Origin: Buddleja alternifolia
Lineage: Eukaryota > Streptophyta > Magnoliopsida > Lamiales > Scrophulariaceae
Direction: 5' to 3'
Assembly: GCA_019426215.1 (NCBI GenBank)
Contig: CM033396.1
Coordinates: 24,877,101 to 24,941,100, forward strand
DNA length: 64,000 nucleotides
This document shows positions 1 through 64,000 of the stretch, one piece after another (the first letter of the stretch is position 1; each line of letters starts with the position of its first letter). The notes beneath the pieces are model-generated. The model was not told the DNA's origin. It saw only the letters and a list, made by a program, of their open reading frames with translations, and ran no database searches. The position numbers and the translations under genes are program-made.

Positions 1-275
1 AGCTGGTTATTTATGTTCTTGGCTAAGTAATCAAAGAATAGATAGTATTTTAGGTGTCTATGATCAACTTGAATTGAAGAACGAACTATCCTTGAATCGA
101 TGCTTTACATTTATTGAACTTCCTATTTAATTCCTGTCATTATTAATTCATCAAACAAACCTCCCCATTGAATATTATTTTGATCAACCAATCTCTAGGG
201 TTCGACCTGGACTTACAAGTACTACAAATTCTTGTGAGAACAGTAATTATATTTTGGTGCATTCGACACGTACCA
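1..275 (+). repeat. 5' LTR of element A (last 275 bp)
   Basis: Matches 8343-8617 base for base by eye, and ends in ACCA directly before a 5-nt spacer and the primer-binding site. The first 1.2 kb of this LTR lies upstream of the window. Confidence 0.95.
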
Positions 276-280
276 AATTT

Positions 281-298
281 TGGCGCCGTTGCCGGGGA
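281..298 (+). other. Primer-binding site, tRNA-Asp type
   Basis: TGGCGCCGTTGCCGGGGA, five bases after the LTR end, is complementary to the 3' end of plant tRNA-Asp as I know it. This primer is usual in Athila elements. Element G2 has the same 18 bases at 45809-45826. Confidence 0.9.
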
Positions 299-640
299 TT
301 AGTTTTCGATCAAAATCTTATTTTATTCTAATTATTATTGTAATATATATAGGCTGTTAGATTTATATATTTCTTAGTTTTAAGTTTTATTGACTAGTTT
401 GTGCATTGAAAAAAAAAACTGTTTTTCGAATTTGGCCACGATCTCTATATCAATCTTGAAGGAAACATCGTTTTAAAAACAACTCAGCATACTTTAGTAT
501 GCTGAGCACCACCCTCGCGGGCCCAAATTCCATCGTTTACTAGTTGTTTTTTGCGTTTTTGTGTTTTTAGTCGGTTTTTAAGTTTTATTTTTATTTGTTT
601 TCGATATTTCTATACTTTAGCTTGTTAGTTTTTGTGTTTT
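299..640 (+). other. Untranslated leader of element A with an 11 bp perfect hairpin
   Basis: AT-rich leader between the primer-binding site and the gag ATG. Positions 483-493 (CTCAGCATACT) and 496-506 (AGTATGCTGAG) form a perfect 11 bp inverted repeat around a TT loop. It lies where retroviral genomes carry packaging and dimerisation hairpins; that role is inference. G2's leader (45827-45964) has no such hairpin. Confidence 0.6.
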
Positions 641-1732
641 ATGACCTCTAAGAGCCAAGAAATTGATCCAGAGATTGAAAGAACGTTCCACAGATTAAGA
701 AGAGAGGCCAAACGGGCAATTGAAGAGCAAAACTCAATACCTGAAGAGTCAATCCCTTCTCCAAAGGGAAGCACCGAATCTCTGCACCTGTTTTCAAGTG
801 ATTCAGACGAAGAGGAAGTCATGGCAGCCAACAATAGGACTCTAAAGGAGTTGGCTGCTCCAAATTTTAATCAACAACCTTTATGCATTGAATACGCTAC
901 TTTAGATGTTGTTTTTGAATTGAAATCTGGATTGATTCACTTATTACCTAAATTTCGTGGTCTTGCAGGAGAGGATCCAAATAAACATCTGAAGGAGTTC
1001 CATGTTGTTTGTTCAAGCATGAGACCAACTGGAGTGTCAGATGAGCATATTAAATTGAGAGCTTTTCCATTCTCCTTAGCTGATGATGCAAAGGATTGGC
1101 TCTATTATTTACCGTCGGGGACGATAACAACATGGAATGAAGTGAAGAGGCTGTTTTTGGAAAAGTACTTCCCAGCTTCAAGGGCTGCAAACATAAGGAA
1201 AGAAATTTGTGGCATAAGGCAGTACAATGAAGAGTCATTATACGAATACTGGGAGCGTTTTAAGAAGTTGTGTGCAAGCTGCCCCCACCACCAAATAAGT
1301 GAGCAATTGTTAATTCAATATATTTATGAAGGCTTACTGTATATGGACAGGAACATGATTGATGCAGCGAGTGGAGGAGCGTTTGTAGATAAAACCCCCA
1401 CAGTTGCCAGAAATTTGATTTCCAATATGGCGGCAAATTCACAGCAATTTGGCATGAGGTTGGACCACACACCTAAAGCAGTTAATGAGGTAAGTACATC
1501 TAACCTTGAGCATCAAATTTCTGAGTTAACGTCATTAGTTCGTCAGATGGCGGTAGGAAATATGCAAGTAGCGAAGGTATGTGGTATTTGTTCAGTTACA
1601 GGACACCCCACTGATGCGTGTCCTACATTGCAAGAAGAAACGAACCAGCAAGCCAATGCCATTGGAGGATTCCCAGGTCAGCAACAAAGAAAGTACGATC
1701 CTTATTCCAATTCATACAATCCAGGTTGGTGA
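641..1732 (+). pseudogene. gag (nucleocapsid precursor), element A, N-terminal part
   Basis: Gag forms the virus-like particle and binds the element RNA. The ATG at 641 opens MTSKSQEIDPEIE. The central part (about 890-1350) has the plant Retrotrans_gag pattern, including LRAFPFSLADDAKDWLYYLP and WNEVKRLFLEKYFP. A zinc knuckle CGICSVTGHPTDAC, perfect CX2CX4HX4C, starts near 1580. The frame closes with TGA at 1730-1732 after NPGW, but the same frame continues beyond it in gag-like Gln/Asn-rich sequence, with a second TGA at 1799-1801 before the next open stretch. The two stops look like point damage in one gag-pol frame. A TTG-started extension to 632 is unlikely to be used. Confidence 0.85.
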
Positions 1733-1825
1733 GATCACCCCAATCTCAGTTATGGAAATCAAGTTGGACAAAATCGCTATCAAAATTCTTTCCAGCCTTG
1801 ACAGCAACATCAAACGAATCAATCT

Positions 1826-3169
1826 TTGAATTCAGGTATGGCTTTAGATGAAATTGTTAAAGCTCTCGCTAACAATACCCAAAAATTTCAACAGGAAACA
1901 AGAAACAGCATCCAAAATTTAGAGAAACAGATAAGTCAGTTAGCAACTTCGATGAGCAAGATGGAAGCTCAAGGTTCGGGCAAATTACCGTCCCAAACAA
2001 TCATAAATCATAGAGAGAATGCCAGTGTAGTAACTTTGCGGAGTGGAAAAGAAATTCAGAGCCCAACTCAAAGTGTGCCGGAAGAAGAAAAACCCACAGA
2101 AGCTAAAACTAGTCTCGAAGCTCCTAAGGTAAGTTTTCCTTCAAACATGCATAATTCCACTAACACTGTTCCTGTTTCCATCCCTTTTCCGAGCAGGTTA
2201 AGTAAATCCAAGAAACAAAATGAAGAGAAGGAGATATTGGAGACATTCAGGAAGGTAGCAGTAAACATTCCACTGCTTGATGCTATTAGTCAGATTCCGA
2301 GATATGCGAAATTCCTTAAGGAGCTATGCACCACGAAGAGGAAGCTACGAGGAGACGAAAAGATTAAAGTGGATGAAAATGTGTCTGCAATAATCCGGCG
2401 AAAACTGCCACCTAAGTGTAAGGATCCAGGTACGTTTACTATCCCTTGTGTGATTGGTAATAATAGATTTGAACGTGCCATGTTAGATTTAGGTGCATCA
2501 ATTAACGTCATGCCTCATTCAATTTATGCATCTCTTAATTTGGGTCCCTTGAAACAAACTGGTGTTATTATACAATTGGCGGATCGATCTAATGCATACC
2601 CCGAGGGGGTGCTTGAGGATGTGTTAGTGCAGGTGAATGAATTAATCTTTCTAGCTGATTTTTACGTTCTGAATATGGAAGATAATGGATCCCCAAATCC
2701 TGCCCCGATCCTCCTAGGACGCCCCTTCCTCAAAACAGCAAGAACAAAGATTGATGCTCATGATGGCACTTTATCAATGGAGTTTGATGGGCAGATTGTC
2801 AAATTTAGCATATTCGAATCCATGAGGTATCCCCCTGATGTGAATTCAGTTTATTCTATTGATATTATTGATGTGTTAGCCCAGGAGGTTTTTGAGAAAA
2901 ATCAAGTGGATGCATTGGAAGTAGTACTCAGTCATGGTTTATGGCAATTCGGGGAACATCTGAATTTTAGTGATGAAGTTGAAGAGATGATTATGGCTTT
3001 GCAGTCCTTACCACCAGCCCCTAGCAGGTATAATGTATCAAAAATTGAGTTATCATTTAATCACACAAAATTGTTGCCATCTGTGTTGCAGGCACCGAGT
3101 TTAGAACTTAAGCCCTTACCCGAGCATTTGAAGTATGTGTACTACGGTGCAAGAGGAAAGACTCGTTAG
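1826..3169 (+). pseudogene. gag C-terminus and aspartic protease, element A
   Basis: In the same frame as the upstream gag ORF. The first third is a coiled-coil-like, Gln/Ser-rich linker containing VVTLRSGKEIQ, a wording shared with G2 (ITLRSGKQVV). The retropepsin-like domain spans about 2430-2820: FTIPCVIGNNRFERAMLDLG, then IQLADRSNAYPEGVLEDVLV, and the flap-proximal ILLGRPFL. The active-site triplet reads DLG where G2 has DSG; whether DLG is functional here is not known from the sequence. The frame ends at TAG 3167-3169 just after LKYVYYG, where a small deletion relative to G2 removes the link to RT and shifts frame. The next ORF overlaps it in another frame from 3135. Confidence 0.8.
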
Positions 3170-4379
3170 GATGCTTCGAGATCATAAGACAGCAATTGGA
3201 TGGACTATAGCAGGCATCAAGGCAATTAGTCCTTCCATGTGCATGCACCGGATTTTGTTAGAGGATGACTCAAAACCAAGCAGAGAGGCTCAAAGGAGGT
3301 TGAATCCATTGATGATGGATGTAGTAAAGAAAGAAATCCTGAAGTTGTTGGATGCAGGAGTTATTTACCCAATTTCAGACAGCAAGTGGGTCAGTCCTGT
3401 TCAGGTTGTACCAAAAAAATCTGGAGTGACGGTAGTGCAGAACCAGAATAATGAGCTAGTTCCTACGAGGATTCAAAATGGGTGGCGTGTTTGCATTGAT
3501 TACCGCAAGCTGAATGCAGCAACGAGAAAGGACCATTTTCCTTTACCTTTTATTGATCAAATGCTTGAACGATTAGCCGGTAAATCTCATTATTGTTTTC
3601 TTGATGGTTACTCAGGTTATAACCAGATTGTGATTGCTCCTGAAGACCAAGAGAAAACCACATTCACGTTTTCGTTTGGAACATTTGCTTATCGGAGGAT
3701 GTCGTTTGGACTTTGCAATGCACCAGCCACTTTTCAGCGCTGCATGATAAGTATTTTCTCTGATTTAATCGAAAAGTACATTGAAGTTTTTATGGACGAT
3801 TTTACTGTGCATGGGGATTCATTTGATTCTTGTCTTGAAAATTTATCTCGTGTGCTTGATCGTTGCATTGACACAAACCTTGTTTTGAATTTTGAAAAAT
3901 GTCATTTTATGGTAGAACAAGGGATTGTATTAGGACATGTTATTTCATGTAGGGGTATTGAGGTAGATAAAGCTAAGGTAGATTTAATTGTGAACTTACC
4001 CTACCCCACATGTGTGAGGGATGTGCGATCTTTCCTTGGCCATGCAGGTTTTTATCATAGATTCATCAAGGATTTTTCGAAGATTGCATTGCCTCTATCC
4101 AAGTTGCTACAACAAGATGTGATTTTCGAATTCACCCAAGACTGCAAGGATGCTTTTGATAAACTGAAATCAGCGTTAACCACTGCACCTTTGATGCAGC
4201 CACCAGATTGGTCTCTTCCATTCGAAATAATGTGTGATGCGAGTAATTATGCAATGGGAGCAGTTTTAGGACAACGAGTTGGCAAACAACCTCATGTGAT
4301 CCATTATGCTTCCCGGACCCTTAACGCGGCTCAGTGCAATTATTCAACTACTGAAAAAGAACTTTTGTCTTTAAGATAA
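3135..4379 (+). pseudogene. Reverse transcriptase and first part of RNase H, element A
   Basis: RT copies element RNA to cDNA. Domain landmarks: KKEILKLLDAGVIYPISDS at the start, [12 protein letters not shown], the Athila signature [42 protein letters not shown], and the catalytic VFMDDF (MDD codons at 3792-3800). [12 protein letters not shown] marks the RT connection, and EIMCDASNYAMGAVLGQR opens RNase H. The reading frame is lost near 4372 after TTEKELLSL, where G2 continues with a longer [12 protein letters not shown] stretch; a deletion of about 15 bases best explains it. All RT motifs are intact, so damage is confined to the ORF joints. Confidence 0.88.
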
Positions 4380-5943
4380 ATTTCGTTCTTATCTACTTGG
4401 ATCTAAAGTGATTGTATTTTCTGATCATGCAGCTTTAAGACATCTTTTGGCGAAGAAAGAATCAAAACCGAGGTTAATGAGATGGATTCTTCTTCTTCAA
4501 GAATTTGATTTGGAGATTAAAGATAAAAAGGGGGCTGAAAATTTGGTGGCAGATCATTTGAGTCGATTAGTGCGAAAAGAAAATCTGGTGCCACTACAAG
4601 AATTCTTTCCGGATGAGCAATTGTTTGCTCTGCAAGGTATGGTTCCTTGGTATGCTGATTTAGTGAATTATTTAGTTTCTAGAACTTTACCTGATGATTT
4701 GAGTAGAGCTAAGAAAGATAAAATTAAGAGTGAGGCAAAATATTATGTGTGGGATGATCCATACTTGTGGAAGTTTTGTTCCGATCAAATTATTAGGAGA
4801 TGTGTGCCTGATTCTGAATTAGAGTCTGTCTTGAAATTTTGTCATGCTTATGCGTGTGGTGGTCATTTTGGACCTAAGAGAACTGCTAGAAAAGTGTTAG
4901 ATAGTGGTTTTTATTGGCCTACTTTATTCCATGATGCTTATGTCATGTGTAAAAATTGTGAACAATGTCAAAGGACTGGGAATTTAAGTCATAGGAATGA
5001 AATGTTTCAAACGCCCATACTTGTTTGTGAGATTTTTAATATATGGGGTATTGATTTTATGGGACCTTTTCCTTCCTCCTTTGGTTTTGTTTATATCTTA
5101 CTTGCAGTTGATTATGTTTCAAAGTGGGTGGAAGCTAAAGCCACCCAAACTGACGATTCTAAAGCTGTTGTAGGTTTTCTCAAGTCTAACATTTTTAGTA
5201 GGTTTGGCATACCAAAAGCATTGATAAGTGATCAGGGGTCCCATTTTTGTAACCGAGCTGTGGACACTTTGCTAAAAAAATATGGAGTGTTTCATAAGAC
5301 ATCCACACCTTATCACCCTCAGACAAATGGGCAAACCGAGGTGTCCAATCGAGAAGTCAAGTCCATCTTGGAAAAAACTGTAAATCCTAATCGAAAAGAT
5401 TGGAGTCTTCGACTTGAAGATGCATTATGGGCGTACCGGACAGCCTATAAAACACCTATTGGGATGTCTCCATATAGGTTAGTCTTTGGTAAATCGTGTC
5501 ATCTTCCAGTGGAATTGGAACACAAAGCGTTTTGGGCTGTAAAGAGTTGAAATTTAGATAGAGATCAAGCTGGTATACATAGGAAGTTGCAACTACAAGA
5601 GTTAGAGGAGATTCGCCTTGATGCTTATGAGAATTCCCGAATTTACAAGGAGAAGACCAAGTGGTTTCATGACAAGATGATCTCTAGGAAAGAATTTGTG
5701 ATTGGACAAAAAGTGTTGCTTTACAACTCAAGACTCAAATTAATGCCTGGTAAGTTACGTTCTCGTTGGTTTGGACCTTTTGTTGTGATTAATGTATTTT
5801 CTTATGGTGCAGTAGAGATTCAAAGCTTAGAAACTAACAAGTTGTTCAAGGTAAATGGACATAGACTTAAACCTTTCTATGAAGGTTTCCAAGAGCATAC
5901 AATTGAAGAAGTTTCATTGATCAATCCAACTTACTTGGATTAA
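4380..5943 (+). pseudogene. RNase H C-terminus and integrase, element A
   Basis: The frame reads [20 protein letters not shown] (end of RNase H) from about 4390, then NLVADHLSR. Integrase follows: zinc-binding HHCC region ([12 protein letters not shown] ... [11 protein letters not shown], about 4840-4980), then the core with [19 protein letters not shown] and [12 protein letters not shown] supplying D, D and E. The C-terminal part includes [18 protein letters not shown] and ends at the TAA 5941-5943. One in-frame TGA (5548-5550) splits the gene; G2 reads IKFLNFDSQ at that point, so it is point or indel damage. No chromodomain is seen, as expected for Athila rather than chromoviruses. Confidence 0.87.
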
Positions 5944-5951
5944 AAGGCTGC

Positions 5952-6003
5952 AAAGTCGAGCCAACGACTTTAAAAAAAGGCGCTGCTTGGGAGGCAACCC
6001 AAG
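5952..6003 (+). other. Tandem hairpins just after the pol stop (element A)
   Basis: Hairpin 1: AAAGTCG (5952-5958), loop AGCCAA, CGACTTT (5965-5971). Hairpin 2: CTTGGG (5986-5991), loop AGGCAA, CCCAAG (5998-6003). The same pair follows pol in G2 (51344-51391) and G3 (29065-29113). Hairpin 2 is identical in all three. Hairpin 1 changes its closing pair from G:C to A:T in G3. Confidence 0.7.
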
Positions 6004-6094
6004 AGTGGCTGAACGACCACCATCAGATTTGCTTTCTTTTTCCCTATCTCTTTTAATTTCGTTTGTTCATTTTTTTTTTATTTTCATTCTGTGT

Positions 6095-6135
6095 TGCATT
6101 GAGGACAATGCAGATTTTAAGTGTGTGGGAAATGG
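6095..6135 (+). other. Third conserved hairpin and internal PPT-like motif (element A)
   Basis: TGCATTG (6095-6101), loop AGGA, CAATGCA (6106-6112), then TTTTAAGTGTGTGGGAAA, which resembles the true polypurine tract region (TAAGTGTGGGGGAAT) before the 3' LTR. G3 and G2 have the same hairpin with different outer pairs, also followed by a G-run. Confidence 0.65.
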
Positions 6136-6941
6136 TTAGTTATTTGTTTTATGAGTTTAAAAAAAAAATTCTTTATTGTGCAGCCAAGTAAGGTAGTGAA
6201 AAATTATTTTCCTTCATCAGTGGTTGATTGAAAAATAAACTAGATTCAATAGAGAAGTTAAGTAGTGTTTAAATTGTTATGATTGTTGAAGTACAGGCTT
6301 TTACAGAAATTCGTGTGAATTCGTAATTTAGCATAACTTTGTATGTGACTTTTGACTTGCTGAAATCCCTTCAAATTCCTCAAGGTTAATCTGGTTGATA
6401 GTGACTTAAAATAATAATGGATGAAATTCCTCGGTGTAAAGCTTGAGGCGTAAATTGCGTAATGTTGAAGATATAGTATAGCGCCTGGGATTATCTACAC
6501 TGAAGGGATTAAGCCTGAGGAGTTTTCAAGCTTGGTAACCTAAGACTATCTAGTCTGGGATCTATCGGCCCAAACCTGTTACTGTGTTGGAAATCTAATA
6601 GGGCTATTCAAAGTATGTCCAGAATGAAATGATCCGCTTGTTGAGTAACCGGGTGCATTCATGAGTAATGTTTGTATTCGCGTCAAAAGACAAGTGTGTG
6701 CTATAAAATGTTGCTCGTTTTAATTTATTATTTATGATAGAGGAAATATAAAGGGATGATGTTAAGTTAGATGTTGCATTAATAGTATAGTGGTTACGAA
6801 ATTAAGTGAATTCTTGAGAAGTTTGTGTGAATGCAAGAGTAATGGTGGAGACATGATAGACCTTTCTATCGAATTTTGTTACGAATTGATGTTTGGAAAG
6901 AAAATTTTATGAACTTGCTTGTTTGTACATTGAGAGATTGA

Positions 6942-7070
6942 TTTTGTGGGTATATCTTCTGCAAACCCTCACGAGACTAAACTCGTCCACTAGGGGTAAC
7001 CAAGGGGTTTAAAGGCTTGTTGCATATGCTAAATGCAATCGTGTTACCTACGAAAGTGGTTGGCTTTAGT
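6942..7070 (+). other. Conserved block upstream of the 3' LTR (element A)
   Basis: About 125 bp, the best-conserved non-coding stretch among A, G3 (30537-30665) and G2 (52768-52895). Contains ACGAG/CTCGT (6971-6986, loop ACTAAA) and TTGCAT-ATGCTAA-ATGCAA (7020-7038). In G2 and G3 the latter is TTGCAC ... GTGCAA, a compensatory change. Confidence 0.7.
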
Positions 7071-7130
7071 TTTAGTTGTTTTTTTTCTAGTTTCTCTTTA
7101 TCTTTGCCCGAGGACGTGCAAGAGCTAAGT

Positions 7131-7141
7131 GTGGGGGAATT
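7131..7141 (+). other. Polypurine tract of element A
   Basis: GTGGGGGAATT directly before the TG that opens the 3' LTR. It primes plus-strand cDNA synthesis. Confidence 0.85.
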
Positions 7142-7616
7142 TGATAAGTGCAATATTTATATATTTTATTACCTCTATATTTAGCATTTTATTGTGATTA
7201 TATGGCCATTGGAACTGATTTTATCTCATTTTGTGATTTAGGCAAGATTTGGAGTGCAAAATATCAATTTCAATCAAAATGGCAGATTTGGCGATGTTTT
7301 GGAAATACTGATATATCTGGAGATGCATAAGTTAGTTTCTATTGAATCTTATCCAGTTGGAAAGCTAAGACAAAGGCCTACATTTCTTGTGAAGACGTCC
7401 AGGCCCAGTTCGGAAGTTTAAGGGCCCAAAAGTGTTCAAGAACAGAAGATTTCTGTTCTGGACTGGACTGCGCAGCTGTGGTGAAAAATTCATAAATAGA
7501 GTTATGTATCTTGGATTTAGTCAAGGCCCATTGGAATTGAAAGATAACACACGAATCTACAACTTTCTAGAAGGAGTTGAAGTCAGATTTGAGGGTTAAT
7601 TAGAGGCAATTCAAGG

Positions 7617-7750
7617 TGTAAAGGGAAGAATATATTCTCCATGCTTTGATGTTAAAGGGAAGAATATATTCTCTATGCTTTAATGTTAAAGAGAAGAATA
7701 TATTCTCCATGTCTTGATAAAGGAAGAGAGAATATATTCTCTCCATGATT
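7617..7750 (+). repeat. Four-copy 34 bp tandem repeat in U3, each with a 12 bp palindrome
   Basis: The perfect palindrome AGAATATATTCT occurs at 7627, 7661, 7695 and 7729, exactly 34 bases apart, inside units that read roughly TGTTAAAGGGAAG then the palindrome then CATGCTTTGA. It ends about 30 bp before the TATA-like box. Such arrays often act as LTR enhancers; that role is inferred. Confidence 0.9.
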
Positions 7751-7769
7751 ATAGCATCTTTTCATTGCC

Positions 7770-7778
7770 TATATATAT
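7770..7778 (+). promoter_or_regulatory. TATA-like box of element A LTR
   Basis: TATATATAT in CATTGCCTATATATATGTC, followed about 30 bp later by an A-rich stretch (GAAGAGAACAACAAC) suitable for a transcript start. Inferred from position only. Confidence 0.5.
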
Positions 7779-8617
7779 GTCTTGCAAGACTTGAAGAGAA
7801 CAACAACAAAAACAAGAAGAAAACAAAGAGAAGAGAGTTAGAAAAATAATATTTTCAAGTTTTATGCTTACAATTATGAGTAGCTAAGTTTTTATTTCGA
7901 TTCAAGGGACTTCATTTTTATTCACATGTTGTGAGACACGGTGCTTCATCTATCTATCTACTGTTTGATTATCTTTTGTTTCTTATTCTTAATGTTCATG
8001 CTTGTTTAGATAATAATCTAAGGTGCACATTAGTTGATTATCTATTACAATCTATTGCTAACAAATCTTCATAATCCGTAATTGTTATGTTTGATTTGTG
8101 CATGTAGCAATTAGGTTTTCATGATTAGGATCCCAATTTTCGTTGATAACCTAAGGGAAACATTAGAGTAAATTAAATAGTTGGCGCTTGCTTAAACTAT
8201 TGTTTATCCTTAGTCGCTTCTAATTCGTTATGCTATTATTAACATGATTAGGATTGCTTAATACCGAGTCAGTTGATAATAAGAATTTAACCGGGTGCTG
8301 GGCTTTGGTTAATGATATACGGAAGTTAATAGGGATATAAATAGCTGGTTATTTATGTTCTTGGCTAAGTAATCAAAGAATAGATAGTATTTTAGGTGTC
8401 TATGATCAACTTGAATTGAAGAACGAACTATCCTTGAATCGATGCTTTACATTTATTGAACTTCCTATTTAATTCCTGTCATTATTAATTCATCAAACAA
8501 ACCTCCCCATTGAATATTATTTTGATCAACCAATCTCTAGGGTTCGACCTGGACTTACAAGTACTACAAATTCTTGTGAGAACAGTAATTATATTTTGGT
8601 GCATTCGACACGTACCA

Positions 8618-10662
8618 ATCATTGAGGTGATGTCAAACATCAATCAGTCCAACTGATGATTCAATCTCCTTTAGCTCATGGATCACTAAAGCACAAATTT
8701 TTTCGATATATAGGTGGTGATCCATCTGAGTCATTTATTCCATTAACTCTTTTCAGTCTAACAATTTAATCTCGCCTTGCAACCTTGACCGATATATGGG
8801 GCGAAATTTGTTTCAACATGAAGGCATCAAATGCACTAGAGAAGATAGAGTATCATGTCTTGATGGATGTCCCTCTTATTCCGGGAAGATGCCACTCACC
8901 AGAAATGAACCCATCTTCTAAAGTTTGATGGAGAGCTAGGACATCCAATGCCCCTTTACTTGCTCAGTATTTTTAATATGGGAGAATTATACATTCGATA
9001 ATGTTATTAAGTTGGTCTCACTTTGCACATTAATTTCTTTACCGCGAAATAATTGGATATGCATAAGAATAAACCTAGCAATTCTAACAACACACACATG
9101 TATGGACTATCTAGATCAACTCGGGCCAATGAGTGATCAGGGAGGGGTTCTATCTTTTACAAGTGTTGGGCCCTATACAAAGATCTAATCTTCATGAATC
9201 TCCAAGACTTCATGTGCCACCATTATCCGCCATTTGGGCCTATCTCTAAAACAATTACATAGAAATAACCTATATAAAATTCTATAAGTTGAAGATACAA
9301 ACTGGGGGACTCAAAACTGGCCAAATACAACCCAGGTAAGCCAGCTTAAATAAAAACCTAAGTCCATACATGGTGTCACCATCACATATGTTAAGGAACA
9401 CATAAACAATTTAAAATACATATGTGAATTTATCCTTTAAATCAAATTTAATGTGTGATTAAATCTAATTTAGTCTAAGGTTGAATCCAATTCAATCTCT
9501 TGATTAAATACAATTTATTCTTCAATTAAATCCAATTTAATAGAATCAAAATAAATCTAATTTACTTTGAATACTTTAATTTGATTAAAGATTGACTATC
9601 ATCAAATAAAGTCCAATGGGTAATTTAATCTAAACACATAGCAATATCATGTAAAAGGAAAGAGATTTAAATCTAATTTAATAAATCCAATTTAATATAT
9701 ATCATCTTTGAAAAAGAGTTTTAAATCCAATGTAAGGCTTTGAACAATCCTAAGTTCAATTGAAAAAATTTCAAGTTTAAATCCAATTAAAATAAAGTAT
9801 CTAAATCTAATTTAGCTTTCCTAAATCCAATTTAGGGTTTTTAATAAATTTAAATCCAATTAAAATTTATTCACTTAATCCAATTTAGAGGTTGAAACGA
9901 AATTTGTTTAGGGTTGTATATTTGATAAATATTTATGTTAAGTTTTTCAATTTGGATTGAACCCTTATAATTAATTAATTGATAATTGGTCAATTCCAAT
10001 TTAAATCATTTAGGCCAAGCCCTGTAATTAATTATATTAGGCCCAATACAAAAAATACTCAATTAATTAAACAACAGTCGGGCTTGGCCCAACATTATTA
10101 ATTAATTGCGCTGGGCCAACCCCAGCAACAAAAACATTAGCATCGAGCCCAGCGCTATTTCCTTATGTGTTGGGCTTAGCCCAACGCAACTTTGTGACAC
10201 ACTTCAGCACTGGGCTCGGCCCAACGCTTACCTATGCGTTGGGCCAAGCTATGCGTTGTACTCCCAAGTGTTGGGCTTTAGCCTAACACAACCCTAAATG
10301 TGTTGGGCTAAAGCCCAACAACCCTTTACCGCCGCCCCCCCCCCCAGGCCGCCCCTACAGGCGCGTGCAACAGCAGCCGCGCTGCTGCCATAGTAGTGCG
10401 GCGTCGCTACTGTAGCAACAGCATTGGAGCTGTCGCCCGAAGATTTTTCAAAAAGTCTAATTTTCTTAAAAATCACGAATCCAATTCAAATTTTTGTTTT
10501 ACCCAGTAAATCCAATTCAACTCATGAAAAATTGATTTTACAGATAAGCATGCATAATATAAATTACCCAAATTAACATACATTACGTACACTCATGTTT
10601 ATGACATTATAAAAATTAAAACACATAAACATACAACGAATATCAAGATATTCCCGAATTTT
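8618..10662 (-). mobile_element. Non-coding leader of C1 copia copy W
   Basis: Colinear with the leader of copy X (18535-20126 and 23398-24488), which lies between its primer-binding site and gag. Copy W lacks the solo LTR and the CACTA element present in X, so it supplies their empty sites (9239-9243 and near 9641-9652). It holds many short repeats of the type AAATCCAATTTAA (about 9430-9910), then a run of GGGCC/GGCCC palindromes (about 10015-10330). The left part of W, including gag-pol, is replaced in the window by element A's insertion. Small ORFs here, such as 10106-10297, are shadows. Confidence 0.8.
10016..10330. repeat. Iterated GGGCY-RGCCC palindromes in C1 leader (copy W)
   Basis: About a dozen degenerate copies of TTGGGC..GCCCAA separated by 15-30 bases. 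The best is 10301-10320 (TGTTGGGCT-AA-AGCCCAACA, 9 bp stem). The paralogous block in copy X is 23775-24145. A C-run (about 10332-10343) follows. Confidence 0.75.
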
Positions 10663-10676
10663 GGCTCTGATACCAC
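10663..10676 (-). other. Primer-binding site of C1 copy W (initiator tRNA-Met type)
   Basis: Plus strand GGCTCTGATACCAC; on the minus strand GTGGTATCAGAGCC, the standard copia primer site, directly after the LTR. Confidence 0.9.
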
Positions 10677-11502
10677 TATTGTGATTCGGTCTAGCGGGTG
10701 AAGAATTTGATCTGAATCACACCCAAGAATCGGATTCGGGGATATTCATGATATTAGCATATAGATCCATTAACGAAAGTTGTCAAGAGTAATCGAATTA
10801 CCTTTTTCGTCAATTGATTCTTGATTTATCAGCAACAGCCTCGGACTCCTGCCACTAGATAATCACGCGAAAGAAAAATTCTCTAAGAAAAGCTCAATCT
10901 CCTCCTCGGCAACTATTGCAGGCGATCTAACTGCTTCGAGGTCGATCCCACCTATTAGGTGATACGGGTCTAACTACTCTGATAACATATCCAATACTAC
11001 AAGCATGTTATAAATGACTCCTCAGGTCTGAAGTTCACACATACTATCGCATTCTTAATCCCGATCATTGATTGTCAAAGTGTAAATACCCATGTGATCG
11101 GATTAATACGAGTTGAGTTCTAATATGTTAATTCCGTTAATCATATTAATGACACCAGCTCCCATTATCTAATCAGTGTATGACCGGCACTTCTTTGTCA
11201 AAGAAGGTGTCATATGAGTTGAATATTAAAGCCCAATTAATATTCATTAACTCAAGAACTCCCAGTTTTAGAGATTAAGTACTGGACTGTTCCAGTGCCT
11301 CCTCTTGTCCATAAGAGGTGGAAAATCTATCTTGAAATCTCTTGGACTAATTTGTTCAATACATTTAAATGTTAGTGGATTTATATGAACAACATCAAAA
11401 TCTTTATTCTATAAATAAAAATATCAAACGTTTTGTACAAATAACTTATCTAAGCCCTATACAATCTAATTCCTCATAGGCATTGAGGGCATACACCTAA
11501 CA
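10677..11502 (-). repeat. 5' LTR of C1 copy W, internally deleted (826 bp)
   Basis: Same ends as the LTRs at 13959-15649 and 24503-26220, reading TGTTAGGTGTATGCC on the minus strand at the right end, but about 0.9 kb shorter. The missing middle lies near 10915, where TCGGCAACTATTGCAG jumps to the TTCGAGGTCGATCCC segment. The terminus next to the primer site reads TATTGTG rather than TGTTGTG, a point change. Confidence 0.85.
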
Positions 11503-12946
11503 AACGAACTTTCAAAGGTTCTTCCAATGCTTCCTCTTTGATGTAGTGGACGGCTAGGGCAAGCAATGGAGGACAGAGAATTTCTTTTCTCTTGTGATAT
11601 GTAATTAGGTTAAGTTACCTAGTTGTTATGACTTGTTAAGTATTTAAGTTACCTTGGAACTCTAATTACTTTGGAAAAAAGTGAAGGAGTCTTCCACTCC
11701 TTATGGTGGCCGCCCCCTAGGGCTCCCCAAGGATGTGGGTGGGCTTTGTTGGCCCATTCGACTTTAGCTCACCTATTTGATCATGTATTTAATATAAATC
11801 CCATTTAAATTACAATACATATTAATTAATTAATGCCTAATTAATAAATCTTTAATTAAATAATTTAATTTAATCCTATTAAATTAAATATTTAATTCAT
11901 TGATTTAACCAATAAATAAATGCGTCGTTTTAATGACATCTTTCTAAAAGATTAACACATAAGACCTCCCGTTCGTTTCTTATAGCGCGACTCTTTAGGT
12001 TCGCCGTAATTGGCAATGGGAGGAAATACCAAAGGATGTGAGTGTCACCCAGCCAGTCCCGTGGACTCACATCGTAACCCAATTGAGCTCGAAATGAACG
12101 AATCATTTATGAACCTCTGGACCACAAATACCGTATGAGTATAAGCCCTTCACTTTGTATCCCGATCAAGTGAGAGTCATTGTTTATGTCAAACTCACTG
12201 AACTTGATGTTGTGCTTGTAATCATATCATGATGAAATTACCAAACTACCCTCCATGTCTCACATGAGTTAGTTGCATTGCTTTGGCCAAAGACTTATAA
12301 TTTCATATGCATATGATTGCACATGATACTTTCCCGTTTACTATCGAGATAGTGAATCCCATCTTGGTGATCACTGAACAATTGCTATTTGACTCATTGA
12401 GATCGCACTTCGAGGTCGGCCTCACCAAAGGGTGAATTGGGCCTAACTACTCTAGTAACAGATTCAAGAGCACAAGTACATTGCTCATGAACCCTCAGGT
12501 CTAAGGCCCACGCATACTATCATGGTCAGTAATCCAATCATTGACAGTCATAGAGTAAATACCCATATGATCGGATTACTGCGAGCCGTGTTCGAATAGA
12601 TCAATTCCATTGATATATTTATGACAAGTGTCTCACTATCCCATAGTGTTCGACTGGCACTCCTTGTCAAAACATGTGTCATACAAGTCCAATCTTAATG
12701 CCCAATTAAGATCCCTCGACTTGCGAACCCCCTTGTTAGTGATTAGGAATAAGACTCTCCACGTGCCACATCTTCATTCCATAAAGGGCGAAGAGTCAAC
12801 CTCAATACACAAGGACTTTTTGATCAATACTTATTCGATGCCATAAAGATTTACATGAACTGAATAATAATTGCCTTTTATTAATTATCAATTTGTACAA
12901 CATAATTGAATTTGCCCCTATTGGCATCTAGGGCATATACCTAACA
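11503..12946 (-). repeat. Diverged C1-related LTR, truncated at its left end
   Basis: Follows the C1 LTR segment by segment: an AT-rich middle, a CGCGACTCT block near 11985, AAATTACCAAACTACCCT near 12233, CTCAGGTCT near 12497, and the minus-strand terminus TGTTAGGTATATGCCC at 12946. It is clearly more diverged than W, X and Y are from each other. No polypurine tract lies to its right, so it is a solo or 5' LTR. Copy W seems to have inserted into its left part. Confidence 0.75.
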
Positions 12947-13440
12947 ACATCAACGTTCGCAATGTTAAACCTGTGACGTTGCTGCGTAGCACTCTCTCAC
13001 GTCTGTGCGTAGACCATCACCACATCCAAATATCACATTCCTCAAGCCAGAATGCCAGTCTTCAGCGGCTTTCTGCTCTGAAATTTCATCTCTTACTGTT
13101 TCTTTCATCTTTTTGTCTCAAATGTCATGATTTATTCCTGGATACTCAAAATAGATAGATTACATGCATATGTGGTATAAAATCATACTTAATTCTATGA
13201 AAATCATAGGAATAAAGGATTATAAAACACGTAATTCTCAAGCCTATCAGGCCTCAGCTGCGAGAAAATGCCTCCTTGGCATCTTTAGGACCACGACCTC
13301 ATTTTTTTGTTCCTTGCTTCTTCTCACCATCTGGAATCCATTGCACAACTGAGTACCCTTACTGTGCCATTACAATTAACAAGCATAGTTAGCTAATAAG
13401 TTAATTTACAACAAATGTACCTTTAGTGCGCTCACGAGGA
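12947..13440. other. Unassigned interval
   Basis: No recognisable coding or terminal-repeat signal. Short ORFs at 12973-13158 and 13164-13352 have no features I recognise. It may be the right part of the copia gag fragment that follows, but I cannot show it. Confidence 0.4.
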
Positions 13441-13958
13441 GGCTCAGGGCATTGATCTTTCCACGTCTCTTTTTCTTGGAGTTAAAGCATTTCTCATTTT
13501 TCCCTTTGACTTTCTTGACATCGCCCTTTGCCTACAGTTCGTCGTCCTTCTTCTTCTTCTTTCTCTCTCTGCTTTTCTTCTCATCAGAAGAGGAAGATGG
13601 ACAAGTGTCAGCAAGCAACACATGCTTCGCCTACTTGACCGTTGCTTCAGCAGTGCGCAACATGTCCAATAACTCTGGAAGAGTGGCAACCATTTGGTTC
13701 ATGTTAAAATTCACTACAAACTGATCGTAGGAAAAAAGAAAGCAAGTGAAGGACTAAATCAATAACTAAGTTAGGATTTATCGGCACCTCCATATCATTG
13801 AGTTCGTTTACCAAGGCAGTCATTCTCAACACATGGTCGGTGACTGATGTTCCTTCAGTCATGCGAGCTACAAATAAATCGCGAGAGATAGCAAACCTCT
13901 CACGACGTCTCTTAACGCGGTATAACACTTCCAATGCAAAAACAATCTCTAATGCATG
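13441..13958 (-). pseudogene. Copia gag fragment (older element, different family)
   Basis: On the minus strand from 13958: LFVARMTEGTSVTDHVLRMT, then ELNDMEVPINPNLVIDLVLH, matching the core of plant Ty1/copia Gag (the RM.EG.SV.DHV pattern). After a frame change near 13704 it reads MVATLPELLDMLRTAE and a Lys/Arg/Glu-rich tail, the region usually just before the zinc knuckle. It is not the C1 gag of copies X and Y, which reads RMKEGEKVGDHVLKMI. The LTR of C1 copy X abuts it at 13959, so it is probably part of the older DNA into which X inserted. Confidence 0.7.
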
Positions 13959-15649
13959 TGTTGTGATTCGGTCTAGCGGATAATATTTTTTAATCCGAAT
14001 CACACCGAGAATTGAGTCCGGTTATATTCAAGATATTGGGGGTAAACACAATAGGAACGAATTATGATAGAGAGTAATCGAATTACCTCTTGGCAAAAAA
14101 CTTCAGAATTATTAGCAACATCCCCAGACTTCTGCCTCTAGATAATCACGCGGAAGAATAATTCTCTGAGAAAAGCTCCGGTCTCCTCCCCGGCAACAAT
14201 GGCAACGATGGCTAGTTGGAATGAGAGGGATGGAATTTTCTTTCTTATTGCTTTAGGTTTCTTTTAAGCTCTCAGTCAGGTTCTAAAATAATGACTTGTG
14301 TGTGTAGAGTTCTGACACTGACTGAATACTTATTCTCATAAGTTGAACCACTAGGTATATAGTGAGGGGGGCGGCCGCTAGGCCTGTAACAAATGGGCTT
14401 TCGGGCTTTGTTCCATCTTAGCCCATGTGTAATTAATTAAATCCAAGTCCAATTCAATTAACAATTAACTAATTAAAAGTAATCTAATTAATTTAATTCA
14501 ACTTATAAATTAATTTCTAATTAATTTAACATAAAATTTAATTTATTTATTTAATCCAATTAAATATATTTAATTAAATCATGCCATCCATTTTTTCAGT
14601 CAATTCACAATCTAATGTAATTTTACCAAAATACCCTTAGCATGGAAATATTCTTTTTCTTCACATAGAGCGACTCCCTAGGCTCGATTCAATTGGTAAT
14701 GGAAGGATTCCAAAGGATAAGGTTGTAACCTAGCCAACACCGTGAAACCAAATCGTAACCCAATGGAATACGAGATGAACACGTCATCACACCTTGATTA
14801 CGACTACCATATGTGTATAAACTCTTTACCGACATGTCCCGATCAAGTAAGAGCCATGGTACGTCAAACTCATATAAATTGATGTTGTGCTCAGTAGTCA
14901 TAACAATGTGAAATTACCAAACTACCCTTAGTGATCATCAGTAGTTTAGTTTATTTGCTTTAGCCAAAGACTTCGTAACTTCTACTGCTTATGGTCGTAC
15001 AGGTGACATACTCGTTTACTATCGAGATGGTGAATCTCATATTGGCAGTTATCGTATAATGTCGAATTCACCATGTGGATCGTACTTCAATATCGATCCC
15101 ACCTATCAGGTGATACGGGTCAAACTACTCTGATAACATATCCAATATCACAAGCACATCATAAATAACTCCCCAGGTCTAAAACTCACACATACTATCG
15201 CAATCTTAATCCCAATCATTGGCTGTCAAAGAGTAAATACCCATGTGATTGGATTAATGCGAGTCGAGTTCAAATATGTTAATTCCATTAATCATATTCA
15301 TGACACCAGTTCCCACTATCTAATCAGTGTATGACTGACACTTTCTTATCAGCGAAGGTGTCATACGAGTTGAATATTAATGCCTAATTAATATTTCTTA
15401 ACTCGCGAACTTTAGGTTTAAGAGATTAAGAACTTGACTCTTCCAGTGCCTCCTCTTTTCCATAAGAGATGGAAAGTCTATCTTCAAATCTCATGGACTC
15501 ATTTGTTCAACACATTTAAATGCCATTAGATTTATATGAACAAAATCAAAAACTTTATTCTATGAATAGAAACGATAAAATGTTTGTACAAATAACTTAT
15601 AAAAGCCCTACTCAATCTAATTCCTCACAAGCATTGAGGGCATACACCT
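13959..15649 (-). repeat. 3' LTR of C1 copy X (1691 bp, right end clipped)
   Basis: Left end TGTTGTGATTCGGTCTAGCG next to older copia gag sequence; right end merges into pol at 15650. Aligns along its whole length with 24503-26220. Confidence 0.88.
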
Positions 15650-17471
15650 CCTTTTGCCAGATTTCATAATCTAAGTTTGCAGCTATAGCAAGCAAAATTC
15701 TAATAGATTTGATCGTGGCTACTGGTGAAGAGGGTGCCTCATACTCAATGCACTTCTTTTGACTATACCCTTTCGCCACCAGCTAGCCTGGCCATATAGG
15801 TATCCACCTTGCCATCTAGACCAATCTTTCTCTTATAGATCCATTTGCATCCAATTGGTCTTACTCCATTTGGTAGATCATTAAGAGTCCAGACCTGGTT
15901 CGGATACATCGGATCAATCTATACTTTCATAGCCTCAAGCCACTTTGAGGAATCTATATCCGTCGCTACTTCATCATGGGAAAAGGGATCATCTCCATGG
16001 CTTCCTTCTGCAACAACATACAAATAATGTTGTGTATTGTGTAGATAGCCATATCTCTCAGGCCGCTAAGATACTCTGCTAGATCATCGCTACGACGGTT
16101 GTGTCAAATTGGGTTCTGATTCTTGAACTGATGTGTCCGAAGGGACGTTATCTTGTTCTTCCAGAACAACCTTTCTACCTACACCACCTTCTCGAATGAA
16201 TTCTTCTTTAAGAAAGTGGGCTTCCAAGGCCACGATGATCCTATGATCATTTTGCAGGTAAAATATGTATCCCGTCGAATCTACGAAAAAACAGATAAAA
16301 TGTCATTTCAAGGATCTATCCTTTAGTTTCTCTACCTTGGTCTTCTTTACATATGCTGGGAAACCCCATATCCTTTTGTACTTGAGACCAGGCTTCCTAT
16401 CGCTCCAAATTTCATATGGTGTAGTGCGAATAGATTTCGAGGTACATTTGTTCAGAATATGCGCAGCTGTAAACAAAGCATGTCCCCACAAGGAAATGGG
16501 TTAATCAGTGTAGCTAAGCATGGAGCGTATCATGTCCAACAGAGTACGATTCCTTCTTTCTGCTACCCAATTAAGTTATGGAGTTGTTGGAGGAGTTAGT
16601 TGTAATTCTACGCCTTGTTCTTTTAAGAACTTATCAAACTCGGCACTCATGTATTCGCCACCTCGATCAGATCTAAGTGTCTTAATTTTGTGCCCAGTTC
16701 ATTTTTCAATTAAATCTTTGAATTCATTGAACCATTCAAGTGCTTCAGACTTATACTTCATCAGATGAACTAGACCATACCTAGAGTGGTAATCTGTGAA
16801 GGTTATAAAGTACTGAAAACCTCCAAGAGCCGCATCCTTGTGGGGCCCACAAACGTCAGTGTGAATTAATCCTAAAACTTCATTTGACCTTTCGAAATGT
16901 CCAGTGAATGGTGACCTAGTCATTTTGCCTTTAAGACATGATTCACAAGTAGGATAAGGGTCAGACCTAAGTGGGTCAATAAGCCCATGTTTTTCCAACT
17001 CATTAATCTTAAATTCACCGGCATGTCTTAGTTTAAGGTGCCATATGAATTTTTGGCTTACTCTAGTCATGCTACGTCATCTAGTCATAGTATTAACCAT
17101 ACACTGATTTCGGACATTCAAATAGTATAAACCATTAATTAAAGATGCAGAGCCAACACACTTATTTCCAAAATAAATATTACAAGAATTATGATTAAAA
17201 GAAAACAAATTCCTTTCCTGACCAACACAGGAATAGAAACAATATTCTTGATCCCATTGGGCAAAACTAGGCAATCACCTAAAATACTTTGATGTCCAGA
17301 AAAAAAATGTAACAGAAGTAATTCTAATGTGCATCGCAGCCACGCTGTGTCCGCTTCCAACATTGATCATCTTCTACTTGCCTCTAAATCCTGGATCAAA
17401 ACACTTATATGAGCACTAGCTCCGGAATCTAGAATAGAAGAAGTAGAAAACATCATCATAGAACAATTTGT
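15650..17471 (-). pseudogene. C1 copy X pol fragment: protease, integrase, start of RT
   Basis: Minus-strand order from the right. Protease: SILDSGASAHIS near 17415-17450. GAG-pre-integrase: GLYYLNVRNQCMVNT near 17085-17140, then WHLKLRHAGEFKINELEKHG. Integrase: LIHTDVCGPHKDAALGG and TFTDYHSRYGLV supply the first Asp; LRSDRGGEY, the second Asp, lies near 16670; NRTLLDMIRSMLS follows the glutamate region. The end of integrase is AAHILNKCTSKSIRTTPYEI. Then DIDSSKWLEAMK and GCKWIYKRKIG open RT before the break at 15650. Several stops and frame changes make it non-functional. The same protein in copy Y (56888-58163) is less broken. Confidence 0.83.
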
Positions 17472-18313
17472 TTAAAAAATATAAAGTTCTATACCTGCTT
17501 TATTTTTTGCTTTCAGCTTCGGACAATCACGCTTCCAATGCCACGCTTCTTTGCAGTGGAGGCATATGTCTGTTTTCTTAAGGCCCCTACCCTTGAACCT
17601 ATTCTTTTGGCTTACCTTGCCTTTGGTCTTCCCAAATGTTTTTGCCACTCCCAGTTGCTTCCTGCCTTGTTTCTTTTTCTGAGTTTTTGAAGTCTCAGTA
17701 GAAATGACCAAAGCAGTCTCTTTCGTCTTCCGGTCCATTTATGATTGAGCATTGGAGAGTTTGTTCAAAAGACCCAACAATGATCTCTTAATGTCATTCA
17801 TATTGAAATTCACTATGAATTGCGAAAAAGACTTGGATAGTGACTGCAGGATGAGATCAGTCTGAAGCTGGAAGTCCATAGAGAAGTCGAGGGCCTCTAA
17901 TATCTCAAACATGGAGATCATCTTCAAAACATGATCCCCAACTTTCTCTCCTTCCTTCATTCTTGCCCCAAAGAGCTGACTGGAGATCTCATAACGAGCA
18001 GTCCTGCTGTGCTCTCCGTAGAGTTCCTTTAGATGCGCCATGATTTCCGCAGCTGTTCCCATCTTTTTATGAGATCGTTCCAGTTCATTGGTCATCGATC
18101 GCTACAAGTACGTGTTGTGTTAGATTTTACCCAATCTTCACGGGCAAGCATATCTTCAAAAGATCCGGGGTTCGGGACTTCAGGCATCTTTTCATCGAGC
18201 ACATGTCCTAAAGATTCGAGGCTGAGGACAATCCTCAGATTTCATATCCAATCAACTAAATTCGGTCGAGTGAGGAAATTTTTCTCAAGTAATATTGTCA
18301 AAGGGTTAGTCAT
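17472..18313 (-). pseudogene. C1 copy X gag
   Basis: ATG at 18313 (minus) opens MTNPLTILLEKNFLTRPN, typical of the N-terminus of plant copia Gag (UBN2-type). A TGA interrupts after LVDWI. A frame break near 18100 is followed by HLKELYGEHSRTARYEIS and RMKEGEKVGDHVLKMI. At 17739-17741 a TAA splits the frame just before MDRKTKE. The end carries a perfect zinc knuckle CLHCKEAWHWKRDC (CX2CX4HX4C, about 17530-17570). Gag would package the C1 transcript. Tork-type lineages are the closest match I can suggest, on general wording only. Confidence 0.85.
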
Positions 18314-19156
18314 TGTGTAGGAAATAAACTACAGGAAAACAACAAGATTTACTATTAGATGTGTTATTATGTACTTTCAAGTAAAATCAAGGATTTCAAT
18401 ATTTACTTGAGTCCACTGTTTTTCTCGAAACATTGCACTCCCATTGAAATAATCGGAAACCTCGTTGGATTGGTTTCATAGTGAGTGATTGAGTTCCTCA
18501 ACAATCTAAACAAGTTGCAACCTTGAACAATATATTGAGGTGATGTCATACATCAATCGGTTTAACCGATGATTCAATCTCCTTTAGCTCAAGGATCACT
18601 GAATCGCATATATTTTTTATATATAGGTGGTGATCCATCTGAGTCATTTATCCCATGAACTCCTTTCAGTTTAACAATTTAATCCCGTCTTGCAACCTTG
18701 AATGATAATGGGGCAGAATTCGCTTTGACATGAAGGCATCAAATGCGCTAGAGAAGATAGAGTACCACGTCTTGGTGCATGACCCCCTTATTCGGGGAAG
18801 ATACCATGCACTAGAAATGAACCCACCTTCTAAAGTTTGATGGAGAGCTAGGACATCCAATGCCCCTTTACTTGCTCAGTATATTTAATGGGAGAATTAT
18901 AACATTCGATGATGTTAATTATGTTGGTCTCACTTTGCACATTATATTCTTTATCGCAAAATTTTAAAGAAAATACATAAGAATAAGCCTACCAATTCTA
19001 ACAACACACACATGTATGGACTATATAGATCATCTCGAACCAATGAGTGATTGGGGAGGGGTTCTATCTATTACAAAGGTCACTGCCTATACAAGATCTA
19101 ATTTTCATACTTCTCCAAGACTTCATGTGCCACCATGATCCGCCATTTGGGCCTAT

Positions 19157-19681
19157 TGTTGGGTTTGTGCCCTCTATTCTAAGGAGGACTTAGAGAATAG
19201 GGCACTAGTTTATATTGTACAACCTATTAATTATATAAAGTCATCAGCAAGTTGTTCATATATTTCTTAATGGCATCTAGAAGTCTTAAATGAACAATTA
19301 ATCCATGTGTGTCAAGACAAACCTTCGAACTCTTTATAGTAGTTAAGGAAATAGGCATGTGAAGGGTTTGATACTTGATCACTTAAATACAACACAGAGA
19401 AAATAATTATCGTCCACTCTCTCTCTTACCTAGCCGCCATTATGGAGAAAAAGAGATGGAGATTTCCAGGGCCAATTCCGACGCGTGATAATTTAGAGAT
19501 GTGACACGTGGACCGTTGATCGAAGATTTGAAGATTCGCGAGGATTGATTGAATAGGCGAAAAGGTAAGTTTTCGCATTCATCTTTTTAAATAAAATCAA
19601 CGAACAAACAAATTGATCTTAGCTTTGAGAATCCGGATATAATTTTAATTTCCACTGTGCATGATACCAGGATTCCCAACA
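19157..19681 (+). repeat. 525 bp solo LTR with target duplication CCTAT
   Basis: Starts TGTTGGGTTTGTGCCC and ends GGATTCCCAACA, with terminal inverted repeats TGTTGGG/CCCAACA. CCTAT flanks it at 19152-19156 and 19682-19686. Copy W has the uninterrupted site at 9239-9243 within GGGCCTATCTCTAAA. The termini suggest a plant copia family; orientation is assigned from the TGTTGGG start only. Confidence 0.93.
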
Positions 19682-20139
19682 CCTATCTCTAAAACAATTA
19701 CATAGAACTAACCTATACAAAAATTCTATGAATTAAAGATACAAGTTGGGAGGCTCAAACTCCAGCCCATTACAATCCAGGTAAGACAGCAAAGATAAAC
19801 CCTAAGTGCATACACGGTGTCACCATCACATAATTAAGGAGCATTTAAACAATTTAAATACATATGTGAATTAATCATTAAATCTAATATAATGTATCAA
19901 ATCTAATTTAATACATGATTAAATCTAATTTAATCTTTGATCAAATCCAATTTAATCTTTGATCAAATCTAATTTATTCTTCGTATAATCTAATTTAATA
20001 TTTTGATTAAATCCAATTTAATCTCATCAATACAAATCTAATTTGGTTTGAATACTTTAATCTAACTAAAGTGTGACTACTATCAAATAAAGTCACATGG
20101 GTAATTTAATCTAAACACATAACAATATCCACTACTACA

Positions 20140-20290
20140 GAAATGACCTATTACAGCGATTTTTTTTTACCTATTACAGCAGTTTTAACCGCTGTAACTA
20201 GGGACCAATTACAGCGGTTCTGGAAAAAACTGCTGTAATTGGTCAACCTATTATAGTGGTTTTGTGAAAAACCGCTATAATAGGTGTATT
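20140..20290. repeat. Left subterminal repeats of the CACTA element
   Basis: Alternating direct and inverted copies of a 15-20 bp motif (TTACAGCGGTTCTGG, AACTGCTGTAATTGG, GTGAAAAACCGCTATAA). In En/Spm such arrays are binding sites for the TNPA-type protein. Confidence 0.8.
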
Positions 20291-20599
20291 TTTTATTTTT
20301 TTTTCTTGATGTACTGTACAAAAATTTATTGTAACCAGCTTCCCACAAGCTCAAAATTCAACACACTAACAAAACAAATCATAAAATTAATTCAACAGAA
20401 ACAACAAACGTGAAACCCAAAATTAACTTCACCAAATTAAATGATCATCTCTAACAACAAAAACCAACAAATGTATTGTTCCAATTCGCATAATCTCCAA
20501 CAAATCAAATTTTACGTATAATCTCCAACAACTGATAACGAGTTTACAATCAATTAAATACAACAAATCAAATAAAAATTTACAACAATTTACAACTTA

Positions 20600-23060
20600 C
20601 ACCATACCAAAAGCGCATTGGAAAATGTATTGTGCCAATTCGCCACGTACTTCATCAAGTTGCTCTATAGAGTAAGTGACGTATTGACAATCAGGAAAGT
20701 ACTGCACGATAGAGATTGAAAACACAACAAAGGTTTAATAACTTATAAAGGGAAATTAAAATTTGATGATGAGTATTAATTAGGATTATGCATACCGCTG
20801 GTGGGATTGTAGATTCTCCGTGGCTTATAATATCCTTCATGAATTTCATAACAAAGAAGCCACAATCTTTGTCGTTTAACTGCATGGGTGACTACAAAAT
20901 TGAAATCAAAAATTGTATTAGAACAATAACGTTTATAGGAATAATCTCTCTAAAATATAAAATTACACTAACCTTTATAGAAATCCATTTACAGGCCATT
21001 TTTTGGATTTGGCCTTTTGGGTGTTACGATTTGCACAAGACATCAACACAGCACTGTAAAAAATATCAAAAAACAAGGAAAGATGTCAATATCAAGCAAA
21101 TATACATGTGAAATGTAGGAAGATATATACACTTTAAAATTAATATTAAATATAATGAATACATTGATTGAATGAAAAACTTACTGATTGATTGTTTCTT
21201 TCTTTCATATCAGGTCAGTTATTCGACTGAACGTGCAAAGAATCCAGATAATAAACGATCTCTTTAATTGGATCAATCAGAAGCAACACCCAATGTCCCC
21301 TAAATTAAAAAGCATTCAAAAGATAAGTTCAAAATTAGTTTTGCGTACGTAACAAATTTTACAAAATAAAGTTTGGTGTTTAGTAACACACCCGGTGTTG
21401 TAAGGTGCAACAAACAACTTCCCGTCTGCGCAATCTTTCATGGCATTTGTTATATATTGCGCTTGTAAGATACGCTGAGAGGGAGTAATACTTGTTCCCG
21501 CAGCTATAGTATGTGGGCTAAGGAACGCGAAATTATTTGTTTTCTCTTCAGGGACCACGTACTTAGCCCACAAACACCTAAATTGAGCATAAAATAAATT
21601 TGAACAAGAAAATAAACATAGTTCAAATTAATGCAGTAAAATAATTTAAAAACTAACTTTTTTTAATTCATATTTAAAAACTTACTTGATGTAAACTGAA
21701 ATGATAGAGACTCCTATTTGTTCTTTGCACAAAAAAGGACAGATCTCCTCCCGCCCAAGATACTCTTGATAGGGTTCGTTATTAGATTGCCTCGGGAATG
21801 TCTATAGTGATCAATTGTTCAATAGGCATTATTTGCAGGTACCTTTCAGGAGTTACAAATGGCTGAGGGAGTTGATCAGCTGTTACGTCTGCTACTCTGT
21901 CATCTTCACGTGAAGGGTTGGCCACAGGTGGTGTTCGTTTGACAGCTGAGTGCTTCGTCATCTCTGATTTATGTTTTCCAACTGATGATTTGGATTTTCC
22001 AAGAGACTATTTAAGCAAGGAAAACCAACGTGAATGTTACAAACCAAAGTATATTTAGTAATCTTAAACAATTGTTATAATTTATTAATGGCTAGGTATT
22101 AATAATTACGTACCGATGCATCACTGACAATGAAAAGACTCTTAGGCCAAGCAACAATGTATCCCACAACCTCAGAAACTATGAACACTCCTTCATCAGC
22201 GAGAGGGACTGGTAGGGGTGCAATATCTTCAATTTCAATGTCAATCATCACTTTCACAAGGTGGGTGGGTAATGGAAGTGTATGCAGCGTTCTATTATCT
22301 GGTCAATTGTACATTTGTCCTTTAGGTACCAAACGATAAGACGGTGTTGAAAGTGACAATTGACATGGCGCCACAACCTACATATATAAAATATATATCT
22401 ATATATATATATACCATTATATTAGAAAAATTTGTGTATTTTAATGAATTGTAAGTTATATGATCACTTAATAATTTCATATCATTACCTGAGGAAGGTT
22501 CTTAACTGGATCTTGCCAGCTATCTTTCAAAGAAACCGCCTCATCTTCATGTGGCTGCTGCGACCCAGACGCCTTATGCTCGTCAAACTCGCGTCACAAT
22601 GAGGATAGTGATGCAGTGAGCATGTGCACCATGTTTTCCAAGCTATCAATCTCCTCATCTTTAGAAGGTTTTTTGTCAATAAAATAGTGTTTTTGTGATA
22701 CCCCAAAGCCTACTCCCCTAACGCGACCCGAATGCTCCTTCTTGTTAAGAGCTTTAGCCAATATATCATTCTGGGTCCTCTCGCTTCCACTATTGCTACC
22801 CTCCTGTGATAAGCACTCCTGTAATAATACATTTAAAAATTAGTGAACTTTGCTCCTATAAAAAAATTTCAAAAAAAACATACAACACATGATATAGCTA
22901 AAAAAACACAACACATGATATTGCTACCTTCACAATTTCATGCGCTACTCTTTTAACATTGACATTATCAATGTTATGCTGGCTGTCAGAATGTGCAATC
23001 CTCCACACGAGTGCACGTGTCACGTCTGAGGGATCTGACACATCTTCCTTTGTTTTTTCC
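20600..23060 (-). pseudogene. CACTA-borne gene: Transposase_24-like region plus Ulp1-like cysteine protease
   Basis: Minus-strand exons with consensus-like splice sites. 23060-22925: MEKTKEDVSDPSDVTRALVW (plant En/Spm Transposase_24 wording), donor GTAGCA. 22819-22490: acceptor TTATTACAG, then KALNKKEHSGRVRGVGFG and KHYFIDKKPSKDEE, donor GTAATG. 22370-22114: includes VVGYIVAWPKSLF, donor GTACGT. 22005-21690: Lys/Ser-rich linker. 21580-21400: LSPHTIAAGTSITPSQRILQ and KLFVAPYNTG. 21290-21180: GHWVLLLIDPIKEIVYYLDS, with the protease His. 20890-20800: QLNDKDCGFFVMKFMKDII, with the catalytic Cys. About 20700-20610: VTYSIEQLDEVRGELAQYI. In-frame TGA codons near 22605 and 22320 and a frame shift near 21790 make it a pseudogene. 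Ulp1-type proteases cleave SUMO-like modifiers; their role in CACTA elements is unknown to me. Confidence 0.8.
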
Positions 23061-23199
23061 ATCTATATTATGATTAAATATATATATATATATATATATT
23101 AACAAGGAATTCTTATTAGAAAACTTGTAATGATTCACTGTTAAAAGAACTACATACCTCAATTTGCTCCAGTTGAGCATATCCAACACGTGATTTCCT

Positions 23200-23390
23200 A
23201 TAGCGCTTTATTGGAAAACCGCTGTAACTGATCCGGACCTGTTACAGCGGTTTTTCAAAAAACCGCTATACCAGGTTCCCGGCGAAACCCTATTACAGCT
23301 GTTCACCAAAAAACCGTTGTAATAGACCCCTCCGTTCAGCGGTTTTCTAAAAACCGCTGTAATAGGTGCGCTGTAATAGTGTATTTTTGC
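23200..23390. repeat. Right subterminal repeats of the CACTA element
   Basis: Several copies of AAACCGCTGTAA and its inverse, for example TTACAGCGGTTTTTC followed by AAAAAACCGCTATA near 23248-23280. Mirrors the left array. A (TA)n microsatellite lies inside the element at about 23073-23099. Confidence 0.8.
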
Positions 23391-24488
23391 AGTAGTGATC
23401 ATGCAAAAAAGTTAAGTTGATATTTAAATCTAATTTAACATATACCGAGCTATTATAAAAAGAATGTTAAATCCAATATAAAACATTTGAAGAATTTAAG
23501 TCCAATTTGAATTTTTCAATAAATCCAATTTCAAAATTTAATTTTAAATCCAATTTAAATAATTTAACTAAATTTAATTTAAAATAAACTTAAATGCAAT
23601 TTAATTCACTAAATCAAATTTAGGGTTTGAATAAACTTAAATCCAATTTAATTTATTCATTAAATCCAACTTAGAAGTTGAAACGAAATTTAATTAGGGT
23701 CAATTAACTGATAAATAGTTCGGTTGAGCTTTCAATTAGGTCAAACCCACATAATTAATTAATTGACAATTGGGAAACCCAATTAAATCGTTGGACCAGG
23801 ACCGGCATAATTAATTATGTTGGGCCAGGCCTAAAACATTAATTAAAATATAGCTGGGCTCGGCCCAACACTTTAAATTAATGTGTTGGACCAAGCCCAG
23901 CTACGTTCAACCGCGCTAGGCTAAGCCCCAGCTCTATTTATTTGGCACTGGGCTCAGCCCAACGCGGATCATCCGTGCCCTAGACTCGGCCCAGTGCTAC
24001 ACTTGTGTGTTGGGCCGAGCCCAGCTCTAATCCATTTTGCGCTGGGCTGTTTATTAAACGTTGGGACGAGACGCCCAGTCCTAATAATATTGGAGTTGGG
24101 CTTTGCCCAACACAACCTTAATTATGTTGGGCCAAGCCCAACACCCACCCCTACTGACGGCACGGGCTAGCAGCGTGGTGGCGAGTGCTGTAGCAACAAC
24201 GCAGGCGAAGGCTTCGCTGTCACGTGCCGTTGCTCCAGCAGCGGCGCGCCGTCCTTTGGGAGTCGTGTTTTGCCAAAAACATGTAATTTTTCCAAAAAAT
24301 TATGAATTCAATTCATTTGTTCCTTTTACCCGGTAAATCCAATTTAACTCCTGAAAAAAGAATGTGACAGATTCGCATGCATAACATAAATTACCCAAAT
24401 TACATACGATATGTAAATATATGTTTATGCCATTAAAACAATTAAAACACATAAACATGGAATGAATGTCATGAATTTTTCAAATTTT

Positions 24489-24502
24489 GGCTCTGATACC
24501 AC
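24489..24502 (-). other. Primer-binding site of C1 copy X (initiator tRNA-Met type)
   Basis: GGCTCTGATACCAC on the plus strand, adjoining the LTR at 24503. Identical to the copy W site. Confidence 0.9.
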
Positions 24503-26220
24503 TGTTGTAATTCGGTCTAGCGTATAAATTTTTTTAATCCTAATCACACCGAGAATCGAATTCAGGGATATTCATGATATTGGTTGTAAACACAATAGGA
24601 ACGAATTATGATATAGAGTAGTCGAATTACCTCTTGACAACAAAATTTTGAATTATTAGCAGCAATCCCAGACTTCTACCTCTAGATAATCACGTGGAAG
24701 AAAAATTCTCTGAGAAAAGCTCCGGTCTCCTCCCGACAACAATGGCAGCGGTGGCTAGTTAGAGTGAAAGGGAAAGATTTTCTTTCCTATTGCTCTAGGT
24801 TTCTTTTTAGCTCTCAGTCAGGTTCTAAAACAATGACTTGTGTGTGTAGTGTTCTGACATTGACTGAATACCTATTCACATAAGCAGAACCCCTAGGTAT
24901 ACGGTGAGGAGGGCGGCCGCTAGGCCTATTGCATATGAGCCTTCGGGCTTTGTTTTATCTTAGCCCATATGTAATTAATTAAATACAAGTCCAATTCAAT
25001 TGACAATTAACTAACTACTTTAATCTAACTAAAAGTAATCTAATTAACTTAATTCAACTTATAAATTAATTTCTAATTAATTTAACTTATGAATTAATAT
25101 GATTTAATTAATTTATTTCATCCAATTAAATATATTTAATTAAATCACGCCATCCATTTTTTCAGTCAATTCACAATCTAATGTGATTTTACCAAAATAC
25201 CCTTAGCATGGAAATATTCCTTTTCTTCACATAACGCGACTCTCTAAGCTTGATTCAAATGACAATGGGAGGATTCCAAAGAATAAGGTTGTAACCTAGC
25301 CAACACCGTGGAACCAAATCGTAACCCAATTGAATGCGAGATGAACACGTCATCACGAACCTTGATTATGACTACCATATATGTATAAACTCTTCACCGA
25401 CATGACCCAATCAAGTAAGTGCCATAGTACGACAAACTCATGTAACTTGATGCTATACTCAGTAATCATACTAATGTGAAATTACCAAACTATCCTTAGT
25501 GACCATCACTAGTTTAGTTTATTTGCTTTGGCCAATGACTTTGTAATTTCTATTGCTTATGATCGTATAGGTCACATACTCGTTTACTATCGAGACAGTG
25601 AATTTCATATTGGCAATTATCTTATAATGTCGAATGCACTCTATGGATCGTACTTCGGGGTCAACCCCACCTATCAGGTGATACGGGTCTAACTACTCTA
25701 ATAACATATCCAATACTACAAGAACATCTTAAATGACTCCTCAGTTCTAAAGGTCACACATACTATCGCAATCTTAATCCTAATCATTGACTGTCAAAGA
25801 GTAAATACCCATGTGATTGGATTAATGCGAGTAGAGTACAAATATGTTAATTCCATTAATCATATTCATGACACCAGCTCCCACTATCTAATCAGTGCAC
25901 GATTGGCACTTCCTTCTCAAAGAAGGTGTCATAGAGTTTAATATTATTGCCCCGTTAATATTCCTTAAGTCACGAACTCCCGATCTAAGAGATTAAGTAC
26001 TTGACTCTTCTAGTGCCTCATCTTTTCCATAAGAGGTGGAAAGTCTATATTCAAATCTCTTGGACTCATTTGTTCAACACATTTAAATGCCATTAGATTG
26101 ATATGAACAAAATCAAAACCTTTATTCTATAAATAGAAACGATAAACTATTTGTACAAATAATTTATCAAAGCCTGAATCAATCTAATTCCTCACAGACA
26201 TTGAGGGCATACACCTAACA
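24503..26220 (-). repeat. LTR shared by C1 copies X and Y (1718 bp)
   Basis: Has the primer-binding site of X on its left and the polypurine tract of Y (26221-26235) on its right, so it serves as X's 5' LTR and Y's 3' LTR. Minus-strand ends are TGTTAGGTGTATGCCC and CCGAATTACAACA. Confidence 0.9.
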
Positions 26221-26235
26221 ATTTTCCACTTGCAC
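26221..26235 (-). other. Polypurine tract of C1 copy Y
   Basis: Minus strand GTGCAAGTGGAAAAT directly before the LTR start TGTTAGG, the usual plant copia arrangement. Confidence 0.85.
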
Positions 26236-27987
26236 TCAACGCCAATCGCTATGGTATTTGATGCCCATCTTCTCAAGATGTTTATCTAGCACCGCCTGTG
26301 ATAATGACTTGGTGGTGGGTCAACCACGTTTTCTGCTGAGGCTATTTTCTGCAGGGCTATATTGCATCTTCCGATGATTTCTCGTATTATATGATATTTC
26401 CTCATGATGTGTTTAGATTTGTTGTGAGACCTTGGTTCTTTAGCTTGTGCAATTGTTCAGTTGTTGTTACACAATAGTGGCAACGGCATTTTCACGCTAG
26501 GAGCCACTTGAAGTTCATCTATGAACTTTCTCATCCAAACATCTTCTTTTCCAAGATATTCATCTATGAAGTTCATCTATGAACTTTCTCAGAGGCTGCC
26601 ACATATTCTGCCTCCATTGTGGAATCAGCAGTTGTGCTTTGCTTGGAACTTTTCCAAGATACTGCTCCACCATTGAGTGTGAATATTTACCCAGAGGTGG
26701 ACTTGAGGTCATCTGGATCAGATTGAAAATCTGAATCAGTGTAACCATCCACCTTCAATTCTCCATTTCCATATGTCAATAACATATCTTTAGTTCTTCA
26801 TAAGTACTTTAAGATACACTTAACTGCTTTCCAGTGAGGCTCACCCGGGTTTGCTTTAAACTTACTGACCATGGTCACAACATGTGCCAGATCTGGTCTC
26901 GCACACTACATCACTTACATGAAACCTCCTACTGCAGATGCATAGGGTTTATTCCTCATTTCAATTCTATCCTTGTCCATGTTAGGATTCATAGATTCAG
27001 AAAGTTAAATGCCATGTCTCATGGGCAAAAGTTCCCCCTTAGAGTTATGCATTTCATATCTCGTAAGGACATTCTCTAGGTAGAGCGCTTGGGAGAGACC
27101 CATCATTTTATTCACTTTATCTCTATGTAGGCGAATTCCCAGAATGTAGGTCGCTTCTCCCAAGTCTTTCATGGAGAACGTGCTTGAGAGCCATGTCTTG
27201 ACTGATGTCAATAAGCCTATGTCATTCCCTATAAGTAGTATGTCATCTATGTATAGAACCACGAATGTCAACTTGATGCCACTGACCATTTTGTAGACAC
27301 ATGGTTCGTCTTCAGTCTTGATGAAGCCATATTTCTTTATTTCTTCATCGAACCTTAGATTCCAGCTCCGAGAGGCTTGCTTCAGTCCATAGATGGACCT
27401 ATTCATTTTGCAAACTTTATGAGAATTTGCTTTGGAGATTAAGCCCCTGGGTTGTTGCGTATAAATGTTCTCCTCGAGGTATCCATTTAAGAATACGGTC
27501 TTCACATCCACTTGGCAGATTTCATAATCTAAGTTTGTATCTATCACTAGAAGAATTCTAATAGATTTGATCATAGCTATTGGCGAAAAGGTTTCCACAT
27601 AGTCAATGCCCTTTTTTTGACTTTACCCTTTCGCCACCAGCCTGGCCTTATAGGTATCCACCTTGCCATCCGGACCAATCTTTCTCTTATAGATCCATTT
27701 GCATCCAATTGGACTTACTCTATTTGGTATATCAGTAAGATTCCAGACTTGGTTCGAATACATCGAATCAATCTCTGCTTTCATAGCCTCAAGCCACTTT
27801 GAGGAATCTATATTTGTCACTACTTCATCATAGTCAGAGGGGTCATCTCCATGGCTTCCTTCTACAACAACATAAAAATAATGCTTTGTATCGTGCAAAT
27901 AGCCATATCTATCAGGCGGCTGAGATACTCTGCTAGATCGTCGCTGCAATGGTTGTCTCAAATTAGGTTCTGATTCTTGAACTGATG
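26236..27987 (-). pseudogene. C1 copy Y pol, RT and RNase H part
   Basis: From the right (5') end: SSRVSQPPDRYGY, DIDSSKWLEAMKAEIDSM, GCKWIYKRKIGPDGKVDTYK (RT start, 27987-27623); then IRILLVIDTNLDYEICQVDV, SIYGLKQASRSWNLRF, and the catalytic LYIDDILLIGND (about 27225-27260). RNase H is visible as GYTDSDFQSDPDDLKSTSG and DSTMEAEYVAASE (26750-26575). The C-terminus near 26400-26330 reads KYHIIREIIG. A 24 bp segment is duplicated (26510-26533 and 26568-26591) inside RNase H. The 5' half of this pol lies at 56888-58163, beyond the nested composite; the split is marked by the duplication TGATG (27983-27987). Confidence 0.85.
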
Positions 27988-28084
27988 TGTTAGAAAATTC
28001 CATATTAGATGTTTTGATGATGACAAGAAAAGGAATTTATGTTAGACCACAAAAATATTATAAGTTTATGTTTTCATAGAACAA
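27988..28084 (+). repeat. First 97 bp of the S 5' LTR, rest deleted
   Basis: Matches the start of the LTRs at 32295 and 55405 (TGTTAG..AAATT, GATGATGACAAGAA, TTTATGTTTTCATAGAACAA). It switches at 28084 directly into the extra 3' gene (CGCTGCGACCAAGAG, compare 43401-43417). The join has a few bases of shared A-rich sequence. Confidence 0.88.
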
Positions 28085-28775
28085 ACGCTGCGACCAAGAG
28101 TACTAGTGTGGTACTGGATTGCATGGTTCCGTTGATCACTGGTCTATCCAAGGAGTTCAATCGCCATCTAGCACAGAACGCTTCAGCAAATATTGAGAGA
28201 CATAATACTTCCAACTTAGCTAGTCAAAGTATCGCTGAGAAGGTTGCCCTTTGGATTGATGAAGTTAAGTTGTTGCGAGGTGATATCGCTGAATTGAAAA
28301 CCTCCCTTGATGAAGTCAAGAAGGGGGAAGAGAAAGAAAAGCATCAAGAATCCAAGGCTAAAAGAAAAGCCTCACTGGAGTCCAAGACTGATAACAAGAA
28401 TTGGCGCTCCATGTTTGAAGAGATTGCGAGCATTAAAAGAATGCTCACAAAGAAGCAAAGGCCAAGATACTTCCGAGGCAGGCATAGGCTTCCGAATCTT
28501 GATGTTGAGCTTTTTGAAGGTATTGGATTTTATCCAAACGCGGCACCGCTGAGAAGACCTCTAAATTGGAAACCATCCAACGACCGAATGCAAGACACTT
28601 ACCATGATTTAATCAGGACGCCGGGATCCCTCCAAGGGATTGGGTAGAAAGGTTCCTGGAGTTGAATCTAAGCGCTAAAAATCGAAGCGAGGACTACAAT
28701 GAAGTCTATCACACAACTATGATAGACATCGGCCGAGTCCTTCTGGATCTAGCGAACAAAATTCTCAAGGAAAGA
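28085..28775 (+). pseudogene. Fragment of the extra 3' (env-like) gene of S, left unit
   Basis: Colinear with 43400-43870 and 54913-55110. Shared wording includes TKSTSVVLDCMVPLITGLS, EFNRHLAQNASANIERHN, LKTSLDEVKKGEEKEKHQES and DNKNWRSMFEEIASIKRML. The Glu/Lys-rich part is predicted coiled coil by eye (heptad-like Leu spacing around 28265-28330). It is open to 28647, with a frame change before NLSAKNRSEDYNEVYHTTM. It shows the uninterrupted sequence (GAGAAGACCTCTAAATTGG) at the site where G2 inserted in the right unit. Function unknown. Confidence 0.78.
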
Positions 28776-29051
28776 AGAACCAATAATGTCCTTGAGTCCT
28801 ACATCACGAACTCCAAGTTTGTCACTTCAATGGGTGAAGGAAAAAGAGCTAGTGTCCATAGCTTAGAGAATAGTCCATATCATTACCCGATGCATGGGGA
28901 AGAAAATATGATAAGGGTGTTGATGGACTTTAAACAAAATTTTGAGTGGATGATTGCTTGGTCCCTACTCAAGCTACTTCTCACAAAAACCAATCCAAGT
29001 TTCATTCTTGATTGGAGATTGAACAAAGCACTCATACGTCATCCTCCTTGA
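28776..29051 (+). other. Unassigned open stretch at the G3 left boundary
   Basis: Continues the upstream frame to a TGA at 29049-29051 (NNVLESYITNSKFVTSMGEG, HYPMHGEENMIRVLMDF, LNKALIRHPP). It is not present elsewhere in the window: the right S unit continues differently after ATTCTC.AGGAA (55110). It is either internal sequence of G3 or foreign DNA captured when the G3 5' part was lost. I do not recognise it. Confidence 0.4.
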
Positions 29052-29064
29052 GCTGACTTGGTAA

Positions 29065-29113
29065 AGTCAAACTAATGACTATAAAAAAAGCTCTTCTTGG
29101 GAGGCAACCCAAG
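29065..29113 (+). other. Tandem hairpins after the lost pol (G3)
   Basis: Hairpin 1: AGTCA (29065-29069), loop AACTAA, TGACT (29076-29080). Hairpin 2: CTTGGG, loop AGGCAA, CCCAAG (29096-29113). Same order and loop sizes as element A and G2. Confidence 0.7.
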
Positions 29114-29384
29114 TTTGTAAGTTTTTGTTTCTTTTTGCTTTCGTTTTTGTCTTGTTTAGTTTGTTTCTTTATGTTATGTTCAAGCATGCACTTTTGGCAT
29201 GCTTCTCTTTGAGTCTTGATGGTTTGTATTGTGAGTACATGACATGTAGTAGCTGAGTTTTGCTTTGGAAATTTTTTTATTGCGGATTTGAGCTTTAAGT
29301 GGATTTCACATGATTAAGGTTTGCTTTTCAACATCCTTGGTGTAAGTACTCTCATTTACCCTTTTTGATTGCTTATGGTTGAGC

Positions 29385-29428
29385 CAACATTGAGGGCAAT
29401 GTTGAGTTTAAGTGTGGGGGTGGGGGGT
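29385..29428 (+). other. Third hairpin and internal PPT-like G-run (G3)
   Basis: CAACATTG, loop AGGG, CAATGTTG (29385-29404), then TTTAAGTGTGGGGGTGGGGG. This is nearly the sequence of the element's own polypurine tract at 30747-30758. Confidence 0.7.
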
Positions 29429-30536
29429 ATATGAGTAGTGCTTACCGGTTTTATGTGTCATGTGATCTTTTTTTTAGCTCAAGTTTGGGGGGGAATCGTT
29501 GCTATTGCATGTGTTTTGTGCTATATTTTTTTTTTTTTGAGGAAAATCAAGCATAATAAAATTTTTGTTCTAGGATATTAGCTTGCCAATTGGTGCAATT
29601 AGACTTGGGAACGCGAGACAATGGCATGATATCTTGTATGTTTCTATTAATGGTCTAAAATAAAAAATTACACATCTTGATTATGCTCATTTCAACCTTA
29701 GTTGAGAGTCAATCTTCCTTAGATGATACACGTTGCACATAAGTCGAAGGTAGAGGGATTGAAAAGGGTTCCCAATCTCGAGACATGTGAGGAGCACCCT
29801 CGGATATATATATTAACATAGATTTTTCATGTTGTTTTGAGATGATTAGTTGCTTATGGGTTCATAATTGTGTTAAATGAATAAATGATTGAGATGAGAT
29901 TGGTATGACCTCGAAAAGTCGGTTAGGCCAACGAGTATTAGAGGTCATCAAAGCACCATTGCCTATATACTGTACTCGTTGAGCTAATTTAAGCTTTTCT
30001 TAAGCTAATCGGGAATGAGTTGAATAAAAGACCTCGCTTTATTTCGTGGTCCCACTGGGGTGATTAAGTTCGTAGGAGTCTCTTAACGCTTAGCACCCTA
30101 AAACCCTCTGGCTTGGGAGTTGTTGACCCAAAGCCGGTTGCATGGGTGGCAAAGAAGATCTAAAGGGGTAGAACATCGCACGAGGCCTTATGTTGTTATA
30201 AGCTTAACTCGTTCAAAGTGTGAAATGTCAATGTAAAGCAAATGGAAGTGAGCACAATTTAACCTTAAAGTTGCCTATGATTCGATGAGCTTTATGATCT
30301 ATCGAAAGTTGGTACATATGAGGAATGTTTCCGAGCATGGTAGGGATGCCTTTCGATCACAATGCCCTAGATCTTATCCCACTACACCCTTTGGAAATTG
30401 GTTCAATTCTAGGTGTTGAATGAGCATTGTCTTCATTTGTTTACGTATTGTTGAGCTTTATTGTCACTTGATTCGTGTCATTGCATCATAGTTCTTATTT
30501 CAAGTTGTCTCGGTTGATTTGAGCATAACATCCTTC

Positions 30537-30758
30537 GATTTTGTGGGTATATCACATGCAAACCCTCATGAGACTATAACTCGTCCTTTGAGGGAACTCA
30601 AAGGTTTAAAGGCTTGTTGCACATGCTAAGTGCAACCGTTTACTCCACAAAAGCGAGTTAGTTAGTAGTTTTCTTTTCGTTTCTCCCTTGTTTGATGATG
30701 TTTCCATATCCTAGAATTCTTATTGCTCGAGGTCGAGCAATTGATAAGTGTGGGGGGT
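30537..30758 (+). other. Conserved block and polypurine tract of G3
   Basis: CCTTTGAG-GGAA-CTCAAAGG (30585-30604) and GTTGCAC-ATGCTAA-GTGCAAC (30616-30636) are perfect hairpins. The tract AAGTGTGGGGGGT ends next to the LTR start TGATAAGAG. Confidence 0.75.
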
Positions 30759-32158
30759 TGATAAGAGTCATTTTTACATGTTTTTAAGTCCTTACATTTA
30801 TGTTTTAGATTCATTTATTGCTTGATTTATGCCACATATGCATATAACCTATGTGCTTATTGAGTAAAGGTGGAAAATCACTGCAATTGACGTAAAGTGC
30901 ACAAAAACACAGTATTTCAGTATATTTTGAAAGCGAATTTGAGGATATTTTCTTTTATAAAGTTGTACATCTATGCCTTGGCTTCACGTGGCAACTTGAA
31001 TCATCCAAATCTGAGGTCCGTGGAGAACGTTATGAAGAAAACAGGATTGATGCGCTGAAAAACAAGAAAACGGTTAAGACTTCGCACTGTGGCGCCTATC
31101 CGCGCCTAGGCACCGGTCAACTTATTCCCCAACCCACTTAGGCCACCTGGACCGCGCCTAGGTGCTACTTAGGCCACGCTTGGGCACCGGTACAGAGGTT
31201 TTGAAGTTATAAAGGCCAAAAATAAAAGGAAGAAGTGGGAGGTTCGAATTCAAAAGGAATTTTCGAGATTTCTTGGGATTGGTACCTCACTTTTCATCAC
31301 TTTAGAAGTGCAAAAGAGAAGGGAAAGAAGAGATTCAAGCCTCCAATTAAAGATTTGCTCATCAATTCAACATAGGGAGTTTCTTAGCTTTAGATTCATC
31401 TTTGTCTATGAACATGGATCTTATGCTTAGCCTTTTCCTTATTCATTTTATGAGCTAAATTGTTGAACTAGGGCCATGAGAAGGCCATGTTGTTAGTATT
31501 GTGATAATAAGATCGTTTTTCATTTCAATTCGTATATTGCTATGTGTTGTGATTTTGTGGTTGAATGCCTTACATATGCTTGATCACCATGTGTTTGATA
31601 TCATGCCTAGGTGAATTATTCAAGAGAAAGTTGACTTAGGGTGCAAGAATTTCACAACATCACCGACCAAATAGGAATTGCCCTAGACATAGGTAAAGAT
31701 TCCCGGGTGAAGTCGTTCGATTTTAATCGAGAAAGTTCTAGCTCTTTAATGCATGCTTAGTGGTTAGATTTCCGGGTAGACATACTTAGGAAACCACCAA
31801 TTAAGTATAGGAGTCTATCACGAGACATCGGTTATTCTTTACCTTAGGAGCTTTCACCATAGCAATGTATGTCTAACGAATTTGTAATGATCTTAGGATA
31901 GCAATACGCAACATGTGCCCGAACATGAGCCTTAGTAACCCATCCACCTTGGAAGTTCAATCCCTCTTTACTCTCGTTTTAGTTCTTCTACCTTCTTGCT
32001 TAGTTAAATCTCTATTTTAATTCCTTTTCTTATTGTCAATCACAAACTAAAATTCAAGTCTCTGTGGTTCGACAACCCGGACTTCTTTTTGTCCACTTTT
32101 ATTACTACACACGACTAGTACACTTGTTATTCAAGCATGTTAGGTATTAGCGTGTCAT
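30759..32158 (+). repeat. 3' LTR of G3 (1400 bp)
   Basis: Starts TGATAAGAGTCATTTTTAC and ends TAGCGTGTCA. Related to but diverged from the G2 LTRs: shared blocks include TCCGGGTTG-like GACAACCCGGACTT and ACACGACTAGT near the end. Confidence 0.85.
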
Positions 32159-32294
32159 TGAGACTAATCTAACATTAGCTAACTTATCTAACTTTCTAAC
32201 GCTAACTTAAATTTATTTTTGGCTTTTCTTTAAACTCCTAAACTATAAAAGAGTTATAAGAGTTAAGATCTTGACTCATCAAAAAGGTGGAAAT
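32159..32294 (+). other. 3' untranslated end and PPT of the left S unit
   Basis: Matches 55265-55404: GCTAACTTAT, TTTGGCTTTTCTTTAAACTC, then AAAAAGGTGGAAAT before the LTR. The tract is mutated relative to AAGAAGGGGGAAAT at 55391. Confidence 0.8.
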
Positions 32295-33717
32295 TGTAGG
32301 GAAATTTCATGTTAGATGTTTTAATGATGACAAGAATAGGACTTTATGTTAGACCCCAAAAATAATGTAAGTTTATGTTTTCATAGAACAATTGTATAAG
32401 CATTTGAAAGTTTGTAATTTTGTTAGGCTTGTAGTTTTTATCTTTGTAGATTTTAGACTAAGTATTTGATACGGAGTCTCTGATAGAATTCTAGTTGAGT
32501 CTATCAAAGATGAAGTTGAATATCAACGTTTGAAGTCAAGTGAAGATGAAGATTTGTTCATAGCGTCTGTCAAACGCTAAAGGACTATTTCAGGGTTGTT
32601 GCATCAAGCGCTCAAATTACTCAAGCGATCAAGGATCAGATTCACCTGAAATAAATTCTCAAGTCATGGAGCACTTAAATAAATTCACCTGAAATAAATG
32701 CTTGATAAGTGCATTAAATGTGATAAGCTATTATGACTTGTGGACAAGCCATCTTTTGACTAGACTGTCAGAAACCAGAGTTCAAAGTCTGCTCCTGTCC
32801 AATTGGAACCAGCAGAATTTCAGGAATGTCAGAAAAGGGACTGTTTAACGTGTTGCATGAGAGACACGCGCCTACATGTGTCCAACGGACAAATCCCAAG
32901 AAATCTCTATAAATATTACCCTCCAACAAACCCTAATTACACACATACATACACAAGAAAAAGGTCTAAACTTTGCTGAAATTGTTTGAGAAAAAAGCTT
33001 ATAAACTCCATAGCCAAAAATCCTCTCAAGCTTTTCATACACATTCCAAAGACAGCGAAACATATCTCAAACCTCTTCAAAGAAGAACCCTAAACTCATA
33101 TTGAGATATGCCAAGTTGTTTGAAAAATCAAACAAACTTGTGACTAAACCCTCAACCTCTTTCATCTGAGTGAGAAAGTTGTTGATTCTACAAGCAGCAT
33201 TTCTGTGTGAGAGGAGCTTGTTGAAGAAGGTCTTTATTGGAGCTGATATTTGTGTGATCAAGGAGCTCAAGATCACCTTTCCTTTCATTTATTTTGTAGA
33301 ATCCTCTTTGTGATCCTTCAATAATCAATTTCGTGAAATTCCGTCCAGTGCAACGGAGAAGAAGGATATAGCTGGGATTACATCACCCAGTGAACCTTAC
33401 AATATCTTGTGTTATTTACTGCTTTATTGCTTTACTTTACATCTTTGAAAAAGCATTAAAATGGGTAAGCGACATATTGGCAAAAGAGAACGCTAAGCTT
33501 TAAAATCATTTCCGCTGTGCTAACTCTGATTAAGCTAATAAACATTACCCTACTTTGGTAATAGTTGAAATCACTAAGTCTAAATTATCTAATTTTCAAG
33601 TGCCTAACCTAGTGCTCAGCTTACTAAGAGTTCAAAATCTTTAAAAAGTCGGAAAAAATTTCTGGGTCTATTCAACCTCCCCTTGTAGACCCTTTCGTAT
33701 GCCACTTGGGACCATCA
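32295..33717 (+). repeat. Middle LTR of composite S (1423 bp)
   Basis: Starts TGTAGGGAAATTTCATG and ends GGGACCATCA. It has a polypurine tract on its left and a primer-binding site on its right. TATA-like TATAAATA at 32908-32915. Confidence 0.88.
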
Positions 33718-33719
33718 AG

Positions 33720-33733
33720 TGGTATTAGAGCGG
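33720..33733 (+). other. Primer-binding site of S (initiator tRNA-Met type, mutated)
   Basis: TGGTATTAGAGCGG, two bases after the LTR. The usual plant copia site is TGGTATCAGAGC. Confidence 0.8.
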
Positions 33734-33826
33734 TTGAAGTAGAAACCTAAGCGTTTCCAAGTGTAACTGCTTGTTTAGATCCATTTTTCAATAAACTCAG
33801 TCGCTTTATTTTGAAAATATCATACT

Positions 33827-34870
33827 ATGGCTTTTAACAAAATGTGTAAGTTGATTGAGTCAAACTATGACTCCTGGAAATTTAGAGCATTCCCTTATAT
33901 TTGGTCATGCGATAATGAGATGTGTGATGTAATTATAGATGGCCCCATTCAAATCATGAAAGTTATAACTCGAGCCCCAAGAGCAACTGAAGCGACTCCA
34001 GGTGGATATGTTGAGAAACCAAAGTTAGAATGGATGCCAGAAGATAGAAAAAGAGCTAACTTGGATAATGTTGGATGAAGTGCTCTTTACTCAGCGCTAA
34101 TGGACAATGATGGATTGTTCAACAAGATCAAGCTATGTAAGACTTCAAAAGAAATATGGGATAAGTTGGCTATTGTGTGTGAAGGTTCATCACAGATAAA
34201 GGAGAACAAGCTATCCATAGCCATGCAAAGATGTGAGCATTTCAAGATGCAACCTAGCAAAACACTAGATCAATTAGACGCGAGATTCACTTCGCTCATT
34301 ACAGAGTTAGCGTCACTAGAAAAATGAGTTGACCAATAAGGAAATGGTTAATAAGATATTTAGAAGTCTTCCAAGCAAATACTTGATGAAGACTGTAGCT
34401 ATGAGAGAATCACAGACATTGGAGATTCTAACTCCAGAACATGTGTTTTTGGAGTTAAGGGCATTTGAGTTCGAATTAGGTGAAGTCAGCGACACATCGA
34501 CTGAATCCAGAGCTTTAATCACTACAAGCAAAAGTAAAGGAAAAGCAGTCAGTGAGGTGAAAGCGACAGAATCCAACGAGGAAAAAGAAATGGCTTTATT
34601 GGTCAAGAAATTTAAGAAATTTCTAAGATATGAAAAGAGAAATCCTATTGGACAGACCTCACTTCAAACACCTCCCCCTGCACAAGCGCCCCATTATCAA
34701 GTGCCAGTGTATTCTGCCCCTCCACCTCTAGCGCCAGTTCAATACCAAGTGCAAAAGGTTATCAACTGAACGAAAAGAAATGAAAATTAACCTTTAGTAC
34801 AACTGCATGAAACCGGGGCACTACCAGGTAAATTGCCCTTATCTAAATGTATCTAAACCAAAAAGGTAAG
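33827..34870 (+). pseudogene. gag of element S
   Basis: ATG at 33827 opens MAFNKMCKLIESNYDSWKF, the start of copia Gag. Then IIDGP, KLEWMPEDRKRANL, and after a TGA at 34076, KTSKEIWDKLAIVCEGSSQI (UBN2-type core). A frame change at 34327 leads to NKIFRSLPSKYLMKTVAMRE and FELRAFEFELG-like wording (LELRAFEFELGE). A Pro-rich stretch (34670-34760) precedes the zinc knuckle remnant YNCMKPGHYQVNC near 34803, whose first Cys position is now a TAG. The order is complete but the gene is broken at three or more points. Confidence 0.83.
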
Positions 34871-35740
34871 ATCATGTAGATAGAAATCAATTCATGAGCA
34901 ACGTTCGCCAACTAGATTTGCTAGCGGAATCTGAACCATTCTCTGCACCTGAAGAGGACTTGAAATCATCAGATGAAAGCAGCGATGAAGAGCCATCTAG
35001 GGACTCAGCGCTAATTTATTTCATGGCGAGAAATGAAGAAGCTTCTGATGACTCGCTATTTAAGGTACCTAGAGCCAACACCGATACTTCAGTTTAGTAC
35101 ATTGATAGTGGGTCATCAAGGCACATGACTAGATCAAAGGATCTCTTGTTCAACTATCGTGCAGCCAACGGTCCTTAAGTTATATTCAGTGAAAACTCCA
35201 AAGGTATAGGTATCATGCATAAGGATAATGTCATGATAAGTGACGTATATTATGTAGAGGGTCTTAAGCATAATTTATTGAGCATTAGTCAATTTTGTGA
35301 TAAAGGCTTTGAAGTTAAATTTTCAAGTGGCTGTTGCTATTTTAACAATGCTAAGACTAAATCTACTAAATTGAAAGGAAAACGAACAAATAATGTGTAT
35401 TTGGTAGATTGGGGTTCAACATTAGATAACAACCCTACATGCTTTGTTGCTAAGAGTCAAAATGAATTGGGTTGGTTATAGCATAGAAAAATGAATCACC
35501 TCAACTTTAAGGCAATCTCTCAGTTAATATCGTTAAATTTTGTAGAGGGATCACCTAGAGGTTCCTTTCAGAAAAATTGCTTATGCGATGCATGTCAAAT
35601 TGGTAAAAAAGTCAAATCATCTTTTAAGAAGAAACCTCATCTGTCTACGTCTAGAATCCTTAAACTATTGCATTTAGATTTGTTTGGTCCTATTCAAATC
35701 ATGAGTGTTAGTGGTAAAAAGTATTCACTAGTAATAGTTG
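34871..35740 (+). pseudogene. S pol, protease and start of integrase (left of solo LTR)
   Basis: After an acidic Ser-rich linker (SSDESSDEEPSRDS), the protease reads YIDSGSSRHMTRSKDLLF (35098-35150) after an in-frame TAG, giving the DSGSS active site. Then NVMISDVYYVEGLKHNLLSI and QFCDKGFEVKF. GAG-pre-integrase: HRKMNHLNFKAISQL, CDACQIGKKVKSSF, then LLHLDLFGPIQIMSVSGKKY at the start of the integrase core. It is cut after LVIVV by the reversed LTR. Stops at 35095, 35176 and 35479. Confidence 0.83.
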
Positions 35741-37522
35741 TGTTGGTCCCAAGTGGTATACGAAAGGGTCTAGAAAGGAGGGGGGGTTGAATGGACCCTG
35801 AAGTCTTTTTCGACTTCTAAAAATTCGTATCACTTTGAAGTATTTGAACGCTCGGAAAGCTTTGAGCGCTGGGTGCGGCGCTTGGGAAAAGTTAACTTAA
35901 ACTTGGTGATTTCAACGCTTGCCAAAGTAGGGCAGAGTTTAGTCACTAAATCAGGGTTAGCACAGCGGAAGTATTTTATAGCTTAGCGTTCGATTTGTTA
36001 ATTAAAAGTAGTCGCTTAGTTGTTTTAAAACTTTATCAAAGAATATGCAATATGAATAGTAAAGCAATAAAGCAGTAAATAACACAAGATATTTGTAAGG
36101 TTCACTGGGTGATGTAATCCCAGCTACGTCCTTCTTCTCCTTTTATCAGGGAGGTTTTCCATTATGATGATTATCGAAGGGTCACACAGAGACTTCTACA
36201 AAATAGAGGGAGATTGGATATGATCTCGGAACTCCTTGGTCACACAGATTTCAGCTCCACTAAAGACCTTCTATCCCCTTGCTTCTTTCACTCAGAAATG
36301 GTGTAAGTTACGCTTGATCTCGGAGCTCCTTGGTCACACAGATTTCAGCTCCAATAGAGATCTTCTTCCACAAGCTTCTTTTACACAAAAATATTGCTTG
36401 TAATTCAACAAGCTTTCTCACTCAGATGAAAGGTGTTGATGGTTTTGGTCACGGGTTTGTTTGTTTTTGGAAAGTTCAAACAACTTGGAGATATCTCAAT
36501 AGTAGTGTAGGTTCTTCTTAAAAAGAGGTTTGAGATATGGGTGACTGTCTAGGAATGTATTTGAGAAAGCTTAAAGGGTTTCGGCTCTAAAGTGTATAAG
36601 CTCTTTCTAAAAAAAAATTCAGCAATGTTTTGGACCCTTTTTCTTATTTTTACGTCCAGATGTTTTTCTATATCTGTCTCTCTCTCGTCCCTTTTGCTGA
36701 AAAGGTTATTTATAGATTGTTATGAGATTTTGTCCGTTGGACACGGTTGGAATCTCGTTTCCCTAAACATTCCATGAGTTCTGACAATCCTAACTTTGGG
36801 TATATTTAATTGGTTAGGCATGGTCTTGGTTTCATAAATCTGACAGTCTCGGTCAAAGATATGGCTTGCCCATAAGTTATAGTGCTTATATTTTAATAGC
36901 ACTTATCCGACTTTTGATGCATCTTGTCTTATTTCCGTTTGGGAATAATTTCCGTTGATTCATGCATCTTTGATAACTTGGGTTTGAATCTTCAGGTTAC
37001 GCTTGGAGAACTGGGCGCTTGAGCCTTTGGAGTTTAGGCTTTTTGAAAGTGGCCTTCTTTGTTAATCAGACGCTTGAGAAAGGTCACAATCTTTGCCGGA
37101 TTCTTTAGACGCTTGTCCTTTCACTTTATCTTTGATAGACTCACTCAGAATTCTATCATTGACTTAGTGTTAAGTACTTGGTCTAAGGTCCATAACAAAT
37201 CTTGAGCGCTGAGTTCGTAACCCGGGATAGTCTTTTAGCGTTTGACAGACGCTTGAGACTAATTTTTATCTTTACTGTTTCTTCAGACGCTTGATCTTCA
37301 ACTTCATCACTTGGTAGACTCACACAGAATTCTTCTAGTGATTTAGTATCACATTCTTAGTCTAAACTCTATAAAGATAAAAATACAAGCCTAGTATAAA
37401 AACACGAGCTTTCAGGTGCTTACACATTTGTTCTACGAAAGCTTTTATACTTTACATTTCTTGGGGTCTAACATGGGAGCCTAATTGTCATCATCAAAAC
37501 ATCTAACATGAAATTCCTAACA
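35741..37522 (-). repeat. Reversed solo LTR of the S family (1782 bp), duplication AGTTG
   Basis: Plus-strand ends TGTTGGTCCCAAGTGG and ...GAAATTCCTAACA; on the minus strand it starts TGTTAGGAATTTCATG like the other S LTRs. AGTTG flanks it at 35736-35740 and 37523-37527. The integrase reading resumes directly after it. It is longer than and clearly diverged from the LTRs of its host, so it came from another S-family copy. A 61-base near-duplicate (GATCTCGGA.CTCCTTGGTCACACAG) occurs at about 36219 and 36311 inside it. Confidence 0.93.
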
Positions 37523-39400
37523 AGTTGATTATTTCTCTTGCTATACATGGGTAGAATTTCTAGCGACCAAAGATGAAACTAGTGTCAAGCTCACAGCGCT
37601 AATTCATCAATTACAAACTTCAAAAGATTTAAAGGTGACGAGGATTAGAAGCGATAGAAGAACTGAATTTCCTAACCATATTGTTGAGAAGTTTTGTACA
37701 GATTTTGGAATACTTCGTGAGTATTCTATGCCTAGAACACCTCAACAAAATGGAGTGGCTGAGCGACAACACAGAACGCTTAAATAAGCCGCAAGGACTA
37801 TGTTAGCAGAGTCCAAGCTGGCTCAAAGGTTTTGGGCCGAAGCAATCAACACCGCTTGCTCACTCAGAACCGGTGTATGATCAACAAGCAACATGAAAAA
37901 TACTCCATATGAGTTGTGGAAGGGACGTAGGCCAAACGTTTCATATTTAATTTTCATGTATTTTGTTTAAAATATTTCATTTATAACAATGGATCCCACA
38001 ATCTAAAGACATTTGATCCTAAAGTGGATGAGGGAATCTTTCTAGGCTACGCCAAGAATGGAAAGAGTTTTCGCATCCTAAATAAGATCAAATCAAAGGT
38101 TGAAGAATCCATTCATGTTGTGTTTGATGATGCTAACTAAGAACCCGAGTAAGGTTAATGTTGATAATGTAGGAGTTGAAGATCTTGTCCAACAAGCGTC
38201 ACAAATCAATCTTGGTGATAATAGTGATGATAATGAGGATGATGAGATTTTTGTGCCCAATCCGAAGGTTAATCGTGAGGTTACTAATAATGATATTGTA
38301 AGAAATGCTAATGACCATGACGAGAATGATAATTAAGGGAAAATTGCAATTGTGAATAATACAGCGATTGTGCAAGACACAAATGAGGGTCAAGCAATTG
38401 ATAATCAAGAGTCTCTCAACCCGTTCCAACCAGACCAAAAATGGCTTAGAGATCATCCACCGGAACTAGTTATTGGAGATATTGGAGCACCTGTTAAAAC
38501 TAGGGCCGCTACAATTAATGAGGCCATGTTCGCAAGTTTTCTATCTCAAATAGAACTAAAGAAAGTGGATGAAGCGCGCAGTTATTCAAGTTGGGTAGAA
38601 GCTATGCAAGAGAAGTTTAACCAATTTGAGCGTAGTAAGGTTTGGACGCTAGTACCAAGACCAACTCACCAAGGAGTTATTGGGACTAGATGGGTTTTTA
38701 GGAACAAAATGGACGAAGATGGTAATATTATAAGAAACAAAGCCAGACTAGTCGCTCAGGGTTATTGCCAAGAAGAGGGTATTGATTTTGATGAGACTTA
38801 TGCCCCAGTAGCCTGTCTAGAAGCGATTCGGATGTTCCTAGCGTTTGTCGCATTCAACAAGTTCACAGTGTATCAAATGGACATGAAGAGTGCTTTCCTA
38901 AATGGTAAACTCCAAGAAGAAGTATACGTTGAGTAACCCCTAGGATTCATCAACAACCATGGCAAAAGTATGGTCTACAAATTGGATAAGGCAGTTTATG
39001 CCCTTAAACAAGCACCAAGAGCATGGTATGACACTCTCTCTATGTCCTTATAGGTAAAGGCTTTTCAAAAGGCAGCGTTGATACAACATTATTTAAAATT
39101 ACCCATAATGAAAATATTCTCTTAGTCCAAACTTATGATGATGATATAATATTCGGATCTACTAATAAGCGATTGTGTGAGAAATTTTCAAAAATGATGC
39201 AAGATCAATTTGAAATGAGAATGATGGGTGAATTAACTTTCTTCTTAGGATTACAAGTTAAGCAATTCCCTAATGGCATATTTATAAACCACACTACATA
39301 CACAAGAGATATGATTAAGAAATTTGGTATGAAAAATGCATCATCTTCAAAAGATCCAATGATCAAACTGACGGTTATTGACCACTATCTCAATAGGCGG
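37523..39400 (+). pseudogene. S pol, integrase core to RT (right of solo LTR)
   Basis: Integrase: DYFSCYTWVEFLATKDE (first Asp), RIRSDRRTEF (second Asp), TPQQNGVAERQHRTL (Glu), then NTPYELWKGRRPN. An acidic linker (GDNSDDNEDDEIF) follows. RT runs from [19 protein letters not shown] through [53 protein letters not shown] to the catalytic block QTYDDDIIFGS, where the usual YVDD reads YDDD. FFLGLQVKQFPNGIFI and NASSSKDPM close RT. After about 39385 the RNase H domain is absent and unrelated sequence follows. Many stops. Confidence 0.83.
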
Positions 39401-39793
39401 TCAGCATGTGTACTAGTCTGGGTACGTGTCAGTGTACTAACAGGAGTGTGCACCCCACGCTGAAAATTTTCAAAATCTCATACGTTTTTGAAAAAGTAAC
39501 TGCGGATTTCAAAGTTTTATATTTGCAGCAGTTAACCTAATTTTTCGCCCAATTTACATTCGTCTATTTTATTAAACGGCCTAGATTAAATGATTTTCAT
39601 TTCCAATTAACTATCTTTACATGTGGCACTAATCAAAACAATTGAAGAGTTACTTTTTCCCTCTATTTAAACCCTTTGAATTTTTACAGAAAAACTTTAT
39701 CACTTCCAAAATCTCTTGCTGTAAAAGTTCATCTTATTTCCAAAGGCAAAAGGCTTTATTTTCTCTCTCCTAAAAAATTCTTCAAACTCTTCA
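39401..39793 (+). other. Spacer between S pol remnant and extra 3' gene
   Basis: No coding signal. CTCTATTTAAACCC (about 39660) is TATA-like, about 130 bp before the ATG of the next gene, and a C/T-rich stretch follows. A separate promoter or subgenomic start here is inference. Confidence 0.4.
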
Positions 39794-40770
39794 ATGGCGC
39801 CACCAAAATCATTTTCCTCTGCTGCTGAAAAAACCACCAAACTGATGGGTTTCAACGCAGGTTTCCTTCTCAACTGGGAATACCTGTTCAGTAACCAAAA
39901 CTTTTCGATGAGAGAAATTCTTTCTCTCATTAATGAATCAGGCTTGAAAAACCTTCTGACCTCTCATTCTCTTCTGCATGAGGATGAAGTTAAACACTTT
40001 TTCAAAAATGCTGTCATTTCTGGCGACAAAAACTCCAACACCTGTTCTTATCCATCTGCGAAGACACATTTTGCTCTTACTGTCGAACTCATTGTTGATC
40101 TTCTGCAACTGACTTTCGAGGGATGCAAAGTGGAAGAAGTGTCCATGGGTGCCTCTAGAAGGATGTGGGAATCTGTTAGCCGAGATGAAGCTAAGGTGGA
40201 CTACAAGTCAAATTTCAAGAAAAATGACATGAAGGGAAAGTATGTCATTTTGGCCGACATTTGTGCAAAAATGATGGAGTGTAGGAAAGGTTCTTTCGAT
40301 AAGGTTTCGATCATACAATTTAAGATGATGATCGCAGTGTTAACCAGGCTGAAGGTAACTGGGCATTGTATGTTTTCAATCACTTGAAGGCAGCGATGCA
40401 AGAGTCTTTCAATCCCAAGCCTTACGGGATTTTGCTGAGTTTTCTGTTAAGCGCTTCTGGATTCGCTACATCCAAGGGATCCAAAGTGCTGGCTACAAAG
40501 TTTTATGGAAAGAGAATGATTGGAGAGTTGCTACACCCCAAGCATCGTGGTGGTGGAGCAGTTCCAAAAGAGGAGCGCGAGCGTCTCCTGGCTGAAGGCC
40601 ATGAAGAAGGTCGAGTTCGTAGAGATGATGAGGATCAAGCGAGTTCTTCCTCATTAGATGAGCCAAAAGAAGTTGTTTTTAGGCAACCCAAGAAAAAGGT
40701 TGTTGTGAAAGTCGCTAAGCCACCCCAACCAGCAAAGAAACAAAAGAACAGCAAGAAAGAGAAGAAGTAG
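39794..40770 (+). pseudogene. Extra 3' (env-like position) gene of S, N-terminal part
   Basis: ATG at 39794: MAPPKSFSSAAEKTTKLMGF, then FSMREILSLINESGLKNLL, DEVKHFFKNAVISGD, and KTHFALTVELIVDLLQLTF. One frame runs to 40387, with a shift near 40360 into LYVFNHLKAAMQESFNPKPY and FYGKRMIGELLHPKH, and a very basic end (PKKKVVVKVAKPPQPAKKQK). The FFKNA ... ELIVDLLQL pattern recalls the plant transposon-protein domain (Transposase_32-like) found in many element ORFs; this is a weak match from memory. No signal peptide or clear membrane segment is seen, so the name env-like refers only to position after pol. Confidence 0.65.
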
Positions 40771-40829
40771 AAAAGGAAGAAGCAAAAGTCTCCTTCCCCT
40801 CCCCCAGCAAAACCCCTTCTCGCCCTCCA

Positions 40830-41757
40830 GTGACTACCAATTCCCTCGAGATGAAAGAAGAAGCAGAAGAAGTGGAAGTGTCGCTTGCTCATAAGCGCAC
40901 GGCCTGGTCCACATCCAGAAGTTCTACAAGCATTCCAGCTGAACCAACGCTTGAAGAATCTTCTAGTGTTCCACCTCTTCCTCCACCTTCTGAACCAATC
41001 GTAGAGCCTATTCCTGAAGCTTTCTCAACAGAGTTAGCTAGTGATCGGGGTAAGTACTTATCTCAGACAATGTATTTTATCCTTTCCTTGTGTTTTTCTT
41101 CTTAATGCTAGGATAAATTGTTTTTCAACCTATAAAGAATATAACATCCAGTATGTTCTAAATTTATTAGAAGGATTCAATATTCCTATACGTGTTGCTC
41201 CCCTTACTTCTTTACCCCTTGAAGTTGAAGAAGTCCAGGAGCCTGAGGCTAGGGAAACTAAAGTTCCTATAGTTGAAGCGACTACTGTAGTTGAAGATAG
41301 TCCTTAGGGTAAGCGTTTTTGTCTGTTCATATCTTGATTTTCTACTTAGTAGAAGTCTTTCTTGTTTCTCAAACGCTTGCATGTGTCAACTCAAAGTGCA
41401 AAAGCTACTGATGCACCTCCCCATTCAGAGGCAGACCTAGATTTGGATGTTGATTTATCGACTATGGTGGAAATCGCTAGAGAATTAGACACTGTCCTTC
41501 CAGATGCTGAAATCTCACCAACACAGGAAGCGATCATGGATGTTGAGCGGTCGACAGAAGTGGCCGAGAGCATCCCCACACCAACTGGTCCTCCTCCTGA
41601 AGCAGTGAATTTCTTTCCTAGAGGCTTTACTGAAGATTTGGAGTTCAATTATGCCTGGGGAGAAACAACGCCTAGACAGTTGATTGATATGGAACTAAAT
41701 TTTCAAACTACCCTACAATCCAACTCTTTCAGACGCTCAGAAGTCGATCATATTTGA
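40830..41757 (+). pseudogene. Extra 3' gene of S, middle part with candidate introns
   Basis: Low-complexity acidic, Pro/Ser/Glu-rich protein (SSVPPLPPPSEPIVEPIPEA; EVEEVQEPEARETKVPIVEA; DLDLDVDLSTMVEIARELD). Coding-like segments in different frames are separated by two stretches that begin with good donor sites: GGTAAGTACT at 41050 and GGTAAGCG at 41309. Each is followed by T-rich sequence and AG (41110-41111; 41347-41348). Introns would explain why the frames alternate without stops inside the segments. Not proven: the first would be only about 62 bp. Ends with LDTVLPDAEISPTQEA and TPRQLIDMELNFQ. Confidence 0.5.
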
Positions 41758-43870
41758 GATGCTTGCCAATAGCGGAGTAACTACTATGAAAGATATTATT
41801 GCTCACTTGGAGTATTTGGAAACTCCACAAAAAGACCTGGTAGAGTTCGAGAGCAAACGCTTTCAACAAGTCGGCAAGAGCATGGAACACAATTATCCAT
41901 TTCGCTGAACTCATGTCCAGATAAGGAATCCTCACATGGGCGATTGGGGAAACAATTCAGATGAAGAACAACTGAACAAGATGGGTTATTCAGCTCTCCC
42001 CAAGGTTGTCAATTCTGAAGCCAACAAGTCTTCCAAGAAGCCGCTACAATTATGGAAGGGAAAAGGTTATATGCTTCAAGATCACCCTAACCCTATCAAC
42101 TTTTGGATTGAGGATGAAGCTCGAGAGTTTCTTGCCAGGGTTTGGGCAGAAAATTTTGTAGAAGAGAAACAGTGTTTCAAGAAATATCTCGAGGCAAGTA
42201 CTGACAAAGAGTTAGAAGAAACTCTTGAAAAACGCTGGATAATGGATACATGAGCAAAAGAATTTGTTTTACATTGCCATACAATCAATGATATGATCAG
42301 GTATCCATTCTTTTCAATTTTGGAATTGAGTACACACGTAGAGGATACGCTCTATTTTTGTTGTAGAGGTGCGAGTCACTTGTGGGTCCTATAGATGCTT
42401 TACCTTACTTTCGAAGAGGCATGGAAAGCTACATCCGAGAACAACTTAGACAAATCAGTCAAGGGGGTTATGAGTTGAACTTTGCTCAGCGACTTCAAAT
42501 TAACTTAAATGAAGACTCTTCTACAAGCAAGTGAGATGACCTTCCATGACCAAGCGAGGCCCAATTTCATTTGACTGACAATTTTGCAGAATTCCACAGA
42601 GAAAGACAAGCGATTGTTGAGAACGCCCAATCACTGGATATCACGTTTAACCAACACTTTGGTTCTAGTGACTTCCATGGGTACAACTTGCTCCCCGTCT
42701 TATTTTGCGAACATAACATCCAAGTGGCCAAGTTTATTTCTCTCATCAGGCTAATGGATGAGGCTCTAGCCCAAGCGATCATGCCATTTTTTATGGACTC
42801 CAAGAATCTCTACATAACTGAATAGAGTTCCCCGAAGACGCTGATCTGACGTTAAGTACTGAAGCACACGAAGATGCTGTGATGTTTATTTCGAGAACCT
42901 TTTATCAGAGTCCAAGGCATGTTTTGGAGGCTATTGGCCCACTTTGGGTTGTGCCAGTGCAAAGAAATATTCCTGTGGAGATCACAGAAGTTGAAGCAGG
43001 GCTGGATCCTGCTACTGCAGACGCTGAAGTTACAAACGCTGTTATTCAGATGATAAAAGCCTCCAGCGTTACAGTGATTGATATGCCCGTTGTTGAACAA
43101 GATGTTTTGATTGAAGAAGCGACTCAATCTCTCGATTTATCAATAGAAGAAGTGCACGCTGAAATGGCTGAGGAACCTGAAGAGCCCTTTATCAGAGATA
43201 AATCTAAAAGAAAGGTTGTCGTTTCAAGATCTTATGGACTCATTCCATCCCCAGAGCGTCCATCTTCTTCTAACTCAGACTTTAAACGAGCAGTTAGGAA
43301 CTCGCTCCACACCATAGAGGGTTCCTGCTCCAAAATGATCGATAATGATGATTTGCATATCAAGTTAGTCTCCAACACTCGAAGTAGTGATATCGCAAAT
43401 GCTGCGACCAAGAGTACTACTGTGGTACTGGATCGCATGGTTCTGTTGATCACTAGTCTATCCGAGGAGTTCAATCGCCACTTAGCACAGAACTCTTCAG
43501 CAGATACTGAGAGACATAATACTTCCAACTTAGTTAGTCAAAGTATCGCTGAGCAGGTTGCACCTTGGATGATGATGTTAAGTTGTTGTGACGTGATATT
43601 GCTGAATTGAAAACCTCCCTTGATGAACTCAAGACGGGGGAAAAGAAAGAAAAGCATCAAGAATCCAACGCCAAAGGAAAAGCCTCACTGGAGTCCAAGA
43701 CTGATAATAAGAATTGGCGCTCCATGTTCGAAGAGATTGTGATCATTAAAAAAATGCTCACAAAGAAGCGAAAGCCAAGATATTTCTGAGGCATGCATAG
43801 GCTTCCGGATCTGGATGTTGAGTTTTTAGAAGGTATGGGATTTTATCCATACGCAGCACCGTTGAGAAGA
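41758..43870 (+). pseudogene. Extra 3' gene of S, C-terminal part up to G2
   Basis: Broken ORFs: GDWGNNSDEEQLNKMGYSAL, WKGKGYMLQDHPNPINFWI, ARVWAENFVEEKQCFKKYLE (41936-42253); FAEFHRERQAIVENAQSLDI (42571-42825); and the longest, 42879-43610, with DKSKRKVVVSRSYGLIPSPE, then TKSTTVVLDRMVLLITSLS and NRHLAQNSSADTERHN. A frame change leads to LKTSLDELKTGEKKEKHQES, a coiled-coil-like charged stretch, and NWRSMFEEIVIIKKMLTKKR. It is cut by G2 at 43870. The same protein is present in the left unit at 28085-28775. Function unknown. Confidence 0.65.
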
Positions 43871-45802
43871 TGATAAGAGGTGTTTTTACGTGTTTTTAAG
43901 ACCGTAATTCTTATGATTTGGATTCACTTATTGCTTAAATCATGTCACATTTGCATTTAATAGGTGTGTTAAGTGAATACAGGTAATAAATGAGAATACA
44001 TGAAGAAAAGGGAAGAAAAACGATGTACAAAACAAGTTCAAGCATGTTTTTCAACACCTAGGCGTTTTATGCATCTCCTACCACATTCGAGTGATAATTC
44101 CGTACATTTAGAGACCGACTTAGACAAAGTTTCCTTCTACAAAGTTTTAGATGTATGTCTTAGCTTCAAATGGGAACTTGAAATATCCAAATCAGAGGTC
44201 TATAGAGATAATTGTGAAGGAAATACGATTGCTGCGCCGAACAGAGAAGTACATGTGCCAGGATACGCCCCAACGCCCTCCTAGTCATGCCTAGGCATGG
44301 ATAGTCCGAATGTTACTCCTTTTCAGCCTAAAGTCCAGCATTATATGATGGGTAAGAATCACTTTTGGCCATAATTCAGCACATGTGTTGAGGGGTTGTC
44401 ATAAGTGTGTTTCTTGGTAGATTTACTTTATGGGCGCCAAATCAGAAACAACCTCCATGTTGAAACGTAATTTAGGTATACTTAACGAACGAATTGGACA
44501 AAATGTCCTTCTGGAAAGTTGTAGATCTATGTTTTATCGGCACATGGGGCTTGAATAATCCAATTTGGAGATCTGTGGAGAATTTTATGAGGAAAATACT
44601 AAGACTGCACTGGAAAGCAAGAAAATGGCAGCATGCATGTGTTTTGTTGAAGTTTTCACATGGTTATGCTTGGAAGAATTCTTAAGGGCCGAAAGTTCAG
44701 CATTTTTTAGCTGGTTGGAATCTTAAAAGCCATACTTTAAGCATCACCTTAGGTGGAATTCTCATTGGGGAACTTTAATGGGAATTCTTAATGCATACTT
44801 TAGTGGAATTTTGGCTATAAAAGGAGGGGGAACCCATACTCTTCATCATTCACTATCAATTTCAGATTCTTGAAGGAGAGGGGGGCAGCCCCTAATCTGA
44901 TTTCTCCACCATTCATCACCATTCTTCATCACTCTTGGAGGGGAAAACTAGAGGAAGGAAAAGAGCTTGGGGATTGAAGGCTTAACTTCAAGATCCATCA
45001 TTATTCACTTTTGAGGGAGTTTTTATAGCTTTTCATTATAATTATGTCTATGAACATGTTTATTAATTCATTTATGTTTTTCATATTATCCATTATGAAC
45101 TAAATTCATAAGACTAGGGTCATGTAAGGCCAAATTGTGATATATGCTTATAATAGATGATTGTTGAGGTTGTTCTTATATTGTTATGTGATGTGAATTT
45201 GTGTTTTTGCCTATCTTGCATATACTTGATCACTATATATTAGAATCTTATGCCTAGGTTAATATTTCGGGAGAAAATTGACTTAGGGTGCAAGAAATTC
45301 ACATCATGACCCGTAACTAATGAGGAATTGCCCTAGACATAGGTAAAGATTCCCGGGTGAAGTTGTTCGATTCAAATCGAGTGAACTCTAGTACGTTAAT
45401 GCATGTTTAGTGGTTAGATTTTTGGATAGGAATATTTGGAAAATCACGATCTAAGCATAGGAGTTTATACGCGAGACATCGGTTATTCTCTACCCTCGGA
45501 GTTCTCACCATAACAATATAAGCGTAATCCTTCAACTAGAATCTTTATAAGTATAATTGATCAATTTGAACCTAGCATGTGCCTTAGTCTCCCTTTATAC
45601 TTTGTGTAAAATCAACTGTGTAATCTTGTTCTTATTGTATGCAATTTTACCTATAATTTACTTTAATTATATTTGTTCTTTTTTTAAAATCATAAACTAA
45701 AATTCAAGTCTCCGTGGTTCGACAACCCGGACTTTTAGTTCACTTATTACTACACACGACTAGTGCACTTGCTATTATAGCACGTTAGCTTTTAGCGTGT
45801 CA
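43871..45802 (+). repeat. 5' LTR of G2 (1932 bp)
   Basis: TGATAAGAGGTGTTTTTACG to TAGCGTGTCA. Includes TATAAAAGG at 44816-44824, a strong TATA box with GC-poor surroundings. A 94-codon ORF (44000-44284) is present in both LTRs (also 53112-53396) but has no recognised features. Confidence 0.93.
44816..44824 (+). promoter_or_regulatory. TATA box of G2 5' LTR
   Basis: TATAAAAGG; repeated at 53929-53937 in the 3' LTR. A transcript start near 44850 (ACTCTTCATCATTC) is expected from spacing. Confidence 0.7.
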
Positions 45803-45808
45803 AGTTTT

Positions 45809-45826
45809 TGGCGCCGTTGCCGGGGA
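45809..45826 (+). other. Primer-binding site of G2 (tRNA-Asp type)
   Basis: TGGCGCCGTTGCCGGGGA, six bases after the LTR end. Identical to element A. Confidence 0.9.
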
Positions 45827-45964
45827 CTTTTTCATTTTAGTTTTTGATTTTTTTTGTTTAAATTTTCATAATTCTTAGTTTTTCGTTTATTTCTAACCTT
45901 TCTTTTATTTTATTATTCTAAATTTTTTTTCTTGTGGTTATTTGTTAGGTGTAATTTGTGGTGC

Positions 45965-47371
45965 ATGACTCGCTCTTCTAGCGAACCCCTATACAATTTT
46001 GAGCCGGAGATAGAGCATGTTCTTCGATCTAGTAGACCAGCTCGAGAAATGGCCGACAATCTAAATCCAAATGGGAATTTTCCCGACATAAATCTTCCGG
46101 AAAATTGGGAATGGCTGCAAAATCTTTTCCAAGCTATGCAACCGGCACCTCCTCAAAGACTTCCATCGGTCCGGGAAAGTCTACCTCCAAGGGTCCACAC
46201 CATACCGAGACCCGTGATCTTTCCAAATTTCTATGCACCAAATTATCACATTTTGTCACACATCTTTAGCATGGTGCAAAGCGAACCCTTCTATGGAGAG
46301 CCCCATGAATCACCTCATAAGCATTTGGAGACTTTAGACGACACTCTCATGACTACCCAATTTCATCCACGGGATCTTGATGCAATTCGTCTAAGAGTCT
46401 TCCACTTCTCATTAAAGGAAAGGGCGACCATGTGGTACAAGTCTCTACCACCCCAATCCATCACAACATGGGGACAATTGGGTGATGCCTTTTTGAGCAA
46501 ATTCTTTCCACCCTCCAAAATCAACGAGCTAAGGAGCAATATTAAAGAGTTTAAGTAAGGGAATCATGAGTCCTTAGCCGAGGCATGGACTAGATATAAA
46601 AACATGCTCCGAAAATGTCCGGATCACAACCTAAGATTGAGCGAGCAAGTATTACGATTCCATGATGGAGTCCGTTCGCGCATCCGAAATAGGCTCAATG
46701 CCCGCGCCGGTGGTGATCTCCTTGGGCTTGATTTCCAAAGTGTGTGGGACAAGATTGAGCAATTAGCCCGGGAAGATGAACTCTATCCCGATGATGAAGA
46801 AATCACACCCACTAAAAAGATTGCTTGTGTTCAAGAGTTGGGCGAAGAAGTTGCTTTGGAAACAATGGTTGGCAATGTAAACTATGTTGGAAATGCCAAT
46901 CGACCTCAATTGAACTTCCATGTGCCCGAAAATTTTCCAAGGAGGCCCAATCCGGCACAAAATGCCCATCCCGGCGTCTATTAAGCACCAAGGCCCCCAT
47001 TCAACAATAACCAAGCTCAAAGGCAAGGTAATCCACATATACAAAGGCAAATAAGACCTCTTACAACCGAAGAGCGTCTCGATGAACAAATAAAGAAATC
47101 GGATTCAGCAATCAACGAACTCCATACTATGATGAAGGATATAATGATGGACATGAAGGATTTAAAGACACAAATGGGTCAAATGGCAAAGTCGATCAGC
47201 GAGAGAGCCCCGGGAACTTTACCAAGTGACACAGAAAAAAACCCGAAGGAGAAATGTCACGCCATCACCTTAAGAAGTGGCAAACAGGTAGTCAATGATG
47301 TTGTTCGCATTTCCGCGCCCGAGCGCCCCGATGAGAACGCCCAGGCGCCGGAATCAACCCACAGTGAATGA
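45965..47371 (+). pseudogene. gag of G2
   Basis: ATG at 45965 opens MTRSSSEPLYNFEPEIEHV. Retrotrans_gag core: HKHLETLDDTLMTTQFHP, LRVFHFSLKERATMWYKSL, GDAFLSKFFPPSKINELRS; after a TAA at 46556-46558 it continues in frame with LAEAWTRYKNMLRKCPDHN and LDFQSVWDKIEQLARED. A second TAA at 46982-46984 and a TGA at 47369-47371 are also in this frame. The late part has TTEERLDEQIKKSDSAINEL and HAITLRSGKQVV, as in element A. No CCHC zinc knuckle is visible, unlike element A. A repeat of Pro/Ala/Glu-rich units (APERPDENAQAPE, APEHPDDHAQAPE) spans 47312-47435. Confidence 0.85.
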
Positions 47372-48526
47372 ATGCTTCGCAATTGCGCGCCCGAGCATCC
47401 CGATGATCACGCTCAGGCACCCGAGACCCAGCGCCCTGGCACCGATTGTCGCGCCCAGGCGCCACCTCCTGAACCCTCCACAGTGGGCTCTTCAACTCCA
47501 ACGCATCCTCCCATCGAGGTCCGTCTGCCATTTCCTAATGCACATAGAAAGAAAAAAAAGGAGATGGATCCTAGTTTCCTTCGAATCTTAGCAATTCTTC
47601 GTGAGGTTAGAATTAATATTCCTTTTATAAACGCAATTTTACAAATGCCAAATTACGTGAAATTTTTCAAGGATATTTTATCCAACAAACAAAAGTGGGA
47701 GGAAAACGAAACGGTGTGCCTAACAGAGGAATGCTCCGCCGTATTGCTTAATAAATTACCAATGAAACTTGAAGACCCTGGGAGTCTCACTATTCCTTGC
47801 ACGATTGGGCCATTATCCTTCGAAAAATTTTTGTGCGACTCGGGAGCTAGCATCAACCTCCTCCCGTACTCTCTTTTCAAAAAGTTGGGCCTTGGTAACC
47901 CAAAGCCGACTTCAATGAGCCTCCAACTTGCCGATAGATCAATCAAGAGACCACGGGGAATAATCGAAGATGTAATCGTTCAAGTCGATAAATTCTACTT
48001 CCCGGTTGACTTTGTGGTTCTTGATATGGAGGAAGATGTTGAGGTACCCCTGATCCTAGGAAGACCATTCCTAGCCACTGGTAAGGCGGTAATCGATATT
48101 GCCAATGGTAAGTTAACCTTAAATGTGGGAGATGAAAAGGTCACTTTTGATGTTTTTAAAGTGCTTAAACACCCATGTGATCCTGACTCATGTTTACGCA
48201 TCGATGTATTTGATATGTTGATTGATGAGACTTTTCAGGCACAAATGGTAGATGACCCATTGGAGACATGTCTTTCCAAATCTATGGATGTCGATTCAGC
48301 GAGTGAAGAACAATTGGAAACCATGTTTAGCGTAGAGAAGCCACCTCTTTACCACGTCATTGGAGCTAAAAAATTAGAAAGATCACTCTTGGCTCCTCCT
48401 CGCCCTTCTATCGAAGAGGCCCCTATCCTTGAGCTTAAACCATTACCATTACATTTGAAATATGTATTTTTAAATGATAATGAGACTCTACCTTTAATTG
48501 TCTCATCTTCTTTGACAGGAGAATAG
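47372..48526 (+). pseudogene. Protease region of G2
   Basis: Same frame as gag. Linker, then FLRILAILREVRINIPFINA and NYVKFFKDILSNKQKW, the pre-protease segment shared with element A. Retropepsin: GSLTIPCTIGPLSFEKFLCD, active site DSGASINLLPYSLF (DSG intact), LQLADRSIKRPRGIIEDVIV, LILGRPFLATGKAVIDI. Ends at TAG 48524-48526 after SSLTGE, six codons before the RT ORF in the same frame, so a single point change separates protease and RT. Confidence 0.88.
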
Positions 48527-51328
48527 GAGGAGCGACTCATGAGAGTATTGAAGACCAACAAAAAGGCCTTCGGGTGGAAAATTGCGGATATAAAAGGCGT
48601 AAGTCCAGCGGTGTGCATGCACAAAATACTCATGGAGGAGTCCGCAAAACCTACACGCCAACCACAAAGACGGTCAAATCCACAAATACAAGAGGTGGTA
48701 AAGAAAGAGGTTATAAAACTACTCGATGCAGGTATAATCTATCCTATCTCTGATAGTGCATGGGTAAGCCCGACTCAAGTAGTACCCAAGAAGGGCGGAA
48801 TAACTGTGATAGAAAATGCGAACAATGAATTAATCCCTACTCGAATGCTTACCGGGTGGCGTGTGTGTATAGATTATCGCAAGTTAAATGATGCCACTCG
48901 TAAGGACCATTTCCCCCTCCCATTCATTGACCAAATGCTTGAAAGGTTAGCCGGACATGATTTTTATTGTTTTTTAGATGGGTATTCCGGCTATAACCAA
49001 ATTGCCATAGCCCCCGAGGACCAAGAGAAAACAACTTTCACTTGTCCCTATGGCACGTTTGCTTATAGGCGGATGCCGTTTGGATTATGCAATGCCCCGG
49101 CCACATTTCAACGATGTATGATGGCGATCTTTCATGACATGGTTGAAGAATTCCTTGAGATTTTTATGGATGATTTTTCTGTTTTTGGAACCTCATTTAA
49201 CACATGTCTTCATCATTTGGACCGTGTTCTAAAACACTGTGAGGAAACAAATCTTGTTTTGAATTGGGAAAAATGTCATTTTATGGTCCGGGAAGGGATT
49301 GTGCTAGGTCACAAAATCTCCCAAAAAGGGATTGAAGTGGACCAAGCCAAGATTGAGGTAATAGAAAAGCTTCATCCCCCTACATCGGTGAAAGCCGTGA
49401 GGAGCTTTCTTGGTCATGCCGGCTTCTATAGGCGATTTATCAAAAAATTTTCCAAAATTGCAAAGCCGTTATCTAACTTGCTTGTCAAAGATGCACCATT
49501 CAATTTTGATTCCCTTTGTTTACAGGCCTTCATGACTCTTAAGGAGCTATTGATATCCGCTCCCATCATGGCACCTCCCGATTGGAGTTTGCCCTTCGAA
49601 TTGATGTGTGATGCTAGTGACACCGCGGTGGGTGCGGTCCTTGGCCAAAGGAAGGATAAGGTATTTCAAACCATCTACTATGCTAGTAAGACTTTAAATA
49701 ATGCACAAATGAATTGCGCAACTACGGAAAAAGGATTACTAGCCATAGTATTTGCATTTGACAAGTTCCATGCTTATCTCATTTTGAATAAAATAATTGT
49801 GTACACTGATCACTCCGCATTAAAATACTTGCTTGCCAAAAAGGATGCCAAACCTAGACTCATTAGGTGGATTTTACTTCTTCAAGAATTTGACATAGAA
49901 ATTAAGGATAAGAAAGGAGTAGAAAATGTTGTTGCCGACCACTTGTCTAGGATAGAGATTCCTAAGCCTGAGTGCGTGTTTGATAAACCTATTTGTGAGG
50001 AGTTTCCCGATGAGCAATTGTATGCTATACTTCATAATGATGCACCTTGGTATGCCAATTATGCAAATTATCTTGTCACAGGAGTTCTTCCTCTGGATAT
50101 CACTTATCATCAAAAGAAGAAATTCTTATTTGATGTGAAGCGATATTTGTGGGACGAACCATATCTATTTAAGATTTGTGCAGATGGCCTCATTCGACGA
50201 TGTATCCCCGAGGAGGAAATAGCATCAATTCTCGCCCATTGTCATGATATGTCGGTAGGTGGTCACTTTGGACCCTCTAAAACAGTGGCTAAAGTGCTTC
50301 AATCAGGTTTCTTTTGGCCTACTCTTTCTAAAGATGCATTCTTGTATGTTCAATCTTGTGATAGGTGTCAACGAATAGGTAACATCTCTAAAAGACACGA
50401 AATGCCATTGAATAACATGCTTGAATGTGAACTATTTGATGTATGGGGTATTGATTTTATGGGACCCTTCCCTAGTTCTTATTCCAATAAGTATATTCTT
50501 GTTGCGGTCGACTATGTCTCCAAATGGGTCGAAGCTGAGGCTTTACCAACTAATGATGCTCGGGTGGTTACTCGATTTTTAAAAAAAAGGATTTTCACTC
50601 GTTTTGGAACTCCTAGAGCAATCGTTAGTGACGGGGGCACCCATTTTTGTAACAAACAATTCGAGCACTTACTGAACAAGTACGGGGTACGGCATAAAAT
50701 CTCAACCCCATATCATCCTCAAACGAGTGGTCAAGTGGAGGTGTCGAATCGGGAGATTAAACGCATTCTTGAAAAAACGGTTAACGCATCTAGAAAAGAT
50801 TGGTCCCTTAAACTAGATGACGTCTTGTGGGCATATAGAACGGCGTTTAAAACTCCGATTGGCATGTCCCCATATCGCCTTGTCTTTGGAAAAGCATGTC
50901 ACTTACCGGTTGAGCTCGAACATCGCGCTTTTTGGGCTATTAAATTTCTAAATTTTGATTCTCAACTCGTAGGTACCAAGCGATTACTCCAATTACACGA
51001 ACTTGAGGAATGGCGCCATCAAGCGTATGAGAACGCCAAGCTTTACAAGGAGAGAACGAAAACATGGCATGATAAGCGTATTATTCCCAGAGAATTTCAT
51101 GAAGGAGACAAGGTTTTACTATACAATTCTCGCCTTCGACTTTTTCCCGGGAAGCTCAAGTCAAAATGGTCAGGACCATTTGTTGTATCTCGTGTGTATG
51201 CTTCTGGTGCCATTGAACTTATAACGGATAATGGACGAACCTTCATGGCAAACGCCCAAAGGTTAAAGCATTACATTGGGATTGACGGGTCGAGGGATAA
51301 AGTGACCATTCCCCTCCAGTATCTTTAG
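48527..51328 (+). CDS. Reverse transcriptase, RNase H and integrase of G2 (intact ORF from 48539)
   Basis: 929 codons open from ATG 48539 to TAG at 51328. [87 protein letters not shown], catalytic FMDD near residue 210 (49166-49174). RNase [41 protein letters not shown]. Integrase: zinc-binding [13 protein letters not shown] ... CDRCQRIGN, core [44 protein letters not shown], and the C-terminal [20 protein letters not shown]. All catalytic residues look intact. As part of a gag-pol frame with upstream stops it would not be made as full polyprotein unless the stops are read through; the ATG at 48539 is probably internal. Confidence 0.92.
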
Positions 51329-51343
51329 CGATTCTTTATCTCA

Positions 51344-51391
51344 AGTCGAGCTACCGACTCTAAACTAGCGCTTCTTGGGAGGCAACCCAAG
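51344..51391 (+). other. Tandem hairpins after pol (G2)
   Basis: Hairpin 1: AGTCG (51344-51348), loop AGCTAC, CGACT (51355-51359). Hairpin 2: CTTGGG, loop AGGCAA, CCCAAG (51374-51391). Confidence 0.7.
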
Positions 51392-51672
51392 TTTGTAAGT
51401 TTTCTTTTCTTTTTGCTTTCGTTTTTGTTTTGTTTAGTTTGTTTCTTTTTATTGTGTTCAAACATGCACTTTTGGCATGTATGTTTTTCTTATGCTTGAT
51501 GGTTTAAAAAGTTGAAGTGTTAGATATGATGCACATTTGGACCCCACCTTTAGAGATTCTTATTTTACTCGATAAGAGGAGAAACTTTGTAAGGATGCAT
51601 TGGAAGCTTAAGGATGTTCTTCAATATCCTTGGTTGTAAGTGTTCTTTTACCTTTGTGTATGCATGTTGTAA

Positions 51673-51710
51673 CAACATTGGGGACAATGTTGGATTTATG
51701 TTTGGGGGTA
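51673..51710 (+). other. Third hairpin and internal G-run (G2)
   Basis: CAACATTG, loop GGGA, CAATGTTG (51673-51692), then GATTTATGTTTGGGGGTA, which resembles the tract before the 3' LTR. Confidence 0.65.
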
Positions 51711-52767
51711 GAAGAGTATCTATTTTGAATATTGAAAATGCAATCCTAATTTTTAACTTGAATTTGGGGAAAGTTTGTTTGATATCATGTTTATATGCTT
51801 CTTTGTTGAGAAAATCAAGCATGAAAAAATTTTAGTCCTTCCAATTGATGCATTGAAATTGATTGACTTGGAAAAATGGCATGAATTCTTGAAATAATCT
51901 GAATTTAATGGAATATATATATCTTTGAAATTGCTCGTGGAGACCTTAGACTAGAATTGATTCTTTAGATGATTCACAATGCACTTAAATCGAAGGTAGA
52001 GGAGTTGAGAGGATAACCATCTTAAGACACTTAAGGAATTATTTCCTGAAATATTAACTTAGATTTCTCATAAGGTTATAAGTTGAGTAGTAATTTTATA
52101 TGCTAACAATGAATTGAAAAGGTTGAATTTTGGTATGACCAAAAGTGGTCAGGCTAATACGTACCGGAGGTGAAAAGTTTCATGCCTATATACTGTACTA
52201 TTATGCTAATTTGAGCTATGCTCAAGCCAAAAGAAGTGAATTGTTTAAAAGATCTAGTTTTATTTCGTGGCTTTTGATACTCGAGTGATTAAATCCTTAG
52301 GAGTGTCTCTACACTTAATGCCCCAAAACTATCTAGTTTGGGAGTCATTGGTCTAAAACTTGTTACATGGGTGTCATAGAAAGCCTAATGGAATAAAACA
52401 TTGCACATGATCTAGCCTTAATGAAGTTTAATGGAAATTCCATATGAATTGAATGTTGAATATTTGAGATAATGAAATTTAAATGGCTATGAGATTTTCT
52501 ATAATTCTTGTGCCTTGTGTTTGATCAAAAGTTGATAGATATGGGATTAATGTCCAAAATGTGGTAAGGATGCCTCTCGACTATAATACCCTAGATTTAT
52601 TTTTCACTATACCCTAGGGAGTCGTTTCAAGTATTGGTGTCACATGAGCAAAAGTAGTTGATATGTATATATATATTTGTGAACTTTAAAAGGTTGATTT
52701 TATGCCATTCATTCTTGTTGATCATATTGAGATGTGTTGATTCGGTTGGGATTGAAAATTTGCTAGA

Positions 52768-52982
52768 TTTTGTGGGTATATCTTATGCAAACCCTCACGA
52801 GACTATAACTCGTCCTTTGAGGTAACTCAAAGGTTTAAAGGCTTGTTGCACCCGCTAAGTGCAATCGTTTACTCCACGAAAGTGAGTTAGTTAGTTGTTT
52901 TGTTTTCTCCCATTGAATGATGTTGGTCTTGCCTTATAGCTCTTATTGCTCGAGGTCGAGTAATTGATAAGTTTTGGGGTGT
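52768..52982 (+). other. Conserved block and polypurine tract of G2
   Basis: CCTTTGAG-GTAA-CTCAAAGG (52814-52833) and TTGCAC-CCGCTAA-GTGCAA (52846-52864). The tract AAGTTTTGGGGTGT (52969-52982) adjoins the LTR; it has more T than the tracts of A and G3. Confidence 0.75.
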
Positions 52983-54907
52983 TGATAAGAGGTGTTTTTA
53001 CGTGTTTTTAAGATCGTAATTCTTATGATTTGGATTCACTTATTGCTTAAATCATGTCACATTTGCATTTAATAGGTGTGTTAAGTGAATACAGGTAATA
53101 AATGAGAATACATGAAGAAAAGGGAAGAAAAACGATGTACAAAACAAGTTCAAGCATGTTTTTCAACACCTAGGCGGTTTATGCATCTCCTACCACATTC
53201 GAGCGATAATTCCGTACATTTAGAGACCGACTTAGACAACGTTTCCTTCTATAAAGTTTTAGATGTATGTCTTAGCTTCAAATGGGAACTTGAAACATCC
53301 AAATCGGAGGTCTATAGAGATAATTGTGAAGGAAATACGATTGCTGCGCCGAACAGAGAAGTACATGTGCCAGGATACGCCCCAACGCCCTCCTAGTCAT
53401 GCCTAGGCATGGATAGTCCGAATGTTACTCCTTTTCAGCCTAAATTCCAGCATTATATGATGGGTAAGAATCACTTTTGGCCATAATTCAGCACATGTGT
53501 TGAGGGGTTGTCATAAGTGTGTTTCTTGGTAGATTTACTTTATGGGCGCTAAATCAGAAACAACCTCCATGTTGAAACGTAATTTAGGTATACTTAGCGA
53601 ACAAATGGGACAAAATGTCCTTCTGGAAAGTTGTAGATCTATGGTTTATCTGCACATGGGGACTTGAATCATCCAATTTAGAGTTCTGTGGAGAATTTTA
53701 TGAGGAAAATACTAAGACAGCACTGGAAAGCAAGAAAATGGCAGCATGCATGTGTTTTGTTGAAGTTTTCACATGGTTATGCTTGGAGGAATTCTTAAGG
53801 GCCGAAAGTTCAGCATTTTTTAGCTGGTTGGAATCTTAAAAGCCATACTTTAAGCATCACCTTAGGTGGAATTCTCATTGGGGAATTTTAATGGGAATTC
53901 TTAATGCAAACTTTAGTGGAATTTTGGCTATAAAAGGAGGGGGAACCCATACTCTTCATCATTCACTATCAATTTCAGATTCTTGGAGGAGAGGGGGCCA
54001 GCCCCTAATCTGATTTCTCCACCATTCATCACCATTCTTTATCACTCTTGGAGGGGAAAACTAGAGGAAGGAAAAGAGCTTAGGGATTGAAGGCTTAACT
54101 TCAAGATCCATCATTATTCACTTTTGAGGGAGTTTTTATAGCTTTTCATTATAATTATGTCTATGAACATGTGTATTAATTCATTTATGTTTTTCATATT
54201 ATCCATTATGAACTAAATTCATAAGACTAGGGCCATGTAAGGCCAAATTGTGATATATGCTTATAATAGATGATTGTTGAGGTTGTTCTTATATTGTTAT
54301 GTGATGTGAATTTGTGTTTTTGCCTATCTTGCATATACTTGATCACTATATGTTAGACTCTTATGCCTAGGTTAATATTTCGGGAGAAAATTGACTTAGG
54401 GTGCAAGAAATTCACATCATGACCCGTAACTAATGAGGAATTGCCCTAGACATAGGTAAAGAGTCCCGGGTGAAGTTGTTCGATTCAAATCGAGTGAACT
54501 CTAGTACGTTAATGCATGTTTAGTGGTTAGATTTCTGGATAGGAATATTTGGAAAATCACGATCTAAGCATAGGAGTTTATACGCGAGACATCGGTTATT
54601 CTCTACCCTCGGAGTTCTCACCATAACAATATAAGCGTAATTCTTCAACTAGAATCTTTATAAGTATAATTGATCAATTTGAACCTAGCATGTGCCTTAG
54701 TCTCCCTTTATACTTTGTGTAAAATCAATTGTGTAATCTTGTTCTTATTGTATGCAATTTTACCTATAATTTACTTTAATTATATTTGTTCTTTTTTTAA
54801 AATCATAAACTAAAATTCAAGTCTCCGTGGTTCGACAACCCGGACTTTTAGTCCACTTATTACTACACACGACTAGTGCACTTGCTATTGTAGCACGTTA
54901 GCTTTTA
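52983..54907 (+). repeat. 3' LTR of G2 (1925 bp, last 8 bases missing)
   Basis: Aligns with 43871-45794 throughout. It stops at GCTTTTA before GAAGA; the expected GCGTGTCA is absent. A short AG repeat at the break fits a microhomology deletion. Confidence 0.93.
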
Positions 54908-54912
54908 GAAGA

Positions 54913-55130
54913 CCTCTAAATTGGACAAATGCAAGACATTTACCATGATTTAATCAGGACGCTCAGGATCCCTCTAAGGGATTGGGTGGAAAGGTTGCTG
55001 GAGTTGAATCTAAGCGCTAAAAATCGAAGCGAGGACTACTATAAAGTCTATCTGACAACTATGATAGACATCAACCGAGTCCTTCTGGATCTAGAGAACG
55101 AAATTCTCTAGGAAGAGGCTTCCAGGAAGC
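54913..55130 (+). pseudogene. End of the extra 3' gene of S (right unit)
   Basis: Resumes after G2 with TCTAAATTGG, then MQDIYHDLIRTLRIPLRDWV, LNLSAKNRSEDYYKVYLTTM, and a TAG near 55110. Matches 28556-28775 in the left unit. Confidence 0.75.
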
Positions 55131-55404
55131 GGCAAAGGAAATGATTTTTGTGTTTTATCTTTTATTTCTTTGTGTATGTTATCGCTTTTTACTTTTTCAG
55201 CACAAATCATGTACTCTTTTAATTCCATATGTATATGAATGAATGATTTATTACTGAAACATCTTGTTGAGGCTAATCTAACATTAACTAACTTATCTAA
55301 CTTTCTAACGCTAACTTATACTTATTTTTGGCTTTTCTTTAAACTCTTAAACTATAAAAGAGGTATAAGAGTTAAGGTCTTGACATCATCAAGAAGGGGG
55401 AAAT
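55131..55404 (+). other. 3' untranslated region and polypurine tract of S (right unit)
   Basis: Non-coding; ends AAGAAGGGGGAAAT (55391-55404), a clear polypurine tract, before the LTR. Confidence 0.85.
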
Positions 55405-56882
55405 TGTTAGGAAATTTCATGTTAGATGTTTTGATGATGACAAGAATAGGACTTTATGTTAGACCACAAAAATAATGTAAGTTTATGTTTTCATCGAATA
55501 ATTGTATAAGCATTTGAAAGTTTGTAATTTTGTTAGGCTTGTAGTTTTTATCTTTGTAGATTTTAGACTAAGTATTTGATACGGAGTCTCTAATAGAATT
55601 CTAGGTGAGTCTATCAAAGATGAAGTTGAAGATCAGCGTCTGAAGTCAAGTGAAGATGAAGATTTGTTCTTAGCGTCTGTCAAACACTAAAGGACTATTT
55701 CAGGGTTGTGGGATCAAGGGATCAAGGATTAGATTCACCTGAAATAAATTCTCAAGTCATGGAGCACTAAAATGCAATCATCAACGGACATTTATTTCCA
55801 ACGGGAAATAAATTCAAATGCATTAAATGCTAGATAAGTGCGTTAAATGTGATAATCTATTATGACTTGTGGACAAGCCACCTTTTGACTAGACTATCAG
55901 AAATCAGAGTTCAAAGTCTACTCCTGTCCAATCAGAACCAGCAAAATTTCAGGAATGTTAGAAAAGGGACTGTTTAACGCGCTGTATGAGAGACACGCGC
56001 CAACATGTGTGCAACGGGCAAATCCCAAGAAATATCTATAAATAGTACCTCCCCAGCAAACCCTAATTACACACTTACATGCACAAGATAAAGGTTTAAA
56101 CTTTGCTAAAATTGTTTGAGAGAAAAGCTTATAAACTCCATAGCCAAAAATCCTCTCAAGCTTTTCATACACATTCCAAAGACAGTTAAATATATCTCAA
56201 ACCTCTTCAAAGAAATACCTAAACTCCTATTGGGATATCCCAAGTTGTTTGAAAAATCAAACAAACTCGTGGCTAAACCCTCAACCTCTTTCATCTGAGT
56301 GAGAAAGTTGTTGATTCTACAAGCAGCATTTCTGTGTGAGAGAAGCTTGTTAAAGAAGGTCTTTATTGGAGCTGAAGTTTGTGTGATCAAGGAGCTCAAG
56401 ATCATCTTTCCTTTCATTTATTTTGTAGAATCCTCCGTGTGATCCTTTAATAATCAATTTAGTGAAATTCCTCCAACTGCAAAGGAGACGAAGGACGTAG
56501 CTTGGACTACATCACCCAGTGAACCTTACAATATCATGTGTTATCTACTGCTTTATTGTTTTGTTTTACATCTTCATATTGTATCATTGAAAAAGCATTA
56601 CAACGGGTAAGTGACTAATTGGCAAAAGAAAATTCTAAGCTTTAAAATCATTTTCGCTGTGCTAACCCTGATTAAGAAATTAAAACATTACCCTACTTTG
56701 GTAATTGTTCAAATGACTAAGTCTAAGTTATCTAATTCTAAAGCACCTGACCTAGCGCTCAGTTTACTAAGCGTTCAAAATCTTCAAAAGTGATACCAAT
56801 TTTTAAAAGTCGAAAAAAATTTCAGGGTCTATTCAACCCCCCCCCCCCTTCTAGACCCATCGTATGCCACTTGGGACGATCA
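55405..56882 (+). repeat. Right (3') LTR of composite S (1478 bp)
   Basis: TGTTAGGAAATTTCATG to GGACGATCA, then duplication TGATG. TATA-like TATAAATA at 56037-56044, the same place as in the middle LTR. A run of about 12 C lies near 56837-56848. Confidence 0.92.
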
Positions 56883-56887
56883 TGATG

Positions 56888-58163
56888 TCTCCGAAGGGAT
56901 GTTATCTTGTTCTTCCAGAATAATCTTTCTACCTTCACCACCTTCTCGAATGAATTCTTCTTTAAGAAAGTGGGCTTGTAAAGACACAATGATCCTATGA
57001 TCATTTTGCAGGTAAAAGAGGTATCCCATCAAATCTACGGGAAAACTGATAAAATGTCTTTTGAAGGATCTATCCTCTAGTTTCTCTACCTTGGTCCTCT
57101 TTACATATGTTGGGAAACCCCATATCTTTATGTACTTGAGACTAGGCTTCCTACCGCTCCGTATTTCTTATGGTGTAGTGGGAACAGATTTCGAGGGACA
57201 TTTGTTTAGAATATGCGCAACTATAAGCAAAGCATGTTCCAACAAGGAAATGGGTAAATCAGTGTAGCTAAGCATGGAGCGTATCATGTCCAACAGAATA
57301 CGATTCTTGTTTTTAGCTACCCCATTAAGTTGTTGAGTTGCTGAAGGAGTTAGTTGTAATATTATGCCTTGTTCTTTTAAAAACTCATCAAACTCGGCAC
57401 TCATGTATTCGCCACCTCGATCAGATCTAAGTGTCTTAATGTTGTGCCCAATTTGTTTTTCAGTTAAAGCTTTGAATTCCTTGAACCATTCAAGTGTCCG
57501 AGGCTTATACTTCATCAGATAAACTAGACCATACCTATAGTGGTCATCTGTGAAGGTTATAAAGTACTGAAAACTTCCAAGAGCCGCATCCTTGAGGGGC
57601 CCACAAACGTCAATGAGAATTAATCCTAAAACTTCATTTGCCCTTTTGAAATGTCCAGTATATGGTGACCTAGTCATCTTGCCTTTAAGGCATGATTCAC
57701 AAGTAGGATAAGGGTCAGACCCAAGTGGGCCAATAAGCCCACATTTTTGCAACTCATGAATCTTAAATTCACCAGCATGTCCTAGTCTAAGGTGCAATAG
57801 GAGTTTTTGGTTTACTCCACTCATGCTACGTTATCTAGTCATAGTATTAACCATACATTGATTTTGGACATTCAAATAGTATAACCCATTAATTAAAGAT
57901 GCAAAGCCAACACACTTATTTCCAAAATAAATATCACAAGAATTATGTTTAAAAGAAAACATATATCCTTTCTTGACCAATATAGGAATAGAAACAATAT
58001 TCTTGAGCCCATTAGGCAAAACTAGGCAATCATCTAAAATAATTTGACGTTCAGAAAATAATGTAATAGAAGTAATTCCAATGTGTGTCGCAGCCACGCT
58101 AGGTCCGCTTCTAACATTGATCATCATTTCCTTCTCATCCATGTTTCTACTTACCTCCAGATC
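56888..58163 (-). pseudogene. C1 copy Y pol, integrase and protease part
   Basis: 5' half of the pol whose 3' half is 26236-27987. From the right: protease end CVLNQDLE region with NMDEKEMMINVRSGPSVAAT, LPNGLKNIVSIPILVKKGYM, GLYYLNVQNQCMVNT (58142-57831). Integrase 57824-57168: LHLRLGHAGEFKIHELQKCG, SCLKGKMTRSPYTGHFKRAN, LIDVCGPLKDAALGSFQYF, TDDHYRYGLVYLM (Asp), TLRSDRGGEYMSAEF (Asp), LLDMIRSMLSYTD, AHILNKCPSKSVPTTP. The stretch 57167-56888 reads to KVVLEEQDNI-like wording. Long open segments show less damage than copy X, although the expected AERxNRTL glutamate region reads AKNKNRIL. Confidence 0.85.
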
Positions 58164-58767
58164 CTAGTTCAAAACACATATATGAGCACCAGCACCAGAA
58201 TCTAGAATCCAAGAAGTAGAAAATATCATCATAGAACAATTTATTTCAAAAACATAAAGTTCTATACTTGCTTTATTTTCTACTTTCAGCTTCCGATAGT
58301 CACGCTTCCAATGCCATGCTTCTTTGCAGTGGAGGCATATGTCTGTCTTCTTAGGGCCCTGCTCTTGAACCTCTTCTTTTGGTTTGCCTTGCCTTTGGTC
58401 TTCCCACAAGTTTTTTCCACTCCCAGTTGCTTCTTGCCTCGTTTCTGCTACTGAGTTTTTGAAGTCTTAGTAGTAACGACCAAAGCAATCTCTTTCGTCT
58501 TGGGGTCCATTTGTAATTGATCATTTGAGAATTTGTTCAAAAGACCCGGCAATGAACACTCAATGTCATTCATATTGAAATGCACTATGAATTGCGAAAA
58601 AGACTTGGGTAGTGACTGCAGGATGAGATCAGTATGAAGCTAGAAGTCCATAGAGAAGTCGAAGGCCTCCAATCTCTCAAACATGGAGATCATCTTCAAA
58701 ACATGATCCCCAACTTTCTCTCCTTCCTTCATTCTTGCCCCAAAGATTTGACATGAGATCTCATAAC
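58164..58767 (-). pseudogene. C1 copy Y gag fragment, truncated
   Basis: Protease start ILDSGAGAHICVLN (58210-58164), zinc knuckle CLHCKEAWHWKRDY (last Cys changed to Tyr, CX2CX4HX4Y), basic linker, then SLPGLLNKFSNDQL-like Gag wording toward 58560 and the RMKEGEKVGDHVLKM region near 58690-58740. Stops matching copy X at CTCATAAC (58767), where unrelated sequence begins. The N-terminal Gag, leader and 5' LTR of Y are absent from the window. Confidence 0.82.
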
Positions 58768-58870
58768 ATCGATATCTCTGATGATGTGAAATCTTTTTTC
58801 AATATGTTTTGCCTTGCTGTGAGACCTGGTTCATTGGGTTGCGTATTGCTCCATTTTTGTCATAATAAAG
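58768..58870 (-). pseudogene. Orphan copia RNase H fragment
   Basis: Minus strand: YYDKNGAIRNPMNQVS, one frame change, then HSKAKHIEKRFHIIRDI. This is the end of the copia RNase H domain (D.. AI .NP..H.R.KHI....H.IRD). The wording differs from C1 (KYHIIREIIG near 26380), so it comes from another family. Squeezed between the truncated gag of C1-Y and LINE A, it marks a breakpoint. Confidence 0.75.
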
Positions 58871-58971
58871 TGGGAGGGTGGGGAATGAAACCTTCAAACA
58901 TAAATCAACAAATACCTTTTCTCCTTTTTCTCACGGTGCATGATAGAACAATAACATGCACGAGACTCTCT

Positions 58972-60180
58972 ATGGTGGCCGTCGATGGCGAGCAACAAGT
59001 TGGGGAAAGATCTAGAGGTGTTCAAGAGGAACTAGGGCAAAATTTGGGGAAGATTGAGGAACTAATACAGAAAGCTAAGGGATCGAGCGGGGTACAGGAG
59101 ACTGAAAAAGTGATCGCTCAAACGTTATAAGACAGTATCAGGAGGAATCAAAGGGAAAGGGACAAATCACCAATTATTGAGATCCCTGAAATCGAAGTGG
59201 AACCAAAGGAGGCCAGCCAAGCGCAAACAGAGGGATCGATTTGGGACAAGTTTGATGTCAATAAATTGAGGAATCCTGGATGCAAGCTCGAATATGTGGC
59301 TCCAATGGAGAAAGAAGAATAGAACGTGGGGAGTATTGCTGAAGAGGGTGTCAAAATGGAGGTGGAGTACTGGAGTACAGCGCTGGTGTGCTATGTTCTG
59401 TGAGCAAATTCCCCATATCCGGTGATGAATGGCTTCCTGCGGCGAATATGGGGTAAGTATGGTATTGACAAGATACTGTTAATGCCAAATGGACTTTTCT
59501 TAGTCAAATTTAGTAGTATAGAATCAAGAGATGCAGTCATGGATATTGGAGTTTATCACTTTGACAAAAAGCCACTGATAATGATGCCTTGGAATGAGAA
59601 TAAAAATTATATGAAGCAAGCAGTAGACAAAGTGCCTGTATGGATGACCTTGGAAGGTTTACACTTAAAATACTGGGGGAGTAAGGCTCTAAGTAAAATA
59701 GCAAGCCTGGTAGGAACCCCTATCATGGCTGATAAGATGACAGTGGAGAAAGAACGGGTCCAATATGCTAGGGTGTTGGTGGAAGTGGATCTTAAAAATA
59801 TGCCAGATAAAATCTATTTTCAGAATGAAAAAAGGATTCTAATTGACTAGCCAGTCAAGTATGAATGGAAGCTTATAGAGTGTGCTTACTGCCATAATTA
59901 TGGACATGAAGAAAAGGCTTGTAGGGAAAAAACAGGGGGCCAAAGTGTGGAGACCAAAAGCACAGACACAAAATCCAGAAGAACAAGAAACAAGGCAGAA
60001 CAGTCAAAATACACTACAGGAACAATCAGGCGATGGAAGGCCAATGGAGCAGAGCACAAGGGTTCCAGGACAAAATGGAGAACATTGGAATATGATCACT
60101 AGAATAGGGAGGAAATCATTACAGTATGAGATAGTAGCAGCAGAGTCAAGTACATCAAGGAACAAGGAGACACACATGTA
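58972..60180 (+). pseudogene. LINE A ORF1 (DUF4283 domain, zinc knuckle)
   Basis: Probable ATG at 58972 (MVAVDGEQQVGERSRGVQEE). One frame runs to about 60100 with stops at 59128, 59320, 59401 and 59848. DUF4283-like part 59422-59850: GKYGIDKILLMPNGLFLVKF, FDKKPLIMMPWNENKNYM, VPVWMTLEGLHLKYWGSKAL, GTPIMADKMT. After the TAG: KYEWKLIECAYCHNYGHEEK, containing a perfect knuckle CAYCHNYGHEEKAC (CX2CX4HX4C) near 59880-59925. ORF1 proteins of plant L1 elements bind the element RNA. The early stops make it non-functional. Confidence 0.83.
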
Positions 60181-60218
60181 AGTTGAGCCAGGGGCAGTTA
60201 CCATTATAGTATTAGACC

Positions 60219-60985
60219 ATGCAGACAATAGCAGCTTGGAATGTTAGGGGGATGAATACTAATAGTAAGTAGAGTGATGTAAAAAACTTCTGTAATAAAA
60301 ACATGGTGGGAATGATGGGCATATTAGAGCATAAAATAAAGGAAAAAAAACAAAAAGAAGTATACCAAAATATTTGTTCAGGGTGGGGATGGGTTACTAA
60401 TACCAGTTATGATCCAAGAGGAAGAATATGGCAAATGTGGAGACCTGAGGTATAGGAAGTGGATGTGAGAAAAACAAGTGCTCGGTTGATTCATATCTTA
60501 GTGAAGAATAAAATTACACAAAAAAAGGTTTTTATCACTTTTGTGTATGCTCATAACAAAGCTAGTGAAAGGGAGGAGTTATGGACTGATTTAAAGGAGG
60601 TTGCTCTATCCATTAGAGAGCCTTGGGTAATATTAGGAGACTTTAACTGTGTATTAAAAGTGGAGAACAGAATTGGAGGGAATCCAGTCAGTGTAAATGA
60701 AATGGAGGAGTTTAAGGAGTGTATAGAGGAATGTGAAATAGAGGAGATGAAATGGTCAGGTTGTGCATACACTTGGTATAACAATCATGAGCAAGGTCAG
60801 AGAATATACTCTAAAATTGATAGAGTATTCATGAATACTCAGTGGAGTGTGGATTGTTAGGGGACTGAAGCAGTTTTCCTTCCTGCTGGACTATCAGATC
60901 ATAGCTCTATGATTATCAAGAACTATAATATACAAGAGAAAAGAAAGACACCATTCAAATTTTTTAACATGTGGACTGGCTCCTC
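60219..60985 (+). pseudogene. LINE A ORF2, endonuclease domain
   Basis: ATG 60219: MQTIAAWNVRGMN, then GILEHKIKE (catalytic Glu), WVILGDFNCVL (Asp-Asn pair), YTWYNNHEQGQRIYSKIDRV, GLSDHSSMII (Asp-His). These are the motifs of the APE-type endonuclease that nicks the target. In-frame TAGs near 60270, 60453 and 60858. It stops at FKFFNMWT where LINE B begins. RT may lie beyond the right edge of the window. Confidence 0.85.
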
Positions 60986-61038
60986 CCAATTTCTTTTTCT
61001 TTTTATGAAACGGGGAGAAGAGGGGTACCCTAGTGGAA

Positions 61039-61570
61039 TTATCCCGACATGCCGAGATGTAAAGTGACTAATCTATGCCATGTAACTTCATTGTGGTCTT
61101 GTTCCAGGAAGTCATGTAACTCCTCAATTGGTCTTTCCACAATGCCGAAGTTCCGTTGAAAGCCTTTTTTTGCCATAAAGTCCATCGTTTTGTTAGCTTC
61201 CCAGTAAATATGGTTAACTCGAGTTTCCCAAGGCCTATCTAAGGCTCGGCGGATGTGAGAAATGATATCAAAATCTCGATGAGTGAAGGTCCCATGAAGG
61301 ATGCTCTCATATGCTTCTTTAGAGTCCGTTTCGACGTGAATAACATTTCCATGCAAGCCTCGATCTACGTCTATCCCCTTAATAATTGCAATAAGCTCAG
61401 CTCGAAGCACAGTGTTAGCTTCCACACGCCCAAGGAACCCCCGGATCCATCATCCCTGTGAGTCTCGTGCAAGCCCTCCCACGTTGGCTTACATATCCAC
61501 TTGTTGAGAGCACGTCACATTCACTGCTGAGTCCACGTTGATCTTTATTATGCCTCTCTCTCTGGTCTAC
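61039..61570 (-). pseudogene. LINE B RNase H domain
   Basis: From the right: GIIKINVDSAVN (first Asp), a stop or two near 61490, then NTVLRAELIAIIKGIDVDRG (Glu), VIHVETDSKEAYESIL (Asp), HIRRALDRPWETRVNHIYWE (His/Asn region) and the terminal stop at 61039-61041. This is the plant type of RNase H found at the C-terminus of L1 ORF2 (RVT_3-like). It degrades the RNA of the RNA-DNA hybrid. Confidence 0.83.
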
Positions 61571-62370
61571 GCCATCCCACTTGGATCACCTTAGAAATGT
61601 GCTCCTGATCACTACCATGATCATCCACTTGCCAGGCCTCACGGAATCTTTGAAGAGCCATGGGCCAATCCCAGCTCGGTTGCTCTCCTTCTCCACCGTG
61701 CCACGCTCAGTTACGTTCCTGCCAAATAAGGTTAACCATTTTAGTAAAAATAGTAGACCATTTGTTATCATATACCTGTTTCCCAATCAGTTTGGATGCA
61801 TTTCAATCCACCCATTCCTTCAACTCGAGCTCGAAGAACTTGTGGTCGTGCTGTGGGTCAATAAGTTGGCGCCAAAGGTGCGTACTCCATGGGCAGTCCC
61901 TGATAGCATGTAAAGTAGTTTCAATCGTATTCCCACAAAACTTGCATTCAACTGTATTCAAGATCCGATGGTGATACAAGGCCTCGGCGGTGAGGAGTTG
62001 TTATGTCGAAGCATCCATATGGTGAATTTCGGTGGTAAGCTCCTTATATCCACCATATACGGCCCCAATTCTTCTCCTCATTCCTTCGAACATTCTCGCT
62101 AACTAGTATTTTATACGCACTTTTGCAAGAGTAGATCCCAGAAGGAGTGTGTTTCCAGATAGGCATGTCATCATATTTGATGGTGTTGTCAATGTCAATC
62201 ATCTCCATCTCATCCCTTAACTCCTCCGGAAGATCCCCTATATTCCCCCAGTCACAGCCTTGTCCATGAATCCAATAGCTAGCAACACTGCGGGAAGCTA
62301 ATTCGGGGCTCATGGTTCGGCCGGTGCTATGCCTTAAGTTGAATTGAGTGACCCAATGGTCCCGCAAAAT
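61571..62370 (-). pseudogene. LINE B zinc-binding (zf-RVT) region
   Basis: 62367-62044: HWVTQFNLRHSTGRTMSPEL, GDLPEELRDEMEMIDI, WKHTPSGIYSCKSAYKILVS, then LPPKFTIWMLRHNNSS in another frame near 62040-61990, where plant elements have WKLLHNALPV-type wording. Several frame changes. The Cys/His cluster (CNSFVGIRLKLL-like, about 61950) is degraded. Confidence 0.7.
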
Positions 62371-64000
62371 CTAACATTCTCTCCATTGCCAACTTTCCAC
62401 ATCATCCCCCTTTCGAGCATTGGAAATGCAGTGAGGATACTTTTCCATGTGTGAGACGTGCGGCTCCTCTGTCTCCCATGTCGTCCAGTCATGTACTTAT
62501 GCCGGAGAACTTGGACCCAAAGTTTCGAATCATTCTGAATGAGCTGCCAATCGAGTTTCCCAGCAAAGCTATGTTCATTTCCTGCATTTTAAGTAACCCT
62601 AATCGACCCTTAACTTTGCTTTGGCAAACTTGATCCCACGCCATCACATGCATCCTACGAACTTTATCCGTGCCCCCCAAAGGAACCTCCTATTCATTTT
62701 CTCAATCTCGTCACACACCCCTGCCGAGATTTTTGATGTCTGCATAAAATACGACGGGATTGCCTTTGTCACGGCCTTAATCAAAGTAGATCGACCAGCC
62801 AACGAGAGCTTCTTCATCTTCCACCCCTTTAATTTCTTTTGGACTTTTTCCACGATAAAACTGTAAGTCCGTCGAGATGTTCTCGAGTGGTGTAGAGGGG
62901 CCCCTAAGTAGCGGTCCAGATCCCTAGTAATTTCCAGCCTTACATGTCTCCCAATGTCGCTTGCCAGGTGACCGGGAAAATTTTGGGAAAAGAAAATCCG
63001 AGATTTCTGACGGTTCACATTCTGCCTAGACATGTTGCAATACAGTCTAAGCGTGTCCTTGATAACCCGAGACTGCGTGTTCGACGCCTCGCCAAAGAGA
63101 ATGAGGTCATCTGCAAACATAAGATGCGAAACCCTGGGCCCTGTTCGGGAGGAGGGGATCGGGTGCCAATGTCTGCCTTGGACCGCCTGCTCAATGAGGG
63201 TACCTAACTTTTGCACGCAAAAGATAAACAAGTACGGTGACAGAGGGTCTCCTTGTCTTAGACCTCTTTTCGGATTGAACCACTCCGTCGCTTTACCGTT
63301 CCATAAGAGGGACAGTCTGGCGGTGGACGTGCAATCCAAAACCAGATTGATCCATGACATAGGAAACGTCATCTCTTCCAACACATTTCTCAAGAATGAC
63401 CATTCTATTCTATCATATGCTTTTTCAAAATCAATTTTCGCAATAAAGTATCCATTGTTTTCTCTAAGTAAATTCATAGAATGAATAATCTCTTGGGTAA
63501 TAATAATGTTGTCTAACCTCTGTTAGCCTTTAATGAAACTACTCTGAGTTTGGGGAATCAAGGAGTCCATTAAAGCCAGTAGTCTATTAGCCATTGTTTT
63601 AGTTATGATCTTAAAAATTACATTACATAAGCTGATTGGTCTAAACTTGGAGAGATGTGTGGGATTCGGCTCTTTAAGAATTAACACAATTAGAGAATCA
63701 TTAATGCTAGGATCGACCATACCAGTGCAGAGAGTCGTGCTCACCGTGTGGAAGACAGCGTCGCCTACCGAACTCCAGCTTTTTTGGAAGAAGATTAGTG
63801 GCAGTCCGTCCGGCCCCGGAGCCTTTGTTGGATGCATGTCCCACAAGCCTTCTTGACCTCATCTTTCATAACTGGAGTGTCGAGAATGTCAATTTGAAGT
63901 GAGCTGAGTCTCGGGAAGCCCTCCGTCTGAATATAAGGAGTAACCGCATTATTGGACCCATAGAGCTCCCTGTAGAAGTTGATGGCCATAGTCTCAAGGT
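62371..64000 (-). pseudogene. LINE B reverse transcriptase
   Basis: From the right edge: FYRELYGSNNAVTPYIQTEG, then (frame change) HPTKAPGPDGLPLIFFQKSW, FRPISLCNVIFKIITKTMAN, TQSSFIKG and a stop near 63523; in the same frame FIAKIDFEKAYDRIEWSFLR (first Asp), KRGLRQGDPLSPYLFIF, MFADDLILF (the FADD catalytic motif, near 63100), LEITRDLDRYLGAPLHHSRT, IKAVTKAIPSYFMQTSKIS. A frame change near 62670 leads to DKVRRMHVMAWDQVCQ and NIALLGNSIG. The 5' part, endonuclease and ORF1 lie beyond the window. Confidence 0.87.

Follow-up and report, generated by a model that had tools for sequence, protein, structure and literature searches.

A structured cis module of about 120 nt kept in Athila-type retroelements with and without detectable integrase

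Two small hairpins stand in tandem in three retroelements of Buddleja alternifolia, raising the question of whether their RNA structure is under selection and what it might do for the element. Retroviruses and yeast Ty elements are known to carry cis-acting RNA structures; our literature searches retrieved no description of one for plant Athila elements. We analyzed a 64,000-nucleotide stretch of contig CM033396.1 (the window), which holds the three elements (A, G3, and G2), and searched the single genome from which it derives (853.6 Mb, 429 contigs). All three hairpin pairs lie where an earlier note on this DNA had placed them, and hairpin 2 is, as it had claimed, identical in the three elements (Table 1). 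The core of hairpin 2, GGGAGGCAACCC, has three exact matches in the window and one with two mismatches.

Elements A and G2 display the Ty3/gypsy order of gag, protease, RT-RNase H, and integrase in Pfam searches of their ORFs, with the protease match of element A falling below the Pfam cut-off and the gag of G2 matched only via its similarity to that of A (34.9%). RT and integrase matches in the window are confined to these two elements, and G3 has neither. A PBS-like stretch in element A starts at position 281, four bases past the end of the repeat at 276; for the PBS of Calypso and Diaspora, tRNA-Asp and a distance of 5 bp are given (PMC1142308). The name Athila was given in the earlier note, and the assignment should be regarded as putative, being based on domain order, the position of the PBS-like site, and an internal G-rich run, not on a tree. 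The element A copy also contains an earlier in-frame stop at 5548–5550, and its longest open frame ends 438 nt upstream of hairpin 2; a genome copy that shares its terminal residues (L005) has its ORF stop 45 nt upstream of hairpin 2. The C-terminal residues of the frame upstream of the module in G3 resemble those of two other copies (L011 and L013).

Table 1 Features of the hairpin region in the three elements (window coordinates)
Element	Feature	Position	Strand	Basis or remark
A	Terminal stop, TAA of the pol frame	5941..5943	+	sequence
A	Hairpin 1 (7-bp stem, 6-nt loop)	5952..5971	+	sequence, folding, alignment of copies
A	Spacer, GCNCT motif directly 5' of hairpin 2	5979..5985	+	
A	Hairpin 2, stem CTTGGG/CCCAAG, loop AGGCAA	5986..6003	+	4188 exact genome copies, reversed control 0
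A	U/pyrimidine-rich tract (U-rich chiefly from ~6028)	6004..6090	+	
A	Hairpin 3	6094..6113	+	
A	G-rich run 3' of hairpin 3	6115..6129	+	
G3	TGA that would close a broken, non-pol upstream frame	29049..29051	+	by eye; 47 nt upstream of hairpin 2
G3	Hairpin 1 (5 bp, A:T closing pair)	29065..29080	+	
G3	Hairpin 2	29096..29113	+	
G3	U-rich tract	29114..29190	+	
G3	Hairpin 3	29385..29404	+	followed by G-rich run 29407–29420
G2	TAG, end of the 933-codon pol ORF	51326..51328	+	48 nt upstream of hairpin 2
G2	Hairpin 1 (5 bp, G:C closing pair)	51344..51359	+	
G2	Hairpin 2	51374..51391	+	
G2	U-rich tract	51392..51458	+	
G2	Hairpin 3	51673..51692	+	followed by G-rich run 51695–51708

The exact 18-mer of hairpin 2 occurs in 4188 genome copies (2115 + 2073) against zero for the reversed pattern, a frequency that chance does not explain, and has no match in viral contigs. 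With the stem fixed and the loop left free, the genome contains 4720 sites (control 55), and since 4188 of them read AGGCAA, conservation of the loop is about as tight as that of the stem. The spacing of the two hairpins is likewise fixed, as a search pattern off by one base gave a single match. Near-equal spacing of hairpin 2 copies was seen at C1:20722595-20740198 (four at 5861–5863 bases) and C4:22690422-22699177 (three at 4392 and 4346), which probably reflects elements arranged head to tail.

Copies were sampled in three sets. An unselected set of 33 comprised the three window copies and 30 genome copies (L001–L030), the sole condition being an exact hairpin 2; 60 further copies (L031–L090) were picked for a changed 5' base at stem pair 2 or 3 of hairpin 2, and 20 short copies (L091–L110) for a changed 5' base at pair 1. 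Because the search patterns placed no condition on the 3' partner at the pair under test, the test is fair once the 5' base has changed; they did prescribe the inner pairs, the loop, and the GCNCT spacer, whose invariance in the selected sets is therefore uninformative. Upstream similarity sorts the 93 long copies into 25 lineages (a 75% grouping merged 77 of the 93 and was dropped). GCNCT lies directly 5' of hairpin 2 in 92 of the 93 long copies, a count that includes the 60 selected copies (L031–L090) whose search pattern contained it, and in 32 of the 33 unselected ones. Hairpin 1, in the form GTC-N8-GAC (14 nt), stands 5' of hairpin 2 in 31 of the 33 unselected copies compared with 12 of 2046 control windows.

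Paired changes in the stem of hairpin 2 point to selection on structure. At pair 2, with the other pairs canonical, the genome contains 4188 copies with U:A and 434 with G:C, a compensatory double transversion, versus 30 mismatched intermediates of both kinds together (4652 − 4188 − 434). Among 30 copies picked for a changed 5' base at this pair, 26 carry G:C, two A:C, one G:A, and one G:U. The corresponding 30 copies at pair 3 are 18 C:G, six C:A, three A:A, and one each of A:G, G:A, and C:U; the genome-wide pattern at this pair (U or C with A or G) has 103 copies beyond the 4188, compensated and uncompensated pooled. The changed types, G:C at pair 2 and C:G at pair 3, each occur in four of the 25 lineages. 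Covariation at pair 1 is weak: the 20 copies picked from 77 divide into three A:U, 11 A:G, five U:G, and one U:U. Leaving the inner pairs free yields 4836 sites (background ~51) versus 4188 canonical ones, and the 100 matches listed, which were canonical, carried one or two decayed bases, or were chance sites, include no compensated inner pair; the inner pairs thus contribute no evidence for structure.

Across hairpins 1 and 2 in 82 distinct copies, 88.7% of cells are paired, compared with 84.2 ± 0.5% after shuffling, and 49 cells are doubly changed, compared with 17.5 ± 3.2; none of 500 shuffles reached either value. These shuffles ignore relatedness, so that change events weigh more than copy numbers. 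The number of pairs with a double change (seven; 135 of 500 shuffles as high) and the number of pair types (18; 37 of 500) are not outstanding. When partners are slid by one to three columns, at most 49.7% are paired. In hairpin 1, the outer pair is A:U in 65 copies, C:G in two, and G:C, G:U, and U:G in one each, with 12 unpaired. Its closing pair had been singled out in the earlier note as a compensatory change; the A:T versus G:C difference exists, but the distribution over the 82 copies (AU 38, GU 21, GC 11, UA 2, unpaired 10) amounts to moderate evidence, and hairpins 2 and 3 provide the better compensatory changes. RNAalifold on the 82-copy alignment predicted hairpin 2 and not hairpin 1, and folding z-scores of 71-nt stretches were −2.26 for A, −2.79 for G3, −1.73 for another copy (L012), and an ordinary −0.71 for G2. 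The RNAalifold result and the G2 score render hairpin 1 less certain than hairpin 2.

Rfam reported no family at gathering score at the hairpins in a search of the whole window, and a low-threshold search of the element A stretch gave two sub-threshold matches (E 3.4 and 4.3). Elsewhere in the window, a snoR71 match at 1190–1296 on the minus strand (40.3 bits, cut-off 40), antisense within the gag ORF of element A, is probably due to chance. By eye, GGCAAC of the hairpin 2 loop and stem (5991–5999) is complementary to the PBS-like stretch (281–298), likely also by chance; this pairing between the hairpin 2 loop and the PBS, and another between the hairpin 1 loop and the spacer, involve three to six bases and were dropped.

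A third hairpin, with a CATTG/CAATG stem and an RGGR loop, is found 95–1490 nt 3' of hairpin 2 in 47 of the 93 long copies and was not found within 1.5 kb downstream in the other 46. The search fixed the loop and three inner pairs, leaving the outer pairs free. One outer pair is formed in 36 of 36 copies (CG 14, AU 13, UA 7, UG 2), another occurs as GC in 14, CG in 10, UG in five, and AU and GU in two each, with three unpaired, and the next pair toward the loop is formed in no more than 20 of 36. Taken together, 93.1% of cells are paired versus 80.4 ± 1.6% in shuffles, and 42 are doubly changed versus 16.2 ± 3.8, with none of 500 shuffles as high in either measure; the numbers of pairs and of pair types are not outstanding (362 and 384 of 500 shuffles as high). 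With paired changes in hairpins 1, 2, and 3, selection on RNA structure, which the earlier note had proposed, is supported more strongly than that note could show, and we regard it as nearly certain. As a rule, a G-rich run lies 3' of hairpin 3. An extra polypurine tract has been described in Athila4 and Calypso (PMC2829016), and the run is probably such an internal tract.

The extent of the conserved unit can be defined without folding. The DNA similarity between G3 and G2 (29064–30871 versus 51343–53096) begins one base 5' of hairpin 1, and everything upstream differs. Within 1.5 kb upstream of the module, 17 of the 33 unselected copies have an integrase match, eight have gag-protease instead, and eight have neither clearly, one of these with a weak gag-protease match; the 93 long copies divide into 37 with integrase, 28 with gag-protease, and 28 others. 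The description of the hairpins as following pol thus applies to A and G2 and has to be given up for G3 and for the 16 unselected copies that have no integrase match in that interval. Each of the 56 integrase-less long copies aligns over hairpin 2 with some integrase-bearing copy. Counted as copies and not as independent lineages, 39 of the 56 have a longest alignment of this kind that sets in at −34 to −20, at hairpin 1, nine have one that starts between −60 and −34, and eight have one that starts at or beyond −60; 42 of these alignments end by +117, about the end of the U-rich tract, and 14 continue for 345 to 1517 nt. The shared stretch therefore consists of hairpin 1, spacer, hairpin 2, and U-rich tract, a cis module of about 120 nt that is kept in elements without detectable integrase. 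Its retention where integrase is missing (16 of the 33 unselected copies and 56 of the 93 long ones) argues for a function in cis rather than a coding one. Long ORFs without a clear gag-protease or integrase match stand in place of pol in G3 and in seven genome copies (L006, L011, L013, L015, L016, L020, and L029).

The module is also placed with respect to translation. In 54 of the 93 long copies, the longest ORF comprises at least 100 codons and has its stop 38–56 nt 5' of hairpin 2 (17 of the 37 integrase-bearing copies, 17 of 28 with gag-protease, and 20 of 28 others); in the remaining 39, that ORF either is short or terminates at another place. Stop codon, phase, and the frame past the stop vary while the gap from the stop to the GTC of hairpin 1 stays at 13.1 ± 1.6 nt (range 10–18) in the 49 of these copies with a recognizable hairpin 1, a spread bounded by the choice of stops 38–56 nt from hairpin 2. 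The final residues of pol persist in some integrase-less ORFs, so the narrow spread may be partly inherited. Directly 3' of hairpin 2, all 76 distinct sequences have a U-rich tract, with a U fraction of 0.67 in the first 40 nt and 0.60 in the next 40, compared with 0.25–0.40 in other bins; the lowest pyrimidine fraction in the first 40 nt is 0.62. The stop of G2 lies 1.65 kb upstream of the 3' LTR, and a protein search with the frame past this stop gave no match. Farther downstream, strong acceptor-like sites (pyrimidines followed by CAG) are present ~77–120 nt 3' of hairpin 2 in six copies (L031, L032, L036, L042, L061, and L066). ORFs of ~100 to 212 codons, some of them truncated at the locus end, lie ~860–1210 nt 3' of hairpin 2 in 11 (L008, L010, L028, L041, L043, L054–L057, L073, and L081) and are possibly env-like or additional ORFs.

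What the structure does is a matter of weighing several readings. The earlier note had listed packaging, export, stability, and termination control, and the position relative to the stop codon, together with the adjacent U-rich tract, favors a role in termination or stability. Our best guess, offered tentatively and by analogy, is an mRNA-protection element close to the site of termination that would work like the stability element of Rous sarcoma virus (RSV). The module would act in cis when translation terminates on a full-length mRNA with a 3' UTR that is kilobases long. A ribosome covers ~12 nt past the stop codon, and hairpin 1 would therefore lie close to the front of the ribosome as it terminates. 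The hairpins and the U-rich tract may then recruit a host pyrimidine- or U-binding protein, and UPF1 and decay factors would be kept off the RNA. This reading leaves hairpin 3 unexplained.

The RSV element is located immediately past the gag stop, binds PTBP1, and lowers UPF1 association (PMC5580461). No sequence relation is claimed, but the settings are alike: a place close past a retroelement stop (here in the 49 selected copies), a very long 3' UTR (1.65 kb in G2), and a pyrimidine-rich region, the RSV element being bound by a polypyrimidine-binding protein. In contrast, the RSV element measures 400 nt (minimal 155), follows gag, and belongs to an animal retrovirus, whereas the module measures ~120 nt, has two small hairpins, and belongs to a plant element. 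Turnip crinkle virus provides a plant parallel, with RNA elements just past a stop codon that resist nonsense-mediated decay; its 51-nt stop-proximal element must, however, be unstructured (PMC10141005), whereas the structure of the module covaries. Athila4 and Calypso have their extra polypurine tract and a predicted env splice acceptor in the same region, between pol and the 3' LTR, and the available portion of that account (PMC2829016) mentions no hairpin module. The conserved palindromic repeats of Sireviruses (same source) likewise have dyad symmetry in non-coding parts of plant LTR elements, but Sireviruses belong to Copia, and their CGG-CCG cores lie upstream of the TATA box or env and are interpreted as DNA regulatory boxes, not as stop-proximal RNA.

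The nearest rivals of mRNA protection are packaging and then export or splicing. All three predict retention in non-autonomous elements, and only protection predicts a place next to the stop. Packaging or dimerization, in which the hairpins and a GCGC-type spacer would mark genomic RNA for Gag and autonomous partners would package non-autonomous copies in trans, we consider unlikely, yet the first alternative to be kept in mind. Integrase-less copies have to retain any cis signal for mobilization, as they do the module, the changed stem types occur in lineages with and without integrase (one of the four with G:C at pair 2 has integrase, and likewise for C:G at pair 3), and palindromes take part in Ty1 RNA dimerization (PMC4974528). 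The idea predicts neither the fixed distance to the stop nor the U-rich tract, however, and the Ty1 signals described in that source lie near the 5' end.

Somewhat below packaging stands a role in splicing or export, with the module either contributing the 5' portion of a splice acceptor that would yield a subgenomic mRNA or promoting the export of unspliced RNA. Predicted acceptors have been described for the env genes of BAGY2 and Athila (PMC2829016), and the module offers a U-rich tract followed in some lineages by CAG, as in each of the 10 copies that make up the L032 lineage (0.19 expected), with ORFs downstream in some copies. Against a general role of this kind, acceptor-like CAGs at the tract end are not enriched over the 25 lineages (9.9 versus 10.2 expected from shuffles) and are strong in single lineages only; a universal acceptor, with an AG past the tract in most lineages above chance, was rejected on the same count.

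The tract is a candidate site for the host protein UBP1b, a TIA-1 homologue, but it is improbable that it is mainly the place where UBP1b restrains the element while the hairpins modulate access. UBP1 binds oligo-U, and the tract is present in every one of the 76 distinct sequences. UBP1b is repressed by an Athila siRNA, and the authors of that work speculate that it sequesters Athila transcripts (PMC3276544). One would not expect an element to conserve a site of its own restraint, though, unless that site were useful to it too.

Retroviral readthrough signals place a structure at a similar distance past the stop, and the ~13-nt gap recalls them, but a readthrough signal extending pol is very doubtful. 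The 54 copies have 11 stop contexts (codon plus next base) in phases of 31, 19, and 4, in 22 of them the frame past the stop does not stay open to the end of hairpin 2, and the module is kept without pol; with neither a conserved stop context nor an open in-frame extension, the readthrough or coding explanation fails. Hitch-hiking of a recently spread sequence without function is just as remote: the copies are related and the shuffles disregard this, but recent common ancestry alone, which the earlier note had named as the competing account, does not fit the compensation seen at several pairs, the excess of double changes (434) over intermediates (30), and a module kept where both flanks are unalignable.

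With mRNA protection as the preferred reading, one may speculate further, at a probability that we hold to be low, that the Athila-type lineage has its own termination-coupled RNA shield, a structured and transferable post-stop cassette that any upstream ORF could use against decay, that has been kept repeatedly by parasitic elements lacking RT and integrase, and that is also a contact point in the conflict between Athila and UBP1b. The published speculation that UBP1b targets Athila RNA (PMC3276544) becomes testable at one site. The module is, moreover, a marker for non-autonomous Athila derivatives that searches with polymerase domains miss, and it offers a precise handle on the stabilization, export, or packaging of Athila full-length RNA with its long 3' UTR.
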